A DNA stretch of 64,000 nucleotides, taken from Bacteroidaceae bacterium (GTDB lineage: Bacteria > Bacteroidota > Bacteroidia > Bacteroidales > Bacteroidaceae). The stretch's first letter is position 1. Each line of letters opens with the position of its first letter. A program made the translations under genes and the position numbers. This document shows, piece after piece, positions 1 through 64,000 of the stretch. The stretch is taken from assembly GCA_017547385.1 (NCBI GenBank), contig JAFYPU010000010.1:62001-126000 (forward strand). Reading direction: 5' to 3'. A model generated the notes under the pieces. It ran no database searches. It had not been told where the DNA came from and saw only the letters and a list, made by a program, of their open reading frames with translations.

Positions 1-1
1 G

Positions 2-754
2 GAGATTGCAGCCATCAAAGAAGCCTGCCAACCTGACGAAACATTGTTCGTGGTGGATGCCATGACCGGTCAGGATGCTGTCAACACGGCGAAAGAATTC
101 AACGACCGCATCGACTATGACGGCGTAGTGCTCACAAAACTCGACGGCGACACTCGCGGTGGTGCAGCACTCTCCATCCGAACCGTTGTTGACAAGCCTA
201 TAAAATTCGTCGGCACCGGCGAAAAGATGGAAGCCCTTGACGTGTTCCACCCCGAGCGCATGGCCGACCGTATTCTCGGCATGGGCGACATTGTGAGTTT
301 GGTGGAACGTGCCCAAGAGCAGTATGACGAAGAAGAGGCACGCCGTCTGCAAAAGAAGATTCAGAAGAACCAATTTGACTTCAACGACTTCCTCGCGCAG
401 ATACAGCAGATCAAGAAAATGGGTAACATCAAGGAACTCGCTTCGATGATTCCCGGTGTCGGAAAAGCCATTAAAGACATTGACATCGACGATGACGCAT
501 TTAAGGGCATCGAGGCCATCATCCTCTCCATGACACCGCGCGAACGTCAGCATCCCGAGATACTCAACACGAGCCGCCGCAACAGAATTGCCAAAGGTTC
601 GGGCACAAACATACAGGAGGTAAACCGCCTCATCAAACAATTCGAGCAAACTCGCAAAATGATGAAGATGGTTACGGGCAGCAAGATGGGACGCATGGGC
701 GGCCTGCCCAAATTCCCCGGTGGACTTCCCAAACTCCCCGGCGGCATGAAGTAA
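2..754 (+). CDS. ffh: Signal recognition particle protein Ffh, 3' part (5' end outside window)
   Basis: This is the C-terminal two thirds of the SRP54-type GTPase that binds signal sequences and SRP RNA and delivers ribosomes to FtsY. The open frame runs in from the left edge at base 2. Visible are the end of the NG GTPase domain (DAMTGQD, then [10 protein letters not shown], the G4-like TKxD motif, and GTGEKMEAL) and the methionine-rich M domain, with repeated KMM/GRMGG residues and the helix-turn-helix [17 protein letters not shown]. The tail is Gly/Pro/Lys rich. A strong hairpin terminator follows the stop, so it ends its transcript. Identity is secure; only the N-terminus is missing. Confidence 0.97.
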
Positions 755-795
755 CCCCGCCTTGCAAAGCACAATTTCACACATCTCATACAGAG

Positions 796-826
796 AAAGG
801 GCAAAGCACACCGCTTTGCCTTTTTT
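796..826 (+). terminator. Intrinsic terminator after ffh
   Basis: GGCAAAGC (800-807) pairs with GCTTTGCC (813-820) around a 5-nt loop and is followed directly by six T. It lies 45 nt after the ffh stop. Confidence 0.85.
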
Positions 827-877
827 GTGCTCCAAACATCCCACCACCCACTCTGAAAATCCCCCTGCCGCATTGGC

Positions 878-945
878 AAAAATCTGCAAGCACTGCAGAA
901 ATTTCTACAAGCACTGCGGAAAATTCTGCAGTGCTTGCAGATTTT
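878..945. repeat. Modular palindromic intergenic repeat, copy 1
   Basis: Three GCAGTGCTTG-type units lie in a row: two in one orientation and one inverted. The outer ends (AAAATCTGCAAGCACTGCAG and its inverse at 926-945) can close a long stem. It sits between the ffh terminator and the thiE promoter. Eight further copies of the same family are annotated in this window. Confidence 0.85.
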
Positions 946-994
946 AGGGGAACGGGCTTTCGTGCGCAAGCACTCTGCATGAAAGTCTGCCAAC

Positions 995-1025
995 TTGCAC
1001 GGCTCAAAAAGATGTTGTACCTTTG
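995..1025 (+). promoter_or_regulatory. Bacteroidetes-type promoter of thiE
   Basis: The -33 TTG is at 995-997 and the -7 TACCTTTG at 1018-1025, with a 20-nt spacer, which is the canonical geometry. The spacer contains AAAAAGATGTTGTA, shared with the folD and lysS promoters. Transcription should start near 1032, about 43 nt before the ATG. Confidence 0.75.
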
Positions 1026-1074
1026 CTTTTCAATGAGGAGTTCTGTCTCACCTAAAATTCAAGAAGAAAAAAGA

Positions 1075-1692
1075 ATGGTACCCGTACAATTCATCACACA
1101 CCACAACGAACGCTACAGCTATGAAGAGGGCGCACTGCTGGCCCTTGAGGGAGGTTGCAAATGGGTGCAACTACGCATCAAGAATGCCACTGACGACGAA
1201 GTGGAACCCTTGGCCATTCGCTTGCTCGAGGCTTGCAGAAAGCACCAGGCCACTTTCATCATCGACGACCGCGTGGAATTGACAAAGAAAGTACACGCCG
1301 ACGGGGTGCACCTTGGCAAGGACGACATGTCTCCCGTCGAGGCACGCAGCCTTTTGGGCGAAGAATATCTCATCGGCGGAACGGCCAACACCCTTGAGGA
1401 TGTCATTGCGCTCCGTCGGGCCGGCATCGATTACATCTGCTGCGGTCCGTTTCGACATACCGATGCAAAATCTCAACTTGCCCCGTCGCTGAATCTGGAG
1501 GGCTACCGAAACATTCTCAGTGCAATGAACGAACAAGGAATAAGCCTGCCGATTTGTGCCATCGGTGGCATCACACGCGACGACGTGCCCGACCTGATGC
1601 GCACCGGCGTGCGCGGCATCGCCGTGAGCGGAGCCGTGCTTCGCGCCACCAACCCCGTGTTGGAGATGCAAGCCTTTATTCACAGCTATTAA
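1075..1692 (+). CDS. thiE: Thiamine phosphate synthase
   Basis: The 205-aa product should join hydroxymethylpyrimidine pyrophosphate and thiazole phosphate to thiamine phosphate in the cytoplasm. Typical TenI/ThiE signatures are seen: VQLRIKNA near the start, FIIDDRVELT, DGVHLGKDDM (the HLGxxD motif), YICCGPFRHTDAK (the GPxxxTxxK phosphate loop) and CAIGGIT with a terminal VSGAVL. The frame stays open further upstream (from 931), but that part covers the repeat and the promoter. The ATG at 1075, preceded by an A/G-rich stretch, matches the family start. No other thi genes are nearby, so this is an isolated thiamine gene. A TenI-type non-catalytic relative cannot be fully excluded. Confidence 0.9.
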   Translation: MVPVQFITHHNERYSYEEGALLALEGGCKWVQLRIKNATDDEVEPLAIRLLEACRKHQATFIIDDRVELTKKVHADGVHLGKDDMSPVEARSLLGEEYLIGGTANTLEDVIALRRAGIDYICCGPFRHTDAKSQLAPSLNLEGYRNILSAMNEQGISLPICAIGGITRDDVPDLMRTGVRGIAVSGAVLRATNPVLEMQAFIHSY

Positions 1693-1738
1693 GCACGTAA
1701 AAAGAATAAACATATACACAAAAAAAATCATCACAGCC

Positions 1739-2533
1739 ATGAGAAAATTACGCAACCTCATCGCCCTGCTCGCTGTGGCACTTTTTACCACCGAAGCCAC
1801 AGCCCAATCATCCGTACCCGGCTACGGTCAACAGTTGCAAACCACCAATTACGGCAAAAAACTCGGTCGCGGCACCATGAGTTACGAAGTGAGCTTTGAT
1901 TATCCCGAACTCGGACCGCGCCCCCTCATCGACAGCATTCGCGTCTGCATTTTTCGTTCACTCGACATGCAAACACCGCCTGCCGGCACTGACCTCGACG
2001 CTTATCTGAGCCAAGAGGGAAACAAATTCTTCAACAAGGCCGAAAAGGATTATGCCGAGGAAATGGATGCAGACCCCGACTTCTACCCCACGGAAAGCTA
2101 TCAGCAAAAAATCAAACTCATTGCCAACACCTCACGCTACGTCAGCTATAGTTTTGAAGGCCATGAATACGCCACAGGAGCAGCCCACGGATTGAGCTGG
2201 AAATATGGTTTCAGCTTCGAGCGCACCAGCGGAAAGACCCTGACATGGAACGACATTTTCACTCCCACCGGTCTTAAGCAACTCATTCGCATCGTGGACC
2301 GTCAACTTCGTGCTCAGTATTACGGCCCCATGGGTTGCGAGCCCTCATACAGCCCCAGCGAACTCACCCTGCCGGCTGCTGCCCCCGTGCTCACACAGAA
2401 GGGCATTCTCTTCACTTATGGCGCGTACGAAATCGGTGCTTACGCTGAAGGACTGCCACACTGCACCATTCCTTACCACCTGTTGGCAGCTCTCATGACG
2501 CAAAAAGGAAAAACGCTGACCAATCAGAAATAA
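1739..2533 (+). CDS. Secreted DUF3298-type protein
   Basis: A 264-aa protein with a signal peptide (residues 1-22, ending ATAQ). The C-terminal half has the DUF3298 (RsiV-like) pattern: YATGAAHGLSWKYGFSF, TGKTLTWNDIF, then ILFTYGAYEIGAYAEGLPHCTIPYHLL. Such domains are extracytoplasmic, and in Gram-positives one relative senses lysozyme as an anti-sigma factor. Here there is no transmembrane helix and no sigma factor next door, so the role is open. It starts 46 nt after thiE and is probably read from the thiE promoter. Periplasmic location is inferred from the signal peptide. Confidence 0.75.
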   Translation: MRKLRNLIALLAVALFTTEATAQSSVPGYGQQLQTTNYGKKLGRGTMSYEVSFDYPELGPRPLIDSIRVCIFRSLDMQTPPAGTDLDAYLSQEGNKFFNKAEKDYAEEMDADPDFYPTESYQQKIKLIANTSRYVSYSFEGHEYATGAAHGLSWKYGFSFERTSGKTLTWNDIFTPTGLKQLIRIVDRQLRAQYYGPMGCEPSYSPSELTLPAAAPVLTQKGILFTYGAYEIGAYAEGLPHCTIPYHLLAALMTQKGKTLTNQK

Positions 2534-2613
2534 TTGGAAAGGCACACATATTATATATTATAGTGAACAAGCCGACGCTGACACTTTATTGAGAAAACGC
2601 CCGTCGGACACAC

Positions 2614-2687
2614 AAAAATTCACAGTGCTTGCAAAAAAATCTGCAGTGCTCGTAGAAAATTCTACGAGCACTGCAGATTTTTTTGCA
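2614..2687. repeat. Modular palindromic intergenic repeat, copy 2
   Basis: One GCAGTGCTTG-like unit is followed by a near-perfect 25-bp inverted repeat (AAAAAAATCTGCAGTGCTCG and its inverse) with an A run before it and a T run after. It could therefore serve as a bidirectional terminator between the convergent DUF3298 gene and the GIY-YIG gene. Confidence 0.9.
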
Positions 2688-2731
2688 TCGTATGAAGGAT
2701 TTTGCCGGCTTCAAGAAGATGCTACAGACAT

Positions 2732-3409
2732 CTATGCTTGTTCTTCTTCATCCCCACTACAAGTTTCTATTTCCCTTCTTAAATCTTCAAGAACTCTTCC
2801 CTTATACGAGAAATACAAAGACCCCTGATAAGCACCGGAGGTATTTCGACGTTCTTCTGGCATAAAAGTTCCGACAAAGGGAGATAACTTATATATGCGA
2901 CCTTGGTATTCTATGGAATCGTCTGTAGCAACTTTTACATCTATTCCGGATGGTTCGAACCTGACATACTCACCTATTTTAATACCAACTATACTAAATT
3001 TAAAACGTCCTCGCTTAACTTTACGCTTGGTGGGCATGCTCTCAGTTTCATCTGTTAACACTGACAAGGGCTTATTATCTTTGTATTCTACCACCTCAGC
3101 ATCGTCTATTGTCTTTGCTATATCTTGCAAGATGTCTAATGCCACCTGCGGAGCGACATTAAAAAATTCTCGATTCTGACGGATACGCAAATCCGTCAGA
3201 CGATCAATTGTCTTGTGCACTAGTTTCTCCACCTCATTATACTTCTTCGTTTTCATTGTCGCAAAGATTTCAAAAGGCAAAGGCACAGCAGTGTTGTCCA
3301 ACTCCTTTGAACGTACATCCACAGGGCGTGCACTTTTTCCTATCTTAATCCATTCCTCCTTAAAACTTGGGTTTGTCAATATGTAAACATATCCTTGTTC
3401 CGTAGCCAT
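2732..3409 (-). CDS. GIY-YIG (T5orf172-like) nuclease family protein
   Basis: A 225-aa protein. The N-terminal 100 residues form a compact GIY-YIG fold: GYVYILTNP, WIKIGKSA (the YIG strand), an Arg in DVRSKELD, then VEKLVHKTIDRL and REFF with the likely metal-binding Glu. This is the arrangement of T5orf172-type proteins. Residues 100-225 are charged and contain a strand-rich segment that may bind DNA or a modified base. The gene is visibly more AT-rich than its neighbours and has no functional partner nearby, which suggests acquisition by transfer. Family members are often linked to restriction, repair or mobile DNA; the function here is unknown. Confidence 0.75.
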   Translation of the reverse strand: MATEQGYVYILTNPSFKEEWIKIGKSARPVDVRSKELDNTAVPLPFEIFATMKTKKYNEVEKLVHKTIDRLTDLRIRQNREFFNVAPQVALDILQDIAKTIDDAEVVEYKDNKPLSVLTDETESMPTKRKVKRGRFKFSIVGIKIGEYVRFEPSGIDVKVATDDSIEYQGRIYKLSPFVGTFMPEERRNTSGAYQGSLYFSYKGRVLEDLRREIETCSGDEEEQA

Positions 3410-3493
3410 CTTATTTTTATTTTCTTAAATACAACACTTTTGTTACACCTTACTCTTTGAAAATCTTATAAACAAAGTAACGTTAACCACCCC

Positions 3494-6300
<2,807 letters not shown>

Positions 6301-6318
6301 CCCCTTTAAGAAAAAGCC

Positions 6319-7353
6319 ATGAAGGACTTAAAACAACTCATCCGTCCTAACATACAAGCGTTGCCGCCGTTCGCTGAAACCATCAAAGCACTTTCAACAC
6401 CGGCCGCACAAGTGAAGCTCGACGCCAACGAGAGTTCGCACAATGCGCCCCACAACCGATACCCCGACGCGACACAAACAGCATTGCGCAACGCTGTGGC
6501 ACAAATCACCGGCCTACGCCCCGAATGCGTCTGCATGACGGCAGGAACGGAAGAGGCGGTTGACCTTGTCTATCGCGTGTTCTGCACTCCCGGCAAGGAT
6601 AATGTGGTTTCCATCTCCCCCACCCGAAGCCTCTACAAAGCACGTGCCGACATCAACGACGTGGAATTCCGCAGCATCAAACTGGAAGAAAAATTCCACC
6701 TCAAAGCCGAAAAACTGCTGAGTGCCTGCAACCAACACACCAAAGCCATTCTGCTTTGTTCGCCCAACAACCCGACAGGCAATCTCTTGGAGGGAAAAGA
6801 AGTGGAGTGCTTGCTGGAAAATTTCGACGGCATGGTGGTCATCGATGAGTCGTTCGCCGACTTTTCAGACAGCCCCTCCGTTCGCGCCCTTCTGCCCCGG
6901 CATCACAATCTCATCGTGCTGAATTCTTTTTCACACGCTCAAGCCTGCGCCGGAAGCCGAGTAGGTTTTCTTCTGGCCATTCCTCCCGTTACGGAGTACT
7001 TTCACCGCACGCGCACACCCCATAACCTTTCTCGCGAAGCCCAAGCACAAGCCCTTGACATCATCGGCCGTCGCTATGACGTTGACAAATGGATAAAACA
7101 CTTGCGAGAAGAGAAAAGACGCGTCATGGCTGCATTTCTCCAACTCGCTTGCTGCAAAGAGGTGTTCCCATCCGAAAGCAACTTCTTCCTGGCACGATTT
7201 AATGATGCGCCGGCCGTGCATCGCTACCTGAAGAGCAAAGGCATCGCTGTCGCAGATTGTTCCACCCTTCCGCTCTGCGAGAACTGCTTGCGTATCACCA
7301 TAGGTTTGCCCAATGAGAACAGCCAACTGCTCGGTGCACTTCGACAATTCTGA
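6319..7353 (+). CDS. HisC-like aminotransferase homologue lacking the PLP lysine (probable pseudoenzyme)
   Basis: 344 aa, the same length as the true HisC at 18714 and alignable with it end to end. Shared features include LDANES, NRYPD, SPNNPTG and the C-terminal CLRITIG. Three PLP contacts differ. The Schiff-base Lys of TFSKAW (Lys207 in the other copy) is His206 here (SFSHAQ, codon 6934-6936). The PLP-stacking Tyr of TPSYGVY is Arg (SPTRSLY). The Tyr of DEAYVDFS is Phe (DESFADFS). The substrate Arg region NRHRVFG is also changed. The frame is intact and has normal codon use, so it is maintained and not a decaying copy. It is probably co-transcribed with trmD. Aminotransferase activity is not expected; a binding or regulatory role is only a guess. 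Confidence 0.85.
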   Translation: MKDLKQLIRPNIQALPPFAETIKALSTPAAQVKLDANESSHNAPHNRYPDATQTALRNAVAQITGLRPECVCMTAGTEEAVDLVYRVFCTPGKDNVVSISPTRSLYKARADINDVEFRSIKLEEKFHLKAEKLLSACNQHTKAILLCSPNNPTGNLLEGKEVECLLENFDGMVVIDESFADFSDSPSVRALLPRHHNLIVLNSFSHAQACAGSRVGFLLAIPPVTEYFHRTRTPHNLSREAQAQALDIIGRRYDVDKWIKHLREEKRRVMAAFLQLACCKEVFPSESNFFLARFNDAPAVHRYLKSKGIAVADCSTLPLCENCLRITIGLPNENSQLLGALRQF

Positions 7354-7477
7354 AAGCACCAAACAAACCGCTGCATACATTATATAATTATATATACGCA
7401 TTACACAACCACATACTCACCATTCGTAAGTATTTAAATTCTATCGCAAAAAATCATTCTTGTTGAATAATTATTCC

Positions 7478-7485
7478 TACCTTTG
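7478..7485 (+). promoter_or_regulatory. -7 box upstream of the tyrosine autokinase gene
   Basis: TACCTTTG fits TAnnTTTG and lies 33 nt before the ATG. The nearest upstream TTG (7460-7462) leaves only a 15-nt spacer, so the -33 element is weak. Confidence 0.55.
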
Positions 7486-7517
7486 CGACATAAGTTACAT
7501 TCCCAAATCACAAAAAT

Positions 7518-9923
7518 ATGGCCGAAGATATTTTAAAGAAAGAGATGCTAGATGAAGAGACCATCAACTGGGAAGAATATCTGCACCTTTTCTTGAGAAA
7601 ATGGTACTGGTTTGCAGCCTCTGTGCTGATAGCCATGTGCGTTGCGGTGTTCCACATCATGCGAACCACGCCCACTTACACACGTTCCACATCCCTGCTC
7701 ATAAAAGATGAGGAGAACTCCAAGATGAACGCAGCGGCGCAGAGTTTTCAGGACTTGGGGATTATAGGTGTCCAGAAGAACATTAACAACGAGATGCTCA
7801 TCATCTCTGCGCCCATAATGATGCACGAGGTGGCTTCGCGCTTGCAGTTGGATATTGAACTCACCACGCCCGAAAGTCTGCACGAGCATCCGCTTTACAA
7901 CGACGCACCCATCGCAGTTAAGTTTGCCAACCGCGTGCCGGAAGAAAGCTTCATGAATTTTGTTATCACATTGAAAGATAACAACAGCGTGCTTCTGTCA
8001 AACTTCAACGTCATGGGCGAAAAGCACAACAGCCGCTCCATCACTGCCAAACTGGGACAAGAAGTAAAGACTCCGGCCGGTCTTATCAAGATTGAAGCCA
8101 CTCCCATGTTTAAGGAATGGCCGGCCGGCACTGAAATCACCTTGCGCAAGTATCCTCTTTCGTCTGTCGGAAAGATGTATGCCGGCCGTCTCTCTGTCGG
8201 TCTTAGCGACAAAGATGCTACCATCATTCAGTTAACACTGACCGATGAGGTTCCACAACGCGCAGAAGATGTTTTGCTCACGCTCATCGATGTTTACAAC
8301 GAGCAGTGGGTGAAGGACAAAAACCGCATTGCCGAGAGCACATTCCAATTCATCTCCGATCGACTTGACACAATCTCTAAGGAATTGGGTAACGTCGATA
8401 TGGACATTTCCGAATTCAAGAGCCGAAATCTCATCCCCGATGTGCAAGCCGCTTCAGCCCGTTATCTTTCTGAAAGTTCGAAGATGCAGGACAATCTCCT
8501 GAATTTGAACAATCAGCTGAACATGGCGAAATACATCCGTAACTATCTGAATGACGGAAATCGCCAAAACCAATTGTTGCCGGCCAACACCGGAATTTCC
8601 AACAGCGGCATTGAAGCTCAAATTCAGAACTACAATGAGATGCTGATGCGTCGCGACGATCTCTTGGCCAACTCTTCGATGCAGAACTCGCTGGTGAAAG
8701 ATCTCACCGACCGTCTGGCTGCTCAGAAGATGGCTATCACACGTTCCATCGACAATCTTATCGTTCAACTGAGCGGCCAAATTGCCAACGTGCAATTGAA
8801 GGAGAACAGTACCACCGCACAGATTGCTTCCAACCCGCAGCACGAGCGTTTGCTCAAATCCATGAGCCGCCAACAGAACGTGAAGGAAGCACTCTACATC
8901 TTCCTGTTGCAAAAACGAGAAGAGAATGAATTGTCAAAGGCCTACACAGCCTACAACACACGCATCATTCAGCCGCCCACCGGCAGCAATGCTCCGGCTG
9001 CACCGCGTCGCAGCATGATTATGCTCATTGCGTTCGCCATCGGTCTCATTGTGCCTGCGGCTCTCATCTTCATTCGCGATGCCATCAACCACACGGTGCG
9101 CGGTCGCAGCGACTTGGAAAAATACGATACACCGCTTGTGGGCGAAATTCCTCTCTATGCTCCCGAAAACCGTCGCTTCTGGCAGAAAAAGCAGAAGAGC
9201 GTGGAGCGTGCCGTACTTGTCGAGGAGAACAACAGCAACTTGATGAACGAAAGTTTCCGCCTGCTGCGCACGAAATTGGATTACTATCTTGCAGGAAAGA
9301 ACAATGCTCGTGTCTTCATGCTGACTTCGTTCAATCCGGGTTCGGGTAAGACTTTCATCACCGCCAACCTCGCTGCAGTGATGGGACTCAATGGTAAGCG
9401 AATTTTGGCCATCGACTTCGACATCCGCAAAACCACCCTCTCCGACATGGTGGGTAAGACAAAGAATGGCGTATCGGCATTCCTCAGCGGCATGGAAGAC
9501 GACCTCGCCTCCATCATCCGCAAGGATGCTTTGGCTAAAAACGTCGATGTGTTGCCCGTAGGCATCATACCACCCAACCCCACCGAATTGCTGCATTCGG
9601 AGAAGATGCAAGAAATCTTCGACTATGCTCGCGCCAATTATGACTACGTGTTGGTGGATTGTCCGCCCATCGAATTGGTGGCTGATGCATCCATCATCAA
9701 GAAATACGTAGACGTTTGCTTCTTCGTGGTGCGTGTAGGTGTAATGGACCGCCGCCTGCTCAAGGAAGTGAACGAGCTTTACAAGGAAGAGAAATATGCC
9801 AACATGGCCATCCTGCTCAACGGAAGCACTTACTTGCGCGGCAAGTATGGAAGCTACCGCTATGGTTACGGATATGGCTACGGCTATGGATATGGTTACG
9901 GATACGGCAGAGGAAAGAAGTAA
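7518..9923 (+). CDS. Wzc-type polysaccharide co-polymerase / BY-kinase
   Basis: An 801-aa inner-membrane protein. Residues about 30-50 form the first transmembrane helix, followed by a Wzz domain and a long periplasmic coiled-coil region (about 250-470). A second helix lies near 495-515 (IMLIAFAIGLIVPAALIFI). The cytoplasmic kinase domain has Walker A NPGSGKTFIT near 610, Walker A' LAIDFDIRKT and Walker B VLVDCPP. The C-terminus is an almost pure Tyr-Gly run of eight or more YG units, the autophosphorylated tyrosine cluster. Such proteins control chain length and export of capsule or exopolysaccharide, but no glycosyltransferases, Wza or Wzx/Wzy lie within the window. It stands alone between a promoter and a terminator. 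Confidence 0.92.
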   Translation: MAEDILKKEMLDEETINWEEYLHLFLRKWYWFAASVLIAMCVAVFHIMRTTPTYTRSTSLLIKDEENSKMNAAAQSFQDLGIIGVQKNINNEMLIISAPIMMHEVASRLQLDIELTTPESLHEHPLYNDAPIAVKFANRVPEESFMNFVITLKDNNSVLLSNFNVMGEKHNSRSITAKLGQEVKTPAGLIKIEATPMFKEWPAGTEITLRKYPLSSVGKMYAGRLSVGLSDKDATIIQLTLTDEVPQRAEDVLLTLIDVYNEQWVKDKNRIAESTFQFISDRLDTISKELGNVDMDISEFKSRNLIPDVQAASARYLSESSKMQDNLLNLNNQLNMAKYIRNYLNDGNRQNQLLPANTGISNSGIEAQIQNYNEMLMRRDDLLANSSMQNSLVKDLTDRLAAQKMAITRSIDNLIVQLSGQIANVQLKENSTTAQIASNPQHERLLKSMSRQQNVKEALYIFLLQKREENELSKAYTAYNTRIIQPPTGSNAPAAPRRSMIMLIAFAIGLIVPAALIFIRDAINHTVRGRSDLEKYDTPLVGEIPLYAPENRRFWQKKQKSVERAVLVEENNSNLMNESFRLLRTKLDYYLAGKNNARVFMLTSFNPGSGKTFITANLAAVMGLNGKRILAIDFDIRKTTLSDMVGKTKNGVSAFLSGMEDDLASIIRKDALAKNVDVLPVGIIPPNPTELLHSEKMQEIFDYARANYDYVLVDCPPIELVADASIIKKYVDVCFFVVRVGVMDRRLLKEVNELYKEEKYANMAILLNGSTYLRGKYGSYRYGYGYGYGYGYGYGYGRGKK

Positions 9924-9981
9924 ACCGCTCCTCACATCCATCACCTCCCTGCAGACATCGTTTCACACAAACTGCATATTC

Positions 9982-10019
9982 AAGGTTTCGGCTCACAAAC
10001 GGCCGAAACCTTTTTTTGT
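9982..10019 (+). terminator. Intrinsic terminator after the tyrosine autokinase
   Basis: AAGGTTTCGGC pairs with GCCGAAACCTT around a 9-nt loop, followed by a seven-T run. Confidence 0.9.
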
Positions 10020-10038
10020 TTTCCCCGATGCGTTTACT

Positions 10039-10107
10039 GAAAATCTGCAGTGCTTGTAGAATTTTCTGCAGTGCTTGCAAAAAAATCTACAAGCACTGCA
10101 GATTTTT
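10039..10107. repeat. Modular palindromic intergenic repeat, copy 3
   Basis: AAAATCTGCAGTGCTTGTAG at the left pairs with CTACAAGCACTGCAGATTTT at the right. A third GCAGTGCTTG unit lies in the middle. Confidence 0.9.
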
Positions 10108-10111
10108 GCCC

Positions 10112-10283
10112 ACGCCCAAGATAGGCTGCGGCTCGGGAATAAAAGAAAAGCCTGCGGCCTTTCTCCCAAATTCCGCTCGCCTTGCAAACTTTGGCTGACG
10201 CCCAAGATAGGCTGCGGCTCGGGAATAAAAGAAAAGCCTGCGGCCTTTCTTTGTATTCCGCTCGCCTTGCACTATCTTTGCAC
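10112..10283 (+). repeat. Tandemly duplicated promoter-bearing module (two 86-bp copies)
   Basis: Copy 1 (10112-10197) and copy 2 (10198-10283) are almost identical over their first 55 bases, beginning ACGCCCAAGATAGGCTGCGG. Both end in CTCGCCTTGCA plus a CTTTG element. Copy 2 keeps both promoter boxes. Copy 1 has lost them: AAACTTTG replaces TATCTTTG, and CCCAAATT replaces the TTTGTATT carrying the -33 TTG. Related modules are at 25411-25573, 60334-60417 and, inverted, 34233-34366. Confidence 0.85.
10251..10280 (+). promoter_or_regulatory. Promoter of the tsaB-rseP operon
   Basis: TTG at 10251-10253 and TATCTTTG at 10273-10280 have a 19-nt spacer. They lie in the second copy of the tandem module, about 60 nt before tsaB. 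Confidence 0.75.
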
Positions 10284-10340
10284 TCGGATAAGTAGGCTGT
10301 AAAAATATGCCTGCAAGAACCAATACCTTACGAAAATTTT

Positions 10341-11039
10341 ATGGCCTGCATACTACACATCGAAACAAGCACGGAGATATGTTCCGTAGCCTTAAGCCAG
10401 GACGGCACAAGCCTTTTTCAAAAAACCAACCGCGAGGGAATGCAAGCAGCCACACTGCTGGCACCCTATGTGAAAGAAGCCTTGAGCTTTGCCGACAGTC
10501 ACGCCATCCCGGTGGATGCTGTGGCCGTGAGCGAGGGCCCCGGTTCTTACACCGGCTTGCGCATCGGTGTTTCCACAGCCAAGGGCGTTTGCTATGGTCG
10601 TGGCATCCCCATGATTGCCCTCCCCACCTTGCAAGTGATGTGTGTGCCGGTGTTGCTCTATGAAGACCTGCCCGAGGACGCACTGCTCTGCCCCATGATC
10701 GATGCCCGCCGCATGGAAGTCTACTCTGCCGTTTACGACCGCGCCCTGCGCCCCGTGCGAGCAGTGGGAGCCGACATTGTGGACGAGCAGACCTATGCCG
10801 AATTATTAGACAAGGGCTGCCCCATCTATTTCTTCGGTAACGGTTCGAACAAATGCCGCGAAGTGATTACACACCCCAATGCCCACTTCCTTGAAAACAT
10901 CCATTCTGAAGCCCGCTTCATGTTTCCCTTGGCAGAAAAGGCAGTAGCACTCGGCCGCTTCGTGCCCGATATTGCCTATTTCGAGCCATTCTACCTGAAA
11001 GAGTTTCAGGCAACAAAGGCAAAAAGCCTGTTGACATAA
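10341..11039 (+). CDS. tsaB: tRNA threonylcarbamoyladenosine biosynthesis protein TsaB
   Basis: A 232-aa ASKHA-fold protein that, with TsaD and TsaE, transfers threonylcarbamoyl to A37 of ANN-decoding tRNAs. The N-terminus LHIETSTEICSVALSQDG, then VSEGPGSYTGLRIG near 65-80 and PMIDARRMEVY near 118, are diagnostic. The C-terminal half is short, as usual for TsaB compared with TsaD. It is the first gene of an apparent operon running through DUF4290, murA, rimM, dxr and rseP. Confidence 0.95.
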   Translation: MACILHIETSTEICSVALSQDGTSLFQKTNREGMQAATLLAPYVKEALSFADSHAIPVDAVAVSEGPGSYTGLRIGVSTAKGVCYGRGIPMIALPTLQVMCVPVLLYEDLPEDALLCPMIDARRMEVYSAVYDRALRPVRAVGADIVDEQTYAELLDKGCPIYFFGNGSNKCREVITHPNAHFLENIHSEARFMFPLAEKAVALGRFVPDIAYFEPFYLKEFQATKAKSLLT

Positions 11040-11123
11040 CAGAAAAGAATGAAGGCTGGGACATAAGGCTGTTTCAACCCCGCAAAAGCACAGACAATCA
11101 CTCCTAATGCTATATCCTTTTAC

Positions 11124-11711
11124 ATGAAATACAACACTACACGAGAAAAACTCCTGCTGCCGGAATACGGAAGAATGGTGCAAGAAATGGTGCAGAAAGC
11201 ACTCACGCTTGAAAGCCGCTCACAGCGTCAGGAATACGCCCAACAAATCATCAACGTGATGGCCGGGCTCAATCCGCAGATGCGCCACATCCCCGACTAC
11301 AAGCACAAACTTTGGGACCACCTTGCCTATATGTCGGGCTATCGTCTTGACATCGATTACCCCGTCAGCATCAACCAAATCACTCGCGAAGAGAAGCCTG
11401 CACGTCTGGCTTACCCCGGCGGAAAAATGCGCCACAAACATTATGGACGACTGCTTGAGAATTTTCTTCAACGCATAGAAGAAACCGAGAACAAGACACA
11501 GCAAGACAAAATGGTGCACAAAGCCGCTGCACGCATGAGGCGCAATCTGGCCGACTGGAAAGGCGAAGGATACGACAATCAAACCATCGAGAACGACATA
11601 GCCGAATACACACAAGGTGCCGTGCAACCCGACCTCAGTCAATGGCAAAACATGCGCACCTCATCAACGACAACCCATATCCGAAACAAAACATGGCATC
11701 CTTTATCATAG
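11124..11711 (+). CDS. DUF4290 protein, conserved in Bacteroidetes
   Basis: A 195-aa helical, charged cytoplasmic protein without signal peptide or membrane segment. It matches my memory of the Bacteroidetes DUF4290 family: YNTTREKLLLPEYGR at the N-terminus, QIINVMAGLNPQ, HKLWDHLAYMSGY and YGRLLENFL. No catalytic motif can be named. Its end overlaps the chosen murA start by 19 nt, so the two are probably translationally coupled. The constant position next to murA suggests a link to cell-wall growth, but that is inference only. Confidence 0.8.
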   Translation: MKYNTTREKLLLPEYGRMVQEMVQKALTLESRSQRQEYAQQIINVMAGLNPQMRHIPDYKHKLWDHLAYMSGYRLDIDYPVSINQITREEKPARLAYPGGKMRHKHYGRLLENFLQRIEETENKTQQDKMVHKAAARMRRNLADWKGEGYDNQTIENDIAEYTQGAVQPDLSQWQNMRTSSTTTHIRNKTWHPLS

Positions 11712-13000
11712 AAGGCGGACACCGCTTGCAGGGAGAAATCACCCCACAGGGAGCAAAGAACGAAGCCCTGCAGGTGATTTGCGCCACACTCCTCACTCAC
11801 GAAGAAGTAACCATCAAAAACATCCCCGACATCGCGGATGTCAATAACCTCATACACCTTCTCCAAGACATGGGAGTGGAAACCACACGAATCGCTCCCG
11901 GCACTTACACCTTCAAAGCCGAAAACATTGACCTCGGTTATTTGGAGAGTCAAGAGTATCTCGAACGTTGCTCCAGCCTTCGCGGCAGCGTGCTCCTCAT
12001 CGGACCGCTCGTGGCACGCTTCGGGAAAGCCATTCTCTCAAAACCCGGAGGAGACAAAATCGGACGTCGCCGCCTCGACACCCACTTCCTGGGCATTCGA
12101 AAACTGGGGGCCACTTTCTGCTACGACAATGCACAAGGCCTCTTCCGCATCAATGCCTCCCAACTGCAAGGCGCAGACATGCTGCTCGACGAGGCATCGG
12201 TTACCGGTACCGCCAACATCATCATGGCTGCCGTTTTGGCAAAAGGCAAAACCACCATCTACAACGCTGCATGCGAACCCTACATCCAGCAGCTCTGTCT
12301 GCAACTCAACAACATGGGCGCAAAAATCAGCGGCATAGCCTCCAACCTCCTCACCATTGAGGGAGTGGAAAGCCTCCATGGGACCACACACACCATCCTG
12401 CCCGATATGATTGAAATCGGCAGTTTCATCGGAATGGCCGCCATGGTGGGCGACGGCCTCACCATAAAGAACGTTTCCTACAAAGACCTCGGAATAATCC
12501 CCGATGCTTTCCGCCGCCTCGGCATCAAGATGGAACTTCGCGGCGACGACCTTTACATTCCGCGCCAGGAGCATTACGAAATCGAATCCTTTATCGACGG
12601 CTCGTTCATGACACTTGCCGACGCGCCCTGGCCGGGCCTGACTCCCGACTTGCTGAGCGTGCTCATCGTCATCGCAACCCAAGCCAAAGGCTCGGTGCTC
12701 TTCCATCAAAAAATGTTCGAGAGCCGCCTTTTCTTTGTGGACAAGCTCATCGAAATGGGCGCGCAAATCATCCTGTGCGACCCTCACCGCGCCGTAGTTG
12801 TGGGCCATGACAACGCCATCCGCTTGCAGGCACGCCGCATGACATCGCCCGACATCCGTGCCGGTATCGCCATGCTTATCGCCGCCCTCAGCGCAGAAGG
12901 CACAAGCCGCATCGACAACGTGGGACAGATTGACCGAGGATACGAAAACATTGAAGAACGTCTCCGTTCCCTCGGAGCACACATCCGTCGCGAAGACTAA
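11693..13000 (+). CDS. murA: UDP-N-acetylglucosamine 1-carboxyvinyltransferase, fosfomycin-insensitive type
   Basis: The 435-aa EPSP-synthase-fold enzyme makes the first committed peptidoglycan precursor, UDP-GlcNAc-enolpyruvate, in the cytoplasm. AKNEAL (catalytic Lys22), RGSVLLIGPL, RRRLDTHFLG and LTPDLLSVL are typical. The loop residue that is Cys115 in Escherichia coli and is alkylated by fosfomycin is Asp121 here (KPGGDKIGRRR), a change known to give natural fosfomycin resistance while keeping activity. I chose ATG 11693 (MASFIIEGG), where homology begins; ATG 11642 would add 17 unrelated residues. It overlaps the DUF4290 gene. Confidence 0.95.
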   Translation: MASFIIEGGHRLQGEITPQGAKNEALQVICATLLTHEEVTIKNIPDIADVNNLIHLLQDMGVETTRIAPGTYTFKAENIDLGYLESQEYLERCSSLRGSVLLIGPLVARFGKAILSKPGGDKIGRRRLDTHFLGIRKLGATFCYDNAQGLFRINASQLQGADMLLDEASVTGTANIIMAAVLAKGKTTIYNAACEPYIQQLCLQLNNMGAKISGIASNLLTIEGVESLHGTTHTILPDMIEIGSFIGMAAMVGDGLTIKNVSYKDLGIIPDAFRRLGIKMELRGDDLYIPRQEHYEIESFIDGSFMTLADAPWPGLTPDLLSVLIVIATQAKGSVLFHQKMFESRLFFVDKLIEMGAQIILCDPHRAVVVGHDNAIRLQARRMTSPDIRAGIAMLIAALSAEGTSRIDNVGQIDRGYENIEERLRSLGAHIRRED

Positions 13001-13012
13001 AAACCGACACCC

Positions 13013-13540
13013 ATGATACGCGAAGAGGAAGTATTTCAAATAGGCCACATCTCAAAGTTCAGAGGATTGGCCGGTGAGGTAGAGATTGTCTTCACCGATG
13101 ATTGTTTTGACCGCGGCGATTCCGAATTTATCGTCTTCAAGCTCGACGGCATCTACGTCCCTTTCTTTTGGGAAGAATATCGCTTCAAGAACGACAGCAC
13201 AGCCATCTTCAAATTCGAAGGCATCGACACCGATAATGCGGCACGCAAATTCGTTGGCACACAAGTGTTCTATCCGCATTGCCACATCGATGCCGAAAGT
13301 GCCGAACTCACCTCCTACAAAGCCTTCACCGGTTATCAGGTTTACACATCGCAAGGCAAGTTGTTGGGAAGCATTTCCGCTGTCGATGATTCTTCTGCCA
13401 ACATTTTGCTCTACATCGACACTCCTTCCGGAAAGGAACTGTTATTACCGCTGCACGAGGATTTCGTCACTGCCTACGACTTGAAAGAGCGCACCCTGCA
13501 TCTCGAACTTCCCGAGGGGCTTCTTGAAATCAACGAATAA
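13013..13540 (+). CDS. rimM: Ribosome maturation factor RimM
   Basis: A 175-aa protein that binds S19 and helps assemble the 30S head. The RimM N-domain starts VFQIGHISKFRGLAGEV, the counterpart of GxxxGxxGxxGxv. A PRC-barrel follows, with YKAFTGYQVY, LGSISAVDD and LLLPLHEDFV. Twelve nt separate it from murA and 18 nt from dxr. In many bacteria rimM is beside trmD; here the two are 7 kb apart. Confidence 0.93.
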   Translation: MIREEEVFQIGHISKFRGLAGEVEIVFTDDCFDRGDSEFIVFKLDGIYVPFFWEEYRFKNDSTAIFKFEGIDTDNAARKFVGTQVFYPHCHIDAESAELTSYKAFTGYQVYTSQGKLLGSISAVDDSSANILLYIDTPSGKELLLPLHEDFVTAYDLKERTLHLELPEGLLEINE

Positions 13541-13558
13541 CACCCTGACGCACACACC

Positions 13559-14734
13559 ATGATTTCGCAACTTCAGAAAAAGAAGATAGCTATTCTCGGT
13601 TCCACCGGTTCCATCGGTACACAGGCACTCGATGTCATCCGGCAGCACTCCGAACTTTTCGAGGCGCATACCCTCACTGCCGGCAGCAATGCCGAATTGT
13701 TGGTGAAGCAAGCCCGCGAATTCCTTCCGGACGCTGTGGTCATTGCCAACGAGGAAAAATATTCCTACGTCCGTGAGGCCTTGGCCGATCTCCCCATCAA
13801 AGTGTATGCCGGAGCCTCTGCCATTGGCGATGTTGCGGCTCTGCCCTCTGTAGATATGGTGCTCACAGCCATGGTCGGCTTTGCCGGACTTGAGCCTACC
13901 GTTCGTGCACTTCAGGCCCGCAAGCCCATTGCGCTGGCCAACAAGGAAACACTCGTAGTAGCCGGCGAAGTCATCACCCGATTGGCTTTGGAAAATCGCG
14001 TTCCCATTCTGCCGGTCGACAGCGAGCACTCCGCCATTTTCCAATGTCTGTCCGGAGAGCACGACAATGCCATCGAGAAAATCCTGCTCACTGCTTCGGG
14101 CGGTCCTTTCCGCAATTACAGCGAAGCCGAACTGATGTCCGTAACTCCCGAACAGGCTCTCAAACATCCCAATTGGGAGATGGGAGCCAAGATTACCATC
14201 GATTCGGCAACGATGATGAACAAAGGCTTTGAAATGATTGAGGCCAAATGGTTGTTTGGTGTATCTCCCGAATTCATCGAAGTGGTGGTACATCCTGAAA
14301 GCATCATCCACTCGGCCGTACAGTTTGCCGACGGTTCTGTGAAAGCACAGTTGGGAGTGCCCGACATGCGTCTGCCCATTCAGTATGCCTTTTCTTATCC
14401 TTCGCGGTTGCCCTTGGGCGGCGAGCGGCTCGACCTTTTCCGTTTGGGCAGCCTACATTTCCAACCGGCAGACCAACAGAAGTTCCGCTGCCTGGCTTTG
14501 GCTTATGAAGCCATCCGTCAAGGGGGCACCATGCCGTGCATCCTGAATGCCGCCAACGAAGTGGCAAACGCTGCTTTTCGTCGGGGGGAAATCCGTTTCC
14601 CACACATCGCCACAGCCATCGAACACACCATGCAGCGGTGCGCTTTCACGGCCACGCCCACGCTCGACACTTATTTTGACACCGATGCCGAAGCACGGCG
14701 CATTGCAACGGAATGTTGCCAAACAGGCCGATAA
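13559..14734 (+). CDS. dxr: 1-deoxy-D-xylulose 5-phosphate reductoisomerase
   Basis: The 391-aa enzyme forms methylerythritol phosphate, the first committed step of non-mevalonate isoprenoid synthesis. Clear signatures are the NADPH loop ILGSTGSIGTQALD, ALANKETLVVAG near 125, the metal site PVDSEHSAIFQCL, GGPFRN and NWEMGAKITIDSATMMNKGFE. The C-terminal four-helix domain is present and the length is typical. It lies inside the tsaB-rseP operon. Confidence 0.97.
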   Translation: MISQLQKKKIAILGSTGSIGTQALDVIRQHSELFEAHTLTAGSNAELLVKQAREFLPDAVVIANEEKYSYVREALADLPIKVYAGASAIGDVAALPSVDMVLTAMVGFAGLEPTVRALQARKPIALANKETLVVAGEVITRLALENRVPILPVDSEHSAIFQCLSGEHDNAIEKILLTASGGPFRNYSEAELMSVTPEQALKHPNWEMGAKITIDSATMMNKGFEMIEAKWLFGVSPEFIEVVVHPESIIHSAVQFADGSVKAQLGVPDMRLPIQYAFSYPSRLPLGGERLDLFRLGSLHFQPADQQKFRCLALAYEAIRQGGTMPCILNAANEVANAAFRRGEIRFPHIATAIEHTMQRCAFTATPTLDTYFDTDAEARRIATECCQTGR

Positions 14735-14792
14735 AAAATTTCACCTGCAAGTTTCCATTCATTCGTAATAACACTAAAAACTCATACACCCC

Positions 14793-16169
14793 ATGGAAGT
14801 ATTCCTCATTCGAGCCTTGCAGCTCATCCTGTGCTTCTCCATCCTCATTCTCTTGCACGAGGGTGGCCACTTCTTCTTTGCCAAACTTTTTGGCGTGCGA
14901 GTTGAGAAATTCTGCCTCTTCTTCGACCCTTGGAAAACCTTCAAGTTGTTTCGTTTCAAAGGCACTGACTATCACATCGGATGGCTTCCGTTAGGCGGTT
15001 ACGTTACCATCGCAGGAATGATTGACGAGAGCACAAAAGCCAAAGAGCTGGGCGAGACCATCCAGCCTTGGGAGTTCCGTTCGAAGCCGGCATGGCAGCG
15101 CCTGCTCATCATGGTGGGCGGTGTGTTGATGAACTTTCTGGTAGCTCTCTTCATCTATGCCATGATTCTCTTTTCGTGGGGCGAAACTTACACTCCCGTC
15201 AAGGAAATTTCGCACGGCTTCAAGTTCAATCAAACCGCCCAGCAGCTGGGTTTCCGCGATGGCGACATCCCTTTGCGCACCAATGACACAGCTTTTGAGA
15301 AGTACAATGCCGGCAACATGCTTCGCAGCCTCAGCCAAGCCACAAGCGTTACCGTTTTGCGCCAAGGCAAGGAGGTAACACTCAGCCTACCCGGCGACCT
15401 CAGCATGCTTGAGATGATCAAGCAGCAACCGCCGTTTATGAATGTGCTGCAGCCCTCTTTCGTCGACAGTGTCGGCGTGGGCACACCTGCCCAGCGTGCC
15501 GGCGTGCGTGCCGGCGACCGCATCGTGGCTTTCAACGGCACTCCCATTTCCACTTGGAACGAATTCATGGACCTTCGCGGCCGCATGGATGATGTGTTGG
15601 CAGCCGGTGTTCCGGCCGACAGTCAGCGTCTGCGCGACATCACCCTTTGCGTACAACACGCCGGAAGCACAAGCATCGACACCTTGGCATTCCGCCTGGA
15701 TGCTAACTTCCAAATGGGAACATTCTGGCACAACCCCTTGCTTTCCTACAAGACGGTTACGCGCCAATATGGCTTTTGGGAATCATTCCCCGCAGGAGCC
15801 CGCCACGGTTGGGAAGTGCTGAGCGGTTACGTTTCGGATCTTCGCTATCTCTTCACCGCTGACGGCGCACGCAGCGTGGGAAGTTTCGGAGCCATCGGCA
15901 GTCTTTTCCCCACCAGTTGGGACTGGATGCGTTTCTGGGAGCTGACGGCTTTCATCTCTCTCATGCTCGCATTCATGAACATCCTGCCCATTCCGGCCTT
16001 GGACGGCGGCCACGTTTTCTTCCTCCTCTACGAGGTCATCACGCGCCGCAAGCCGAGCGACCGCTTCATGGAGTATGCACAGACCATCGGCATGTGGTTG
16101 CTTTTCCTCCTGATGGCTTATGCCATTTTCAACGACTTCTGGAACTTCCTCATCAAAGACTGGTTCTGA
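14793..16169 (+). CDS. rseP: RIP metalloprotease RseP (site-2 protease)
   Basis: A 458-aa inner-membrane zinc protease that cuts membrane-embedded anti-sigma factors and signal-peptide remnants. The HExxH motif is HEGGH at residues 22-26 within the first helix. A second helix follows the GGVLMNFLVALFIYAMIL segment. A PDZ domain lies near 225-260 (GVRAGDRIVAFNGTPI), and the third catalytic element NILPIPALDGGHV is near 400, followed by the last helices. It is the last gene of the operon and is followed by a strong terminator. The dxr-rseP pairing is widely conserved. Confidence 0.95.
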   Translation: MEVFLIRALQLILCFSILILLHEGGHFFFAKLFGVRVEKFCLFFDPWKTFKLFRFKGTDYHIGWLPLGGYVTIAGMIDESTKAKELGETIQPWEFRSKPAWQRLLIMVGGVLMNFLVALFIYAMILFSWGETYTPVKEISHGFKFNQTAQQLGFRDGDIPLRTNDTAFEKYNAGNMLRSLSQATSVTVLRQGKEVTLSLPGDLSMLEMIKQQPPFMNVLQPSFVDSVGVGTPAQRAGVRAGDRIVAFNGTPISTWNEFMDLRGRMDDVLAAGVPADSQRLRDITLCVQHAGSTSIDTLAFRLDANFQMGTFWHNPLLSYKTVTRQYGFWESFPAGARHGWEVLSGYVSDLRYLFTADGARSVGSFGAIGSLFPTSWDWMRFWELTAFISLMLAFMNILPIPALDGGHVFFLLYEVITRRKPSDRFMEYAQTIGMWLLFLLMAYAIFNDFWNFLIKDWF

Positions 16170-16192
16170 TTTCCCCCAATCCGAATATCACA

Positions 16193-16235
16193 CCATCGGG
16201 TGGCGACCTTACGGTTGCCGCCCGATGTTTTTTCA
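16193..16235 (+). terminator. Intrinsic terminator after rseP
   Basis: ATCGGGTGGCGACC pairs with GGTTGCCGCCCGAT (two G-T pairs) around TTAC, followed by six T. The rest of the 383-nt gap up to hisG holds repeat copy 4 and the hisG -7 box. Confidence 0.9.
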
Positions 16236-16289
16236 CCCCCTTTCAAACAACTCCACTGCAGGTCTCGCGATGACACACGCCTTGGGCGG

Positions 16290-16357
16290 AAAATCCGCAG
16301 TGCTTGCAGAAATTTCTGCAGTGCTTGTAGAAAATTCTGCAAGCACTGCGGATTTTT
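16290..16357. repeat. Modular palindromic intergenic repeat, copy 4
   Basis: AAAATCCGCAGTGCTTGCAG at the left is inverted at the right as CTGCAAGCACTGCGGATTTT. A further GCAGTGCTTG unit is in the centre. Confidence 0.9.
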
Positions 16358-16519
16358 GCACATCCAACAGAGGGAAATCCTGACACATAGCACAGACTTA
16401 CGGAATGCTTTCTGCCCTATTGAAAGCAAAATGTGCAAATTCCGAAACAAGTAAGCAACAAAATGCACCCATTTCGAAAAAATATGCTCACATTTTCAAA
16501 CAAGGACAATACATTTTGT

Positions 16520-16527
16520 TATTTTTG
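16520..16527 (+). promoter_or_regulatory. -7 box of the histidine operon
   Basis: TATTTTTG lies 25 nt before the hisG ATG. No TTG is found at the expected distance. No histidine-rich leader peptide or attenuator hairpin is seen in the short leader. Confidence 0.5.
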
Positions 16528-16552
16528 CAAGCCAATATAAAAACTTTTGAAC

Positions 16553-17404
16553 ATGTTACGTATAGCTATACAAGCCAAAGGCCGTCTCAACGAAGACTGC
16601 ATGGCACTCCTGAAAGATGCCGGCATCAACGTGGCCGCCAGTAAGCGAAAGTTGGTGGCACGCGCCAGCGATTTCCCCATCGAAGTGCTATATCTCCGCG
16701 ACGACGACATTCCGCAAGCCGTGGCCATGGGTGTGGCCGACGTCGGCATTGTGGGTCTGAACGAAGTGGCTGAGAAAAATCAAAATGTGCGCAAACTGAT
16801 GCGCCTCGGCTTCGGCGGTTGCCGCATATCGCTGGCCATCCCGCGCGATGCCCACTACGATGGTCCGGCATGGTTCTCCGGAAAACGCATTGCCACCTCC
16901 TACCCTCACATCCTTGAACGCTATTTCTCCGAACTTGGCATCAAGGCTCACATACACGAGATTGCCGGCTCCGTGGAGATTGCACCGGCTGTGGGCATGG
17001 CCGATGGAATTTTCGACATCGTTTCTTCCGGCGGCACATTGGTGCAGAACGGACTCCGCGAGGTGGAGCAGGTGTTTCACTCTGAAGCCGCACTCATCGC
17101 CCACCCGAATCTGGAAGCCGAAAAGCTCTCTGCCATTGAGAAACTCAAGTTCCGCTTCCGCTCCATCGTTGAGAGCCGCGGCATGAAATACGTCTTGATG
17201 AACCTGCCGCACAACCGCATTGACGAGGCCGTAGCGCTGATGCCCGGCATGCGCAGCCCCACCATCCTGCCCTTGGCGGCCGAAGGCTGGTGCTCGTTGC
17301 ACGTGGTGATACGCGAGGACGAGCTGTGGGAAAAAGTGGAACAACTCAAGCAACTCGGTGCCGAAGGAATTTTGGTGCTGGCATTGGAAAACATGATACG
17401 CTGA
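16553..17404 (+). CDS. hisG: ATP phosphoribosyltransferase (long form)
   Basis: The 283-aa enzyme condenses ATP and PRPP in the first step of histidine synthesis. LRIAIQAKGRL at the N-terminus, VGIVGLNE near 65 and DIVSSGGTLVQNGL near 160 (PRPP loop) are typical. The last 80 residues (YVLMNLPHNRIDEAVALMPG onward) form the ACT-like regulatory domain of the long form, so feedback by histidine and no need for HisZ are expected. ATG 16553 is preferred to an upstream TTG. The hisD start is 1 nt after the stop. Confidence 0.97.
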   Translation: MLRIAIQAKGRLNEDCMALLKDAGINVAASKRKLVARASDFPIEVLYLRDDDIPQAVAMGVADVGIVGLNEVAEKNQNVRKLMRLGFGGCRISLAIPRDAHYDGPAWFSGKRIATSYPHILERYFSELGIKAHIHEIAGSVEIAPAVGMADGIFDIVSSGGTLVQNGLREVEQVFHSEAALIAHPNLEAEKLSAIEKLKFRFRSIVESRGMKYVLMNLPHNRIDEAVALMPGMRSPTILPLAAEGWCSLHVVIREDELWEKVEQLKQLGAEGILVLALENMIR

Positions 17405-17405
17405 T

Positions 17406-18683
17406 ATGGAAATCATCCTCAACCCTACCCCCGACACCTGGGAAGCGTTGGCAGAACGCAACATCCCCGACGATGCTGCCATTGCCCAAAGCGTGGCCGA
17501 CATCGTGCGAACCGTACGCAACGAAGGCGATGCGGCACTACGTCGCTATGCGCTCCAATTTGACGGAGCACAACTCACGACCTTGGAACTTAGCGATGAG
17601 GAATTGGCCGCGGCGGCCGCAGACGTCAATCCCGAGGTGAAACAAGCCATCGCCACTGCCGCTAAAAACATTGCAGCTTTCCACATGGCACAACAACCGC
17701 GCACCGTCGATGTCTGCACGCAGCCCGGAGTGCGCTGCCTGCAACGTGCCGTGCCCATACGCCGCGTGGGGCTTTACATACCGGGCGGTCGTGCTCCGCT
17801 CTTCTCTACGGTACTGATGCTCGGTTTGCCAGCAAAAATAGCAGGATGCGAAGAAATCATCCTCTGCACCCCTCAGAACAGCGAAGGACGCATAGCCCCT
17901 GAAATCATCTACAGCGCCGGCGTGTGCGGCATTCGTCGCATTTTCCGTGTGGGCGGTGCGCAAGCCATTGCAGCCATGGCCTATGGCACGGAAAGCATTC
18001 CGCGCGTCGACAAAATCTTCGGACCGGGCAACCGATACGTTACCAAAGCCAAACAACTGGCCACCGACAGCGTGGCCATCGACATGCCGGCAGGCCCGAG
18101 TGAAGTGTTGGTGATGGCCGATGCTTCTGCACGCCCCGACTTCGTGGCTGCCGACATGCTCTCACAGGCCGAACACGGCCCCGACAGCCAAGCTATTCTT
18201 GTGTGCCAAACCACCGAATTTGCCGAACAGGTGCAAACCGAAATCGAACGGCAGGCTGCCCTTCTCACACGCGGCACATCCGTGGCTTCATCGCTCTCAC
18301 ACAGCCGCATCATCGTGCTGAATTCACGCGAAAGCATGATTGGTTTTGCCAACACCTATGCAGCCGAGCACCTCATCATCTCCATGGAGCAGCCGTGGAA
18401 TGTGGCCGACAAAATCACCGCGGCCGGAAGTATCTTTATCGGCAACTACTCGCCCGAGAGTGCCGGCGATTACGCTTCGGGCACCAACCACACACTTCCC
18501 ACAGGCAGTTGGGCACGTGCTTACAGCGGTGTGAACATCGACAGTTATGTGCGCAAAATCACCTATCAGGAGTTGACCCCCGAAGGACTTGGAGCACTTG
18601 CCTCCGCCATCACCACCATGGCCGACGCCGAGGGGCTGGACGCTCACGCCGCCGCTGTGAAAATCCGCCTCGGGCAATCCTGA
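17406..18683 (+). CDS. hisD: Histidinol dehydrogenase
   Basis: The 425-aa zinc enzyme oxidises histidinol to histidine in two NAD-dependent steps, the last of the pathway. Visible are VGLYIPGGRAPLFSTVLM, GVCGIRRIFRVGGAQAIAAMAYGT, VDKIFGPGNRYVTKAK and DMPAGPSEVLV, the metal site DMLSQAEHGPDSQA and, near the end, GTNHTLPTG. Length is normal. It is the second gene of the operon. Confidence 0.97.
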   Translation: MEIILNPTPDTWEALAERNIPDDAAIAQSVADIVRTVRNEGDAALRRYALQFDGAQLTTLELSDEELAAAAADVNPEVKQAIATAAKNIAAFHMAQQPRTVDVCTQPGVRCLQRAVPIRRVGLYIPGGRAPLFSTVLMLGLPAKIAGCEEIILCTPQNSEGRIAPEIIYSAGVCGIRRIFRVGGAQAIAAMAYGTESIPRVDKIFGPGNRYVTKAKQLATDSVAIDMPAGPSEVLVMADASARPDFVAADMLSQAEHGPDSQAILVCQTTEFAEQVQTEIERQAALLTRGTSVASSLSHSRIIVLNSRESMIGFANTYAAEHLIISMEQPWNVADKITAAGSIFIGNYSPESAGDYASGTNHTLPTGSWARAYSGVNIDSYVRKITYQELTPEGLGALASAITTMADAEGLDAHAAAVKIRLGQS

Positions 18684-18713
18684 CACCTCATCCTCAACAC
18701 TCAACTTTTCTCC

Positions 18714-19748
18714 ATGAATTCCCCCCTGCGCCACGTGCGACCCAATATCTTGGCACTCAAGCCCTACTCAACCGCTCGCGATGAGTTCGAAGGCGGAGAC
18801 ATCTCCGTGTGGCTCGACGCCAATGAAAGTCCTTACGAAAACGGTGTGAACCGTTATCCCGACCCACATCAGAAACAGCTGAAAGCACACATCAGCCGCC
18901 TGAAAGGCATTGCCGAAAATCAAATCTTCGTGGGCGGTGCCGGAAGCGACGAGGCCATCGACTTGGTGTTCCGCATCTTTTGCGAACCCGGCATCGACAA
19001 TGCCATCGCCATCACTCCGAGTTATGGCGTTTACCAAGTGGCAGCGGCCACCAACAATGTGGAATTGCGCGAAGTGCCTTTGGCCGAAGGTTATGCCCTG
19101 CCCACCGAAGCCCTCCTCGCTGCAGGCGACGCACACACCAAGCTCCTGTGGATTTGCTCTCCCAACAACCCCACGGGAAATGCCTTTGAGATTTCTCAGC
19201 TCGAAGAATTGACCGACGCATTCGGCGGCATAGTGATTGTGGATGAAGCCTATGTGGACTTCTCTCCCAAAGGTTCGATGCTTGAAGTGCTTCACCGACA
19301 TCCCAACCTCATTGTGTTGCAAACCTTCTCCAAAGCCTGGGGAATGGCCGGCCTGCGCCTCGGCATGGCTTTTGCCTCACCCGAAATTTCAGCCTTGTTC
19401 GGCAGAGTGAAATATCCCTACAATGTCAACGGTCCCACACAGGCGGAAGTGATGCGTCGCATCGAGATGGGAGCTGCAAGCTGTATTAAGGAAATTTGCG
19501 AGCAACGCCAAATGTTGGCCGAAGCCTTGCCGAATGTTTCCTGCATAGAAAAAGTTTTCCCCAGCGATGCCAACTTTTTCCTCGTCAAAGTGAACAATCC
19601 CGACAAAGTGTATGCATATCTGATGAAGCACGGCGTAATTGTTCGCAACCGCCACCGCGTTTTCGGCTGTAACGGCTGTCTGCGTCTTACCATCGGCACA
19701 CCGGAGGAAAACAAGCGTTTACTGAAACTTTTGAACGAATACAAATAA
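18714..19748 (+). CDS. hisC: Histidinol-phosphate aminotransferase
   Basis: The 344-aa fold-type I PLP enzyme converts imidazole acetol phosphate to histidinol phosphate. All PLP contacts are present: TPSYGVY, SPNNPTG, DEAYVDFS, TFSKAWGMAG with Lys207, and GLRLG. It is therefore the working enzyme, in contrast to the paralogue at 6319. It lies between hisD (30-nt gap) and hisB (11-nt gap). Confidence 0.97.
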   Translation: MNSPLRHVRPNILALKPYSTARDEFEGGDISVWLDANESPYENGVNRYPDPHQKQLKAHISRLKGIAENQIFVGGAGSDEAIDLVFRIFCEPGIDNAIAITPSYGVYQVAAATNNVELREVPLAEGYALPTEALLAAGDAHTKLLWICSPNNPTGNAFEISQLEELTDAFGGIVIVDEAYVDFSPKGSMLEVLHRHPNLIVLQTFSKAWGMAGLRLGMAFASPEISALFGRVKYPYNVNGPTQAEVMRRIEMGAASCIKEICEQRQMLAEALPNVSCIEKVFPSDANFFLVKVNNPDKVYAYLMKHGVIVRNRHRVFGCNGCLRLTIGTPEENKRLLKLLNEYK

Positions 19749-19759
19749 TTATATATCCC

Positions 19760-20878
19760 ATGCCCGCTTTCAAAAAAGCCCTCTTCATTGACCGCGACGG
19801 CACAATCATTCGCGAGCCCGCCGATGAGCAAATCGATTCTTTGGAGAAGCTCGAATTCGTGCCCGGCGTCATCTCTGCCCTCCGCTCGCTCACATCTCTC
19901 GACTATGAGTTGGTGATGGTCAGCAACCAAGACGGACTCGGCACAACCAGTTTTCCGGAACATACGTTCCATCCGGCACACAACAAAATGCTCATAACGC
20001 TCGCCGGAGAGGGCGTGGAATTCTCCGAACAGCTCATCGACCGCACCTTTCCCCACGAAAATGCACCGACACGCAAACCGGGCATCGGCATGATGGGACG
20101 CTATCTTTCGGGCGACTATGACCTGGCCTCCAGCTTCGTCATCGGCGATCGCATGACCGATTTGGAATTGGCCAAAAACCTTGGAGCGAAAGGCATACTG
20201 CTGCAAGAAAACACAGAGAACATTCCCGAAGATTTGTTGCCGAACTTATCACTTGCCACCACCGATTGGGCAAAGATTGCCGAGCACATCCGTAGCACTG
20301 AGCGTGCCGCCACAATTTCGCGCACTACAGCCGAGACCGACATTCGTCTGACGCTCGATCTCGATGGTCGCGGTGAAAATCACATTGACACGGGACTGAA
20401 ATTTCTGGACCACATGTTGTGGCAACTTCCACACCATGCCGGAATTTCGTTGAGCCTTGTGTGCAAAGGCGACCTTGAAGTGGACGAGCACCACACCATG
20501 GAAGACGTTGCCATTGTGCTGGGTGAAGCATTGCTCAAGGCATTGGGAAATAAGCGCGGCATTGAGCGATATGGCTTCGTGCTGCCCATGGACGAATGCT
20601 GTGCTTCCGTATTGATGGACCTCGGTGGTCGGATAGAATTTAAGTGGGATGTGGATTTTTCCAGAGAGTATGTGGGCGACACCCCCACCGAGATGTTTCG
20701 TCATTTCTTCCAATCCCTGAGTTCGGCCCTGCGATGCAACCTGCACATCAGTGCCACGGGCGAAAACAACCATCACTTGGCAGAAAGTGTGTTCAAAGGT
20801 TTTGCACGCGCTCTCCGCATGGCCATTCGCCGCGATGTGTTTTCCTATGATTTACCCTCAAGCAAAGGAACTTTATGA
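19760..20878 (+). CDS. hisB: Bifunctional histidinol-phosphatase / imidazoleglycerol-phosphate dehydratase
   Basis: A 372-aa fusion catalysing two pathway steps. Residues 1-165 are a HAD phosphatase (FIDRDGT with the nucleophile Asp, VSNQDGLG, KPGIGMM, VIGDRMTDLELA). Residues 180-372 are the dehydratase (LDGRGENHIDTGLKFLDHML, DEHHTMEDVAIVLGEAL, ENNHHLAESVFKGFARAL) with its manganese-binding His clusters. The cysteine zinc loop known in the enterobacterial phosphatase half is absent: the segment reads FPHENAPTRKP. The end overlaps hisH by ATGA (20875-20878). Confidence 0.95.
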   Translation: MPAFKKALFIDRDGTIIREPADEQIDSLEKLEFVPGVISALRSLTSLDYELVMVSNQDGLGTTSFPEHTFHPAHNKMLITLAGEGVEFSEQLIDRTFPHENAPTRKPGIGMMGRYLSGDYDLASSFVIGDRMTDLELAKNLGAKGILLQENTENIPEDLLPNLSLATTDWAKIAEHIRSTERAATISRTTAETDIRLTLDLDGRGENHIDTGLKFLDHMLWQLPHHAGISLSLVCKGDLEVDEHHTMEDVAIVLGEALLKALGNKRGIERYGFVLPMDECCASVLMDLGGRIEFKWDVDFSREYVGDTPTEMFRHFFQSLSSALRCNLHISATGENNHHLAESVFKGFARALRMAIRRDVFSYDLPSSKGTL

Positions 20879-21459
20879 TAGCCATTATCGACTATAAGAT
20901 GGGCAATCTCCGTTCTGTGGAGAATGCTCTGAAACGTTTGGAAGCCGAGTTCGTTGTTACGGCCGACGCTTCCGTCATTCGCAAAGCCGACCGCGTGCTG
21001 CTGCCCGGCGTGGGCAATGCTGCCGAAGCCATGCACAATTTGCGCCAAGCCGATTTGGTGCAAACCATCTGCGATCTGCGTCGACCGGTATTGGGTATCT
21101 GCGTCGGTCTGCAGGTGATGTGTCGCCACTCAGAGGAAGGCGATGCCGAATGCATGGGAATTTTCGATACCCGGGTGCGTCGTTTCCCGGCCTCTGCGGC
21201 AGAGAAAGTTCCGCACATGGGATGGAACAGCATCCACAACCTCGACTCCAAACTTTTCAACGGCATCAAGGGCGGCGAACACGTTTACTACGTTCATTCT
21301 TACTACCCGGAGCTTTGTCAAGACACCATCGCCACAACGCGCCACGGCTTGCTGTTCAGTGGAGCCTTGAAGTATGAGAACTTCTACGGCACGCAGTTTC
21401 ACCCCGAGAAGAGCGGCGACACAGGCGAACGCATTCTCAGAAATTTCCTCATGTTATGA
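20875..21459 (+). CDS. hisH: Imidazole glycerol phosphate synthase, glutamine amidotransferase subunit
   Basis: The 194-aa class I amidotransferase supplies ammonia to HisF. The catalytic Cys is in GICVGLQVM, and His and Glu are in GTQFHPEKS. LLPGVGNAAEAM is the usual N-terminal signature. The start overlaps the hisB stop and the end overlaps the hisA start, both by ATGA, so translation is probably coupled. Confidence 0.97.
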   Translation: MIAIIDYKMGNLRSVENALKRLEAEFVVTADASVIRKADRVLLPGVGNAAEAMHNLRQADLVQTICDLRRPVLGICVGLQVMCRHSEEGDAECMGIFDTRVRRFPASAAEKVPHMGWNSIHNLDSKLFNGIKGGEHVYYVHSYYPELCQDTIATTRHGLLFSGALKYENFYGTQFHPEKSGDTGERILRNFLML

Positions 21460-22184
21460 TTGAACTTATCCCAGCCATCGATATTATCGGCGGTCGCTGT
21501 GTGCGACTTTCACAAGGCGACTACGAGCGTCAAACCACCTACGACGCCGAACCTGCCGACATGGTGAAACGCTTTGCCGACTGCGGTGTAAAACGTGTGC
21601 ACGTTGTGGACCTTGACGGAGCCAAGGCAGCACAACCGGAGAACCTCCCCACACTCGAAAAAATGGCCGGCATTGACGGTGTGAACATTGAGTGGGGCGG
21701 CGGTCTGAAGACAGAAACGGCTGTACGGCAAGTTTTTGATGCCGGAGCGGCATACGCCATTGTGGGCAGTGTGGCCGCCAAGCAGCCCGACCTATTTACA
21801 ACCTGGCTCAACGCATTCGGTGCAGAGCGCATGGTGCTGGGCGCAGATGTGCGTGAGGGGAAGGTGTCGGTCAGCGGCTGGCAGGAAGATTTGAACTTCG
21901 GCATCGAAGCACTGATAGACACATTTCAACCGCACGGACTGCGTCAAGTGATTTGCACAGACATTTCACGCGACGGCATGCTGCAAGGCCCTTCGTTCGA
22001 CCTCTACACCCAACTTCAGGCAGCCTATCCCGACATTGATTTCACCGTGTCGGGCGGCATTTCTTCGATGGATGATATTCGCCGCCTCAACAGCCTGAAT
22101 TTGCGCAAGGTTATCATTGGGAAAGCCATCTATGAAGGGCGCATCAGCCTCAAGGAGATAGAAACATACATCATCACTCAATAA
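21456..22184 (+). CDS. hisA: ProFAR isomerase (HisA)
   Basis: A 242-aa TIM barrel that isomerises ProFAR to PRFAR. The N-terminus IPAIDIIGGRCVRLSQGDY holds the first catalytic Asp. VVDLDGAK, IEWGGGLKTE, CTDISRDGML (second Asp) and FTVSGGISSMDDI are the phosphate-binding and catalytic loops. It is distinguished from the related HisF at 22196 by the GGRCV start. Confidence 0.96.
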   Translation: MIELIPAIDIIGGRCVRLSQGDYERQTTYDAEPADMVKRFADCGVKRVHVVDLDGAKAAQPENLPTLEKMAGIDGVNIEWGGGLKTETAVRQVFDAGAAYAIVGSVAAKQPDLFTTWLNAFGAERMVLGADVREGKVSVSGWQEDLNFGIEALIDTFQPHGLRQVICTDISRDGMLQGPSFDLYTQLQAAYPDIDFTVSGGISSMDDIRRLNSLNLRKVIIGKAIYEGRISLKEIETYIITQ

Positions 22185-22195
22185 TTCCCCACGGT

Positions 22196-22957
22196 ATGCT
22201 CACAAAACGCATCATACCCTGCCTCGACGTGAAAGACGGTCGCACGGTGAAAGGCATCAACTTCGAAAATCTGACCGACGTGGGCGATGCCGTAAGCCTG
22301 GGGCAACACTATGCCCAAGCCGGTGCCGACGAACTGGTCTATCTCGACATCAGTGCCACTGCCGAGGGGCGAAACACATTCACACATCTGGTGGAACGCA
22401 TTGCCGACGGCATCAACATCCCCTTCACCGTGGGCGGCGGCATCAACACCATCGACGATGCGGCACGCCTGCTCGATGCCGGTGCAGACAAGATAAGCAT
22501 CAATAGTGCCGCCATACGAAATCCCGAACTCATTGACCGCATTGCCACACGCTACGGAAGTCAGTTCGTTGTAGTGGCCATCGATGCCCGCCTCAGCAAC
22601 AAGGACAACCTGTGGCATGCCACCACACACGGCGGCCGGCAGGAAACAGATCGCGAACTCTTTTCGTGGGCACTCGAAGCGCAGGAACGCGGTGCCGGAG
22701 AGATTTTGTTTACTTCTATGAACCACGACGGAACCCGTGCCGGCTATCCCTGCGAAACCTTTGCCCGTTTGGCCGAACGGCTGCACATTCCCATCATCGC
22801 CAGTGGCGGTGCGGGGTCGGCCGAACACATTGCAGAAGTGCTTACTCAGGGAAAAGCCGACGCAGCCTTGGCTGCCAGCATTTTCCACTACGGCGAAATC
22901 ACCATCAGCGACCTGAAGCAATATCTCCACGACCAAGGCATCGCCATGCGCCTGTGA
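22196..22957 (+). CDS. hisF: Imidazole glycerol phosphate synthase, cyclase subunit
   Basis: The 253-aa TIM barrel forms imidazole glycerol phosphate and AICAR from PRFAR and ammonia. RIIPCLDVKDGRTVKGINF, LVYLDISATAEGR, FTVGGGINTIDDA, FTSMNHDGTRAGY (catalytic Asp) and ASGGAGSAEHIAEVL are diagnostic. A 242-nt gap holding a palindromic element separates it from hisIE, whereas all other his gaps are 30 nt or less. Confidence 0.97.
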   Translation: MLTKRIIPCLDVKDGRTVKGINFENLTDVGDAVSLGQHYAQAGADELVYLDISATAEGRNTFTHLVERIADGINIPFTVGGGINTIDDAARLLDAGADKISINSAAIRNPELIDRIATRYGSQFVVVAIDARLSNKDNLWHATTHGGRQETDRELFSWALEAQERGAGEILFTSMNHDGTRAGYPCETFARLAERLHIPIIASGGAGSAEHIAEVLTQGKADAALAASIFHYGEITISDLKQYLHDQGIAMRL

Positions 22958-22991
22958 GCTACACATATTCAGTGGCACAGCCCCAACTTTC

Positions 22992-23139
22992 ATACCCCTC
23001 TGCCCTAAAGGGCATCTCCCCTACCTTAGGGGAGAAGTAGCCTGCGGATGACCACACAACAGGGAACAGCGTCCGGGCAACCCGAATGGCAACTGCTCCC
23101 CTGAGGCAGGGGAGCTGGCGCGAAGCGACTGAGGGGTAT
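22992..23139. mobile_element. MITE-like palindromic element inside the his operon
   Basis: A 148-bp element bounded by ATACCCCTC (22992-23000) and its inverse GAGGGGTAT (23131-23139). It contains the palindromes CTCCCCTACCTTAGGGGAG (23016-23034) and CTCCCCTGAGGCAGGGGAG (23096-23114), plus TGCCCTAAAGGGCA near the left end. There is no coding frame and no clear target duplication. It looks like a non-autonomous insertion or a mobile hairpin repeat. Read-through to hisIE must pass three hairpins. Confidence 0.65.
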
Positions 23140-23199
23140 AAGCCATCCACCAAAAAAAATCAACCACCCATCAGAAAATTTCTTTATCAAGAAACGAAA

Positions 23200-23799
23200 A
23201 TGCAATTCTCCGACTTCAATCTCTCGAAATGCGCCGACGGTTTGTTGCCCGTCATCGTGCAAGACGCCACCACCCTTCGCGTGCTGATGTTGGGCTATAT
23301 GAACAAAGAAGCCTACGACAAGACCGTGGCCGAAGGGCGTATCACATTCTATAGCCGCACACGCCAATGTTTGTGGACCAAAGGCGAAACGTCCGGGCAC
23401 TATCTGAACGTGGTGAGCATGCACGCCGATTGCGATGCAGACACCTTGCTCATCAAGGCACACCCCATCGGCCCCACCTGCCACAGGGGCACAACGGCTT
23501 GTTTCGACACTCCCGAGAGCGAAGGCTTTGCCCGCCGACTTTCGGCTGTGGTCAGCCAACGCCACGCAGAGATGCCCGAAGGTTCGTACACCACACGGCT
23601 GTTTATCAAAGGGGTGAAAGCCATTGCCCAGAAGGTGGGCGAAGAAGCCGTTGAAGCCACCGTCGAAGCCGTGGACGGCAACCGTCGCCGCTTCACCTAC
23701 GAAGCCTGCGACTTGCTATACCACCTACTCGTTTTGTGTGAGCAGATGGGTGTCAGTCTGAGCGATTTGGAAGAAGAGCTGGCACGTCGCCACCGATAA
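23200..23799 (+). CDS. hisIE: Bifunctional phosphoribosyl-AMP cyclohydrolase / phosphoribosyl-ATP pyrophosphatase
   Basis: A 199-aa fusion for steps two and three of histidine synthesis. HisI: LPVIVQDATTLRVLMLGYMN, TFYSRTRQCLWTKGETSGH and the zinc/magnesium site HADCDADTLL, then CHRGTTACF. HisE (from about 112): RLFIKGVKAIAQKVGEEAVE with the EExxE-type metal residues, and YEACDLLYHLLVL. ATG 23200 is chosen because the upstream frame only covers the palindromic element. It closes the operon and completes the set of histidine enzymes. Confidence 0.96.
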   Translation: MQFSDFNLSKCADGLLPVIVQDATTLRVLMLGYMNKEAYDKTVAEGRITFYSRTRQCLWTKGETSGHYLNVVSMHADCDADTLLIKAHPIGPTCHRGTTACFDTPESEGFARRLSAVVSQRHAEMPEGSYTTRLFIKGVKAIAQKVGEEAVEATVEAVDGNRRRFTYEACDLLYHLLVLCEQMGVSLSDLEEELARRHR

Positions 23800-23862
23800 G
23801 TAAGCATCCTGCCAACAGCTTACACTTTGCAAGAAAAACACGCCTTGGGCGTACAATAATTT

Positions 23863-23922
23863 ACTCGGCGTTTAGAATTTTCTACAGTGCTTGTAGAAAA
23901 TTCTAAACGCCGAGTAGATTTT
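23863..23922. repeat. Modular palindromic intergenic repeat, copy 5 (AAACGCC arms)
   Basis: ACTCGGCGTTTAGAA pairs with TTCTAAACGCCGAGT, while the centre carries the GCAGTGCTTG-like unit (ACAGTGCTTGTAG). This shows that the two arm types are exchangeable. Confidence 0.85.
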
Positions 23923-24012
23923 CACGCAAGCACAACACGTTTTCGGGGCACTTCGGGCTTTCTCTCCCGAAGCAGTTTATCCCCCTTGACAATGGAGACT
24001 CAAGCGCTCACC

Positions 24013-24043
24013 TTGCACACCCCAAAAAGATGTTGTATTTTTG
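24013..24043 (+). promoter_or_regulatory. Promoter of folD
   Basis: TTG at 24013-24015 and TATTTTTG at 24036-24043 have a 20-nt spacer containing AAAAAGATGTTG, as at thiE and lysS. The start point would be near 24050, at the foot of the leader stem described next. Confidence 0.75.
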
Positions 24044-24047
24044 CTTC

Positions 24048-24127
24048 GCAAAGACGGGATGCGGTCATACGCAGCTTGACTCTCCGTGGGGCTCCCCTGC
24101 TCTGCGTTTGCTCGCACCTGTCTTTGC
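24048..24127 (+). promoter_or_regulatory. Imperfectly palindromic leader of folD (candidate cis-regulatory RNA)
   Basis: GCAAAGACGGG (24048-24058) pairs with CCTGTCTTTGC (24117-24127), 11 bp with one G-T. After a bulged A, TGCG pairs with CGCA, and further in ACGCAG (24069-24074) pairs with CTGCGT (24102-24107). A GGG/CCC hairpin closes the tip. The stem begins about where the transcript should begin and ends 34 nt before the ATG. It matches no riboswitch class I can recall. It might instead be a decayed pair of inverted promoter modules, since its right half CTCGCACCTGTCTTTGC resembles them. Confidence 0.5.
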
Positions 24128-24161
24128 TAAAACAAGAAATAAACTTAAAAACAACTCAAAT

Positions 24162-25040
24162 ATGACACTCATCGACGGTAAAGCAACTGCGGCCACCATC
24201 AAAGCCGAAATCAAGGCCGAAGTAGAACAAATCGTTGCCGCCGGCGGCAAGCGGCCGCATCTGGCAGCCGTGCTCGTGGGCCACGACGGAGGTAGCGAAA
24301 CTTATGTGCGCAACAAGGTGCTCGCGTGTGAGGCGTGCGGTTTTCGTTCCAGCCTCATCCGATACGAAGACACTATCACCGAAGCCGAACTTCTGGACTG
24401 CGTGAAGCAACTCAACGAAGACGCCGACGTGGACGGTTTCATCGTGCAGCTCCCCCTGCCGAAGCATATTTCAGAACAAAAGGTGATTGAAGCCATCGAC
24501 TATCGCAAAGACGTGGACGGCTTCCACCCCATCAACGTGGGCCGCATGGCCATCGGTCTGCCCTGTTACATTTCTGCCACCCCCAAGGGCATTCTCGAAC
24601 TGTTGCGTCGTTACAACATCGAGACCTCCGGCAAAAAATGCGTGGTGCTCGGCAGAAGCAACATCGTGGGCAAGCCCATGGCGCAACTCATGATGCAAAA
24701 ACAATATGGCGACGCCACCGTAACCGTATGCCACAGCCGCAGTCAGAGCTTGCGCGAAGAGTGCCTCGCTGCCGACATCATCATCGCCGCCATCGGCCGG
24801 CCGGGATTTCTCACGGCAGACATGGTGAAACCCGGTGCCGTGGTCATCGACGTAGGTACGACCCGTGTGCCCGATGCAACACGTCCCAAAGGTTTCCGCC
24901 TCAGTGGCGACGTCGATTTCGACAATGTGGCACCGCTTTGCAGCTACATCACGCCCGTGCCCGGCGGAGTGGGTCCCATGACCATCTGCATGCTGATGCT
25001 CAACACCCTGGCAGCAGGCAAGCACGAGTATTATCAATAA
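24162..25040 (+). CDS. folD: Methylenetetrahydrofolate dehydrogenase / cyclohydrolase
   Basis: The 292-aa bifunctional enzyme interconverts 5,10-methylene-, methenyl- and 10-formyl-THF. [15 protein letters not shown] contains the YxxxK catalytic motif. [26 protein letters not shown], the cofactor loop [13 protein letters not shown] and [15 protein letters not shown] are all diagnostic. ATG 24162 is used; the longer frame from 24030 would include the promoter and leader. It is monocistronic, with its own promoter and terminator. Confidence 0.97.
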
Positions 25041-25056
25041 CCGAACCACCCATTAC

Positions 25057-25106
25057 GCGATGCGCCCGTTCCTTTATATGACAGAACGGGCGCATCGCAC
25101 TTTTCA
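25057..25106 (+). terminator. Intrinsic terminator after folD
   Basis: GCGATGCGCCCGTTC (25057-25071) pairs perfectly with GAACGGGCGCATCGC (25084-25098), followed by ACTTTT. Confidence 0.85.
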
Positions 25107-25208
25107 TAAAAAGGCTGCTTCGTACTCACAAGAGGGTGTTGCACACACCTTTTTGCCTTCCGAAAAAAGAAAACATCGGAAAACATTGCACTTTTCCGCC
25201 TCAAAAAT

Positions 25209-25238
25209 TTGCACAGAAAGAAAAAAGCAGTATCTTTG
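25209..25238 (+). promoter_or_regulatory. Promoter of tRNA-His
   Basis: TTG at 25209-25211 and TATCTTTG at 25231-25238 have a 19-nt spacer. The box is 30 nt upstream of the mature tRNA 5' end. Confidence 0.75.
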
Positions 25239-25268
25239 CACCGCTTAAAGGGAAAGAGTTCCCAACAT

Positions 25269-25343
25269 GGTGTCTGTAGTTCAGTTGGTTAGAGCGTCAG
25301 ATTGTGGTTCTGAATGTCGTGGGTTCGAGTCCCATCAGACACC
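25269..25343 (+). tRNA. tRNA-His (GTG)
   Basis: The acceptor stem GGTGTCTG (25269-25276) pairs with CAGACACC (25336-25343), including the extra G-1:C73 pair diagnostic of tRNA-His. The anticodon stem TCAGA/TCTGA encloses TTGTGGT with anticodon GTG at 25304-25306. The T arm GTGGGTTCGAGTCCCAT is present. CCA is not fully encoded. The gene is single, with its own promoter and terminator. Confidence 0.97.
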
Positions 25344-25348
25344 CAAGC

Positions 25349-25389
25349 AGAGCGAAGTTTCAAAAAAGGAACTTCGCTCTTTTGTTTTT
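25349..25389 (+). terminator. Intrinsic terminator after tRNA-His
   Basis: AGAGCGAAGTT (25349-25359) pairs with AACTTCGCTCT (25370-25380), followed by TTTGTTTTT. Confidence 0.9.
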
Positions 25390-25410
25390 ATCACCGAAAC
25401 ACCTACATGG

Positions 25411-25573
25411 GGCGACGGTTCGGACAGACCAAACGCAAAAACAAGTTTTTTCGCACCCCCAACGCCTCGTACCTAACTTTGGCTACGCCCAAGTTAGTGG
25501 CGGCTCGGACAAGCCAAACGCAAAAACAAGTTTTTTCGTTTGGCTTGTCTCTCGCCTTGTAGTAACTTTGCAC
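25411..25573 (+). repeat. Tandem promoter-bearing module upstream of the DUF4105 gene
   Basis: Copy 1 is 25411-25484 and copy 2 is 25485-25573. Both contain CGGACA-GCCAAACGCAAAAACAAGTTTTTT-like sequence and end in TAACTTTG. Copy 2 opens with ACGCCCAAGTTAGTGGCGGC, close to the opening of the module upstream of tsaB. Copy 1 keeps the -7 TAACTTTG (25474-25481) but has no TTG 20 nt before it. Copy 2 keeps both boxes. Confidence 0.75.
25540..25570 (+). promoter_or_regulatory. Promoter of the DUF4105 gene
   Basis: TTG at 25540-25542 and TAACTTTG at 25563-25570 have a 20-nt spacer. They lie in the second module copy and leave a leader of about 13 nt. Confidence 0.65.
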
Positions 25574-25589
25574 CTGCAAACAATATATT

Positions 25590-26786
25590 GTGAAAAGAAT
25601 ACCTTTTTTGCGTTATGTCCTGGCTTTGGCGATAGCTCTGATATCGCTGCCGACAAACGCAGCAACCGACTCGCTGCAAGTGAGTCTGCTGACGTGTGCT
25701 CCCGGAAACGAGTCCTACTCTTTCTATGGGCACACCGCCATTCGCATTCACGACCTCCACACAAACGAAGATGTGGTGTACAACTATGGGATGTTCGACT
25801 CGAGGAAACCTCACTTCGTGTGGAACTTCATCATGGGGCGTACTGATTATGAACTCGGCACAACACCTTTTGAGCCATTCATCGCATCTTATGTTATGCG
25901 CGGTCGGTATGTGGACGAACAAGTGCTTGACCTCACGCCCGACGAGGCACAACAACTGAACAAAGCACTCCGCGAAAACGCACGTCCGGAGCGGCGTGGT
26001 TATCGCTACAACTTCATGAACGACAACTGCACCACACGAGCCGTTGAACGCATTGAGCAAAGTGTGGAAGGCACCATCACCTACTCCACCGAGCACCAAC
26101 CGGATTCCTCCTTCCGTGACATCATCCACCGGCTCACGGCCGAACATCCTTGGAGCTCGTTGGGTAATGATTTGCTGCTGGGAGCAGAAGTTGACACCTT
26201 GCTCAGCCGAAAAGGCGAAATGTTCTCGCCGGCTCACGCAGAGGACTACATGGCCGGAGCCGTGGTGCTACGAAGCGACGGGAGCGAACGCCCATTGGTG
26301 AAAGAGACCTTTCGTTATCCCGTGATGCAACCGATAACCAACGAAAACTCTGCCATCACCCCCAACATGGTTGCCCTGTTGCTGATGGTGCTCACCGGTG
26401 TTTGCACATGGCACGAATGGCGCAAAAAGAAAATCGGGAAAATCGGCAACGTGCTTGACATACTGCTCACCTTGTTACAAGGAGGTGCCGGATGCATCAT
26501 CGCCCTACTCTTCTTCTGCTCCGAACATCCGGCTGTGGGAAGCAACTGGTTGGTGATGTGGCTCAACCCACTGCCACTGCTATGGCTACCACTGCAGATT
26601 TGGCGCACGCGACACGGGAAGCGCGACATTTACTCACCGATACTGATAGGAGTTTTGCTCCTCTTCTGCCTCTGCGGTTGCATGGGAGTGCAGCATTTCC
26701 CCACAGCAGTCTGGGCTTTGGCATCGGTTTTGCTTATGCGTGCATGCGCCCGTACATTTATTAATATAGGACAACGACACAAATGA
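25590..26786 (+). CDS. DUF4105 (Lnb N-terminal domain-like) membrane protein
   Basis: A 398-aa protein with a signal peptide (residues 1-24). Residues 28-250 are the periplasmic DUF4105 domain: SLLTCAPGNESYSFYGHTAIRI, NYGMFD, FVWNFIMGRTDYELG and YNFMNDNCTTRAVERI. The conserved His and Cys (GHTAIR; NDNCTT) recall NlpC/P60-like thiol hydrolases and the Lnb domain of lacto-N-biosidase-related proteins. The last 140 residues contain four or five hydrophobic helices. The stop codon overlaps the start of the next gene, so the two are translationally coupled. The substrate is unknown. Confidence 0.82.
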   Translation: MKRIPFLRYVLALAIALISLPTNAATDSLQVSLLTCAPGNESYSFYGHTAIRIHDLHTNEDVVYNYGMFDSRKPHFVWNFIMGRTDYELGTTPFEPFIASYVMRGRYVDEQVLDLTPDEAQQLNKALRENARPERRGYRYNFMNDNCTTRAVERIEQSVEGTITYSTEHQPDSSFRDIIHRLTAEHPWSSLGNDLLLGAEVDTLLSRKGEMFSPAHAEDYMAGAVVLRSDGSERPLVKETFRYPVMQPITNENSAITPNMVALLLMVLTGVCTWHEWRKKKIGKIGNVLDILLTLLQGGAGCIIALLFFCSEHPAVGSNWLVMWLNPLPLLWLPLQIWRTRHGKRDIYSPILIGVLLLFCLCGCMGVQHFPTAVWALASVLLMRACARTFINIGQRHK

Positions 26787-28372
26787 ATTCCGGAAAGAAC
26801 CACTTCCTCTTGTCATTGCTTGCTGCTCTGACCGCCCTGGGCACTGCCGAGGCGGCCGGCACTTCTGGCAACACCGTTCCCAAGGTTGTGGTCAACATCC
26901 TGATAGACCAACTCCGCACGGATTATCTCAATGCCTTCATGCCGCTATATGGCAATGAGGGCTTCAGACGTTTGATGGAGGACGGACGTGTGTATTCACA
27001 GGCTGAATATCCCATGATAAAGCCTGACCGAGCTTCAGCCACCGCCACGGTGGCCACCGGAGCACCTCCATCGGGACACGGAATCATTGCACAAAAATGG
27101 ATGGACCGTTCCACACTTCGCCCGATGTTCTGCGTGGATGATCCGGCCTATCAAGGAGTCGGCACAACGGACGGCACATCCCCCCGACACCTGGGACTTT
27201 CCACCATGGGCGATGAGCTGAAAGTGGCTACCGAAGGCAAAGCTGCCGTTTACGGCATAGCACCTTTCAGGGAAGCTGCAGTGTTCAGCGCAGGCCATGC
27301 AGCAGATGCCGCATTGTGGATTGACGAGCAAACCGGCTTGTGGTGTACATCCAACTACTACACACCAACACTCCCCACCTGGGTGTCTACTTACAACGAG
27401 CGTTTCGGCATTGACAAAAGGCTGAAAGCCACTGTTTGGCAGCCAAGTTCGGAACTGGTGGGCAACTTCAGCTACTTCCTCTCGGGCGAACAACATGCCC
27501 CCTTCAAACATAAATTCAAGGGCGACGACCGCTTCAGCTCATACCTCACAAGCGGATTTGTCAACCAAGAGGTGGTGGAGATGGTCAAGGCTTGCCTGCG
27601 CGGCACAGCCGTAGGCATGGACGCCTTCACGGACTATATGGCTGTTACGTTCTATGCCGGAAATTTCAAACATCAGCCCACAGACATCGCCCCCATAGAG
27701 CTACAAGACATCTACGTACGTTTGGACGGGGCCGTGGCAGACCTGATTTCCGCCATCGAACACCGAGTGGGCCACAACAATGCACTGTTTGTCCTAACCT
27801 CAACCGGATATGCCGACGAAGAGACTGCCGATTTGAGCAAGTACCGGATACCCTCCGGAACCTTTGACATGCAACGCGCCACAGCACTCCTGAACATGTA
27901 TCTCGTAGCATTACATGGACAAGGACAGTTTGTGGAAACCTGCATCGGCAACCAAATTTATTTGAACCATCGCCTGATTGAGCAGAAGCAGCTCCGGATG
28001 AACCACATACTGGAGCAAACGCAGGAATTCCTGCTCACGCTCAGCGGCGTCAAGGACGTATACACCTCGCAGCGACTCATGCAAGGTGCCTGGACTCCCG
28101 GAATCAGCCGCATACGGAGCGCATACAACCCGCGCTTCTCCGGAGACATCATGATTGAGGTTACACCGGGCTGGAGGTGCGTCAATGAATTGACCAAAGA
28201 GAACAGACTTTCACGCGAGTCGTATATATCTTTCCCCATCATATTTTATGGAGCAGGCATCGCACCCTCGATTGTGGAAACGCCTGTCAGCGTAGATCGC
28301 ATTGCGCCTACCATCTCCAAATCCATACGCATCCGTGCTCCTAATGCTTGCGGCACAGCTCCGCTCTTCTGA
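26783..28372 (+). CDS. Alkaline-phosphatase-superfamily protein with a degenerate metal site
   Basis: A 529-aa secreted protein (signal peptide to about residue 25). The fold is that of PafA-like phosphatases: VVNILIDQLRTDYL with a metal-ligand Asp42, TGAPPSGHGI, IQDIYVRLD-like helices and IIFYGAGIAPS...DRIAPTISKSI near the end. Key residues of active members are replaced. STDYVGH corresponds to AGNFKHQ (Asp to Asn294), TADHG corresponds to TSTGY (residues 339-343), and the nucleophile Thr-Pro-Gly-His stretch reads PDRASATA. I recall similar Bacteroidales proteins, so it may be a conserved pseudo-phosphatase. It begins inside the stop of the DUF4105 gene and precedes secA. Confidence 0.8.
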   Translation: MNSGKNHFLLSLLAALTALGTAEAAGTSGNTVPKVVVNILIDQLRTDYLNAFMPLYGNEGFRRLMEDGRVYSQAEYPMIKPDRASATATVATGAPPSGHGIIAQKWMDRSTLRPMFCVDDPAYQGVGTTDGTSPRHLGLSTMGDELKVATEGKAAVYGIAPFREAAVFSAGHAADAALWIDEQTGLWCTSNYYTPTLPTWVSTYNERFGIDKRLKATVWQPSSELVGNFSYFLSGEQHAPFKHKFKGDDRFSSYLTSGFVNQEVVEMVKACLRGTAVGMDAFTDYMAVTFYAGNFKHQPTDIAPIELQDIYVRLDGAVADLISAIEHRVGHNNALFVLTSTGYADEETADLSKYRIPSGTFDMQRATALLNMYLVALHGQGQFVETCIGNQIYLNHRLIEQKQLRMNHILEQTQEFLLTLSGVKDVYTSQRLMQGAWTPGISRIRSAYNPRFSGDIMIEVTPGWRCVNELTKENRLSRESYISFPIIFYGAGIAPSIVETPVSVDRIAPTISKSIRIRAPNACGTAPLF

Positions 28373-28455
28373 GAGAGAAACAAAAGTGCCGAGCCACTTT
28401 TCACCTCTCCTATTGCAAATCATCCCAAACTAAGAAACAATAAAATAAATACAAT

Positions 28456-31400
28456 ATGGATATCAACGCAATCCTAAGCAAACTTTTCGGCAACAAGTCC
28501 ACGCGCGACATGAAGCTCATCCAACCGTGGGTCGAAAAGGTTAAAAACGCGTACACAGCCATCGAAACTCTCGACAACGATGGTCTGCGCGCCAAAACCA
28601 AGTCGCTACAAGCCGCTATACAAGGTTCGGCTGACGACATCAAGACAAAAATCGAAGGCCTCAAAGCTAAAATCGAGAACACGCCTTTGGAAGATCGTGA
28701 AGTAATCTTCAATCAAATCGATAAACTCGAGAAAGAAGTTCTCGAACGCTATGAAGAAGCTCTCACAGAGGCACTGCCCGATGCTTTCGCCATCGTAAAA
28801 GAAACAGCACGCCGCTTCACAGAAAACGCAGAGATTGTGGTAACCGCCACAGACTTTGACCGCGATTTGGCTGCCACTCGCGACTTCGTCCGCATCGAAG
28901 GTGACAATGCCATCTATCAGAGCCACTGGCTTGCAGGCGGCAACGACATGCGTTGGGATATGGTGCACTATGATGTGCAACTCTTCGGCGGTGTTGTGCT
29001 GCACCAAGGAAAAATTGCAGAAATGGCCACCGGTGAAGGTAAAACCCTTGTAGCTACTCTCCCTGTGTTCTTGAATGCTCTCACGGGCAATGGCGTTCAC
29101 GTCGTAACGGTGAATGACTATTTGGCCAAGCGCGACTCCGAATGGATGGGTCCGCTCTACATGTTCCACGGCTTGAGCGTCGATTGCATAGATAAGCACC
29201 AGCCGAATTCGGAAGCACGCCGCCGCGCTTACCAAGCCGACATCACTTTCGGAACAAACAACGAATTTGGTTTCGACTACCTTCGCGATAACATGGCAAT
29301 GTCTCCTTCCGATTTGGTACAGCGCAAGCACAATTACGCCATCGTCGACGAGGTTGACTCTGTGCTTATTGACGATGCCCGCACACCGCTTATCATTTCC
29401 GGCCCCGTGCCCAAAGGCGAAGATCAGCTGTTCGAGCAATATCAGCCCTTGGTGGAAAAACTCGTAGGAGTACAGCGTCAATTGGCCACACAGTATCTGG
29501 CCGAAGCCAAAAGCCTTATCCATTCCGACGACAAGAAGAAGCAAGATGAAGGCTTCCTTCAGCTGTTCCGCTCACACAAGGCATTGCCTAAGAACAACCC
29601 GCTCATCAAATTCCTCTCCGAACAAGGAATTAAGGCCGGCATGCTTAAGACGGAAGAAATCTATATGGAGAATAACAACAAGCGCATGCCCGAAGCCGTT
29701 GAGCCCCTCTACTTTGTTGTGGACGAGAAGTTGCACTCTGTGGACTTGACAGATAAAGGTAACGCTTGGTTGGCCAAACAAGTGAACGACGACCAGCTTT
29801 TTGTACTTCCAGATATTACATCCGAGCTTTCAGCTCTTGAAGCAGATGCAAGCATTCCCGAAGAAGACAAACTCGCTCGCAAAGATCAGATACTTGCTGA
29901 TTACGCAGTCAAGAGTGAACGCGTGCACACCATCCTACAGTTGCTGAAAGCCTACACCATGTTCCGCATTAACGAGGAATATGTTGTGATGGACGGACAA
30001 GTGAAGATCGTTGACGAACAAACCGGCCGTATCATGGAAGGACGCCGTTGGAGCGATGGTCTGCACCAAGCCGTGGAAGCCAAAGAGCACGTTAAGGTGG
30101 AAGCCGCCACACAGACGTTTGCCACGATTACATTGCAGAACTATTTCCGCATGTATCACAAACTTTCCGGAATGACGGGAACAGCCATCACCGAGGCCGG
30201 TGAATTTTGGAATATCTATAAGCTCGATGTTGTGGAAATCCCGACCAATCGTCCGATAGCACGCAATGACATGAACGACCGCGTATATAAAACAAAGCGC
30301 GAGAAGTATGCAGCCGTCATCGACGAGATTGAAAAGATGCGCATCGCAGGCCGCCCCGTTTTGGTCGGTACGACGAGTGTCGACGTGAGCGAATTGCTGA
30401 GCCGCATGTTGCAGATGAGAAAAATTCCGCACCAAGTGTTGAATGCCAAATTGCACCAACGCGAAGCCGACATCGTGGCTTTGGCCGGTCAGAGCACACT
30501 CGGAAAAGTGATGATTGAGGACGCAGACGGCAACAAGCACGAGGAAGAACGCATGTTGGGAGCCGTAACCATTGCCACCAACATGGCAGGTCGCGGAACC
30601 GACATCAAGCTGACGCCCGAAGTGAAGGCCGCAGGCGGTTTGGCCATTATCGGTACCGAGCGTCATGAGAGCCGCCGCGTGGACCGCCAGTTGCGCGGTC
30701 GTGCCGGCCGTCAGGGCGACCCGGGTTCGAGCGTCTTCTTCGTATCCTTGGAAGACCAACTCATGCGCCTCTTTGCCAGCGAACGAATTGCCCGTGTCAT
30801 GGACAAGCTCGGCTTTAAGGAAGGCGAGATGATTGAGGCCAAAATGATTAACAACAGCATTGAACGTGCGCAAAAGAAGGTGGAAGAAAACAACTTCGGT
30901 ATTCGTAAACGCCTCTTGGAGTACGACGATGTGATGAACAAGCAGCGCACCGTTATCTACGAGAAGCGCCGCCACGCACTCATGGGCGAGCGCATCGGCA
31001 TGGACATTTCAAACATGATTTGGGACCGTTGCGTTAACATCATCTCAACCGGAGATTATGAGGACTGCCGTCGCCAATTCCTCGACATCATGGCCATCGA
31101 AGTGCCTTTCACAGAGCAAGAGTTCGACGGCAAGCGTCGCGAAGACCTCTACGAGCAGGCATTTCAAGGAGCGATGGATGGTTTCCGCCGTCGCATCGAG
31201 CGACTTGCCGAAGTGGCCATGCCCGTTATCCGCGATGTTTACGAAAAGCAAAGTCAGCAATACGAAAACATTCTTGTGCCCATTTCTGATGGAAAGTTGA
31301 TTTACAACATCCGCACCAACCTGAAGGAAGCCTACGAAAGCGAAAGCCGTGCCGTGGTGCGCGACTTTGAAAAAGCCATCCTCCTTCACAACATCGACGA

Positions 31401-31830
31401 TGCTTGGAAAGAAAACTTGCGCGAGCTTGATGAACTCAAGAAGTCGGTACAGAATGCCAGCTACGAACAGAAAGACCCGTTGCTCATCTTCAAGTTGGAA
31501 AGTGTGAAACTCTTCGACAAGATGGTGAACCGCATCAACAATTCCACCGTAGCCACTCTGATGCGCGGCCACATTCCTTTGCAAAATCCTGCCGACGTTC
31601 GCGAAGCCGGTCCGGAGCAGCGTGCCCAACAGCAATACACCGAGCAGCACGACAGCCTTGATGCACCTGATGCTTCAGCCCAGCAGCAAGCCGATGCACG
31701 CAATCGCGACACCCGCGAGCAGCAAACGCAGCAGCCCATCGTGAAAGACAAATTGCCCGGCCGCAACGATCCTTGTCCTTGCGGCAGCGGCAAGAAGTTC
31801 AAGCAGTGCCACGGTCGCGGTTTGGTGTAA
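28456..31830 (+). CDS. secA: Preprotein translocase ATPase SecA
   Basis: The 1124-aa motor pushes unfolded preproteins through SecYEG. It is over 200 residues longer than the Escherichia coli protein, as is usual in Bacteroidetes. Walker A is [12 protein letters not shown], Walker B is [18 protein letters not shown], followed by the preprotein-binding domain, the second nucleotide domain ([24 protein letters not shown]) and the helical scaffold. A Gln/Ala/Asp-rich linker leads to the SEC-C zinc motif [14 protein letters not shown]. It has its own ATG 83 nt after the previous stop and a strong terminator. Confidence 0.98.
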
Positions 31831-31872
31831 ACCGAAATCGTGGGAAGCACTCTGCTGCTACATACATACAAC

Positions 31873-31925
31873 AAGCCAAGCGGCCGAACGGAGTTTTCCG
31901 TTCGGCCGCTTGGCTTTTATCTTTT
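31873..31925 (+). terminator. Intrinsic terminator after secA (probably bidirectional)
   Basis: AAGCCAAGCGGCCGAACGGA pairs perfectly with its inverse around GTTT, followed by TTATCTTTT. It lies between secA and the convergent peptidase C11 gene. Confidence 0.9.
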
Positions 31926-31961
31926 AGCAAGGCTGCAAGAGGCAAGCGAAAGGCATTCCCC

Positions 31962-33302
31962 TCACCATCCGGTCTGTGCCCAACCGGCTGCCTCGTACCA
32001 CGCTGTTCTGCCAAACACTTCGTTCAAATCGCCATGCGGACAATACTTCGCATTCGTTGTATATACCTTTTGCGGAACAAACATTGCCACACCGCAGAAA
32101 GCTTCGGCATCCACCTGCTGATAACCCTCCCAACTGCCTATCCAAAATTTGTCCGTCGCCAAGCGGCAAACCACCGCCTTATTCAGGGCTTCGAGGCAGA
32201 CTCTCAAAGCTTCACTTTCGGCCGGCAAGAGCTGACGAAGCGCACAGGCTACATCATAATTATGAGGGCGATAATCATATTTATATGCATAATGGGCATA
32301 ACTCTGCACACCCGTCATGTCGGGGCTGTTGCGGCCGCATAGCGTTGTTAGCGGCAGCGCCACTTTCACCGCCTCAGCCAAGGCCGGCAAAAGGTCGGTT
32401 CGCACCACCGAAATCACGAGTCCGTAATCGTCATACTCCTTTGCCTGACGTTCGGGGTCGGTGGCCGCGGCAAAATAAGTGCGGGCAATGTCTGACGGGT
32501 CGGCACTGAAAAGTCCTTTGCGCACGGCACCCTCATAGCAAGCACCTGCCATGGGTGTCGAGATGGGCGAAGCCACTACGTAATCGGTTGCCTCACGCAA
32601 GGCATAACACGTTTCGACGCTCTGCATCAAACATGCATCAAAGAAAACATACTTCATGTGCCCCATCTTTGAGCTAACAATGGCCTGTGCCATATCTGCC
32701 ACATCCATCTGTGCGCCCCAACGTCCGTCGGCTGCTTTGTCTCCTTTGCCTCCGGCTCCCACATCCACGCCCCATGCCAAAGGCACATCTGCAGTGGGCG
32801 TCAGGCGCGAAGACGCATAGTCCTTATTGGTTGACGGAACCCATCCTGAGCCGTGGCTCCACATCACGAGACCATATTCCTGCGAGGGGCAATGCTCTGC
32901 CACCCAATCGAGCACATCGCGCAACACCTCGGGCGAAGTGCTGCAAACATCCTCGGTCCACATTCGCACCAAGCGCGGAGCTTTACCGCCCGGTGTCAAC
33001 TGATAAAGTCGCGGAGCGGATTTATCGTCTATGAACATCAACAAGCGGTCTTGCTCCGACAGATATCTGCTGCCACGCACCAGTTCGGCCGAGTCTTTGT
33101 GCTGTTGTCCCGGTTCATCGGGCATATACGATTCCTGCATCGAGTTTTCTGCAGCCATATACACCAACACCGTGCGCCGCCCCTGCGTCGAGGCAGCATC
33201 GATGTCGGTATCGGTATCGTGGCAGCCTATCAATGCAGGCAGCAGGCAGCCCATGACGTACAGGCAGTTCCAGACGCTCCGTCGCAACTGTTTCATCTTC
33301 AT
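31962..33302 (-). CDS. Clostripain-like (peptidase C11) lipoprotein
   Basis: A 446-aa cysteine protease of clan CD. The start at 33302 gives a signal peptide ending in the lipobox LIGC, so it is probably anchored in the outer membrane or periplasm. VLVYMAAENSM opens the catalytic domain, the catalytic His is in LVMWSHGSGW, and the catalytic Cys is in FFDACLMQSVETCYAL. Clostripain-type proteases cut after Arg and self-process. Bacteroidales relatives activate toxins or digest host protein, but nothing here shows the substrate. ATG 33296 is an equally possible start. Confidence 0.88.
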   Translation of the reverse strand: MKMKQLRRSVWNCLYVMGCLLPALIGCHDTDTDIDAASTQGRRTVLVYMAAENSMQESYMPDEPGQQHKDSAELVRGSRYLSEQDRLLMFIDDKSAPRLYQLTPGGKAPRLVRMWTEDVCSTSPEVLRDVLDWVAEHCPSQEYGLVMWSHGSGWVPSTNKDYASSRLTPTADVPLAWGVDVGAGGKGDKAADGRWGAQMDVADMAQAIVSSKMGHMKYVFFDACLMQSVETCYALREATDYVVASPISTPMAGACYEGAVRKGLFSADPSDIARTYFAAATDPERQAKEYDDYGLVISVVRTDLLPALAEAVKVALPLTTLCGRNSPDMTGVQSYAHYAYKYDYRPHNYDVACALRQLLPAESEALRVCLEALNKAVVCRLATDKFWIGSWEGYQQVDAEAFCGVAMFVPQKVYTTNAKYCPHGDLNEVFGRTAWYEAAGWAQTGW

Positions 33303-33320
33303 AGCTTCGTAAATTTGTCG

Positions 33321-33358
33321 CAAAAATAGGCAATGTTAATGAAAAATACCTACTTTTG
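33321..33358. promoter_or_regulatory. Divergent -7 boxes for the C11 and small lipoprotein genes
   Basis: CAAAAATA at 33321-33328 reads TATTTTTG toward the C11 gene, only about 19 nt from its start. TACTTTTG at 33351-33358 is toward the small lipoprotein gene. The two cores are 22 nt apart, so the two polymerases may exclude each other. No clear -33 element is seen for either. Confidence 0.5.
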
Positions 33359-33445
33359 TCCGTCCCAAAGCCGGTGCGCAGCTCAAAAGCCTCAAGCCAA
33401 TGCACCTCATCTGGACAAACAAAACACAGCAACAACCTTAAAATC

Positions 33446-33988
33446 ATGAAAAAGACATCTTTCATTCTCATGCTTGCCCTGCCGCTGCTGGCAGGTTGCG
33501 GCAACAAGTCCGAACAAGCACCTGCCACCTCCATCGACACCACTACCACTGCTGCCACTGCCGAGACTCCCGTCCCCGACGGGGCAGACGCTCCCTGGAG
33601 CTTCCAGACGGAAGAACACGTAGCAGGCCACAAATACAACATCGACATTCGTCGCGAAGCCGACAGCACCTTGCCCACGCTGACCGACGATGCCGGCAAC
33701 ACCTGTCTTGACAACCACGTTCAGATTGACATTCGCCGCGACGATGCGCCCATGTTCAGCCGCCGTTTCACCAAGGAAGCCTTTCTTGATTTCCTTTCGG
33801 CCGACGACCGCAAGCAATGCGCATTGCAAGGCATCGCCTTTGACCGCATTGAGGGCGAAAATCTGATTTTCGGAGCGCAACTCGGAAAACCCGGTAGCGA
33901 CAGCGGCCCCATCTTCATCCTGACCATCACCCCTTCGGGCATGGTGGACATTGTCAAGGACTACACGCAGGATACCACCGGAGTGTAG
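33446..33988 (+). CDS. Small lipoprotein of unknown function (DUF4738-like)
   Basis: A 180-aa protein. The start at 33446 gives MKKTSFILMLALPLLAGCGN, a classic lipoprotein signal with lipobox LAGC, followed by a Thr/Ala-rich linker. The mature part is beta-rich and acidic: HVQIDIRRDDAPMFSRRFTKE, FLSADDRKQCALQGIAFDRIEG and a GPIFILTITPSGMVDIV end. This resembles what I remember of the Bacteroidetes DUF4738 lipoproteins, without certainty. It is monocistronic with a terminator. Confidence 0.7.
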   Translation: MKKTSFILMLALPLLAGCGNKSEQAPATSIDTTTTAATAETPVPDGADAPWSFQTEEHVAGHKYNIDIRREADSTLPTLTDDAGNTCLDNHVQIDIRRDDAPMFSRRFTKEAFLDFLSADDRKQCALQGIAFDRIEGENLIFGAQLGKPGSDSGPIFILTITPSGMVDIVKDYTQDTTGV

Positions 33989-34021
33989 AATAAAATTCAG
34001 ACACAACATCACGTTTTGACA

Positions 34022-34057
34022 CAAGCCGTTCGGACACTCCGAACGGCTTTCTTTCTG
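34022..34057 (+). terminator. Intrinsic terminator after the small lipoprotein gene
   Basis: AAGCCGTTCGG pairs with CCGAACGGCTT around ACACT, followed by TCTTTCT. Confidence 0.85.
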
Positions 34058-34139
34058 CATTGACATCGGGATTAGACTCTTCTGGTACCACTTGTCAGTT
34101 TTCCTCTCCCAAGACGAGAAAACGAGCAGCCTTTCCACG

Positions 34140-34210
34140 AAAATCTGCAGTGCTTGTAGAATTTTTTGCAGTGCTTGTAGAAAATTCTAAACGCCGTGTA
34201 AATTTTTGCA
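34140..34210. repeat. Modular palindromic intergenic repeat, copy 6
   Basis: AAAATCTGCAGTGCTTGTAG, a second GCAGTGCTTG unit, then TTCTAAACGCCGTGTAAATT. The outer arms no longer match well, so this copy is a mosaic of both arm types. Confidence 0.75.
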
Positions 34211-34232
34211 CTCCCCAAGGCCGTTTTTCGGA

Positions 34233-34366
34233 CAAAGTGTCAGCAAGGCGAGCGGAGAATGAAGCGAAACTTGTTTCAGCTTCTTATCCCGAGCCGAAGC
34301 GACACTTGGATTTCTATCAAAGTGTCAGCAAGGCGAGCGGAGAATGAAGCGAAACTTGTTTCAGCT
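34233..34366 (-). repeat. Decayed inverted promoter module, two copies
   Basis: An identical 49-bp segment, beginning CAAAGTGTCAGCAAGGCGAG, occurs at 34233-34281 and 34318-34366. On the minus strand it reads CTCGCCTTGCTGACACTTTG, the end of the promoter module found before tsaB, with the -7 box damaged. The period is 85 bp, as at tsaB. From here to 34517 nothing else is recognised, apart from AT-rich sequence before the next gene. Confidence 0.7.
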
Positions 34367-34517
34367 CACACCTTCTTCTCCCCACGCCGGCCATAATGCA
34401 CATTGCAGTTGCCAAAATAGCCTTCCGCATTTCACAAACTACACTTTGCACCCAATCGGACCAAGGCTGTTATGTTGAAAATCACTAATTTTACGCTCGA
34501 TTTTTCAAACAAAGCCT

Positions 34518-35945
34518 ATGAAAGCTTACAAAATCCTTATTTTTATTTTCTCCGTTATTGCAGCCCTGGCTGTGCTGTGTGTTGTTTTCCCCAAAGATGG
34601 CATTCAAGTCGGTCCTTGGCATTGGGAATTCCCTACCCTGACCGAAGTGCTCGAACCGTCGGACAAGCAAAAGCAACCCGAGGAAAGCCCCGAAGAACTC
34701 TTGGCACGCCGCCTCAGCGAAACACGCGTCAAGGAAGAAAGCGGCTACTTGAAATTCCTGAAGAGCGACCCGAGCCGCATCCAGTTCCCCGCTGACAACC
34801 TGGAAGCCTGGGACGCTTTCTTTGCAGCACTCGACAGCACCGGCCACAGCCACATGCGCATTTTGCACTACGGCGACTCACAGCTCGAAGGCGACCGCAT
34901 GACCTCCACCTTGCGCCGCTATTTGCAGCAGAAGTTTGGCGGAACAGGCGTAGGACTCGTGCCGTTGCACCAAACTGTTGGCGCATTCACCATCGGGCAA
35001 AGCATCAGCCCCATCCCCACACGCCACCTGGCTTATGGCCCTGCCGACCTGCGCAGCACCGGCAACCGATATGGCGTGATGGCACAAGTGGCGCATCTCG
35101 GCGGCGGCACCATCAATGCCTCCTTCTTCCCGAGAAGCACAAAAGACTCGCTTGACAGCCACCGCTACTTCACACGTCTCACCGTCGTGGCCGGCAACAA
35201 CGGCTCCACCATCAACGCTCATTGTGCAGGCCAGAGCCGCAGTCTAGCCCCCACACAGGGCGTGGGCCGATTGCGTTTCACTTTGCCCGACAGCACCACC
35301 AAAGCCTCGCTCAGCCTCTCGGGCAGCGGAGATGTGTATGGCGTGATGCTCGACAGCGAAACCGGCGTGGCCGTGGACAACATCCCCATGCGCGGATGCT
35401 CCGGTACCATGTTTACCAACATCAATGCCGCACAGCTGGCCGACTTCTACAGAAACGAGAACGTGCGTCTCATCATTCTGCAATACGGTGGAAATTCCGT
35501 GCCCTACCTCAAAGGCGAAAAATCCATCGCAACCTATGCCAAGCAGATAGCCTCGCAAATCAAATACATCCGCACCCAAGCCCCGCAGGCCGCAGTGCTC
35601 TTCATCGGTCCTTCAGACATGTCAACCCGCATCAAGGGTAAGATGCAGACCTACCCCTTCTTGCCGCAAGTGGTGGCCGCGCTGAAGCAAGCCGCTCACA
35701 GCGAGGGAGCTGCCTATTGGGATATGTTCGAGGTGATGGGTGGAGAAAACTCCATGGTGCAATGGGTGAACGCACAGCCTCAGTTGGCCGGAAAGGACCA
35801 CATCCACTTCACACGTCTCGGTGCTGAGCGCGTGGGCGAACTCTTGAGCCGTTCCATCCTGAACACCTACGAATACTACAAATGGCGCAAGGCCGGCAGC
35901 ACGGCAGCCGCTACCGATTCCACACAAACTGCCAACGCACAATGA
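34518..35945 (+). CDS. Periplasmic SGNH/GDSL hydrolase-like protein
   Basis: A 475-aa protein with an N-terminal hydrophobic helix (residues 6-24), either an anchor or an uncleaved signal. The SGNH blocks are visible: block I MRILHYGDSQLEGD near 115 with the nucleophile Ser, an inserted beta domain, block III YGGNSVP, a GPSD segment, and block V GKDHIHFTRLGAERVG with the catalytic Asp-His. A poorly conserved acidic linker follows the anchor. It overlaps the next SGNH gene by ATGA and precedes an MBOAT gene. The context points to attachment or removal of O-acyl groups on peptidoglycan or a surface glycan, as with PatA/PatB or AlgI/J/X. The substrate is unknown. Confidence 0.82.
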   Translation: MKAYKILIFIFSVIAALAVLCVVFPKDGIQVGPWHWEFPTLTEVLEPSDKQKQPEESPEELLARRLSETRVKEESGYLKFLKSDPSRIQFPADNLEAWDAFFAALDSTGHSHMRILHYGDSQLEGDRMTSTLRRYLQQKFGGTGVGLVPLHQTVGAFTIGQSISPIPTRHLAYGPADLRSTGNRYGVMAQVAHLGGGTINASFFPRSTKDSLDSHRYFTRLTVVAGNNGSTINAHCAGQSRSLAPTQGVGRLRFTLPDSTTKASLSLSGSGDVYGVMLDSETGVAVDNIPMRGCSGTMFTNINAAQLADFYRNENVRLIILQYGGNSVPYLKGEKSIATYAKQIASQIKYIRTQAPQAAVLFIGPSDMSTRIKGKMQTYPFLPQVVAALKQAAHSEGAAYWDMFEVMGGENSMVQWVNAQPQLAGKDHIHFTRLGAERVGELLSRSILNTYEYYKWRKAGSTAAATDSTQTANAQ

Positions 35946-37210
35946 AGAGCCTGACGCGCATATTTCTCCTCATAGCATTGCTCGTCGCAAGCCTTTCAGC
36001 ATGCCGGGCACAGCACCAAGCCACGCCCGACAGCCTGCCGGCGTGCGTGCTGAGGGATTCGGCCTGTTTGCAAATCATGGGCGACAGCAGCGCCATGCAT
36101 ACCTTTTATAATAAGGTGCGCGAAATGCAAGCCGGCAAGCGACGCAACGTCAACTTGTGGCACGTCGGCGGTTCGCACGTGCAGGCCGGAGTGTTCTCAC
36201 ACCGCATGCGCACACTGCTGAGCACCATGACCGGTACGCAGCGTGCCAAGCGTGGCATTTTGTTCCCCTTTGGCATGGCCAGAACAAACTACGACAAGAA
36301 CTATACCATCGAACACGTAGGAACTTGGAACACTTGGCGCAATCTGTCTAAGCAACCGGCCGGCCCGTTAGGCATCACCGGCATCGCCGCTCGCACTTCC
36401 GACAGCATAGCTTCCTTCACGCTACGCCTCAACGCCCGCAGCGGAAAGCCCGAATGGCAGTTTGACCGTCTGCACATCATCGGCTACGATTCGGCCGACG
36501 GCGTGCGCCCCTACATCCTGCACGAAGGCGAACGCAGATATGCCGCTCGCCATGCAGAAAGCAGCACATATACTTTCTACTGCAGCGAACTGCGCGACAC
36601 AGCCACGGTGTATTTCGACATTCCCAAGGGCGAAGAATTTACCCTCACCGGCATCGTTCCCGACAACGACTTACGCGGTTTCTGTTACTATGCTTCGGGC
36701 ATCAACGGTGCTGCCGTGCCCTCCTGGCTCAGATGCGAAGACCTGGAACGCGACCTCCGCATCGTGGCTCCCGACCTTGTGATTTTTGCCATCGGCATCA
36801 ACGATGCACACATGCCGGTTGACAAATTCGACCCCGAGGTATTCAAAAACAACTATCGGGAACTGATGGCACGCATCCGCCGCGTGTCGCCCGACTGTGC
36901 TTTCCTGTTCATAACCAACAACGACAGTTATCACAAAGGACGTCCCAACCGAAACGCTCTGCGCGTGAGAGAAGTTTTCCGCCAACTGGCCACTGAAAGC
37001 AACGGCTGCGTGTGGGATATGTTTGCCGTGATGGGAGGTCTGGGCGGCTCGACCAAGTGGCGCAACGCCGGCCTGATGGCCAAAGACCGCGTTCACTTCT
37101 CGCCGGAAGGCTACCGGCTGAACGGCGACATGCTATTCGATGCACTGATGCAGCCTCTGCACTCCTCCTCTCCCACTTCCACCGAAGCCGAAAGCTACCC
37201 GGCAGAATAA
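35942..37210 (+). CDS. SGNH-like lipoprotein with altered GDS motif
   Basis: A 422-aa protein with a lipoprotein signal (LLVASLSAC, lipobox LSAC). It parallels its upstream neighbour, but block I reads LWHVGGSHVQAG: the Asp of GDS is Gly, while the Ser is kept. Block III is FAIGINDAHM and block V is KDRVHFSPEGY. Asp, Ser and His of the triad are all present, so it may still be an acyltransferase or esterase. Its ATG overlaps the previous stop. The gap to the MBOAT gene is 53 nt. The two SGNH genes are diverged paralogues. Confidence 0.8.
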   Translation: MKSLTRIFLLIALLVASLSACRAQHQATPDSLPACVLRDSACLQIMGDSSAMHTFYNKVREMQAGKRRNVNLWHVGGSHVQAGVFSHRMRTLLSTMTGTQRAKRGILFPFGMARTNYDKNYTIEHVGTWNTWRNLSKQPAGPLGITGIAARTSDSIASFTLRLNARSGKPEWQFDRLHIIGYDSADGVRPYILHEGERRYAARHAESSTYTFYCSELRDTATVYFDIPKGEEFTLTGIVPDNDLRGFCYYASGINGAAVPSWLRCEDLERDLRIVAPDLVIFAIGINDAHMPVDKFDPEVFKNNYRELMARIRRVSPDCAFLFITNNDSYHKGRPNRNALRVREVFRQLATESNGCVWDMFAVMGGLGGSTKWRNAGLMAKDRVHFSPEGYRLNGDMLFDALMQPLHSSSPTSTEAESYPAE

Positions 37211-37263
37211 TATAAGGAATTAAATAAACACAAATCCCATAACGAAACAACCGGATTATACCC

Positions 37264-39123
37264 ATGGAATTGTCCTCCATACTTACGTTTCTGAAAGATG
37301 TTTTCGCATTCAACGAAAACTCACCGCTGCTTTTCACGCAGTTCTACTTCTGGGCTTTCTTTGCCTTGGTGTTTGCCGTTTTCAGCCTTGTGCACAGCCG
37401 CAGACTGCTTCGCAACGCTTTCTTGTGCTTCGTGAGCCTTTTCTTCTACTATAAGACGAGCGGCCTCTTCGTGCTTATCTTGATGTTCGTCACCTGTTCC
37501 GACTTCCTGATAGCTCGCCGCATTCACGCCTGCCCCGACGGGCTGAAGCGAAAGGCATGGCTCATCACCGGCATCACCATTGACTTGTTTCTGTTGTGCT
37601 ACTTCAAGTATGCCTACTTCCTCACCAACATGGTGAACGACATCTTCGGTTGTCAGCTGCAAGTGTTCGATGCCTTTGCATGGATTGGCAACACGCTCAC
37701 CGGCACATCGCAATTCCGTGTGGACCAGATTGTGCTCCCTGTGGGCATCTCGTTCTTCACCTTCCAGGTAATCAGCTATACCGTCGACGTATATCAACGC
37801 AAGGTGGAGCCCGTGAAGAATTTGCTGGACTTCGGTTTCTACGTCAGCTTCTTCCCTCAGCTCGTAGCAGGACCCATTGTGCGAGCCAGCCAGTTCATTC
37901 CGCAGCTCTACAAGCCCTATTTCCTGGCTCGCCGACAGTTTGGCATCGCCGTTTTCTGGATTCTGAACGGTTTGGCAAAGAAGATTATTCTCAGCGACTA
38001 CATTGCCGTAAACTTCATCGACCGCGTGTTTGACAATCCCTTGCTCTTCTCCGGTTTTGAAAACCTTATGGCTCTTTTCGGATACTCTCTGCAAGTGTAT
38101 GCCGACTTCTCCGGATACACCGACATCGCCATCGGCGTGGCCATGCTCATGGGATTCTATCTGCCGAAGAACTTCAATTCTCCCTACAAAGCCCCCAACG
38201 CCGGCAACTTCTGGAAGCGATGGCACATCTCTCTGAGCCAATGGTTGCAGACCTACCTCTACATTCCTCTGGGCGGTAATCGCAACTCCACCTTCGGCAC
38301 TTACTTTTGGATTATCCTCATTTCGCTCATTGCCCTCATCCTTTCCGGAAGCATCTGGGCCGCCCTCTTCGTCATCGGACTGGCATTCACCTTGGGCCTT
38401 GTGGCACGCTATCGTCCTGAAAAGCGCCTGAAGATCATTGCCAACATCAACTCCTACATCACCATGTTGCTGGGTGGACTTTGGCACGGTGCCAGCTGGA
38501 ACTTCATGATTTGGGGCGGACTCAATGGCATCGGTATGATTATCTTCAAGTTCTGGCGCGACTTTGGTTGGCACACACGCATGATATGGCTCACCGCCAC
38601 GCTGGCACTGCTCGGTGCGCTCTGCGTTTTCAATCCCCAACCCGTGTGGAACATGTTCTTCGTGTGGGTGCTCGTCATCTACGGCGGCTCACTCGTGCGC
38701 TACATTTACCATCTTGCAGGCGGCCGTTCGGCTTTCAGCCGTACCGCCTACGTTTGGGCCGTGTTCCAGACCTTTGTTTTCATCACCTTCACACGACTCT
38801 TCTTCCGCTCAGGCTCCAATCTCGATCCCGCCACCGCCAACGAGCACGCATGGAACACAGCCAAGAACATGGTGCAGCAAATCGGCAGTGCTTGGAAGCT
38901 CGACATCATTCCCAATGTGGTGTGGGAATACCGCGCCGTGTTCCTGCTCATCCTCATCGGTATGATTATTCACTGGCTGCCGGCCAACTTCAAACGTCGT
39001 TATCGCTTGAGCTTTGCCCTTATGCCCATGCCGGCCATGGTAGCCGTGATTGTGGCAGCCGTCTTCGTGATTTACCAATTCATCACAGCCGATTTGCAAG
39101 CCTTCATCTACTTCCAGTTCTAA
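37264..39123 (+). CDS. MBOAT-family O-acyltransferase
   Basis: A 619-aa polytopic inner-membrane protein with about 12 helices. The centre has the AlgI/DltB/PatA pattern: LPVGISFFTFQVISYTVDVY, FFPQLVAGPIVR, KKIILSDYIAVNF, YSLQVYADFSGYTDIAIG, NFKRRWHISLS-like FWKRWHISLSQWL, and the invariant His in GGLWHGASWNFMIWG. The C-terminal 130 residues extend beyond DltB. It should pass acyl (probably acetyl) groups across the membrane to the SGNH partners encoded just upstream. The final acceptor cannot be read from sequence. Confidence 0.92.
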   Translation: MELSSILTFLKDVFAFNENSPLLFTQFYFWAFFALVFAVFSLVHSRRLLRNAFLCFVSLFFYYKTSGLFVLILMFVTCSDFLIARRIHACPDGLKRKAWLITGITIDLFLLCYFKYAYFLTNMVNDIFGCQLQVFDAFAWIGNTLTGTSQFRVDQIVLPVGISFFTFQVISYTVDVYQRKVEPVKNLLDFGFYVSFFPQLVAGPIVRASQFIPQLYKPYFLARRQFGIAVFWILNGLAKKIILSDYIAVNFIDRVFDNPLLFSGFENLMALFGYSLQVYADFSGYTDIAIGVAMLMGFYLPKNFNSPYKAPNAGNFWKRWHISLSQWLQTYLYIPLGGNRNSTFGTYFWIILISLIALILSGSIWAALFVIGLAFTLGLVARYRPEKRLKIIANINSYITMLLGGLWHGASWNFMIWGGLNGIGMIIFKFWRDFGWHTRMIWLTATLALLGALCVFNPQPVWNMFFVWVLVIYGGSLVRYIYHLAGGRSAFSRTAYVWAVFQTFVFITFTRLFFRSGSNLDPATANEHAWNTAKNMVQQIGSAWKLDIIPNVVWEYRAVFLLILIGMIIHWLPANFKRRYRLSFALMPMPAMVAVIVAAVFVIYQFITADLQAFIYFQF

Positions 39124-39190
39124 GGCCTGCTAATTCGCCCCTCCCACATACAGATTGACGGCAAGCCGATGCGCTATGCCGCAACGCACA

Positions 39191-39230
39191 AGAAAACCGG
39201 AACCTCGCACCGCGAAGTTCCGGTTTTCTG
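39191..39230 (+). terminator. Hairpin terminator after the MBOAT gene
   Basis: AGAAAACCGGAAC pairs perfectly with GTTCCGGTTTTCT around a 13-nt loop. The A/T-rich outer stem gives A and T runs on both sides. Confidence 0.7.
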
Positions 39231-39284
39231 CATCTGAAGAAACGCAAACCCACTCCCCAAATCTTGTCATGCCGAGAGGAAATC

Positions 39285-39435
39285 GTATCAAGCGTATGAC
39301 ACTGCGGTGTCAAGCACAAGAGACTTTTGTATCAAGCGCAAGATACTGCAGTTTCAAGCGCATGACACTGCAGTGTCAAGCCGAGATACTGCAGTGTCAA
39401 GGCGAGATACCACGGCGGCAAGCCGAAAAGATTTC
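39285..39435. repeat. Tandem array of 21-22 bp hairpin-forming units
   Basis: Six clear units start at 39285, 39307, 39329, 39351, 39373 and 39394; a seventh at 39415 is degenerate. The consensus is GTRTCAAGCGCAAGAYACTGCA. GTATC or GTGTC at the start of a unit can pair with GATAC or GACAC near its end. Units are contiguous without spacers, so it is not CRISPR. It lies in the convergent gap between the MBOAT and OmpP1 genes; the rest of that gap holds the two terminators. Confidence 0.8.
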
Positions 39436-39510
39436 TGCACCCCCCTTACACCACCACCGCTCTGCCCCACGCTGCAGCACAAAAAGGCTCGTCGCCCATG
39501 CAAGAGCAGC

Positions 39511-39552
39511 GCAAAAAAACGTGTCGCAACCGCCGAAGCAGCTGCGACACGT
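39511..39552 (-). terminator. Intrinsic terminator of the OmpP1 gene
   Basis: On the minus strand, ACGTGTCGCA and TGCGACACGT form a stem with a 14-nt loop, followed by seven T. Confidence 0.85.
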
Positions 39553-39589
39553 CGCGTAAAATTGTAACTCAAAAGGATAAATTCCGGGA

Positions 39590-41101
39590 TTAGAAGCGGA
39601 GGTCTACGCTCACACCCACCACATCGTTCTTGCGAGTGTAGATGTCTGTGATACCATTGTCACGGTTCAGCTCATCCTCATCGTAGAAGCTGTGCATGTA
39701 TCCGGCATTAATCTTAACGTTGTCGCTAACTTTGAACGAAGCACCAAGGCAAAGGGCAGTGGAGCTGATGTTGAAGTTTGTGTCCTGCATATCTTCGCCA
39801 AAGCCGTATTGGGTGCGCTGTGCACCTGCGCTGACAGTGAGCCATTCGTTTACGTCCCACTCAGCACCCAACGTAACTTCCCAAGTGTTCTTGTCAACTT
39901 GTGTGGCACTGCCCTTGGCATCCTTGTCAAAGTAGTAGTGGAAACCACCCATAGCGCGTACATTCTTCGTGAAGCTGTACTGAGCACCGAGCGTCAAGAG
40001 CGCAGGAATGTCAGAGCGCACCTTGGCACCGTTCTGATAAGCCGGGAAAGCTGCGTCCACGTTGGGAGAATTCTTCGACTCGTTTTCCATTTCAATTCTG
40101 GCACGGAATTCATACTTGGCAGCCAAGTTCAACTTGCCCAGGTTCACGTCCAAACCGAGGATAGGCTGAATGCCGAAACCTTTCTGCTGGCAGTCGAGCA
40201 CCAAGTCGCTGGATGTCATCAACGCAGCAGTACCGGCCTGCTTAGCTGCAGCTGCGTACTGTTGTGCTGCTTTACCATAAGATTGTGCGGCAGCGGCATA
40301 CTGAGCTTGGAGAGCAGGGTCGGCAGTTGTAGCAGCCAGTTCTGCATATCTCTGAGCCTCTCCGGCTGCAAATTGAGCACCTTCATAAGCCTGCTGATAG
40401 CCTTGCGACATCGCGCCATACAGCTGCTCGCGGCTGAAACCATTCACCGAAAAACCGGTGATAGCTCCTTCATAACCACTCTGGGCAATAATACCGCGCA
40501 CACCACCGAACACAGCAACCTTGTCGGTAATCTTATAAGTGGCACCGAGCTGTATGCCGTAGAAATACTGCTCTCCGATCAAGTTCTGGTTCATTGTGTA
40601 TTTATATCCCTGCGTTCCGGGGCTCACAGCTGCTGCAATGCCGGAAGCGAGCTGACCACCCATGAGTTGCTCAAACATAGGCAGACCATTGTCAAACTCA
40701 CACTTACCACCGCCACCACCAACGGCAAATTGTGCAGAAACACTCCACTTGTCGTTGATGACATAGGCAGCCTGAACCGAAGGGATGACAGGAGCCGTGG
40801 CAGTGCCCTCAAAGAAATGAGTATCGGAAGGATTGTTGGCATTGAAGCCGTAGAAAGGAGCAGTCGAAGTGATCTGACGCTTCTGCCAGGCAGCCTGCCA
40901 ACTCAGCGATAAATGCAAACCTTGCGGCAAGAAGGCAATACCCGCGGGGTTGCTATACACACCATCGATACCGATAGCGGCGTCGCGCGCCGGGTTGCGC
41001 AAGAAAATTGCGTTCTGATTGGTGTTCGTGAGCAAGCCGCCCGCATTGGTTGAAACTGAAACGACCGTTGCGGCCATCAATGTTAAGAAAACTTTCTTCA
41101 T
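39590..41101 (-). CDS. OmpP1/FadL-family outer membrane porin with an Ala/Gln-rich insertion
   Basis: A 503-aa outer membrane beta-barrel with a signal peptide ending near residue 20 (VSTNAGG). The FadL pattern is seen in the N-terminal hatch (NPARDAAIGIDGVYSNPAGIAFL) and in the C-terminal strands ending DVVGVSVDLRF with a terminal Phe. FadL proteins import hydrophobic molecules such as fatty acids. Residues about 228-292 form an unusual Ala/Gln/Tyr-rich, helix-prone insertion (QYAAAAQSYGKAAQQYAAA), probably an extracellular or periplasmic coiled coil. ATG 41101 is used; the longer frame to 41182 would cross the promoter. Confidence 0.88.
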   Translation of the reverse strand: MKKVFLTLMAATVVSVSTNAGGLLTNTNQNAIFLRNPARDAAIGIDGVYSNPAGIAFLPQGLHLSLSWQAAWQKRQITSTAPFYGFNANNPSDTHFFEGTATAPVIPSVQAAYVINDKWSVSAQFAVGGGGGKCEFDNGLPMFEQLMGGQLASGIAAAVSPGTQGYKYTMNQNLIGEQYFYGIQLGATYKITDKVAVFGGVRGIIAQSGYEGAITGFSVNGFSREQLYGAMSQGYQQAYEGAQFAAGEAQRYAELAATTADPALQAQYAAAAQSYGKAAQQYAAAAKQAGTAALMTSSDLVLDCQQKGFGIQPILGLDVNLGKLNLAAKYEFRARIEMENESKNSPNVDAAFPAYQNGAKVRSDIPALLTLGAQYSFTKNVRAMGGFHYYFDKDAKGSATQVDKNTWEVTLGAEWDVNEWLTVSAGAQRTQYGFGEDMQDTNFNISSTALCLGASFKVSDNVKINAGYMHSFYDEDELNRDNGITDIYTRKNDVVGVSVDLRF

Positions 41102-41129
41102 ATTTATAAATTTATAGTCAATTCGGGCG

Positions 41130-41159
41130 CAAATGTAGGATATAATTGCACAACAACAA
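41130..41159 (-). promoter_or_regulatory. Promoter of the OmpP1 gene
   Basis: Minus-strand TACATTTG (41137-41130) and TTG (41159-41157) have a 19-nt spacer. The -7 box ends about 29 nt from the ATG. Confidence 0.7.
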
Positions 41160-41299
41160 AAGCTTTGTGCAATTTTTATCATCCAAGGAAATGATTTCTA
41201 AAGAAACTATCCGATTTTGCAAACCCCGTTTACAAAATTCACTCCCCCTTTCCCCATCATCTAAAAAGGCCTGTGCTTTTCTATTCTCTGAAAAAGGCG

Positions 41300-41307
41300 T
41301 AACTTTG
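41300..41307 (+). promoter_or_regulatory. -7 box upstream of pgi
   Basis: TAACTTTG lies 46 nt before the pgi ATG. The -33 region has only T-rich sequence without a clear TTG. Confidence 0.5.
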
Positions 41308-41352
41308 CGCCGCTATTATAATAATATGTATAGAAACTAAAAACTTTAAGAT

Positions 41353-42696
41353 ATGAAGATGATTACTCTCGAAACCTCTAAAGCCGCCCAATTCCTGCCG
41401 GCAGGAACCATTGAAGCCTTTGAGCCGCAAGTGAAAGCTGCACAGAAAGCGCTCGAAGAGGCTACCTGCGCCGGCAACGACTACCTGGGATGGTTGCACC
41501 TGCCCTCCTCCATCACCGAAGAGCACTTGGCAGATTTGCAAGCTTGTGCCCAAACACTGCGCGAGCACTGCGACACCATCGTGGTGGCAGGCATCGGCGG
41601 CAGCTACCTGGGAGCGCGTGCCGTGATTGAAGCGCTCGGAAACAGCTTCGAATGGTTGGCCAACGACGGCAGCAACCCCATCATTCTGTTTGCCGGCAAC
41701 AACATCAGCGAAGACTATCTGGCCGAACTGCAAGCCTATCTGCAAAACCGCAAGTTCGGTATCATCAACATCTCCAAGAGCGGCACAACCACCGAAACGG
41801 CTTTGGCATTCCGCCTGCTGCGCAAACAATGCGAAGAACAGCGTGGTGTGGAAACAGCCCGCAAGGTTATCGTAGCCATCACCGATGCCAAGCGCGGTGC
41901 CGCCCGTATCACAGCCGACAAGGAGGGATACAAAAGTTTCATCATCCCCGACAACGTTGGCGGCCGCTTCTCTGTGCTCAGCCCCGTGGGCTTGCTGCCC
42001 ATCGCTTGCGCCGGTTTTGACATCACGAAGCTCGTGCAGGGTGCTGCCGACATGGAGCGCGCCTCTGCCCCCGAAGTTCCCTTCGCCGAAAACTTGGTGG
42101 AACAATATGCCGCCTTGCGCAACGCGCTTTATAACGCCGGTAAGAAAATCGAAATCTTGGCCAACTTCCAGCCGAAGCTCCACTCCATGAACGAATGGTG
42201 GAAGCAGCTTTATGGCGAAAGCGAGGGCAAAAACGGCAAAGGCATTTTCCCCGCAGCCGTTGACCTTACCACAGATCTCCACTCCATGGGCCAGTGGATT
42301 CAGGACGGCGAGCGTACCATTTTCGAAACCGTTATCAGCGTGGCCGAAGCACGCCACACTGTGCTCTTCCCCCACGACGAAGAAAACCTTGACGGCTTGA
42401 ACTTCCTCGAAGGCCGCCGCGTGGATGCTGTCAACAAGATGGCAGAACTCGGCACGCAGTTGGCACACATCGACGGCGGAGTGCCCAACATCCGCATTGT
42501 GTTGCCGCGTCTCGACGAGCACACCATCGGTCAGCTCATCTACTTCTTCGAACGTGCCTGCGGTGTGTCCGGTCTGGTGCTTGGCGTTAATCCTTTCGAC
42601 CAACCCGGTGTGGAAGATTACAAGCGCAACATGTTTGCCCTGCTCGGCAAGCCCGGTTATGAAGCACAGAGCGAAGCCATCAAGGCCCGCCTGTAA
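41353..42696 (+). CDS. pgi: Glucose-6-phosphate isomerase
   Basis: The 447-aa short bacterial form converts glucose-6-phosphate to fructose-6-phosphate. Phosphate-binding segments [20 protein letters not shown] and [35 protein letters not shown], and the C-terminal [21 protein letters not shown] are diagnostic; the catalytic Glu and His lie in between. It is followed after 18 nt by a HAD phosphatase, with which it is probably co-transcribed. Confidence 0.97.
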
Positions 42697-42714
42697 TAAA
42701 CACGTACATACTTT

Positions 42715-43437
42715 ATGCAAAACATTATTCCCATGCCCGAAGGTACCGGACAGCGTCCGCGCCTTCGGGCTGTACTTTTCGACATGGACGGAGTGCTTTT
42801 CGACTCCATGCCGGCCCATGCACAATCGTGGGCCAAGGTAGCCACACACTTCGGGCTCACCATGACACCCTCTGAAGCCTATCTGCACGAAGGCCGAACG
42901 GGCGAAGCCACCATCAACATCCTTGCACAACGCTATTGGGGGCGCAACGCCACCGCTGAAGAGCAACGCAACATCTATGCGCTGAAGTGCGAAGAATTCA
43001 ACAAGTACCCCGAAGCACCCAAGATGCCCGGCGCTGAATCCCTACTCCGACAAGTGAAAGCCATGGGCCTCACCATCGTGGTGGTAACGGGCAGCGGACA
43101 ACAATCGTTGCTCTCACGCTTGCAGACCCACTATCCCGGATTCTTCCGCCCCGACTTGATTGTGAGCAGTGCCGATGTGAAAAGAGGCAAACCCGCTCCC
43201 GACCCTTATCTGATGGGATTGGAAAAAGCCGGATGCCGCCCCGAAGAAGCCATCGTCGTTGAGAATGCTCCCTTGGGCGTTCAAGCCGCCCGCGCTGCCG
43301 GCATCTACACCTTGGCAGCCAACACCGGTCCGCTCGATCCGCAAGTGCTCACCGACGCCGGTGCTCAGCAAGTGTTCCCCTCCATGCAAGCACTCTCCGA
43401 TGCCTGGAGCGGACTTTTCGAAGCAACTACAGCATAA
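42715..43437 (+). CDS. HAD-superfamily sugar-phosphatase-like hydrolase
   Basis: A 240-aa protein of the beta-phosphoglucomutase/phosphatase branch. Motif I is LFDMDGVLFDSMP with nucleophile and acid Asp, then a helical cap (HAQSWAKVATHFGL), motif II VVVTGSG, motif III KRGKPAPDPYLMGLEKAG and motif IV VVENAPLGVQAARAAG. Likely substrates are small phosphosugars. The Asp after DxD needed for mutase activity cannot be judged. It follows pgi closely. ATG 42733 is an alternative start. Confidence 0.85.
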   Translation: MQNIIPMPEGTGQRPRLRAVLFDMDGVLFDSMPAHAQSWAKVATHFGLTMTPSEAYLHEGRTGEATINILAQRYWGRNATAEEQRNIYALKCEEFNKYPEAPKMPGAESLLRQVKAMGLTIVVVTGSGQQSLLSRLQTHYPGFFRPDLIVSSADVKRGKPAPDPYLMGLEKAGCRPEEAIVVENAPLGVQAARAAGIYTLAANTGPLDPQVLTDAGAQQVFPSMQALSDAWSGLFEATTA

Positions 43438-43471
43438 CCACCAACACACATTTAATATATTATATAGCAAG

Positions 43472-44707
43472 ATGGAAACAACCACTATCCTTATCGCCCT
43501 TTCGGCCCTTGCTGCCGGAACTTCAGCAGGCTACCTGTGGGCTCGCCGCCGCACCGATGATGTGCGCAGAGAGTTGGAAGATGAACGCCGCCGCGCCGAC
43601 CGCGCCGAGACCGCCCTTGAAGCAGCACAGGCCGCCACACTGAAAGAGCGCGAACAGAGCGACCGAATGCTCAGTCAGCTTCGTCAGAACTTCACGGCCG
43701 AACGCGAAGCACTGCGGGCCGACTTCCGGCGTTTTGCCGTCGAGACCGTGCGTACCGAGAGCGAGCTGATGCAGAAAGCCGGCACCGAGCAGACGCGCCA
43801 CCTCTTTGCGCCCGTTCATGAAGAACTGGAGCGGATGCGCAAGAGCGTGCAGGAAGTACGCCTCTCCGGCGTGCAGCAACACACAGCTCTGGAAAAGGCC
43901 ATGGAAAACATGATGCAGCAAACCCGAGAGATAGGCCGCGAGGCTGCCGACCTCACCCGTGCCCTCCGTTCAGGCGGAAAGGTGCAGGGCGACTGGGGCG
44001 AGCAACTTCTGGAAAGTATTCTCGAAAACAGCGGACTACGCCGCGATGAAGAATACATCGTGCAGGCCTCCACCCACGACGAGGAGGGCAACCGCCTGCG
44101 CCCCGACGTGGTGGTGCTGTGCCCCGGCGACAGAAAAATCATCATCGACTCCAAAGTTTCGCTCACCGCCTACGCCACTTATGTTGCGGCCGAGAGCGAA
44201 GCAGACATGCAGCGTGCCGCGCAGGACAATCTGCGCAGCTTGCGCCGCCACATTGACGAACTTGCCGGCAAGGACTACGAAAAGCTGTTTGGCGGAACGC
44301 TCTCCCACGTCCTCATGTTCGTACCCAACGAAGGCAGCTACATCCTCGCCCTCCGCAGCGACCCGCAACTGGGTGCCTACGCCTATCGCAAGCGAGTGCT
44401 GCTCATCAATCCCACCAACCTCATGATGTCGCTGCAGCTCATCCACAACCTCTGGCAAAGCGAACGCCAAGCGCAAGGCATCGAGGAGATTGTCCGCAAG
44501 AGCAGCGACCTCTACGACAAGTTCGTGGGCTTCCTCGAGAAGTTCAACCGCGTGGACAGTGCCTTGGCTTCGGCACGCTCCACCTTCGACGAGGCACGCG
44601 CACAGCTCCACACGGGGCGCGGCAACATCGTGCGCCGACTTGAGGACCTCAAGCAGCACGGCGTAAATCCCAAAAAGAAAATCCCGATAGAACTGATGGA
44701 AGAGTAG
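43472..44707 (+). CDS. rmuC: RmuC-family DNA recombination protein
   Basis: A 411-aa protein: an N-terminal membrane helix (residues 5-22), a long coiled coil (about 25-180) and the RmuC nuclease-like core with GKVQGDWGEQLLESILENSG, RPDVVVLCPGDRKIIIDSKVSLTAY (the restriction-enzyme-type D...DxK site) and VLMFVPNEGSYILAL. It limits inversions at short repeats in Escherichia coli, which is of interest in a genome with this many palindromes. ATG 43472 lies 34 nt after the HAD gene. Confidence 0.92.
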   Translation: METTTILIALSALAAGTSAGYLWARRRTDDVRRELEDERRRADRAETALEAAQAATLKEREQSDRMLSQLRQNFTAEREALRADFRRFAVETVRTESELMQKAGTEQTRHLFAPVHEELERMRKSVQEVRLSGVQQHTALEKAMENMMQQTREIGREAADLTRALRSGGKVQGDWGEQLLESILENSGLRRDEEYIVQASTHDEEGNRLRPDVVVLCPGDRKIIIDSKVSLTAYATYVAAESEADMQRAAQDNLRSLRRHIDELAGKDYEKLFGGTLSHVLMFVPNEGSYILALRSDPQLGAYAYRKRVLLINPTNLMMSLQLIHNLWQSERQAQGIEEIVRKSSDLYDKFVGFLEKFNRVDSALASARSTFDEARAQLHTGRGNIVRRLEDLKQHGVNPKKKIPIELMEE

Positions 44708-44742
44708 AAAGCAACACGCAACGACGCGCAAGCATTGCGCGT

Positions 44743-44810
44743 AAATCTGCAAGGCGTTTAGAAAATTCTGCAGTGCTTGCAGAAAATTCTAAACGCCTTG
44801 CAGATTTTTG
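44743..44810. repeat. Modular palindromic intergenic repeat, copy 7
   Basis: AAATCTGCAAGGCGTTTAGA at the left pairs with TCTAAACGCCTTGCAGATTT at the right, with a GCAGTGCTTG unit in the centre. It is a near-perfect long palindrome at the end of the rmuC transcript. Confidence 0.9.
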
Positions 44811-44865
44811 TACAATCACTCCCCATTCTTTCAGATAGTGTGAAATAATTCTTACATTTGCCATG

Positions 44866-45168
44866 TCGCTACAGCCCACCGGAGGGTGAGCGGGCGGCAA
44901 CATAACAGAAAAGACGTTTTCGGACGTTAGTCTTTTTGGCGCACGAACTTCGCAACTTCACCGGCCAATCCCTAAGACCAACGAGCGACAAAGCGTCTGC
45001 GTGGTACGACTTACCATCTCGCCGACACTTCTTCTTGAAGTGTTCGGCTTATCTTGATATTCGTACCGGCGTGGGCTGACTGCGTTGCTTGTCCCTGGGA
45101 TTGGAGGCAATGCGAAGGCCTGTGCGACGAGGGATGAGCTGAAGAAACAGACTCCCGCGCCTTTTTTG
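44866..45168 (+). ncRNA. Candidate structured RNA, about 300 nt, unidentified
   Basis: A -7 box TACATTTG (44853-44860) precedes and a terminator-like stem (GGGATGAGCTG with CAGACTCCC) plus six T (45162-45167) ends a non-coding stretch. Long-range pairings are good: CAGCCCAC (44872-44879) with GTGGGCTG (45071-45078), GGTACGA (45003-45009) with TCGTACC (45061-45067), and GCGTTGC (45082-45088) with GCAATGC (45107-45113). Local hairpins include AAAAGAC/GTCTTTT (44909-44936) and a CACTTC/GAAGTG stem (45026-45041). It lacks the core signatures of RNase P RNA, tmRNA and SRP RNA. The following gene could alternatively make this a long leader. Confidence 0.5.
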
Positions 45169-45241
45169 TGCCTGTACCAATAATTAGAGTCCAAAATTCA
45201 CAGCCGAATATGGGGAGACTATAGGCACAAAGCGAAATACC

Positions 45242-46075
45242 ATGAAAAAACTCTTATTGTTTGTCGTAATGTTTATCCTCTGCAATGATGCGATAGCGCA
45301 AGTGGGAACAGCATTCGTACAATTCAAGAACAATATTATTGTTTACGGAGAAATTATCGAAAACATCAAGGGAAAACATGTACGCCTTAAAGACGGCAGC
45401 GGGATAGAGCACACTTATTCTCACAGCGACATTCTGCAAGTTACCACAAAGAAGACTGACTTCTATATTTTCGAACGAAAGAAAGCCCAAAAAGCCAAAG
45501 CACTTTACGAAGCTAAAGCCCCCATTAACCTGCCCGAGATTGAGAACGACAGTCTTGCAACCCCGGCCAATGAAACTCGTACAAACAATTCATCAGCCCT
45601 CAATGCTGCACCTCCCCCTTCGGGCACTCTCAATCAAGAATACCAATACGAGACCGTAAAACTGCACGCACAAACCAGTATCCCCATGAAAGCCACCCAC
45701 AAAGTGTACGCCAAAGATGTTCTGGCCGGCGACAGAATTCCGTTCAAGGTTTCTGTCAACATCTATCAAGACGGCAAGTTGGTGATACCTGCCGGCACAA
45801 AAGCCTATGCACGGGTTACGAACTCACGCAAATCTGCTATTTTAGGTATTCAAGGACGCCTGGATTTTGTAATGGATTACTTGGAACTACCTAATGGCCG
45901 ACGCATTTATTTGGAAAGCAAAGAAATCGTGATTAAAGGCAAGAACCGAACACGCGCCTCCATCGGTGCAGCCATCATAACCTTTGGCTTTGGTTACTTA
46001 ATTCTTGGTAAAAAAGCCGTACTTCCGCAAGGATATGAGGTTGTGGCTCACACGCTTTCCGAACAAGAGATTTAG
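45242..46075 (+). CDS. Secreted protein of unknown function
   Basis: A 277-aa protein with a signal peptide (residues 1-19, ending AIAQ). The first part is a small beta domain of the type GxIxxxxGxxVxLxDGxxxxYxxxDI (residues 33-66), then a low-complexity linker. The C-terminal 120 residues contain a conserved-looking strand-rich block (PAGTKAYARVTNSRKSAILGIQGRLDF), a basic KGKNRTRAS turn and a hydrophobic segment IGAAIITFGFGYLIL. I know no function. Codon use is more AT-rich than the neighbours. It may be read from the RNA promoter upstream or from its own weak promoter. Confidence 0.65.
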   Translation: MKKLLLFVVMFILCNDAIAQVGTAFVQFKNNIIVYGEIIENIKGKHVRLKDGSGIEHTYSHSDILQVTTKKTDFYIFERKKAQKAKALYEAKAPINLPEIENDSLATPANETRTNNSSALNAAPPPSGTLNQEYQYETVKLHAQTSIPMKATHKVYAKDVLAGDRIPFKVSVNIYQDGKLVIPAGTKAYARVTNSRKSAILGIQGRLDFVMDYLELPNGRRIYLESKEIVIKGKNRTRASIGAAIITFGFGYLILGKKAVLPQGYEVVAHTLSEQEI

Positions 46076-46119
46076 ATCTAAGGGAATACAGCAAAGAAAA
46101 ACTTTCATACATCAGTAAT

Positions 46120-46167
46120 CAAAAAACTCCCATCCGAAAGTAATATGTTTCGGATGGGAGTTTTTTT
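46120..46167. terminator. Bidirectional terminator between the unknown secreted gene and glnN
   Basis: AAAAAACTCCCATCCGAAA and its perfect inverse flank an 8-nt loop; A and T runs on either side serve both converging genes. Confidence 0.9.
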
Positions 46168-46189
46168 GATATATCATTCGAGAGAATCT

Positions 46190-48382
46190 CTATCGCACAA
46201 ACAGCAGTTCGCGATACTTGGGCAGCGGCCAGAGTTCGTCTTCCACAATCAGTTCGAGCGAGTCGATGTGGCGGCGTATGGCATCGAGGAACGGGGCCAC
46301 TCTGTCGTGATAAGCAATGGCACGGGCGCGAACTTCGGCGATGCGGTTCACTTCTTTACGTGTCTCCACCATTTTCTCCACATTCTCGGCAATGAAACCG
46401 GTGTGCTTGTTGATTTTTTCAATCAGGTCGATGTTGTAGGCCGTGAGACTCTTCAGTTTCTCGGCATCGGGAAAGACAAGTTGCAACTTGTGCACGTTGT
46501 CAGCCAATTCGCTCTGATATTTCGTGGCCACGGGAATGATGTGATTCATACACAGATCGCCCAAAACGCGGCTCTCGATTTGTATTTTCTTGTAATAGGT
46601 ATCCCACTTAATTTCGTTGCGTGCCTCGAGTTCATGACGACTCATCACGTTGGTGCGCTCAAACATATTCACACTGTTCTCGTGCAAGTAGCGATCGAAA
46701 ATCAGGGGACAAGAAGTTTCACAATCCAAACCGCGCTGTTCGGCCTCGCGATGCCATTCCTCGCTATAGCCGTTACCATCGAAAAGAATGGGGCGGCAAC
46801 TGCGTATGTCCTCACGCAGCACATCGAGGATGGCACTTATCTTGCTCTCGCCACCGGCCATGAGTGCATCGACGCGTTCCTTGAAATCGGTGAGTGCTTC
46901 GGCCACAGCTGCATTGAGGGCTATCATCGCTCCGGCACAGTTGGCCATGGCACCAACGGCGCGGAACTCAAAACGGTTGCCGGTGAAAGCAAAGGGAGAG
47001 GTGCGGTTGCGATCGGTGTTGTCGATGATAAGTTCGGGGATTTGGGGGATGTCGAGCTTCACACCGTGCTTGCCTTCGAGCGTGAAGAGTTCCTCCTTGG
47101 ACGAGCGTTCGATGCGGTCCAACATCTCATTCAGCTGCGGACCGAGGAAGCCTGAGATGATGGCCGGGGGAGCTTCACCTCCGCCGAGGCGGTGTGCGTT
47201 GGTGGCACTCATGATGGAGGCTTTCAGCAAGCCGTTGTGGCGATGCACGGCCACGAGGGTCTGCACCACGAATGTGATGAAGCGAAGGTTATCTTCGGGT
47301 GTCTTTCCCGGGGAGTGCAGCAATACTCCTGCGTCTGTGGTGAGGCTCCAGTTGTTGTGCTTGCCCGAACCATTGATGCCGGCAAAGGGTTTTTCGTGCA
47401 GCAGGCAGCGAAACCCATGCTTGCGAGCCACGGTTCGCATCAGCGACATGAGCAACATGTTATGGTCAACGGCAAGGTTACACTCCTCGAAGATGGGTGC
47501 CAGCTCGAACTGGTTGGGCGCAGCCTCGTTGTGGCGCGTTTTGCAAGGGATGCCCAATTCGAGGGCTTGGATTTCGAGGTCTTTCATAAACTCTGCCACA
47601 CGTTCGGGAATGGCTCCGAAATAGTGGTCATCCATCTGCTGGTTTTTGGAAGACTCATGCCCCATCAGTGTGCGTCCGGTGAGCAAAAGGTCGGGACGCG
47701 CGGCATAAAGTCCTTCGTCCACGAGGAAGTATTCCTGCTCCCATCCCAAATTCACACGCACGCGTTTCACGTTTTCGTCGAAGAAATGTGCCACTTCCGT
47801 TGCTGCTTTGTCAATGGCAGCCAACGACTTTTTGAGCGGTGCCTTATAGTCGAGTGCCTCGCCGGTGTAAGAGATGAAAACCGTGGGTATCATGAGCGTA
47901 TCGCCGAGAATGAAGACGGGCGATGCAGGGTCCCAGGCGGAATAGCCACGCGCCTCGAAGGTGGAGCGGATGCCACCGTTGGGAAAGCTCGATGCATCGG
48001 GTTCTTGCTGCACAAGCTCTTTGCCGGAGAATTTCTCCAGCATGCCTCCCTTGCCGTCGTGTTCCACAAAGGCATCGTGCTTCTCGGCAGTTCCTTCGGT
48101 CAAAGGCTGAAACCAGTGCGTGCAGTGCGTGGCTCCCATCTCCATGGCCCAACGCTTCATGCCGCCTGCCACCTCATCAGCCACCTGCAGGGGGAGCGGT
48201 GTGCCTTGTTCGATGGAGTTGAGCAGCTGCTTGTAGGTTTCGAGAGGAAGATATTTGAACATCTTCTCGCGGTTGAAAACGTATTTAGCGAAGTAGTCCG
48301 AAGGACGCGCATCGGGCATGGTAACCTGTGTCGGGCGCTTCTTGAACGCTTCCTCCACCACCTTAAATCTGAGATTGCTCAT
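46190..48382 (-). CDS. glnN: Glutamine synthetase type III
   Basis: The 730-aa GSIII typical of Bacteroides and Prevotella makes glutamine from glutamate and ammonia in a dodecamer. Visible are RPTQVTMPDARPSDYFAKYVF, NLGWEQEYFLVD (metal Glu), GIPCKTRHNEAAPNQFELAP, ATP-side KPFAGINGSGKHNNWSL and NRTSPFAFTGNRFEFRAVG. ATG 48382 (MSNLRFKVVEEAF) is used; 60 extra upstream residues would cover the promoter. The leader contains a perfect 12-bp palindrome, so nitrogen-dependent control is plausible. Convergent with the preceding gene. Confidence 0.97.
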   Translation of the reverse strand: MSNLRFKVVEEAFKKRPTQVTMPDARPSDYFAKYVFNREKMFKYLPLETYKQLLNSIEQGTPLPLQVADEVAGGMKRWAMEMGATHCTHWFQPLTEGTAEKHDAFVEHDGKGGMLEKFSGKELVQQEPDASSFPNGGIRSTFEARGYSAWDPASPVFILGDTLMIPTVFISYTGEALDYKAPLKKSLAAIDKAATEVAHFFDENVKRVRVNLGWEQEYFLVDEGLYAARPDLLLTGRTLMGHESSKNQQMDDHYFGAIPERVAEFMKDLEIQALELGIPCKTRHNEAAPNQFELAPIFEECNLAVDHNMLLMSLMRTVARKHGFRCLLHEKPFAGINGSGKHNNWSLTTDAGVLLHSPGKTPEDNLRFITFVVQTLVAVHRHNGLLKASIMSATNAHRLGGGEAPPAIISGFLGPQLNEMLDRIERSSKEELFTLEGKHGVKLDIPQIPELIIDNTDRNRTSPFAFTGNRFEFRAVGAMANCAGAMIALNAAVAEALTDFKERVDALMAGGESKISAILDVLREDIRSCRPILFDGNGYSEEWHREAEQRGLDCETSCPLIFDRYLHENSVNMFERTNVMSRHELEARNEIKWDTYYKKIQIESRVLGDLCMNHIIPVATKYQSELADNVHKLQLVFPDAEKLKSLTAYNIDLIEKINKHTGFIAENVEKMVETRKEVNRIAEVRARAIAYHDRVAPFLDAIRRHIDSLELIVEDELWPLPKYRELLFVR

Positions 48383-48423
48383 AGCTGTCTTGTTGTTCGT
48401 TTCTCGTTTATCGGAAAGCCATC

Positions 48424-48462
48424 CGGACATGTCCGCACCGGCTTTTTCGAGCCGCAAAGATA
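48424..48462 (-). promoter_or_regulatory. -7 box of glnN and a palindromic site in its leader
   Basis: Minus-strand TATCTTTG lies at 48462-48455. Downstream of the predicted start lie GGCTCGAAAAAGCC, a small hairpin, and CGGACATGTCCG (48424-48435), a perfect 12-bp palindrome that could be an operator. The -33 TTG is missing. The rest of the 418-nt gap to 48800 holds the repeat at 48617 and the terminator at 48727. Confidence 0.5.
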
Positions 48463-48616
48463 GGGCAAATATGCGGGATGCGCACGGAGAGGCTGGCAAA
48501 ATCGCACCAAGTTGTGCTGCAAGGGTGCCAAAAAGACACTCGCACCGCACAGAAATCGACATGCACCATCCCGAAAACAGAGTGTGGGATGGGCTGAAAT
48601 CGGACAGGCGTTTCAG

Positions 48617-48684
48617 AAAAAGTGGCAGGCCTTGCCACTAAAGTGGTAAGCACTGCCACAAAAGTGGCAAGGCCTGCCACTTTT
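48617..48684. repeat. Long palindrome with GTGGCA units
   Basis: AAAAGTGGCAGGCCTTGCCAC at the left is inverted at the right, and a third unit (AGTGGTAAGCACTGCCAC) lies in the centre. The architecture (outer inverted arms plus a central unit) copies that of the GCAGTGCTTG family, but the sequence is different. Confidence 0.8.
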
Positions 48685-48726
48685 CGCGCAAAGGGAGGAG
48701 AAACATTTGTTTTGCCCACAGAAAAT

Positions 48727-48768
48727 CCCTCACGCGCGTACCTTTTATATAATACGCGCGTGAGGGAT
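48727..48768 (-). terminator. Terminator of the DUF308 gene
   Basis: TCCCTCACGCGCGTA pairs perfectly with TACGCGCGTGAGGGA around a 12-nt AT-rich loop; on the minus strand TTTTC follows. Confidence 0.75.
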
Positions 48769-48800
48769 GCCCAAGTGCTTTCTCCCGAAAGAAGCAGGGA

Positions 48801-49400
48801 TTAGAGATTTTCCACCGGCACTGACAAACTTTGTGCCTCGGCTTCAGCCTTTTGCGCCTTGAGAAGACGGCGATGGTGAAGGTAAAGCAGCAGCGTGAAC
48901 CACAATTCCATAAGTCCATAGAACAACGCAGCCACGCCGATGATGAGGAAAGGCATCGCCGCCGTCATCTCCGGGAAAAGCAGCACATAGAGGCCGGCCA
49001 ACAGCACAGCCACGGGAGCTACGAACCACCACCACGAAAGATTGACACCGGCACGCCGGGCCGTGAAAAGCGAATACATTTGCAAAAAGGACACCAGCAG
49101 CAAACAGGCGGCAAGGAGATACATCAACGCCACCACAAAGCTCTCGGGAAAGAGCAGCAGGATGACACCCATCAGAATGCTTCCCACACTTGCCACCGGC
49201 GAGAGCAGCGTTCCGCGACTTGCGGCATCACGCATCCACCAAGCCAACAGCCCCACAGCACCGGGGACCACAAAAACCACGCCGCAAGCCATGACCAGCC
49301 ACTGTGGCATTTGGTGAGCCACACTCACCAGCAAGCCGCCTATCACCAGCGCACTCAAAGCACGCAACAGCGCACCGCGAATTTCAGTCTTCATAATCAT
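48801..49400 (-). CDS. DUF308/HdeD-like membrane protein
   Basis: A 199-aa integral membrane protein with about six helices and a short hydrophilic C-terminus rich in Lys/Ala/Glu. The pattern LVIGGLLVSVAHQMPQWLV, SILMGVILLLFPESFVVALM and LLAGLYVLLFPEMTAAMPFL (helix pairs with a central FPE) is that of the HdeD/DUF308 family, which is linked to acid resistance in enterics but mostly uncharacterised. ATG 49394 is an alternative start. Divergent from ilvD. Confidence 0.8.
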   Translation of the reverse strand: MIMKTEIRGALLRALSALVIGGLLVSVAHQMPQWLVMACGVVFVVPGAVGLLAWWMRDAASRGTLLSPVASVGSILMGVILLLFPESFVVALMYLLAACLLLVSFLQMYSLFTARRAGVNLSWWWFVAPVAVLLAGLYVLLFPEMTAAMPFLIIGVAALFYGLMELWFTLLLYLHHRRLLKAQKAEAEAQSLSVPVENL

Positions 49401-49635
49401 TGTTGTTTATACCGTTCATGTTATCAGTCTCTGTGGCGAAGGTAATACTTAAAAGCCAATCACCCCTGCACAAAGTACTCTTTTTGCATCTTTTCACCGT
49501 CAACAAATCGTCAAGAAGCACTCACAAGGCGACGAAAAGGACATCGAAACCTACTAAAGCCATCACAAAAGTGCCATCTCGCAACGCGAAAATCAACAAA
49601 TGACAAGCACAAACGGCTTTTTCCTGTCATAATGT

Positions 49636-49665
49636 TTGCAGATACACTATTATTAAATACATTTG
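49636..49665 (+). promoter_or_regulatory. Promoter of the ilv operon
   Basis: TTG at 49636-49638 and TACATTTG at 49658-49665 have a 19-nt spacer. The predicted leader is about 37 nt, too short for a branched-chain attenuator peptide. Nothing else is recognised in the 308-nt divergent gap. Confidence 0.7.
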
Positions 49666-49708
49666 CACCTCATTAACACAAAAACTTGTTTCTAAAAAAA
49701 ACAACCTT

Positions 49709-51511
49709 ATGAAGATAAAACTCCGCAGCGCATTCAGCACCGAGGGTCGTCGTATGGCAGGCGCCCGCGCCCTATGGGTGGCCAACGGCATGAAGCGCGA
49801 ACATTTCGGAAAACCCATCATAGCCATTGCCAATTCGTTCACACAATTCGTCCCGGGGCACACGCATCTGCACGAAGCCGGCCAATTGGTGAAACAAGAG
49901 ATTGAGAAATTGGGCTGCTACGCTGCCGAATTCAACACCATCGCCATCGATGATGGTATTGCCATGGGGCACGACGGCATGCTGTATTCATTGCCTTCAC
50001 GCGACCTGATTGCAGATTCGGTGGAGTATATGGTAAATGCGCACAAGGCCGACGCCCTCGTGTGCATATCGAATTGCGACAAGATAACCCCCGGAATGTT
50101 GATGGCCGCCATGCGTCTGAACATTCCCACAGTGTTTGTGAGCGGCGGTCCCATGGAAGCCGGCCGATGGAAAGGTGAGAACATCGACCTGGTGTCGGCC
50201 ATGGTGAAAGGTGCGGATACCACGGTGAGCGATGCCGACTTGACAGAAATCGAAAGCCGCGCCTGCCCCGGATGCGGTTCGTGCTCGGGCATGTTCACCG
50301 CCAACTCGATGAATTGTCTCACCGAGGCACTCGGACTTTCGCTCCCCGGCAACGGAACCATTGTGGCCACACACGAAAATCGCACACAGCTGTTTCGCGA
50401 TGCTGCCGCACTGATTGTGAAAAACGCACTGCGCCACTATGAAGAAGGCGACATGCGTGTGTTGCCGCGCAGCATCGCTTCGCGAGAAGCCTTCCTCAAT
50501 GCCATGACATTGGACATCGCAATGGGCGGCAGCACCAACACCGTGTTGCACCTGCTGGCCGTGGCGCAAGAAGCCGGAACAGCTTTCTGCATGGCCGACA
50601 TCGACGCTCTGAGCCGCCGCGTGCCCTGTCTGTGCAAACTCTCTCCCAACACACAGAAATTCTCCGTGCAGGAATGCAATCGTGCCGGCGGTGTGCTGGG
50701 AATTATGGGCGAACTGGCCAAAGCCAACCTGCTGCACCCCGACACTCCGCGTGTGGACGGCATGACATTGGGAGAAGCTTTGCAACATTATAACATCACC
50801 GAAGGGCAACCCACACCCGATGCCGAACGCATCTATCGCAGCGCACCGGGTGGCAAGTTCTCCACAAAGATGGGCAGCCAGTCTGCCCAATGGTCGGAAC
50901 TGGACACCGACCGCGCTGAAGGCTGCATTCGCGATGTGGCACACGCCTACTCGGCCGACGGCGGCCTGGCCGTGCTTTTCGGCAACATAGCCCAAGATGG
51001 TTGCGTGGTAAAAACGGCAGGTGTTGACCCCGACATTCTGCACTTCAGCGGCCCGGCTCGCGTGTTTGACTCGCAAGACGAAGCCTGCGAAGGCATCCTG
51101 AACGGCAAGGTGCAGGCCGGCGACGTGGTGGTCATCACACACGAAGGTCCGAAGGGAGGTCCCGGCATGCAGGAAATGCTCTACCCCACTTCTTACATCA
51201 AGAGCCGCCACCTGGGCAAGGCTTGTGCCCTCATCACCGACGGCCGCTTCAGTGGTGGCACCTCAGGGTTGAGCATCGGGCACATCAGTCCGGAAGCTGC
51301 GGCCGGCGGCAACATCGGAAAAATCGTGGATGGCGACATCATCGAAATAGACATCCCTAACCGCAGCATCAATGTGCAATTATCTGCCGACGAACTGGCG
51401 GCACGCCCCATGCGCCCCGTGAAACGGCAACGCACCGTGTCGAAAGCACTGCGGGCTTATGCCTCCATGGTAAGCAGTGCCGACAAGGGAGGAGTGCGCA
51501 TCGTGGAATAG
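49709..51511 (+). CDS. ilvD: Dihydroxy-acid dehydratase
   Basis: The 600-aa iron-sulfur enzyme converts dihydroxyvalerate and dihydroxymethylvalerate to the keto acids of valine and isoleucine. Cluster cysteines lie in [10 protein letters not shown] and [52 protein letters not shown] and [22 protein letters not shown] are also typical. It is the first gene of the ilvD-B-N-thioesterase-C cluster. Confidence 0.97.
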
Positions 51512-51547
51512 CTTCACACTCCCGAGAAACGCTCGCCCAAAGGCTGC

Positions 51548-51615
51548 AAATCTGCAGTGCTCGCAGAATTTTCCGCAGTGCTTGCAGAAATATCTAAACG
51601 CCTTGCAGGAATTTC
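51548..51615. repeat. Modular palindromic intergenic repeat, copy 8
   Basis: AAATCTGCAGTGCTCGCAGA, then GCAGTGCTTGCAG, then TCTAAACGCCTTGCAGGAAT. Mixed arm types again. It lies inside the ilv cluster between ilvD and ilvB, the only copy found inside an apparent operon. Confidence 0.75.
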
Positions 51616-51672
51616 CTCATTGCGTTCATCATTTTTCATACATCAAACAGCAAATACAACCAAACACTCTAT

Positions 51673-53397
51673 ATGGAACAACCAACACTCACCGGTGCCC
51701 AAATCCTGATGCAATCGCTTGTGGACGAAGGTGTGGAAACCCTCTTCGGTTATCCCGGAGGTGCCATCATGCCCGTGTATGATGCCCTCTACGACTACCG
51801 CGACCGCTTGAACCATGTGCTAGTGCGCCACGAACAAGGGGCAGCCCATGCTGCCGAGGGTTATGCCCGTGCCAGCGGACGTGTGGGCGTGTGCCTCGTC
51901 ACAAGCGGCCCCGGAGCCACCAACACCATCACAGGCATTGCCGATGCCATGATGGACAGCACGCCCATCGTTGTCATCACCGGACAAGTGCCGGCGCAGA
52001 TGCTGGGCACAGATGCCTTTCAGGAGTGCGACGTAGTGGACATCACACAACCCATTTGCAAATGGGCTTACCAAATACGCTCTGCCGAAGACGTGGCATG
52101 GGCCGTGAGCCGCGCATTCTATATAGCCCGAAGCGGCCGCCCCGGCCCCGTGGTGCTCGATTTCGCCAAGAACGCCCAAGTGGGTCGCGCTGTTTACCAA
52201 CCCGCTCAGATTGACTTCATCCGCAGTTACATCCCCGTGCCGAAAACCGACAAAATGTCGGTGGTTCAGGCGGCTGCCATGATTAACGAGGCGCAACGCC
52301 CCTTGGTGCTCGTGGGACAGGGCGTGGAACTGGGAGATGCCTGCGAGGAGCTTCGCGCTTTCATCGAGAAAGCCGACATCCCGGCCGGCTGCACCCTGCT
52401 CGGCCTTTCGGCTTTGCCCTCAGACCATCCCCTCAACGTGGGAATGCTCGGTATGCACGGCAATTTGGCCCCCAACAAACAGACACAGCAGTGCGACCTG
52501 CTCATTGCCGTGGGCATGCGTTTTGATGACCGCATCACGGGAAAACTCGAAACTTACGCCAAACAAGCACGCAAGATTCATTTTGACATAGATCCCTCGG
52601 AAATCAACAAAAACGTAACGGTGGATGTGGCCGTTTTGGGCGACTGCAAAGAGACATTGGTGTCCGTAACCGAATTGTTGAAGCCGGCAGAGCACAAAGC
52701 TTGGCGCAAAACTTTCGAGCCTTACGCCGAGGAAGAAACACGCGTGGTCATCGAACCACAGATACACCCGACCGAAGGCCCTCTGCGCATGGGAGAAGTG
52801 GCACGGCGTGTTTCGGAACTGGCCGAGCACAAAGCCATCCTCGTTACCGACGTGGGACAAAACCAAATGCTCTCCGCACGCTATTTCAAATACACCCAAA
52901 AGCGCAGCATCATCACCTCGGGCGGTATGGGCACCATGGGTTTCGGTCTGCCGGCAGCCATCGGAGCCACTTTCGGCGCGCCCAATCGCCCCGTGTGCCT
53001 GTGTATCGGCGATGGTGGTTTCCAGATGACCATCGAAGAACTTGGCACCATCATGGAACAAGGAGCACCCGTCAAGATAATCCTGCTCAATAATCATTAC
53101 TTGGGCAACGTGCGCCAATGGCAACAGTTGTTTTTCCAACGTCGCTATTCGTTCACTCCGATGCTCAACCCCGATTACGAACTCATTGCGAAGGCCTACA
53201 ACATTCCCGTCTGCACGGTTACGGAACGCAACGAACTGGATCAGGCCATCAGCGAAATGCTCGCCACCCCCGGCCCCTATTTGCTGCAAGTGGCTGTGAT
53301 GGAAGAAGACAACGTGCTGCCCATGTGCTGCCCCGGCAGCAATGTGGACGACATGCTGTTGGGAATCACAGACGAGCAACCCGAAGCTGTGGGATAA
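51673..53397 (+). CDS. ilvB: Acetolactate synthase large subunit
   Basis: The 574-aa ThDP enzyme condenses pyruvate with pyruvate or ketobutyrate. The catalytic Glu is Glu54 in VRHEQGAAHAAEGYARA. VTSGPGATNTITGIADA, the FAD region GMLGMHG and the ThDP motif GDGGFQMT...NNHYLGNVRQW are complete. The C-terminus MCCPGSNVDDML is as in biosynthetic AHAS. The gap to ilvN is 54 nt. Confidence 0.97.
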   Translation: MEQPTLTGAQILMQSLVDEGVETLFGYPGGAIMPVYDALYDYRDRLNHVLVRHEQGAAHAAEGYARASGRVGVCLVTSGPGATNTITGIADAMMDSTPIVVITGQVPAQMLGTDAFQECDVVDITQPICKWAYQIRSAEDVAWAVSRAFYIARSGRPGPVVLDFAKNAQVGRAVYQPAQIDFIRSYIPVPKTDKMSVVQAAAMINEAQRPLVLVGQGVELGDACEELRAFIEKADIPAGCTLLGLSALPSDHPLNVGMLGMHGNLAPNKQTQQCDLLIAVGMRFDDRITGKLETYAKQARKIHFDIDPSEINKNVTVDVAVLGDCKETLVSVTELLKPAEHKAWRKTFEPYAEEETRVVIEPQIHPTEGPLRMGEVARRVSELAEHKAILVTDVGQNQMLSARYFKYTQKRSIITSGGMGTMGFGLPAAIGATFGAPNRPVCLCIGDGGFQMTIEELGTIMEQGAPVKIILLNNHYLGNVRQWQQLFFQRRYSFTPMLNPDYELIAKAYNIPVCTVTERNELDQAISEMLATPGPYLLQVAVMEEDNVLPMCCPGSNVDDMLLGITDEQPEAVG

Positions 53398-53451
53398 GTT
53401 TTCGCAAGCGTCCAAGCACACAACCCAACCACAAAAGTCAGTCAGCACATC

Positions 53452-54000
53452 ATGCAACAGACACTCTACACACTCATCATATTCTCCGAAAATCTGGCCG
53501 GTGTACTCAACCAAATCACCAACGTGTTCACACGTCGCCAGCTCAACATCGAGAGTCTCAACGTTTCGGCCTCAGGCATTGAGAAAGTGCACCGATACAC
53601 CATCACTTGCTATAGCGATGAGGCCACGATACGCACGGTTACGAAACAAATCGAGAAAAAAATCGACGTGCTACAGGCACAATACTTCACAGGAAAGGAA
53701 ATTTTTGTCATGGAGCAGGCCCTCTACAAAATTGCAACGGCCAAACTCCTGGAGAACAAGAACATTTCCAAGGCCATCCGTCTGCATGAAGGAAAAATCG
53801 TGGAAGTTAATCCCACCTACAGTATTGTGTGCAAAGAAGGCATGCCCGAGGAAGTGTTGGAGCTTTATCGCAAGCTCAAACAGCACGACTGTCTTCTGCA
53901 ATACGTGAGTAGCGGAACCATCGCCGTAACCAAGAGTCATCGCGAACGCCTGAGCGAGTTTCTGGAACTGCGCGAAGAGGAATACCGACTCACGCACTGA
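53452..54000 (+). CDS. ilvN: Acetolactate synthase small (regulatory) subunit
   Basis: A 182-aa subunit that activates IlvB and carries the valine-binding ACT domain: TLIIFSENLAGVLNQITNVFTRRQLNIESLN is the ACT core with the Asn and Gly of the effector site. The C-terminal part (residues 85-182) is the IlvN_C-type domain. The name ilvH would fit equally well. Confidence 0.95.
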   Translation: MQQTLYTLIIFSENLAGVLNQITNVFTRRQLNIESLNVSASGIEKVHRYTITCYSDEATIRTVTKQIEKKIDVLQAQYFTGKEIFVMEQALYKIATAKLLENKNISKAIRLHEGKIVEVNPTYSIVCKEGMPEEVLELYRKLKQHDCLLQYVSSGTIAVTKSHRERLSEFLELREEEYRLTH

Positions 54001-54033
54001 AAAACTTTTTCCCACTCAAAAAAAAACAAAAAC

Positions 54034-54774
54034 ATGTCAGAACAAATCGGAAAATATCCTTTCATCGTTGAACCTTTCAGCGAGGATTTCGCCGGTCGTC
54101 TGTCGTGGCGTTTTCTGGGCAATCATCTCTTGCGTTGCGCCAGTCTGCACGCCGGGAGTCGTGGCTTCGGTTACGACCAGGTGAATGCCCATCGTCATGC
54201 ATGGGTGTTGTCGCGCCTCGTGGTGGAAATGGAACAAATGCCATGCACGGGCCAACATTACACCGTTGAGACATGGGTATCGAAAATCTATCGCCAATTC
54301 ACCGACCGCTTGTTTGCCATCACAGCCAATGATGGCAGCGTATTCGGTTATGCTCACAGCATTTGGGCGCTCATCGACATAGAATCACGCCAACCCATCG
54401 ACCTCACCGCCCTGCCTGCCGGAGGATTTGCGGAAGCCGTTAGCGAACGTGAAGTACCCATCAAAGGAGCCGGACGAGTGCGCATCAAAAGCACCGAACC
54501 GCAAAGCCGACATACCGCCTGCTATAGCGACCTCGACATCAACGGGCACGTCAACTCCATCCGCTACATAGAAATGGTGCTCGACCTTTTCGGAAAAGAG
54601 ATACATGCCGAAGGAAAAACCGTCAAGCGCGTCGAAATGGCCTATTGTGCCGAAAGCTACATGGGAGAAACACTTCTGCTCTTTGCCGACCCAAGTGATG
54701 ACGGACGTCAACAAGTGGAGATACGCAAGGAAAGCGGCGAAGTGGTGGTGAAAGCCGCTGTCGAACTTCGCTAA
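54034..54774 (+). CDS. Acyl-ACP thioesterase
   Basis: A 246-aa double hot-dog protein of the FatA/FatB-like bacterial family that releases fatty acids from ACP. The first hot dog covers residues 1-125 (RHAWVLSRLVVEMEQMPC, YTVETWVSKIY). The second has the catalytic Asn-x-His in DLDINGHVNSIRYIEMVLDL. Its place between ilvN and ilvC, at 33 and 63 nt, suggests co-expression with branched-chain amino acid synthesis. Branched acyl chains, which derive from the same keto acids, are a possible but unproved substrate. Confidence 0.9.
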   Translation: MSEQIGKYPFIVEPFSEDFAGRLSWRFLGNHLLRCASLHAGSRGFGYDQVNAHRHAWVLSRLVVEMEQMPCTGQHYTVETWVSKIYRQFTDRLFAITANDGSVFGYAHSIWALIDIESRQPIDLTALPAGGFAEAVSEREVPIKGAGRVRIKSTEPQSRHTACYSDLDINGHVNSIRYIEMVLDLFGKEIHAEGKTVKRVEMAYCAESYMGETLLLFADPSDDGRQQVEIRKESGEVVVKAAVELR

Positions 54775-54837
54775 TCATGCTCCCCTCTCCTATTCCCAAA
54801 GACAAACATTCAAACAACTTAATAAAATCATAGCATT

Positions 54838-55881
54838 ATGGCAAAAATGAATTTTGGCGGTGTTATCGAAGAAGTGATGACCCGCGAAGAATTTCCCCTC
54901 GAAAAGGCACGCGAAGTGCTCAAGGATGAAACAATCGCCGTTCTCGGTTACGGCGTTCAAGGTCCCGGACAAGCTTGCAACCTTCGCGACAACGGATTTA
55001 ATGTCATCGTAGGCCAACGCCCCGGAAAGACTTACGACAAGGCCGTAGCCGATGGCTGGATTCCCGGCGAAACGCTTTTCTCTTTGGAAGAAGCTGCCGA
55101 ACGAGGCACCATCGTGTGCATGCTGCTCAGCGATGCAGCCCAAATGCAGGTTTGGCCCACTGTGAAACCCTATCTCACAGCCGGAAAAACCCTCTACTTC
55201 TCTCACGGTTTCGCCATCAACTGGAGCGATCGCACCGGCGTTGTTCCCCCTGCCGACATCGATGTTATCATGGTTGCCCCCAAGGGTAGCGGCACCTCAC
55301 TGCGCACCATGTTCCTCGAAGGTCGCGGCCTCAACTCTTCATACGCTGTTCATCAGGATGTGAGCGGCAATGCCACAAACAAAGCCATCGCTTTCGGTGT
55401 TGGTATCGGCTCGGGCTATCTCTTTGAGACCACTTTCAAGCGCGAAGCCACCAGCGACCTCACCGGCGAGCGCGGTTCGCTGATGGGAGCTATCCAGGGC
55501 TTGTTGCTGGCTCAGTATGAGGTGCTCCGCGAAAACGGACACACACCTTCCGAAGCCTTCAACGAAACTGTGGAAGAACTCACACAAAGCCTCATGCCCC
55601 TCTTCGCAAAGAATGGTATGGACTGGATGTATGCCAACTGCTCTACCACAGCTCAGCGCGGTGCCCTCGACTGGATGGGTCCCTTCCACGATGCCATCAA
55701 GCCTGTGGTACAACAACTCTACCAAAGTGTTGTTACCGGCAACGAAGCACAAATTTCTATCGACAGCAACTCACAACCCGATTATCGCGTGAAGCTCGAA
55801 GCCGAGCTGAAGGCGTTGCGCGAAAGTGAGATGTGGCGCACCGGCGAAGTGGTTCGTCGTCTGCGTCCTGAGAACGACTAA
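54838..55881 (+). CDS. ilvC: Ketol-acid reductoisomerase
   Basis: The 347-aa class I KARI isomerises and reduces acetolactate. The nucleotide site is VLGYGVQGPGQACNLRDNG followed by VGQRPGKTYDKA, the Bacteroidetes version in which the Arg/Ser pattern of the phosphate loop differs from enterics. The metal site is in the C-terminal knotted domain (ERGSLMGAIQGLLLAQYEVL, AFNETVEELTQSL). It is the last gene of the cluster, with a strong terminator. Confidence 0.96.
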   Translation: MAKMNFGGVIEEVMTREEFPLEKAREVLKDETIAVLGYGVQGPGQACNLRDNGFNVIVGQRPGKTYDKAVADGWIPGETLFSLEEAAERGTIVCMLLSDAAQMQVWPTVKPYLTAGKTLYFSHGFAINWSDRTGVVPPADIDVIMVAPKGSGTSLRTMFLEGRGLNSSYAVHQDVSGNATNKAIAFGVGIGSGYLFETTFKREATSDLTGERGSLMGAIQGLLLAQYEVLRENGHTPSEAFNETVEELTQSLMPLFAKNGMDWMYANCSTTAQRGALDWMGPFHDAIKPVVQQLYQSVVTGNEAQISIDSNSQPDYRVKLEAELKALRESEMWRTGEVVRRLRPEND

Positions 55882-55901
55882 TTTCTGCAACAGCATTTAT
55901 A

Positions 55902-55946
55902 AAAACAGCGGCCGAGCTTTCAGGTGAAAGCTCGGCCGCTGTTTTA
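55902..55946 (+). terminator. Intrinsic terminator after ilvC
   Basis: AAACAGCGGCCGAGCTTTCA and its perfect inverse enclose a short loop; a TTTTA end follows. Confidence 0.9.
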
Positions 55947-56000
55947 TGTCATTAAGGAACGCGGTTTTCCAGACTGCAATAAGAAAATAAACAAGATTAA

Positions 56001-56039
56001 GGGCCGTACACTCATCTCCTAACAGCGAGTGCACGGCCC
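56001..56039 (-). terminator. Hairpin downstream of galE
   Basis: GGGCCGT-CACTC pairs with GAGTG-ACGGCCC (one mismatch) around a 12-nt loop. On the minus strand it is followed by an AT-rich stretch without a long T run, so it is a moderate terminator. Confidence 0.6.
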
Positions 56040-56068
56040 AACCTTTGTTATTTCAAAAAGCCCTGCGG

Positions 56069-57085
56069 TTATTCTTCAAAACCATTGGGGTTGTTCTTCT
56101 GCCAATTCCAGCTATCACGGCACATCTCTTCAATGCCGAACTCAGCCTTCCAGCCCAGTTCTGCTTCAGCCTTTGCGGGATTGCAATAGCATGTTGCAAT
56201 GTCGCCCGGGCGGCGAGGTTTGATAGCATAGGGCACGGGAACACCGTTAGCCTTCTCGAACGCTTTAACAACATCAAGCACAGAATAGCCATGGCCTGTG
56301 CCAACATTGTAGATGGCAATTCCCTTATTGGCTACGATAGCTTTGAGTGCTGCCACGTGCGCACGAGCAAGGTCAACCACGTGAATATAATCGCGCACAC
56401 CGGTTCCATCGTGTGTGTCATAGTCGTCGCCGAAGACACCCAGTTCGGGACGTTTTCCGACAGCAGTCTGAGTGATGTAAGGCATCAAGTTGTTAGGAAT
56501 GCCATTGGGATTTTCGCCAATGGTGCCGCTCTTGTGGGCTCCGATGGGATTGAAATAGCGCAACAGAACTATGTTCCATTCGTTGTCGGCACGCTGTACA
56601 TCCATCAGCACTTCTTCAAGCATGGATTTGGTCTGGCCGTAGGGATTTGTGCAGTGGCCTTTCGGACATTCTTCGGTGATGGGTATGATGGCAGGGTCTC
56701 CATAGACGGTTGCGCTGGAAGAGAAGATCATATTCTTACATCCATTCTTACGCATCACGTCTACCAGTACGAATGTGCCATTCATATTGTTTTCGTAGTA
56801 TTCGAGAGGCTTCGCGCAACTCTCACCTACAGCCTTGAGGCCGGCAAAATGGATACAAGCATCAAACTTGTGCTCATCGAAAACACGCTGAAGGCCTTCA
56901 CGGTCGCGAATATCAACCTTGTAGAAAGGTACTTCCTTTCCAATAATTTTTGCAACGCGTTTCAGCGAAATGGGCGAGGAGTTGTCAAGGTTGTCAACTA
57001 CCACGGCTTCGTGACCGGCTTCGGTGAGTTCAATCAAGGTGTGGCTTCCAATGAAGCCTGCACCTCCGGTTAGCAAGATTTTCAT
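56069..57085 (-). CDS. galE: UDP-glucose 4-epimerase
   Basis: A 338-aa extended SDR enzyme interconverting UDP-glucose and UDP-galactose. The NAD motif is LTGGAGFIGSHTLIEL, the catalytic Ser-Thr is in SSSATVYGD, and YxxxK is in YGQTK. DGTGVRDYIHVVDLARAHVAAL and NVGTGHGYSVLDVVKAFE are also diagnostic. It has its own -7 box but is in line with gpsA and lysS. Confidence 0.96.
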   Translation of the reverse strand: MKILLTGGAGFIGSHTLIELTEAGHEAVVVDNLDNSSPISLKRVAKIIGKEVPFYKVDIRDREGLQRVFDEHKFDACIHFAGLKAVGESCAKPLEYYENNMNGTFVLVDVMRKNGCKNMIFSSSATVYGDPAIIPITEECPKGHCTNPYGQTKSMLEEVLMDVQRADNEWNIVLLRYFNPIGAHKSGTIGENPNGIPNNLMPYITQTAVGKRPELGVFGDDYDTHDGTGVRDYIHVVDLARAHVAALKAIVANKGIAIYNVGTGHGYSVLDVVKAFEKANGVPVPYAIKPRRPGDIATCYCNPAKAEAELGWKAEFGIEEMCRDSWNWQKNNPNGFEE

Positions 57086-57144
57086 GTTGTTGTGATTTTA
57101 TGGGTTAACGATTTGTATATGCGTATTGTTTTTGAGATCGTATA

Positions 57145-57152
57145 CAAAGTTA
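57145..57152 (-). promoter_or_regulatory. -7 box upstream of galE
   Basis: Minus-strand TAACTTTG lies 60 nt before the ATG. No -33 TTG is seen at the right distance. Confidence 0.45.
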
Positions 57153-57234
57153 TATATTCTTTTCTTAAGGGCCGCGGCTTCACGTATGCTTTTTGCTATT
57201 GCCACAACGCCGACACCATAAATCCGAGCGAGCG

Positions 57235-58281
57235 CTAACGGAATGAATCGGTGAGGAGTTTGATTTCGATGGCGGGAGATATACGCTCGTAGAGGATGTT
57301 GTAAACAGCATCGAGGATGGGCATATTCACACGGAAGTGCCGATTGATATCTTTCATACACTTTGTGCCATAGTATCCCTCGGCTATCATTTCCATTTCC
57401 ACTTGTGCCGATTTCACGGAATATCCTTTGCCAATCATTGTGCCAAACACACGGTTGCGCGAGAAGCGTGAATAACCTGTTACGAGCAAGTCGCCAAGAT
57501 AGACAGAGTCGTACACGTTTCGTTCGATGGGATAAACGGCTCGCAAGAAGCGATCCATCTCTTGCACAGCGTTTGCCATGAGCACGCTCTGAAAGTTGTC
57601 GCCATACTTCAAGCCGTTGCAAATTCCGGCTGCAATGGCATAAACATTCTTGAGCACAGAAGCATATTCGATACCGATAACATCAGCGCTTGTCTTGGTT
57701 TTGATATATCCCGAAGCTATGGTATCGGCGAAGCGTCGCGCTTTGTCAAGATTGGAACAGCCCACCGTGAGATAAGTAAGGCGTTCGGAAGCCACTTCCT
57801 CGGCATGGCTGGGACCACCGAGCACTGCCACATTCTCGTCCGGCAGGTTGAACACTTGGCGGAAGTATTCAGAGCAAACCAGGTTCTCCTCCGGCACAAT
57901 TCCCTTGATGGCTGTAATAATGAACTTGCCTTGAAGTTTCACCTTGAGCTTTTTAAGATGATTCTTCAGGTAAGGCGAAGGCGTTACGAAGATGAGCGTA
58001 TCGGCCGCCCGCACCACTTCGTTGATGTCGCTGGAGAAAGAAATTCGCTTCACGTCGAAGTGAACTCCCGTGAGGTATGACGGGTTGTGCTCAAGGCGTT
58101 TGAAGTCCTCGATGGTGTCATTCCGACGCATGTACCACCAGATGTGGTCAACGCGCTCCAACACTATTTTGGCTATGGCCGTGGCCCAACTTCCACCACC
58201 CATAATGGCGATGGTAGAGCCCTCCGGGCGAGAGGCTATGGGCAGGTCGACCACATCGTTACTGCTTGAGAAAAATCCCAT
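57235..58281 (-). CDS. gpsA: Glycerol-3-phosphate dehydrogenase (NAD(P)+)
   Basis: A 348-aa enzyme making glycerol 3-phosphate for phospholipids. After a 25-residue leader, the cofactor loop is IAIMGGGSWATAIAKI. TLIFVTPSPYLKNHLKKL, TAIKGIVPEENL (catalytic Lys), VAVLGGPSHAEEV and GIEYASVLKNVYAIAAGICNGLKYGDN are typical, as is the YGTKCMKDINR end. It lies 31 nt after lysS in the same transcript. Confidence 0.95.
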   Translation of the reverse strand: MGFFSSSNDVVDLPIASRPEGSTIAIMGGGSWATAIAKIVLERVDHIWWYMRRNDTIEDFKRLEHNPSYLTGVHFDVKRISFSSDINEVVRAADTLIFVTPSPYLKNHLKKLKVKLQGKFIITAIKGIVPEENLVCSEYFRQVFNLPDENVAVLGGPSHAEEVASERLTYLTVGCSNLDKARRFADTIASGYIKTKTSADVIGIEYASVLKNVYAIAAGICNGLKYGDNFQSVLMANAVQEMDRFLRAVYPIERNVYDSVYLGDLLVTGYSRFSRNRVFGTMIGKGYSVKSAQVEMEMIAEGYYGTKCMKDINRHFRVNMPILDAVYNILYERISPAIEIKLLTDSFR

Positions 58282-58312
58282 AAGCTATATCTTTGAAAAA
58301 CGTGCTTGGAGG

Positions 58313-60040
58313 TTATCCCCAGGCTTCGATATCCTGAACCGAGGGTTTGGGAGTGTCGAGTTTGTATTTCTTTATGATATCACCGATTTGCTGCTGCAAT
58401 TTCTGCGCATTCACTTCGTGCAGATCACTCACAAGGTTGTATCCGGCTTTCCACAAGATGGGAACAATGGCCTCGGGCACTCCGATTTTTGTGAATTGCT
58501 CCACGCTGTCGCGCGGTATTTTTTTCTCAGGTCGCATTTGGGGGAAGAAAAGCACTTCCTGTATTTGTGTTTGTCCGGTGAGGAGCATCACAAGACGGTC
58601 TATGCCGATACCGATACCCGAAGTGGGCGGCATGCCATATTGCAAGGCACGCAGGAAGTCCTGGTCGATGAACATGGCTTCGTCATCGCCTTTTTCAGAC
58701 AAGCGAAGCTGATCTTGGAAGCGTTCTTCCTGGTCAAGGGGATCGTTCAACTCTGAGTATGCGTTGGCCAGTTCCTTTCCGTTGACCATCAACTCGAAGC
58801 GTTCGGTCAATCCCGGCTTCGAACGGTGCATCTTGGTGAGAGGCGACATCTCCACAGGGTAGTCGGTGATGAATGTGGGCTGTATGTAAGTGCCTTCACA
58901 GAATTCGCCAAAAATCTCATCGATGAGTTTACCCTTGCCCATCGTGTCGTCGATTTCCATGTTGAGTGCCTTGCACACTTCGCGGATTTCCTCTTCGCTC
59001 TTTCCGTTGAGGTCATATCCCGTCTTCTCCTTGATGGCATCGAGGATGGGCAGGCGACGATAGGGAGCCTTGAAGCTGATGATGTTACCTCCGATTTCGG
59101 CTTCGGGTTTGCCGTTTACAGCCACACAAATGCGTTCGAGCATTTGCTCCGTGAAGTTCATCATCCAGTTGTAGTCCTTGTATTGCACATACAACTCCAT
59201 GCAGGTGAACTCAGGGTTGTGGTTGCGGTCCATACCTTCGTTTCGGAAGTTTTTGCCTATTTCGTAAACACCTTCAAAACCGCCTACGATGAGACGCTTC
59301 AGGTAGAGCTCGGTGGCGATGCGCAGATAGAGGTCAACGTCGAGCGAGTTGTGGTGTGTAATGAAAGGACGCGCACTTGCTCCTCCGGGAATGGGCTGCA
59401 AGATGGGTGTTTCCACTTCAGTGTAGCCGGCTTCGTCGAGCACCTGACGCATGGTGCGAACAATGGTGGCACGCTTCAAGAAAGTGTCCTTCACACCGGG
59501 ATTGACGATGAGGTCCACATAGCGTTGGCGATAGCGCAGTTCGGGATCTTCAAATCCGTCATACACCACACCGTCCTTCTCTTTCACCACAGGCAGCGGC
59601 TTCAAGCTCTTGGCCAAAAGCACAATTTCCTTGGCATGCACCGAGATTTCTCCGGTCTGTGTGCGAAACACAAAACCTTTCACTCCGATGAAGTCGCCCA
59701 AGTCGAGCAGTTTCTTGAACACGGAGTTGTAGAGCGTTTTGTCCTCTTCGGGGCAGATATCATCGCGTGTGATATACACCTGCACACGTCCGGTGCTGTC
59801 GAGCAATTCGGCAAAGCTGGCCTTTCCCATCACACGACGGCTCATCATGCGTCCGGCGATGCACACCTCGCGCAGCGGTTCGTCTTCGGAAGAGGGGTCT
59901 TGAAAATTCTGTTTAATCTCGGCGGCATAAGCATTCACCGGATATTCATCGGCCGGATAAGGGTTTACACCCATGGCACGCAATTCGTCAAGTGCCGCAC
60001 GGCGGCCTATTTCTTGTTCGCTGAGTTCTAAAACGTTCAT
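58313..60040 (-). CDS. lysS: Lysyl-tRNA synthetase (class II)
   Basis: The 575-aa synthetase has an N-terminal OB fold ([20 protein letters not shown]) and a class II core: motif 1 [18 protein letters not shown], motif 2 [18 protein letters not shown] and motif 3 [15 protein letters not shown]. It carries a C-terminal extension of about 65 residues after the core ([20 protein letters not shown]), longer than the enteric enzyme. ATG 60040 is used, since the frame further upstream crosses the promoter. Confidence 0.97.
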
Positions 60041-60065
60041 GTTTTCGTTATTTATATTTGCGAAG

Positions 60066-60096
60066 CAAAAATACAACATCTTTTCGAGCCATGCAA
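60066..60096 (-). promoter_or_regulatory. Promoter of lysS-gpsA
   Basis: Minus-strand TATTTTTG (60073-60066) and TTG (60096-60094) have a 20-nt spacer. It contains GAAAAGATGTTGTA, like thiE and folD. Confidence 0.75.
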
Positions 60097-60180
60097 ATTT
60101 ACCCTCTGCGATATGCAAAAGCTTACACCTCACAACAAATTTGCTGACACTTTGCTTCAAAAAGCAGGAATGATGATGCA

Positions 60181-60247
60181 AAAATTCACAGTGCTTGCAG
60201 AATTTTCCGCAGTGCTTGCAGAAAATTCTACAAGGCGTGCGGAAAAA
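60181..60247. repeat. Modular palindromic intergenic repeat, copy 9
   Basis: Units CACAGTGCTTGCAGAATTTT, CGCAGTGCTTGCAGAAAATT and an inverted, shortened CTACAAGGCGTGCGG. The outer stem is imperfect. Confidence 0.7.
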
Positions 60248-60333
60248 CGGGCAAGCACTCGCTTCATCACAACGTCAATCACCGTGCCGCCTGTACCTCT
60301 CCAAACTATTATTAAACCCCTCTCCGCTTCCTC

Positions 60334-60417
60334 TCAAGTTAGGCGGCAACTCGGAAGAAAAAGCTGAAAACTTTGGTTTTGCTTTGTATTCCACTCGCCT
60401 TGCACTAACTTTGCAAC
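60334..60417 (+). repeat. Promoter-bearing module, single copy
   Basis: CTCAAGTTAGGCGGCAACTC is followed by A-rich sequence and GCTTTGTATTCCACTCGCC, ending in the TAACTTTG box. It aligns with the modules before tsaB and the DUF4105 gene. Promoter boxes are TTG 60384-60386 and TAACTTTG 60406-60413, with a 19-nt spacer. Confidence 0.75.
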
Positions 60418-60443
60418 TCGAATGGAACAAAGCATGCTCGCAC

Positions 60444-60689
60444 ATGGAATACAAAAAGATATACACGCATGAGGAGCTTCGGGAGGTGATACGCTGGTTT
60501 GAAGAGCGCAAGGGACGCTTGCCCCAAACATTGCGCATCGACAAGGGCACTTTCATCCCCGACTTCCCGCTCACGGCCGGTTATTATGTGGCCATTGCCA
60601 GGAAGCACTATGCCAACCCCACGTATGGCGCACAAATCTGGACGCTCTTCAAAATGCGCGACCGCCTCTTGGAAGAGGGAATGGAGTGA
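60444..60689 (+). CDS. Small cytoplasmic protein of unknown function
   Basis: An 81-aa protein without signal or membrane segment. It resembles short Bacteroidetes proteins of the DUF6965 kind: an N-terminal EELREVIRWFEERKGRLPQTLRID followed by a helix pair (AGYYVAIARKHYAN, IWTLFKMRDRLLEEG). ATG 60444 lies 30 nt after the -7 box; the frame before it covers the promoter and repeat. No function can be given. Confidence 0.65.
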   Translation: MEYKKIYTHEELREVIRWFEERKGRLPQTLRIDKGTFIPDFPLTAGYYVAIARKHYANPTYGAQIWTLFKMRDRLLEEGME

Positions 60690-60766
60690 AATTCTTCCCA
60701 CCATTCCATCCTTAGCTCCTAAGCAGCCTTGACAGACTGCAGCACAAAGACAAACCAACTTTCCGC

Positions 60767-60822
60767 GCACTTCCGGATGAGCAAGTGCCGAGTGCTTGAC
60801 AAACCTCGTAAAAAACAAGATT
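60767..60822 (+). promoter_or_regulatory. Pseudoknot-like leader of yhhQ (possible preQ1-responsive element)
   Basis: GCACTT (60767-60772) pairs with AAGTGC (60783-60788). The next hairpin CGAG (60789-60792)/CTCG (60805-60808) has loop TGCTTGACAAAC, whose CTTG can pair with CAAG (60816-60819) in the A-rich tail just before the ATG at 60823. This H-type pseudoknot with a TAAAAAACAAG tail resembles preQ1-I riboswitches, and the downstream genes belong to queuosine metabolism. Against it, the nucleotide after the loop strand is A, not the nearly invariant ligand-binding C, and the first stem is only 4 bp. An alternative CAAG at 60782-60785 could compete for the loop. Confidence 0.35.
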
Positions 60823-61500
60823 ATGAAGAAAGAAAAAATCACTTTCAGTCTCCCTTTCATGTTTCTGGGAGTGCTGTTTTGCGTTTGCCTGATTGCAGCA
60901 AACCTCTTCGAGACCAAACAAGTGAGCCTCGGGCCATTGGAACTCACGGCCGGCCTCATTGTCTTTCCCGTTTCGTATATCATCAACGACTGCCTGGTGG
61001 AAGTCTACGGCTTCCGCATGGCGCGGCTCATCATTTGGCTGGGCTTTGCCATGAACTTCCTGTTCGTGATTTTCGGGTGGTTGGCCGACATGCTGCCCGG
61101 TGCTCCTTATTGGACCGGAGAGGAGGCCTTCCACTTCATGTTCGGCTTGGCTCCACGCATTGCAGCAGCCTCGTTTGTGGCATTCCTCACGGGTTCTTTT
61201 CTCAATGCTTATGTAATGAGCCGCATGAAGGTGCTGCAAAGCGGTCGCCGTTTTTCCATACGCGCCATCGCCTCCACCATTGTGGGCGAAGCGGCCGACA
61301 GCCTCATATTCTTCCCCCTGGCACTCGGCGGTGTGGTGCCTTGGGAGGTGATGCCCACACTGATGCTCACACAAGTGGTGCTGAAAACCGCTTATGAAAT
61401 TGTGGCCCTTCCGCTCACCATCCGCGTGGTGCGCCTCTTGAAACGCATCGACGGCAAAGACGCTTACGACCGCCACATCAGTTATCGTCTTTTCAAGTAA
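60823..61500 (+). CDS. yhhQ: Queuosine precursor transporter (YhhQ/DUF165 family)
   Basis: A 225-aa inner-membrane protein with about six helices: FMFLGVLFCVCLIAANLFETK, LTAGLIVFPVSYIINDCLVEVYGF (the conserved FPxxY..xDxxxExYG block), IIWLGFAMNFLFVIFGW and a C-terminal IVGEAADSLIFFPLAL helix. Family members import 7-deazaguanine precursors (preQ0/preQ1). It heads an apparent operon with an EFR1 ferredoxin and queF, which supports the assignment. ATG 60823 is used. Confidence 0.93.
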   Translation: MKKEKITFSLPFMFLGVLFCVCLIAANLFETKQVSLGPLELTAGLIVFPVSYIINDCLVEVYGFRMARLIIWLGFAMNFLFVIFGWLADMLPGAPYWTGEEAFHFMFGLAPRIAAASFVAFLTGSFLNAYVMSRMKVLQSGRRFSIRAIASTIVGEAADSLIFFPLALGGVVPWEVMPTLMLTQVVLKTAYEIVALPLTIRVVRLLKRIDGKDAYDRHISYRLFK

Positions 61501-61527
61501 AGCAAACGCCCTTTCTCTTACCTGAAT

Positions 61528-62346
61528 ATGCAAGAAACTATTATCGCCTACTTCTCACCCACAGGCACTTCACGAAAAGTGGCACAAGCCATAGCACGCG
61601 GTTTGAAAGCTGCCAAGGTTATTGAAACTGACGTTACTCATCCCTATGCTGCGCCTGCCGCACAACTCAGAGCAGATCAGGTGCTGGTTGTAGCCGTCCC
61701 CGTTTACGGCGGAGCTTGTGCGCCCATCGCCCTGCAACGTTTGGATATGCTGTACGGCAACGACACGCCGGCTGTGGCCGTGGTGGTATATGGCAACCGC
61801 GACTTCGGCAATGCAGCCAACGAATTGTCCGACTTTCTCACACAACGTGGCTTTTGCATAGTGGGAGCAGCTGCTTTTGTGGGCGAACATTCTTATTCCA
61901 CCCCCGACCTTCCCATTGCAGAAGGCCGCCCACATGCTGACGACCTGCAAGAAGCCGAACGCTTCGGCATGGCACTGCACGACAAAATGAGCCACAATGT
62001 TACAGCCATAGATACCGAAAAGCTGAAACGCCCATCGGGCAACCTACTCGGCAAACTTCGATTCATGGCTTTTGTGTTGCGATATCGCTCTGCGCAAAAA
62101 AAGCATCCCGTCAAGGTGCTCCCCATCACCGACAAAGCCCGATGCACCGCCTGCGGCTTATGTGCCAAAGTGTGCCCCGTGGCTGCCATCTCCACCGAAT
62201 GCCCCACCGAAACAGCCGGAAGCTGCATCAAGTGTGCCGCCTGCGTAAAGGCCTGCCCGCAGCGAGCTCGCACACTTCCCACCCCCTTTGCTCCGGTGTT
62301 GGCAAAGAATTTCAAGAAACAGAAACCCAACATCATCATTTACTAA
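61528..62346 (+). CDS. EFR1-type flavodoxin-ferredoxin fusion protein
   Basis: A 272-aa protein. Residues 1-160 are a flavodoxin-like domain with the FMN phosphate loop FSPTGTSRKVAQAIA and VPVYGGACAP / VVYGNRDFGNA. Residues 195-250 hold two 4Fe-4S clusters: CTACGLCAKVCP and CIKCAACVKACP. Such proteins shuttle electrons, usually in anaerobes. It sits 27 nt after yhhQ and 12 nt before queF, so it may supply electrons to a step of queuosine metabolism; QueF itself uses NADPH. The partner is unknown. Confidence 0.9.
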   Translation: MQETIIAYFSPTGTSRKVAQAIARGLKAAKVIETDVTHPYAAPAAQLRADQVLVVAVPVYGGACAPIALQRLDMLYGNDTPAVAVVVYGNRDFGNAANELSDFLTQRGFCIVGAAAFVGEHSYSTPDLPIAEGRPHADDLQEAERFGMALHDKMSHNVTAIDTEKLKRPSGNLLGKLRFMAFVLRYRSAQKKHPVKVLPITDKARCTACGLCAKVCPVAAISTECPTETAGSCIKCAACVKACPQRARTLPTPFAPVLAKNFKKQKPNIIIY

Positions 62347-62358
62347 ACTCATCACATT

Positions 62359-62814
62359 ATGCGCGAAAACGACCATCTGCAAGCCCTCGGCAAGCACACC
62401 GAATATCGCAGCGACTATGCTCCCGAAGTGCTCGAAACTTTCGAAAACCGCCACCCCGACAACGATTACTGGGTGCGCTTCAATTGCCCCGAATTCACCA
62501 GTCTGTGCCCCATCACCGGGCAACCCGACTTTGCCGAAATACGCATCAGCTATCTGCCGGACCAACGCATGGTGGAGAGCAAAAGCCTGAAGCTCTATCT
62601 TTTCAGCTTTCGCAATCACGGCGACTTCCATGAAGACTGCGTGAACATCATCATGAAAGACCTCATCCGCCTGATGAACCCCAAATACATCGAAGTAACA
62701 GGCCTCTTCACCCCACGCGGAGGCATCAGCATTCATCCCTATGCCAACTACGGCCGACCGGGCACAAAGTATGAGGAATTGGCAGAATATCGCCTCCGTC
62801 ATCACGATTTATGA
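62359..62814 (+). CDS. queF: 7-cyano-7-deazaguanine reductase (preQ1 synthase)
   Basis: The 151-aa short (unimodular) QueF, a tunnel-fold enzyme, reduces the nitrile of preQ0 to the amine preQ1 with NADPH. The catalytic Cys is in [16 protein letters not shown] and the QueF motif in [22 protein letters not shown]; the substrate Glu lies in the first part of that motif. No queC, queD or queE is in the window, so uptake of precursor by YhhQ is meaningful. Confidence 0.96.
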
Positions 62815-62887
62815 GAAGAATGCCCCGAACAGCCGAAAGGTTTTCATTAACTTCGCCCTCACGAACATAAACATAAACACAAACTCC

Positions 62888-64000
62888 ATGAAAAGAATTC
62901 TGACACTGGCCATGCTGCTATGCGCCACCCTCACCTACCTCTGCGCCGAGGAGGGTCCCCTCAAGTTGCGAGACATCACCGGCGGAACCTATTCGCCGCA
63001 ACACATCTATGGGGTAAATCCCATGAACGATGGTGAGACTTACACCCAGCTCTCGCCCGACTACAAGCGCATCATTCGCCGCTCCTTCAAAACCGGCAAG
63101 GAAGTGGGTGTGGTGTTCGACGTCGAAACCGCCAAAGGCCCCGTGAAGCTCACCCACATCGACGGCTACACCATGTCGCCCGACGAAACGCGCATCCTGC
63201 TGCGCACCAAGACCCAAGCCATCTATCGCCGTTCCTACACAGCCGTTCACTATGTATATGATGTGCGTAACGGCGACTTCATCCACCTCTCCGACGGCGG
63301 TCCGCAGCAAGCCCCCCTCTTCTCGCCCGACGGCACACTCATCGCCTTTGCTCGCGAGGGCAACCTCTTCCTGGTGAAATTGCTCTTCGGTGCCAGCGAG
63401 AGCCAAATCACCAAGGACGGCAAGTTCAACGAAGTGCTCAACGGTATCCCCGACTGGGTGAACGAAGAAGAGTTTGCCACTCACCGCAGCTTCGACTTCA
63501 GTGCCGACAGCAAGATGCTCGCCTGGGTGCGCTACGATGAGAGTCAGGTGCCCATCTACCACATGCAGATGTTCCGCGGCCTCAACCCACAGTTGGAAGA
63601 AAACGCCCAATATCCCGGTGCCTACAGCTATAAGTATCCCGTGGCAGGAGCCAAGAATGCCGACATCAAGGTGATGACTTTCGACGTGAAAAACCGCGTA
63701 ACCCGCACCCTGCAGCTGCCCCTCGAGGCCGACGGCTACGTGCCCCGCATCAAGTTCACCTCTGACCCCGAGAAGCTCGCCGTGGTTACCCTCAATCGCC
63801 ACCAGAGCCGCATGGACATCTACATGGCCAACCCTCGCTCCACCCTTTGCAAACTCGCCCTGCGCGAAACCTCCGAAAAGTATGTACGCGAAGCCGCTTA
63901 CACGCAGCTCCGCTTCTACAACGGCCACTTCGCCCTCCTCTCCAACCGCAGCGGCTACCAACACCTCTATTGGTACAACCTCAACGGACAGCTCCTCAAG
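62888..64000 (+). CDS. Dipeptidyl peptidase IV-like S9 protease, 5' part (runs off window)
   Basis: The first 371 codons of a secreted serine peptidase: signal peptide (residues 1-20), then the eight-bladed propeller of DPP IV: LRDITGGTYSP, YTQLSPDYKRIIR, VYDVRNGDF, APLFSPDGTLIAFAREGNLFL and the diagnostic GIPDWVNEEEF with the EE pair that binds the peptide N-terminus, then WVRYDESQVP. The catalytic hydrolase domain lies beyond base 64000. In Bacteroidales this periplasmic enzyme removes Xaa-Pro dipeptides during peptide use. Confidence 0.93.
   Translation, partial: MKRILTLAMLLCATLTYLCAEEGPLKLRDITGGTYSPQHIYGVNPMNDGETYTQLSPDYKRIIRRSFKTGKEVGVVFDVETAKGPVKLTHIDGYTMSPDETRILLRTKTQAIYRRSYTAVHYVYDVRNGDFIHLSDGGPQQAPLFSPDGTLIAFAREGNLFLVKLLFGASESQITKDGKFNEVLNGIPDWVNEEEFATHRSFDFSADSKMLAWVRYDESQVPIYHMQMFRGLNPQLEENAQYPGAYSYKYPVAGAKNADIKVMTFDVKNRVTRTLQLPLEADGYVPRIKFTSDPEKLAVVTLNRHQSRMDIYMANPRSTLCKLALRETSEKYVREAAYTQLRFYNGHFALLSNRSGYQHLYWYNLNGQLLK

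Follow-up and report, generated by a model that had tools for sequence, protein, structure and literature searches.

A HisC relic without the PLP lysine behind trmD, and a possible second role for HisC in the Prevotella group

The stretch of DNA analysed here (the window) comprises 64,000 nucleotides of a Bacteroidaceae bacterium and carries two genes of the HisC type. The first, P0001, is an uninterrupted frame of 344 codons that begins 18 nt 3′ of the trmD stop; the second, P0002, is part of a complete histidine operon. The features referred to below are:

5623..6300, + strand: trmD (TrmD by NCBIfam), 18 nt upstream of P0001
6319..7353, + strand: P0001, relic HisC, a lysine-less pseudo-aminotransferase of 344 aa (BLASTP, profile score, AF2 model and residue table)
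6625..6627, + strand: codon of Arg103, which replaces the PLP-stacking Tyr (alignment to P0002)
6934..6936, + strand: CAC codon of His206, which replaces the PLP lysine (alignment to P0002)
16553..23799, + strand: complete type A operon hisG-hisD-hisC-hisB-hisH-hisA-hisF-hisIE, probably horizontally acquired (loci, trees and domain scans)
18714..19748, + strand: P0002, working type A HisC (above the TIGR01141 cut-off)

The initial annotation had described P0001 as a full-length, HisC-like protein with a clean reading frame that has lost the PLP lysine. Both points were borne out, as the frame is open throughout 6319–7353 and His206 aligns to Lys207 of P0002 (residue numbers are those of P0002 unless P0001 numbers are given). 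The two proteins share 39% identity over 340 columns by BLASTP. Against the equivalog model TIGR01141, P0001 scored 259.5 bits, short of the curated cut-off of 276.55 that P0002 passes with 319.2. An AF2 model of P0001, computed from an alignment of 27 canonical HisCs, reached a pLDDT of 87.4 and a pTM of 0.88, with residues 20–50 poorly modelled, and the top PDB structure found by Foldseek was E. coli HisC (1fg3; TM 0.83, E 1.2e-31). As modelled, P0001 has the HisC fold, and its best models and structures are HisC rather than sugar aminotransferases or dehydratases.

The same alignment pairs Arg103 with Tyr104, in agreement with the earlier reading that the PLP-stacking Tyr has become Arg, and Phe179 with Tyr180. 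Length, fold motifs and SPNNPTG are kept, also as first described, and so are RYPD and Asp176 (Asp177 of P0002). It had further been stated that the phosphate-side Tyr is Phe. A Tyr-to-Phe change is real (Phe179), but its site is the DEAY tyrosine (Tyr180), which we take from HisC structures to touch O3′ of PLP; the phosphate-side tyrosine is presumably Tyr48 of RYPD, and that residue is kept. The sister species G017 has Tyr at the DEAY position, so this change is not common to the two. P0001 additionally lacks Tyr18 (now Phe), Arg22, Arg311 (Ala) and Arg313 (Cys); for Tyr18, Arg311, Arg313 and the stacking Tyr104 we assume PLP-stacking or histidinol-phosphate roles, again from HisC structures. 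Asn151, Asp176, Ser205, Arg214, Tyr48 and Arg325 are retained in P0001.

Two kinds of his operon occur in the genus. Type A is a complete hisG-D-C-B-H-A-F operon, followed in the window by hisIE. Type B consists, in this order, of a TPR-like gene, hisG, hisD, hisC, hisB and a gene for a DUF6359 lipoprotein; its TPR-like gene was matched at 25–32% identity in G015, G021 and G037, and hisB adjoins the lipoprotein gene in these three genomes and in G005, G030 and G043. Type A HisC clusters with the HisCs of G138, G259, G086 and G108, from the family genera g20, g21 and g30 (SH-aLRT 95). TrmD rejects a clade of the type A carriers with G138, G086 and G108 (p-AU 5e-5), and the HisC data weakly reject a single clade of type A and the genus's own type B (p-AU 0.033). 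Given these groupings and AU tests, from rapid tree searches in which branches are long and forks weakly supported, P0002 most likely arrived by horizontal transfer, P0001 being the native line. Identity of P0001 to ten type B HisCs of the genus is 38–51% (at least 43% for nine of them), and to the type A HisCs compared it is 38–41%. P0001 had been called a paralogue, but descent as a duplicate of P0002 is unlikely: the identities lie nearer to type B, the trees place P0001 outside type A, and the operon of P0002 looks horizontally acquired. Elsewhere in the sample, the hisC of a type B operon (L052 of G034, 8614–9596) lies in two pieces in different frames, through mutation or assembly error, and G104, G156 and G374 (genera g23 and g24) each have two matches to hisG, hisD and hisC, probably representing two his operons.

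Divergent HisCs like P0001, called relics here, occur in 19 of the 58 genomes of the genus, and a search of all 19 sites found no internal stop. G054 and G040 have the relic hisC between the TPR-like gene and the lipoprotein gene, hisG and hisD being missing before it and hisB after it. The DUF6359 lipoprotein gene directly follows the relic in 10 of the 19 (G009, G019, G022, G025, G027, G040, G041, G042, G054 and G055), an order explained by the arrangement of the old his operon; in the other nine it lies elsewhere or was not found. On contig C4 of the window genome (L121) and in G017 (L240), the TPR-like gene adjoins the lipoprotein gene without a hisC between them. Related lineages have thus lost the his genes next to hisC but retain hisC itself as an open frame.

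The position behind trmD had been offered as a clue to function. Linkage to trmD is confined to 2 of the 19 relic genomes, those of the window and of G017, and a functional link was therefore rejected; the gene that recurs behind relics is that of the lipoprotein. The suggested check of whether orthologues share His206 and the trmD linkage came out positive for G017, but trmD is linked in no other relic genome and His is found in only 4 of the 29 relics now assembled (see below). A functional link between the relic and the DUF6359 protein may exist, but the old operon accounts for their gene order and, judged by eye, the DUF6359 protein looks like a lipoprotein whereas the relic has no signal peptide. 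The word DUF6359 was not found in the open PubMed Central literature. Nine of 12 DUF6359 lipoproteins 3′ of hisB or of relic hisC end in Gly-Arg (the loci include L040, L041, L050 and L121); the exceptions are L054, which continues beyond GR, and L039 and L052, which end otherwise. In L070 (G030, 6366–7334), tandem DUF6359-like stretches lie behind hisB in a single open frame of 347 aa, and a 749-aa gene resembling, by eye, an inorganic phosphate transporter precedes the relic in L046, L047 and L048 (G048, G046 and G049).

The presence of two HisCs in the window raises the reading that the relic pairs with an active HisC as a regulatory heterodimer and lends it a residue of the second subunit. 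In serine palmitoyltransferase, the inactive LCB1 subunit does likewise for LCB2. P0001 has an intact RYPD, which we take to contribute to the active site of the partner subunit in HisC, and P0002 provides the window genome with an active-type HisC. A second HisC was found in only 7 of the 19 Prevotella relic genomes, and four further relic genomes searched for one all lacked it. As a general account, pairing is the least probable of those considered here; for the seven genomes with a second HisC it is possible.

Ten more relics were found outside the genus: G186, G111, G145, G238, G329, G336, G383, L131 (Hallella colorans DSM 100333), L152 (Prevotella sp. S7-1-8) and L138 (Prevotella sp. SUG404). 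Aligned rows were sorted as relic or canonical by 13 active-site residues and his-operon context, so the invariance of these residues in all 62 canonical rows (48 type B or family, 14 type A) is partly by construction; all 62 have Lys at the PLP position. Among the genus loci compared, HisCs within his operons are canonical and stand-alone HisCs degenerate (the HisC of G034, in two pieces, went unscored). The hisC of G034 was left out as short, the fragments of G226 and G249 were left out of trees and counts, and five pieces of less than 280 aa (from G413, G152, G318 and two from G279) were left out as well; the relic set read covers the ten HisC-only genomes of g6 except G251, G299 and G411.

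Across the 29 relics, the residues least often kept are Arg313 (1), Arg22 (2), Tyr18 (4), Tyr104 (5), Asn152 (8), Arg311 (8) and Lys207 (11), the counts for Tyr18 and Arg22 being lower bounds because gaps were scored as losses and six relic rows are gapped at one of these sites, some through the chosen start codon. Arg215 is kept in 21, Tyr48 in 22, Tyr180 and Arg324 in 24 each, Ser206 in 25 and Asp177 in 27. On average, the seven catalytic and substrate-binding residues Tyr18, Arg22, Tyr104, Asn152, Lys207, Arg311 and Arg313 survive in 5.6 of 29 relics; the mean for all 66 columns invariant in canonical rows is 20.0, and none of 20,000 random column sets was as low, the set of seven having been picked after relic column conservation had been inspected. 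Losses in the relics are thus targeted at catalytic and substrate-binding residues, with the fold core kept. The five PLP-anchor residues (mean 23.8 of 29) were not kept better than the other invariant columns (P 0.14), which gives no indication of a bound cofactor. Takeover by another lysine, which the initial annotation had raised, was looked for in the columns that at least 14 of 20 relics conserve, and no relic-specific lysine to substitute for Lys207 was found there.

In the 18 lysine-less relics, Lys207 is replaced by His or Arg (four each), Gln (three), Ser or Asn (two each), and Ala, Tyr or Gly (one each). The His lineages invite comparison with the nucleotide-sugar 3-dehydratases ColD and E1: His206 might act as acid/base with bound PMP in a lysine-free chemistry. 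PMC8987622 describes a catalytic Lys-to-His substitution in PMP-dependent 3-dehydratases. The His of P0001 stands precisely at the lysine position, the six residues listed above as retained in P0001 are in keeping with this, and a Wzc-like polysaccharide gene adjoins at 7518. However, the stacking Tyr is Arg in P0001, its best scores are to HisC models and structures and not to sugar aminotransferases, His occurs in so few relics, the others having a range of residues, and of the relic loci searched, only those of the two sister species have the Wzc-like gene as a neighbour. By analogy such a chemistry is possible in the four His relics only; as an explanation of the relics in general it is very improbable.

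The 11 relics that keep Lys207 bear on a different account, in which HisC became a substrate-switched aminotransferase after loss of the pathway, the phosphate-binding residues going first and the lysine-less members being late failures or having taken up other chemistry. Aromatic amino acids, on which some bacterial HisCs act, would be candidate substrates. Hallella colorans and S7-1-8 fit this order, as both keep Lys, the stacking Tyr, Asp177, Tyr180, Ser206, Arg215 and Tyr48 and have lost Tyr18, Arg22, Arg311 and Arg313, with Asn152 changed to Asp; Arg324, presumably the carboxylate-binding Arg, is kept in 24 of the 29. Several of the 11 could, from their residues, still be enzymes, and for these 11 a substrate switch is possible. 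For the whole set it is unlikely, since 18 relics lack the lysine, three pairs of such relics are under purifying selection (below), and G329 shows the reverse order, with the lysine lost (Asn) and 11 of the 13 sites kept.

Selection was estimated as Nei-Gojobori dN/dS with an in-house script and 95% bootstrap ranges, for the three pairs that comprise every lysine-less relic pair open to such testing. The window genome and its sister species (G000/G017, His) gave 0.118 (0.077–0.169), G042/G055 (Gln at the lysine position) 0.184 (0.12–0.275) and G046/G049 (Arg) 0.104 (0.064–0.164). The active-type HisC of G000/G017 gave 0.128 (0.082–0.185), close to the relic value; comparison genes gave 0.013 (trmD), 0.073 (hisG), 0.078 (hisD) and 0.096 (hisB). 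Values for G329 and G336 are withheld because dS was saturated against most canonical relatives. As both members of each pair lack the lysine, constraint outlived catalysis. The description of P0001 as a retained, probable pseudoenzyme is therefore supported: His206 is not private to one strain with a high dN/dS but shared with G017, and P0001 combines lost catalytic residues with purifying selection, as a pseudoenzyme would.

Retention was also examined across the family. HisC was searched for at E 1e-30 or better, and hisD and hisG at E 1e-10, in a sample of 399 genomes of the family, of which 341, 325 and 324, respectively, have a match; the test covers these three genes, the lists were compared by eye and the totals agree. 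HisC occurs without hisD in 18 of the 399, two of which (G152 and G318) are contig-edge fragments. The remaining 16 also lack hisG; ten belong to g6, each 99% complete, and six to g1. Conversely, hisD occurs without HisC in G139 and G305, both of which have hisG; hisG occurs without hisD in G318 only, and hisD without hisG in G095 and G159, both of which have HisC. As the sole survivor of the three, hisC was thus found in 16 genomes and hisD or hisG in none, the number of independent events being below 16 because the HisC-only genomes are related to one another.

These data also bear on slow decay, in which hisC would be the operon's final remnant, with every copy drifting towards loss. Losses do cluster in catalytic sites, and of the 13 sites between 11 and 13 are lost in G025, G029, G040 and G054, so some relics may be dying. 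Moreover, of the 33 Prevotella genomes that lack a hisD match, 21 (6 of them at least 90% complete) also lack any HisC hit, from which any second role would be dispensable. Yet the genus relics lack internal stops, dN/dS is 0.10–0.18 in three pairs that had already lost the lysine, and hisG or hisD is never the sole remnant in the 399 genomes. Decay is hard to hold for the three lysine-less pairs, and is improbable for the relics overall.

Stand-alone hisC has also arisen outside the genus. Genus g6 is probably Hallella/Segatella-like, judging from the placement of its HisCs in the tree. In the Hallella/Segatella-like group, an MltF-like gene (SLT domain) lies divergently upstream of hisG; it was present in 59 of 80 fetched loci, within 600 nt of hisG in 54 (among them L200 of Hallella seregens), partial in two, and before a stand-alone hisC in three. 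Directly before a stand-alone hisC it is seen in L131 (Hallella colorans), L152, L138 and G186; none of these four genomes has hisD, which is present in Hallella seregens. In L131, L152 and G186 the next downstream ORF, as called mechanically, is on the opposite strand, and hisC is therefore not kept there to drive a downstream gene. In a quick tree of 84 rows, which excludes four eroded relics and has nine canonical rows thinned out, the relic label changes at least four times and the lysine/non-lysine label at least seven times. Nine of the ten non-genus relics sit among canonical members of the group they belong to (SH-aLRT 99) and apart from the relics of Prevotella. The placement of G186 and of several Prevotella relics, which form long branches, is unsure.

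That hisC was repeatedly kept alone, and then lost catalytic residues, suggests a second job that does not need catalysis. The initial annotation had left the choice between a non-catalytic role and a very different chemistry; the first is the best reading, and the second is a poor fit, since different lineages carry different residues (H, R, Q, S, N, A, Y or G) in place of the lysine. We propose that HisC of this group has a second role, cytosolic and non-catalytic, in which a folded dimer most likely binds either another protein or a small ligand. Selection on that role would preserve hisC after histidine synthesis is lost, and the active site would then drift, often with the histidinol-phosphate and stacking residues going first and, in most relics, the PLP lysine as well. 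The lineage of the window would have lost its original his operon, leaving P0001 as the remnant of the native Prevotella HisC, relocated behind trmD, with the foreign complete operon now supplying histidine synthesis. From the sequence comparisons, we put the probability that relics are kept for a second, non-catalytic HisC role after pathway loss at about 0.55. A broader statement, that HisC in the Prevotella group is a moonlighting protein whose non-enzymatic role matters so much that its gene repeatedly survived deletion of hisG, hisD and hisB, with the pseudoenzyme arising at least four times and with eight different lysine replacements, is more tentative and falls a little short of even odds.

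Searches of open PubMed Central papers listed none whose title or abstract describes a retained or lysine-less HisC in Bacteroidota. That a well-known biosynthetic enzyme should repeatedly turn, in place, into a pseudoenzyme, its gene retained each time as the active site is erased, would amount to a natural experiment; it points to an unsuspected and testable second role that HisC would have in bacteria common in the gut and rumen. For pathway reconstructions, a HisC match alone should not count as histidine prototrophy.

Among known systems, P0001 is closest to HisC itself (TIGR01141; E. coli, 1fg3), from which it has its length, fold (TM 0.83), core motifs and, probably, its descent, through the group's own HisC. 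It differs in lacking the PLP lysine, the stacking Tyr and the substrate-phosphate residues, in its sub-cut-off score and in its position outside a his operon. With the 3-dehydratases ColD and E1 it shares the aminotransferase fold and a His replacing the PLP lysine, but the lysine position varies among related relics, P0001 scores best to HisC and its stacking Tyr is Arg. LCB1/SPTLC1, a pseudoenzyme subunit of a PLP enzyme, is likewise a retained fold-type I protein without the lysine; in contrast, 12 of the 19 Prevotella relic genomes have no active HisC partner, and the relics would have come from operon loss rather than duplication.
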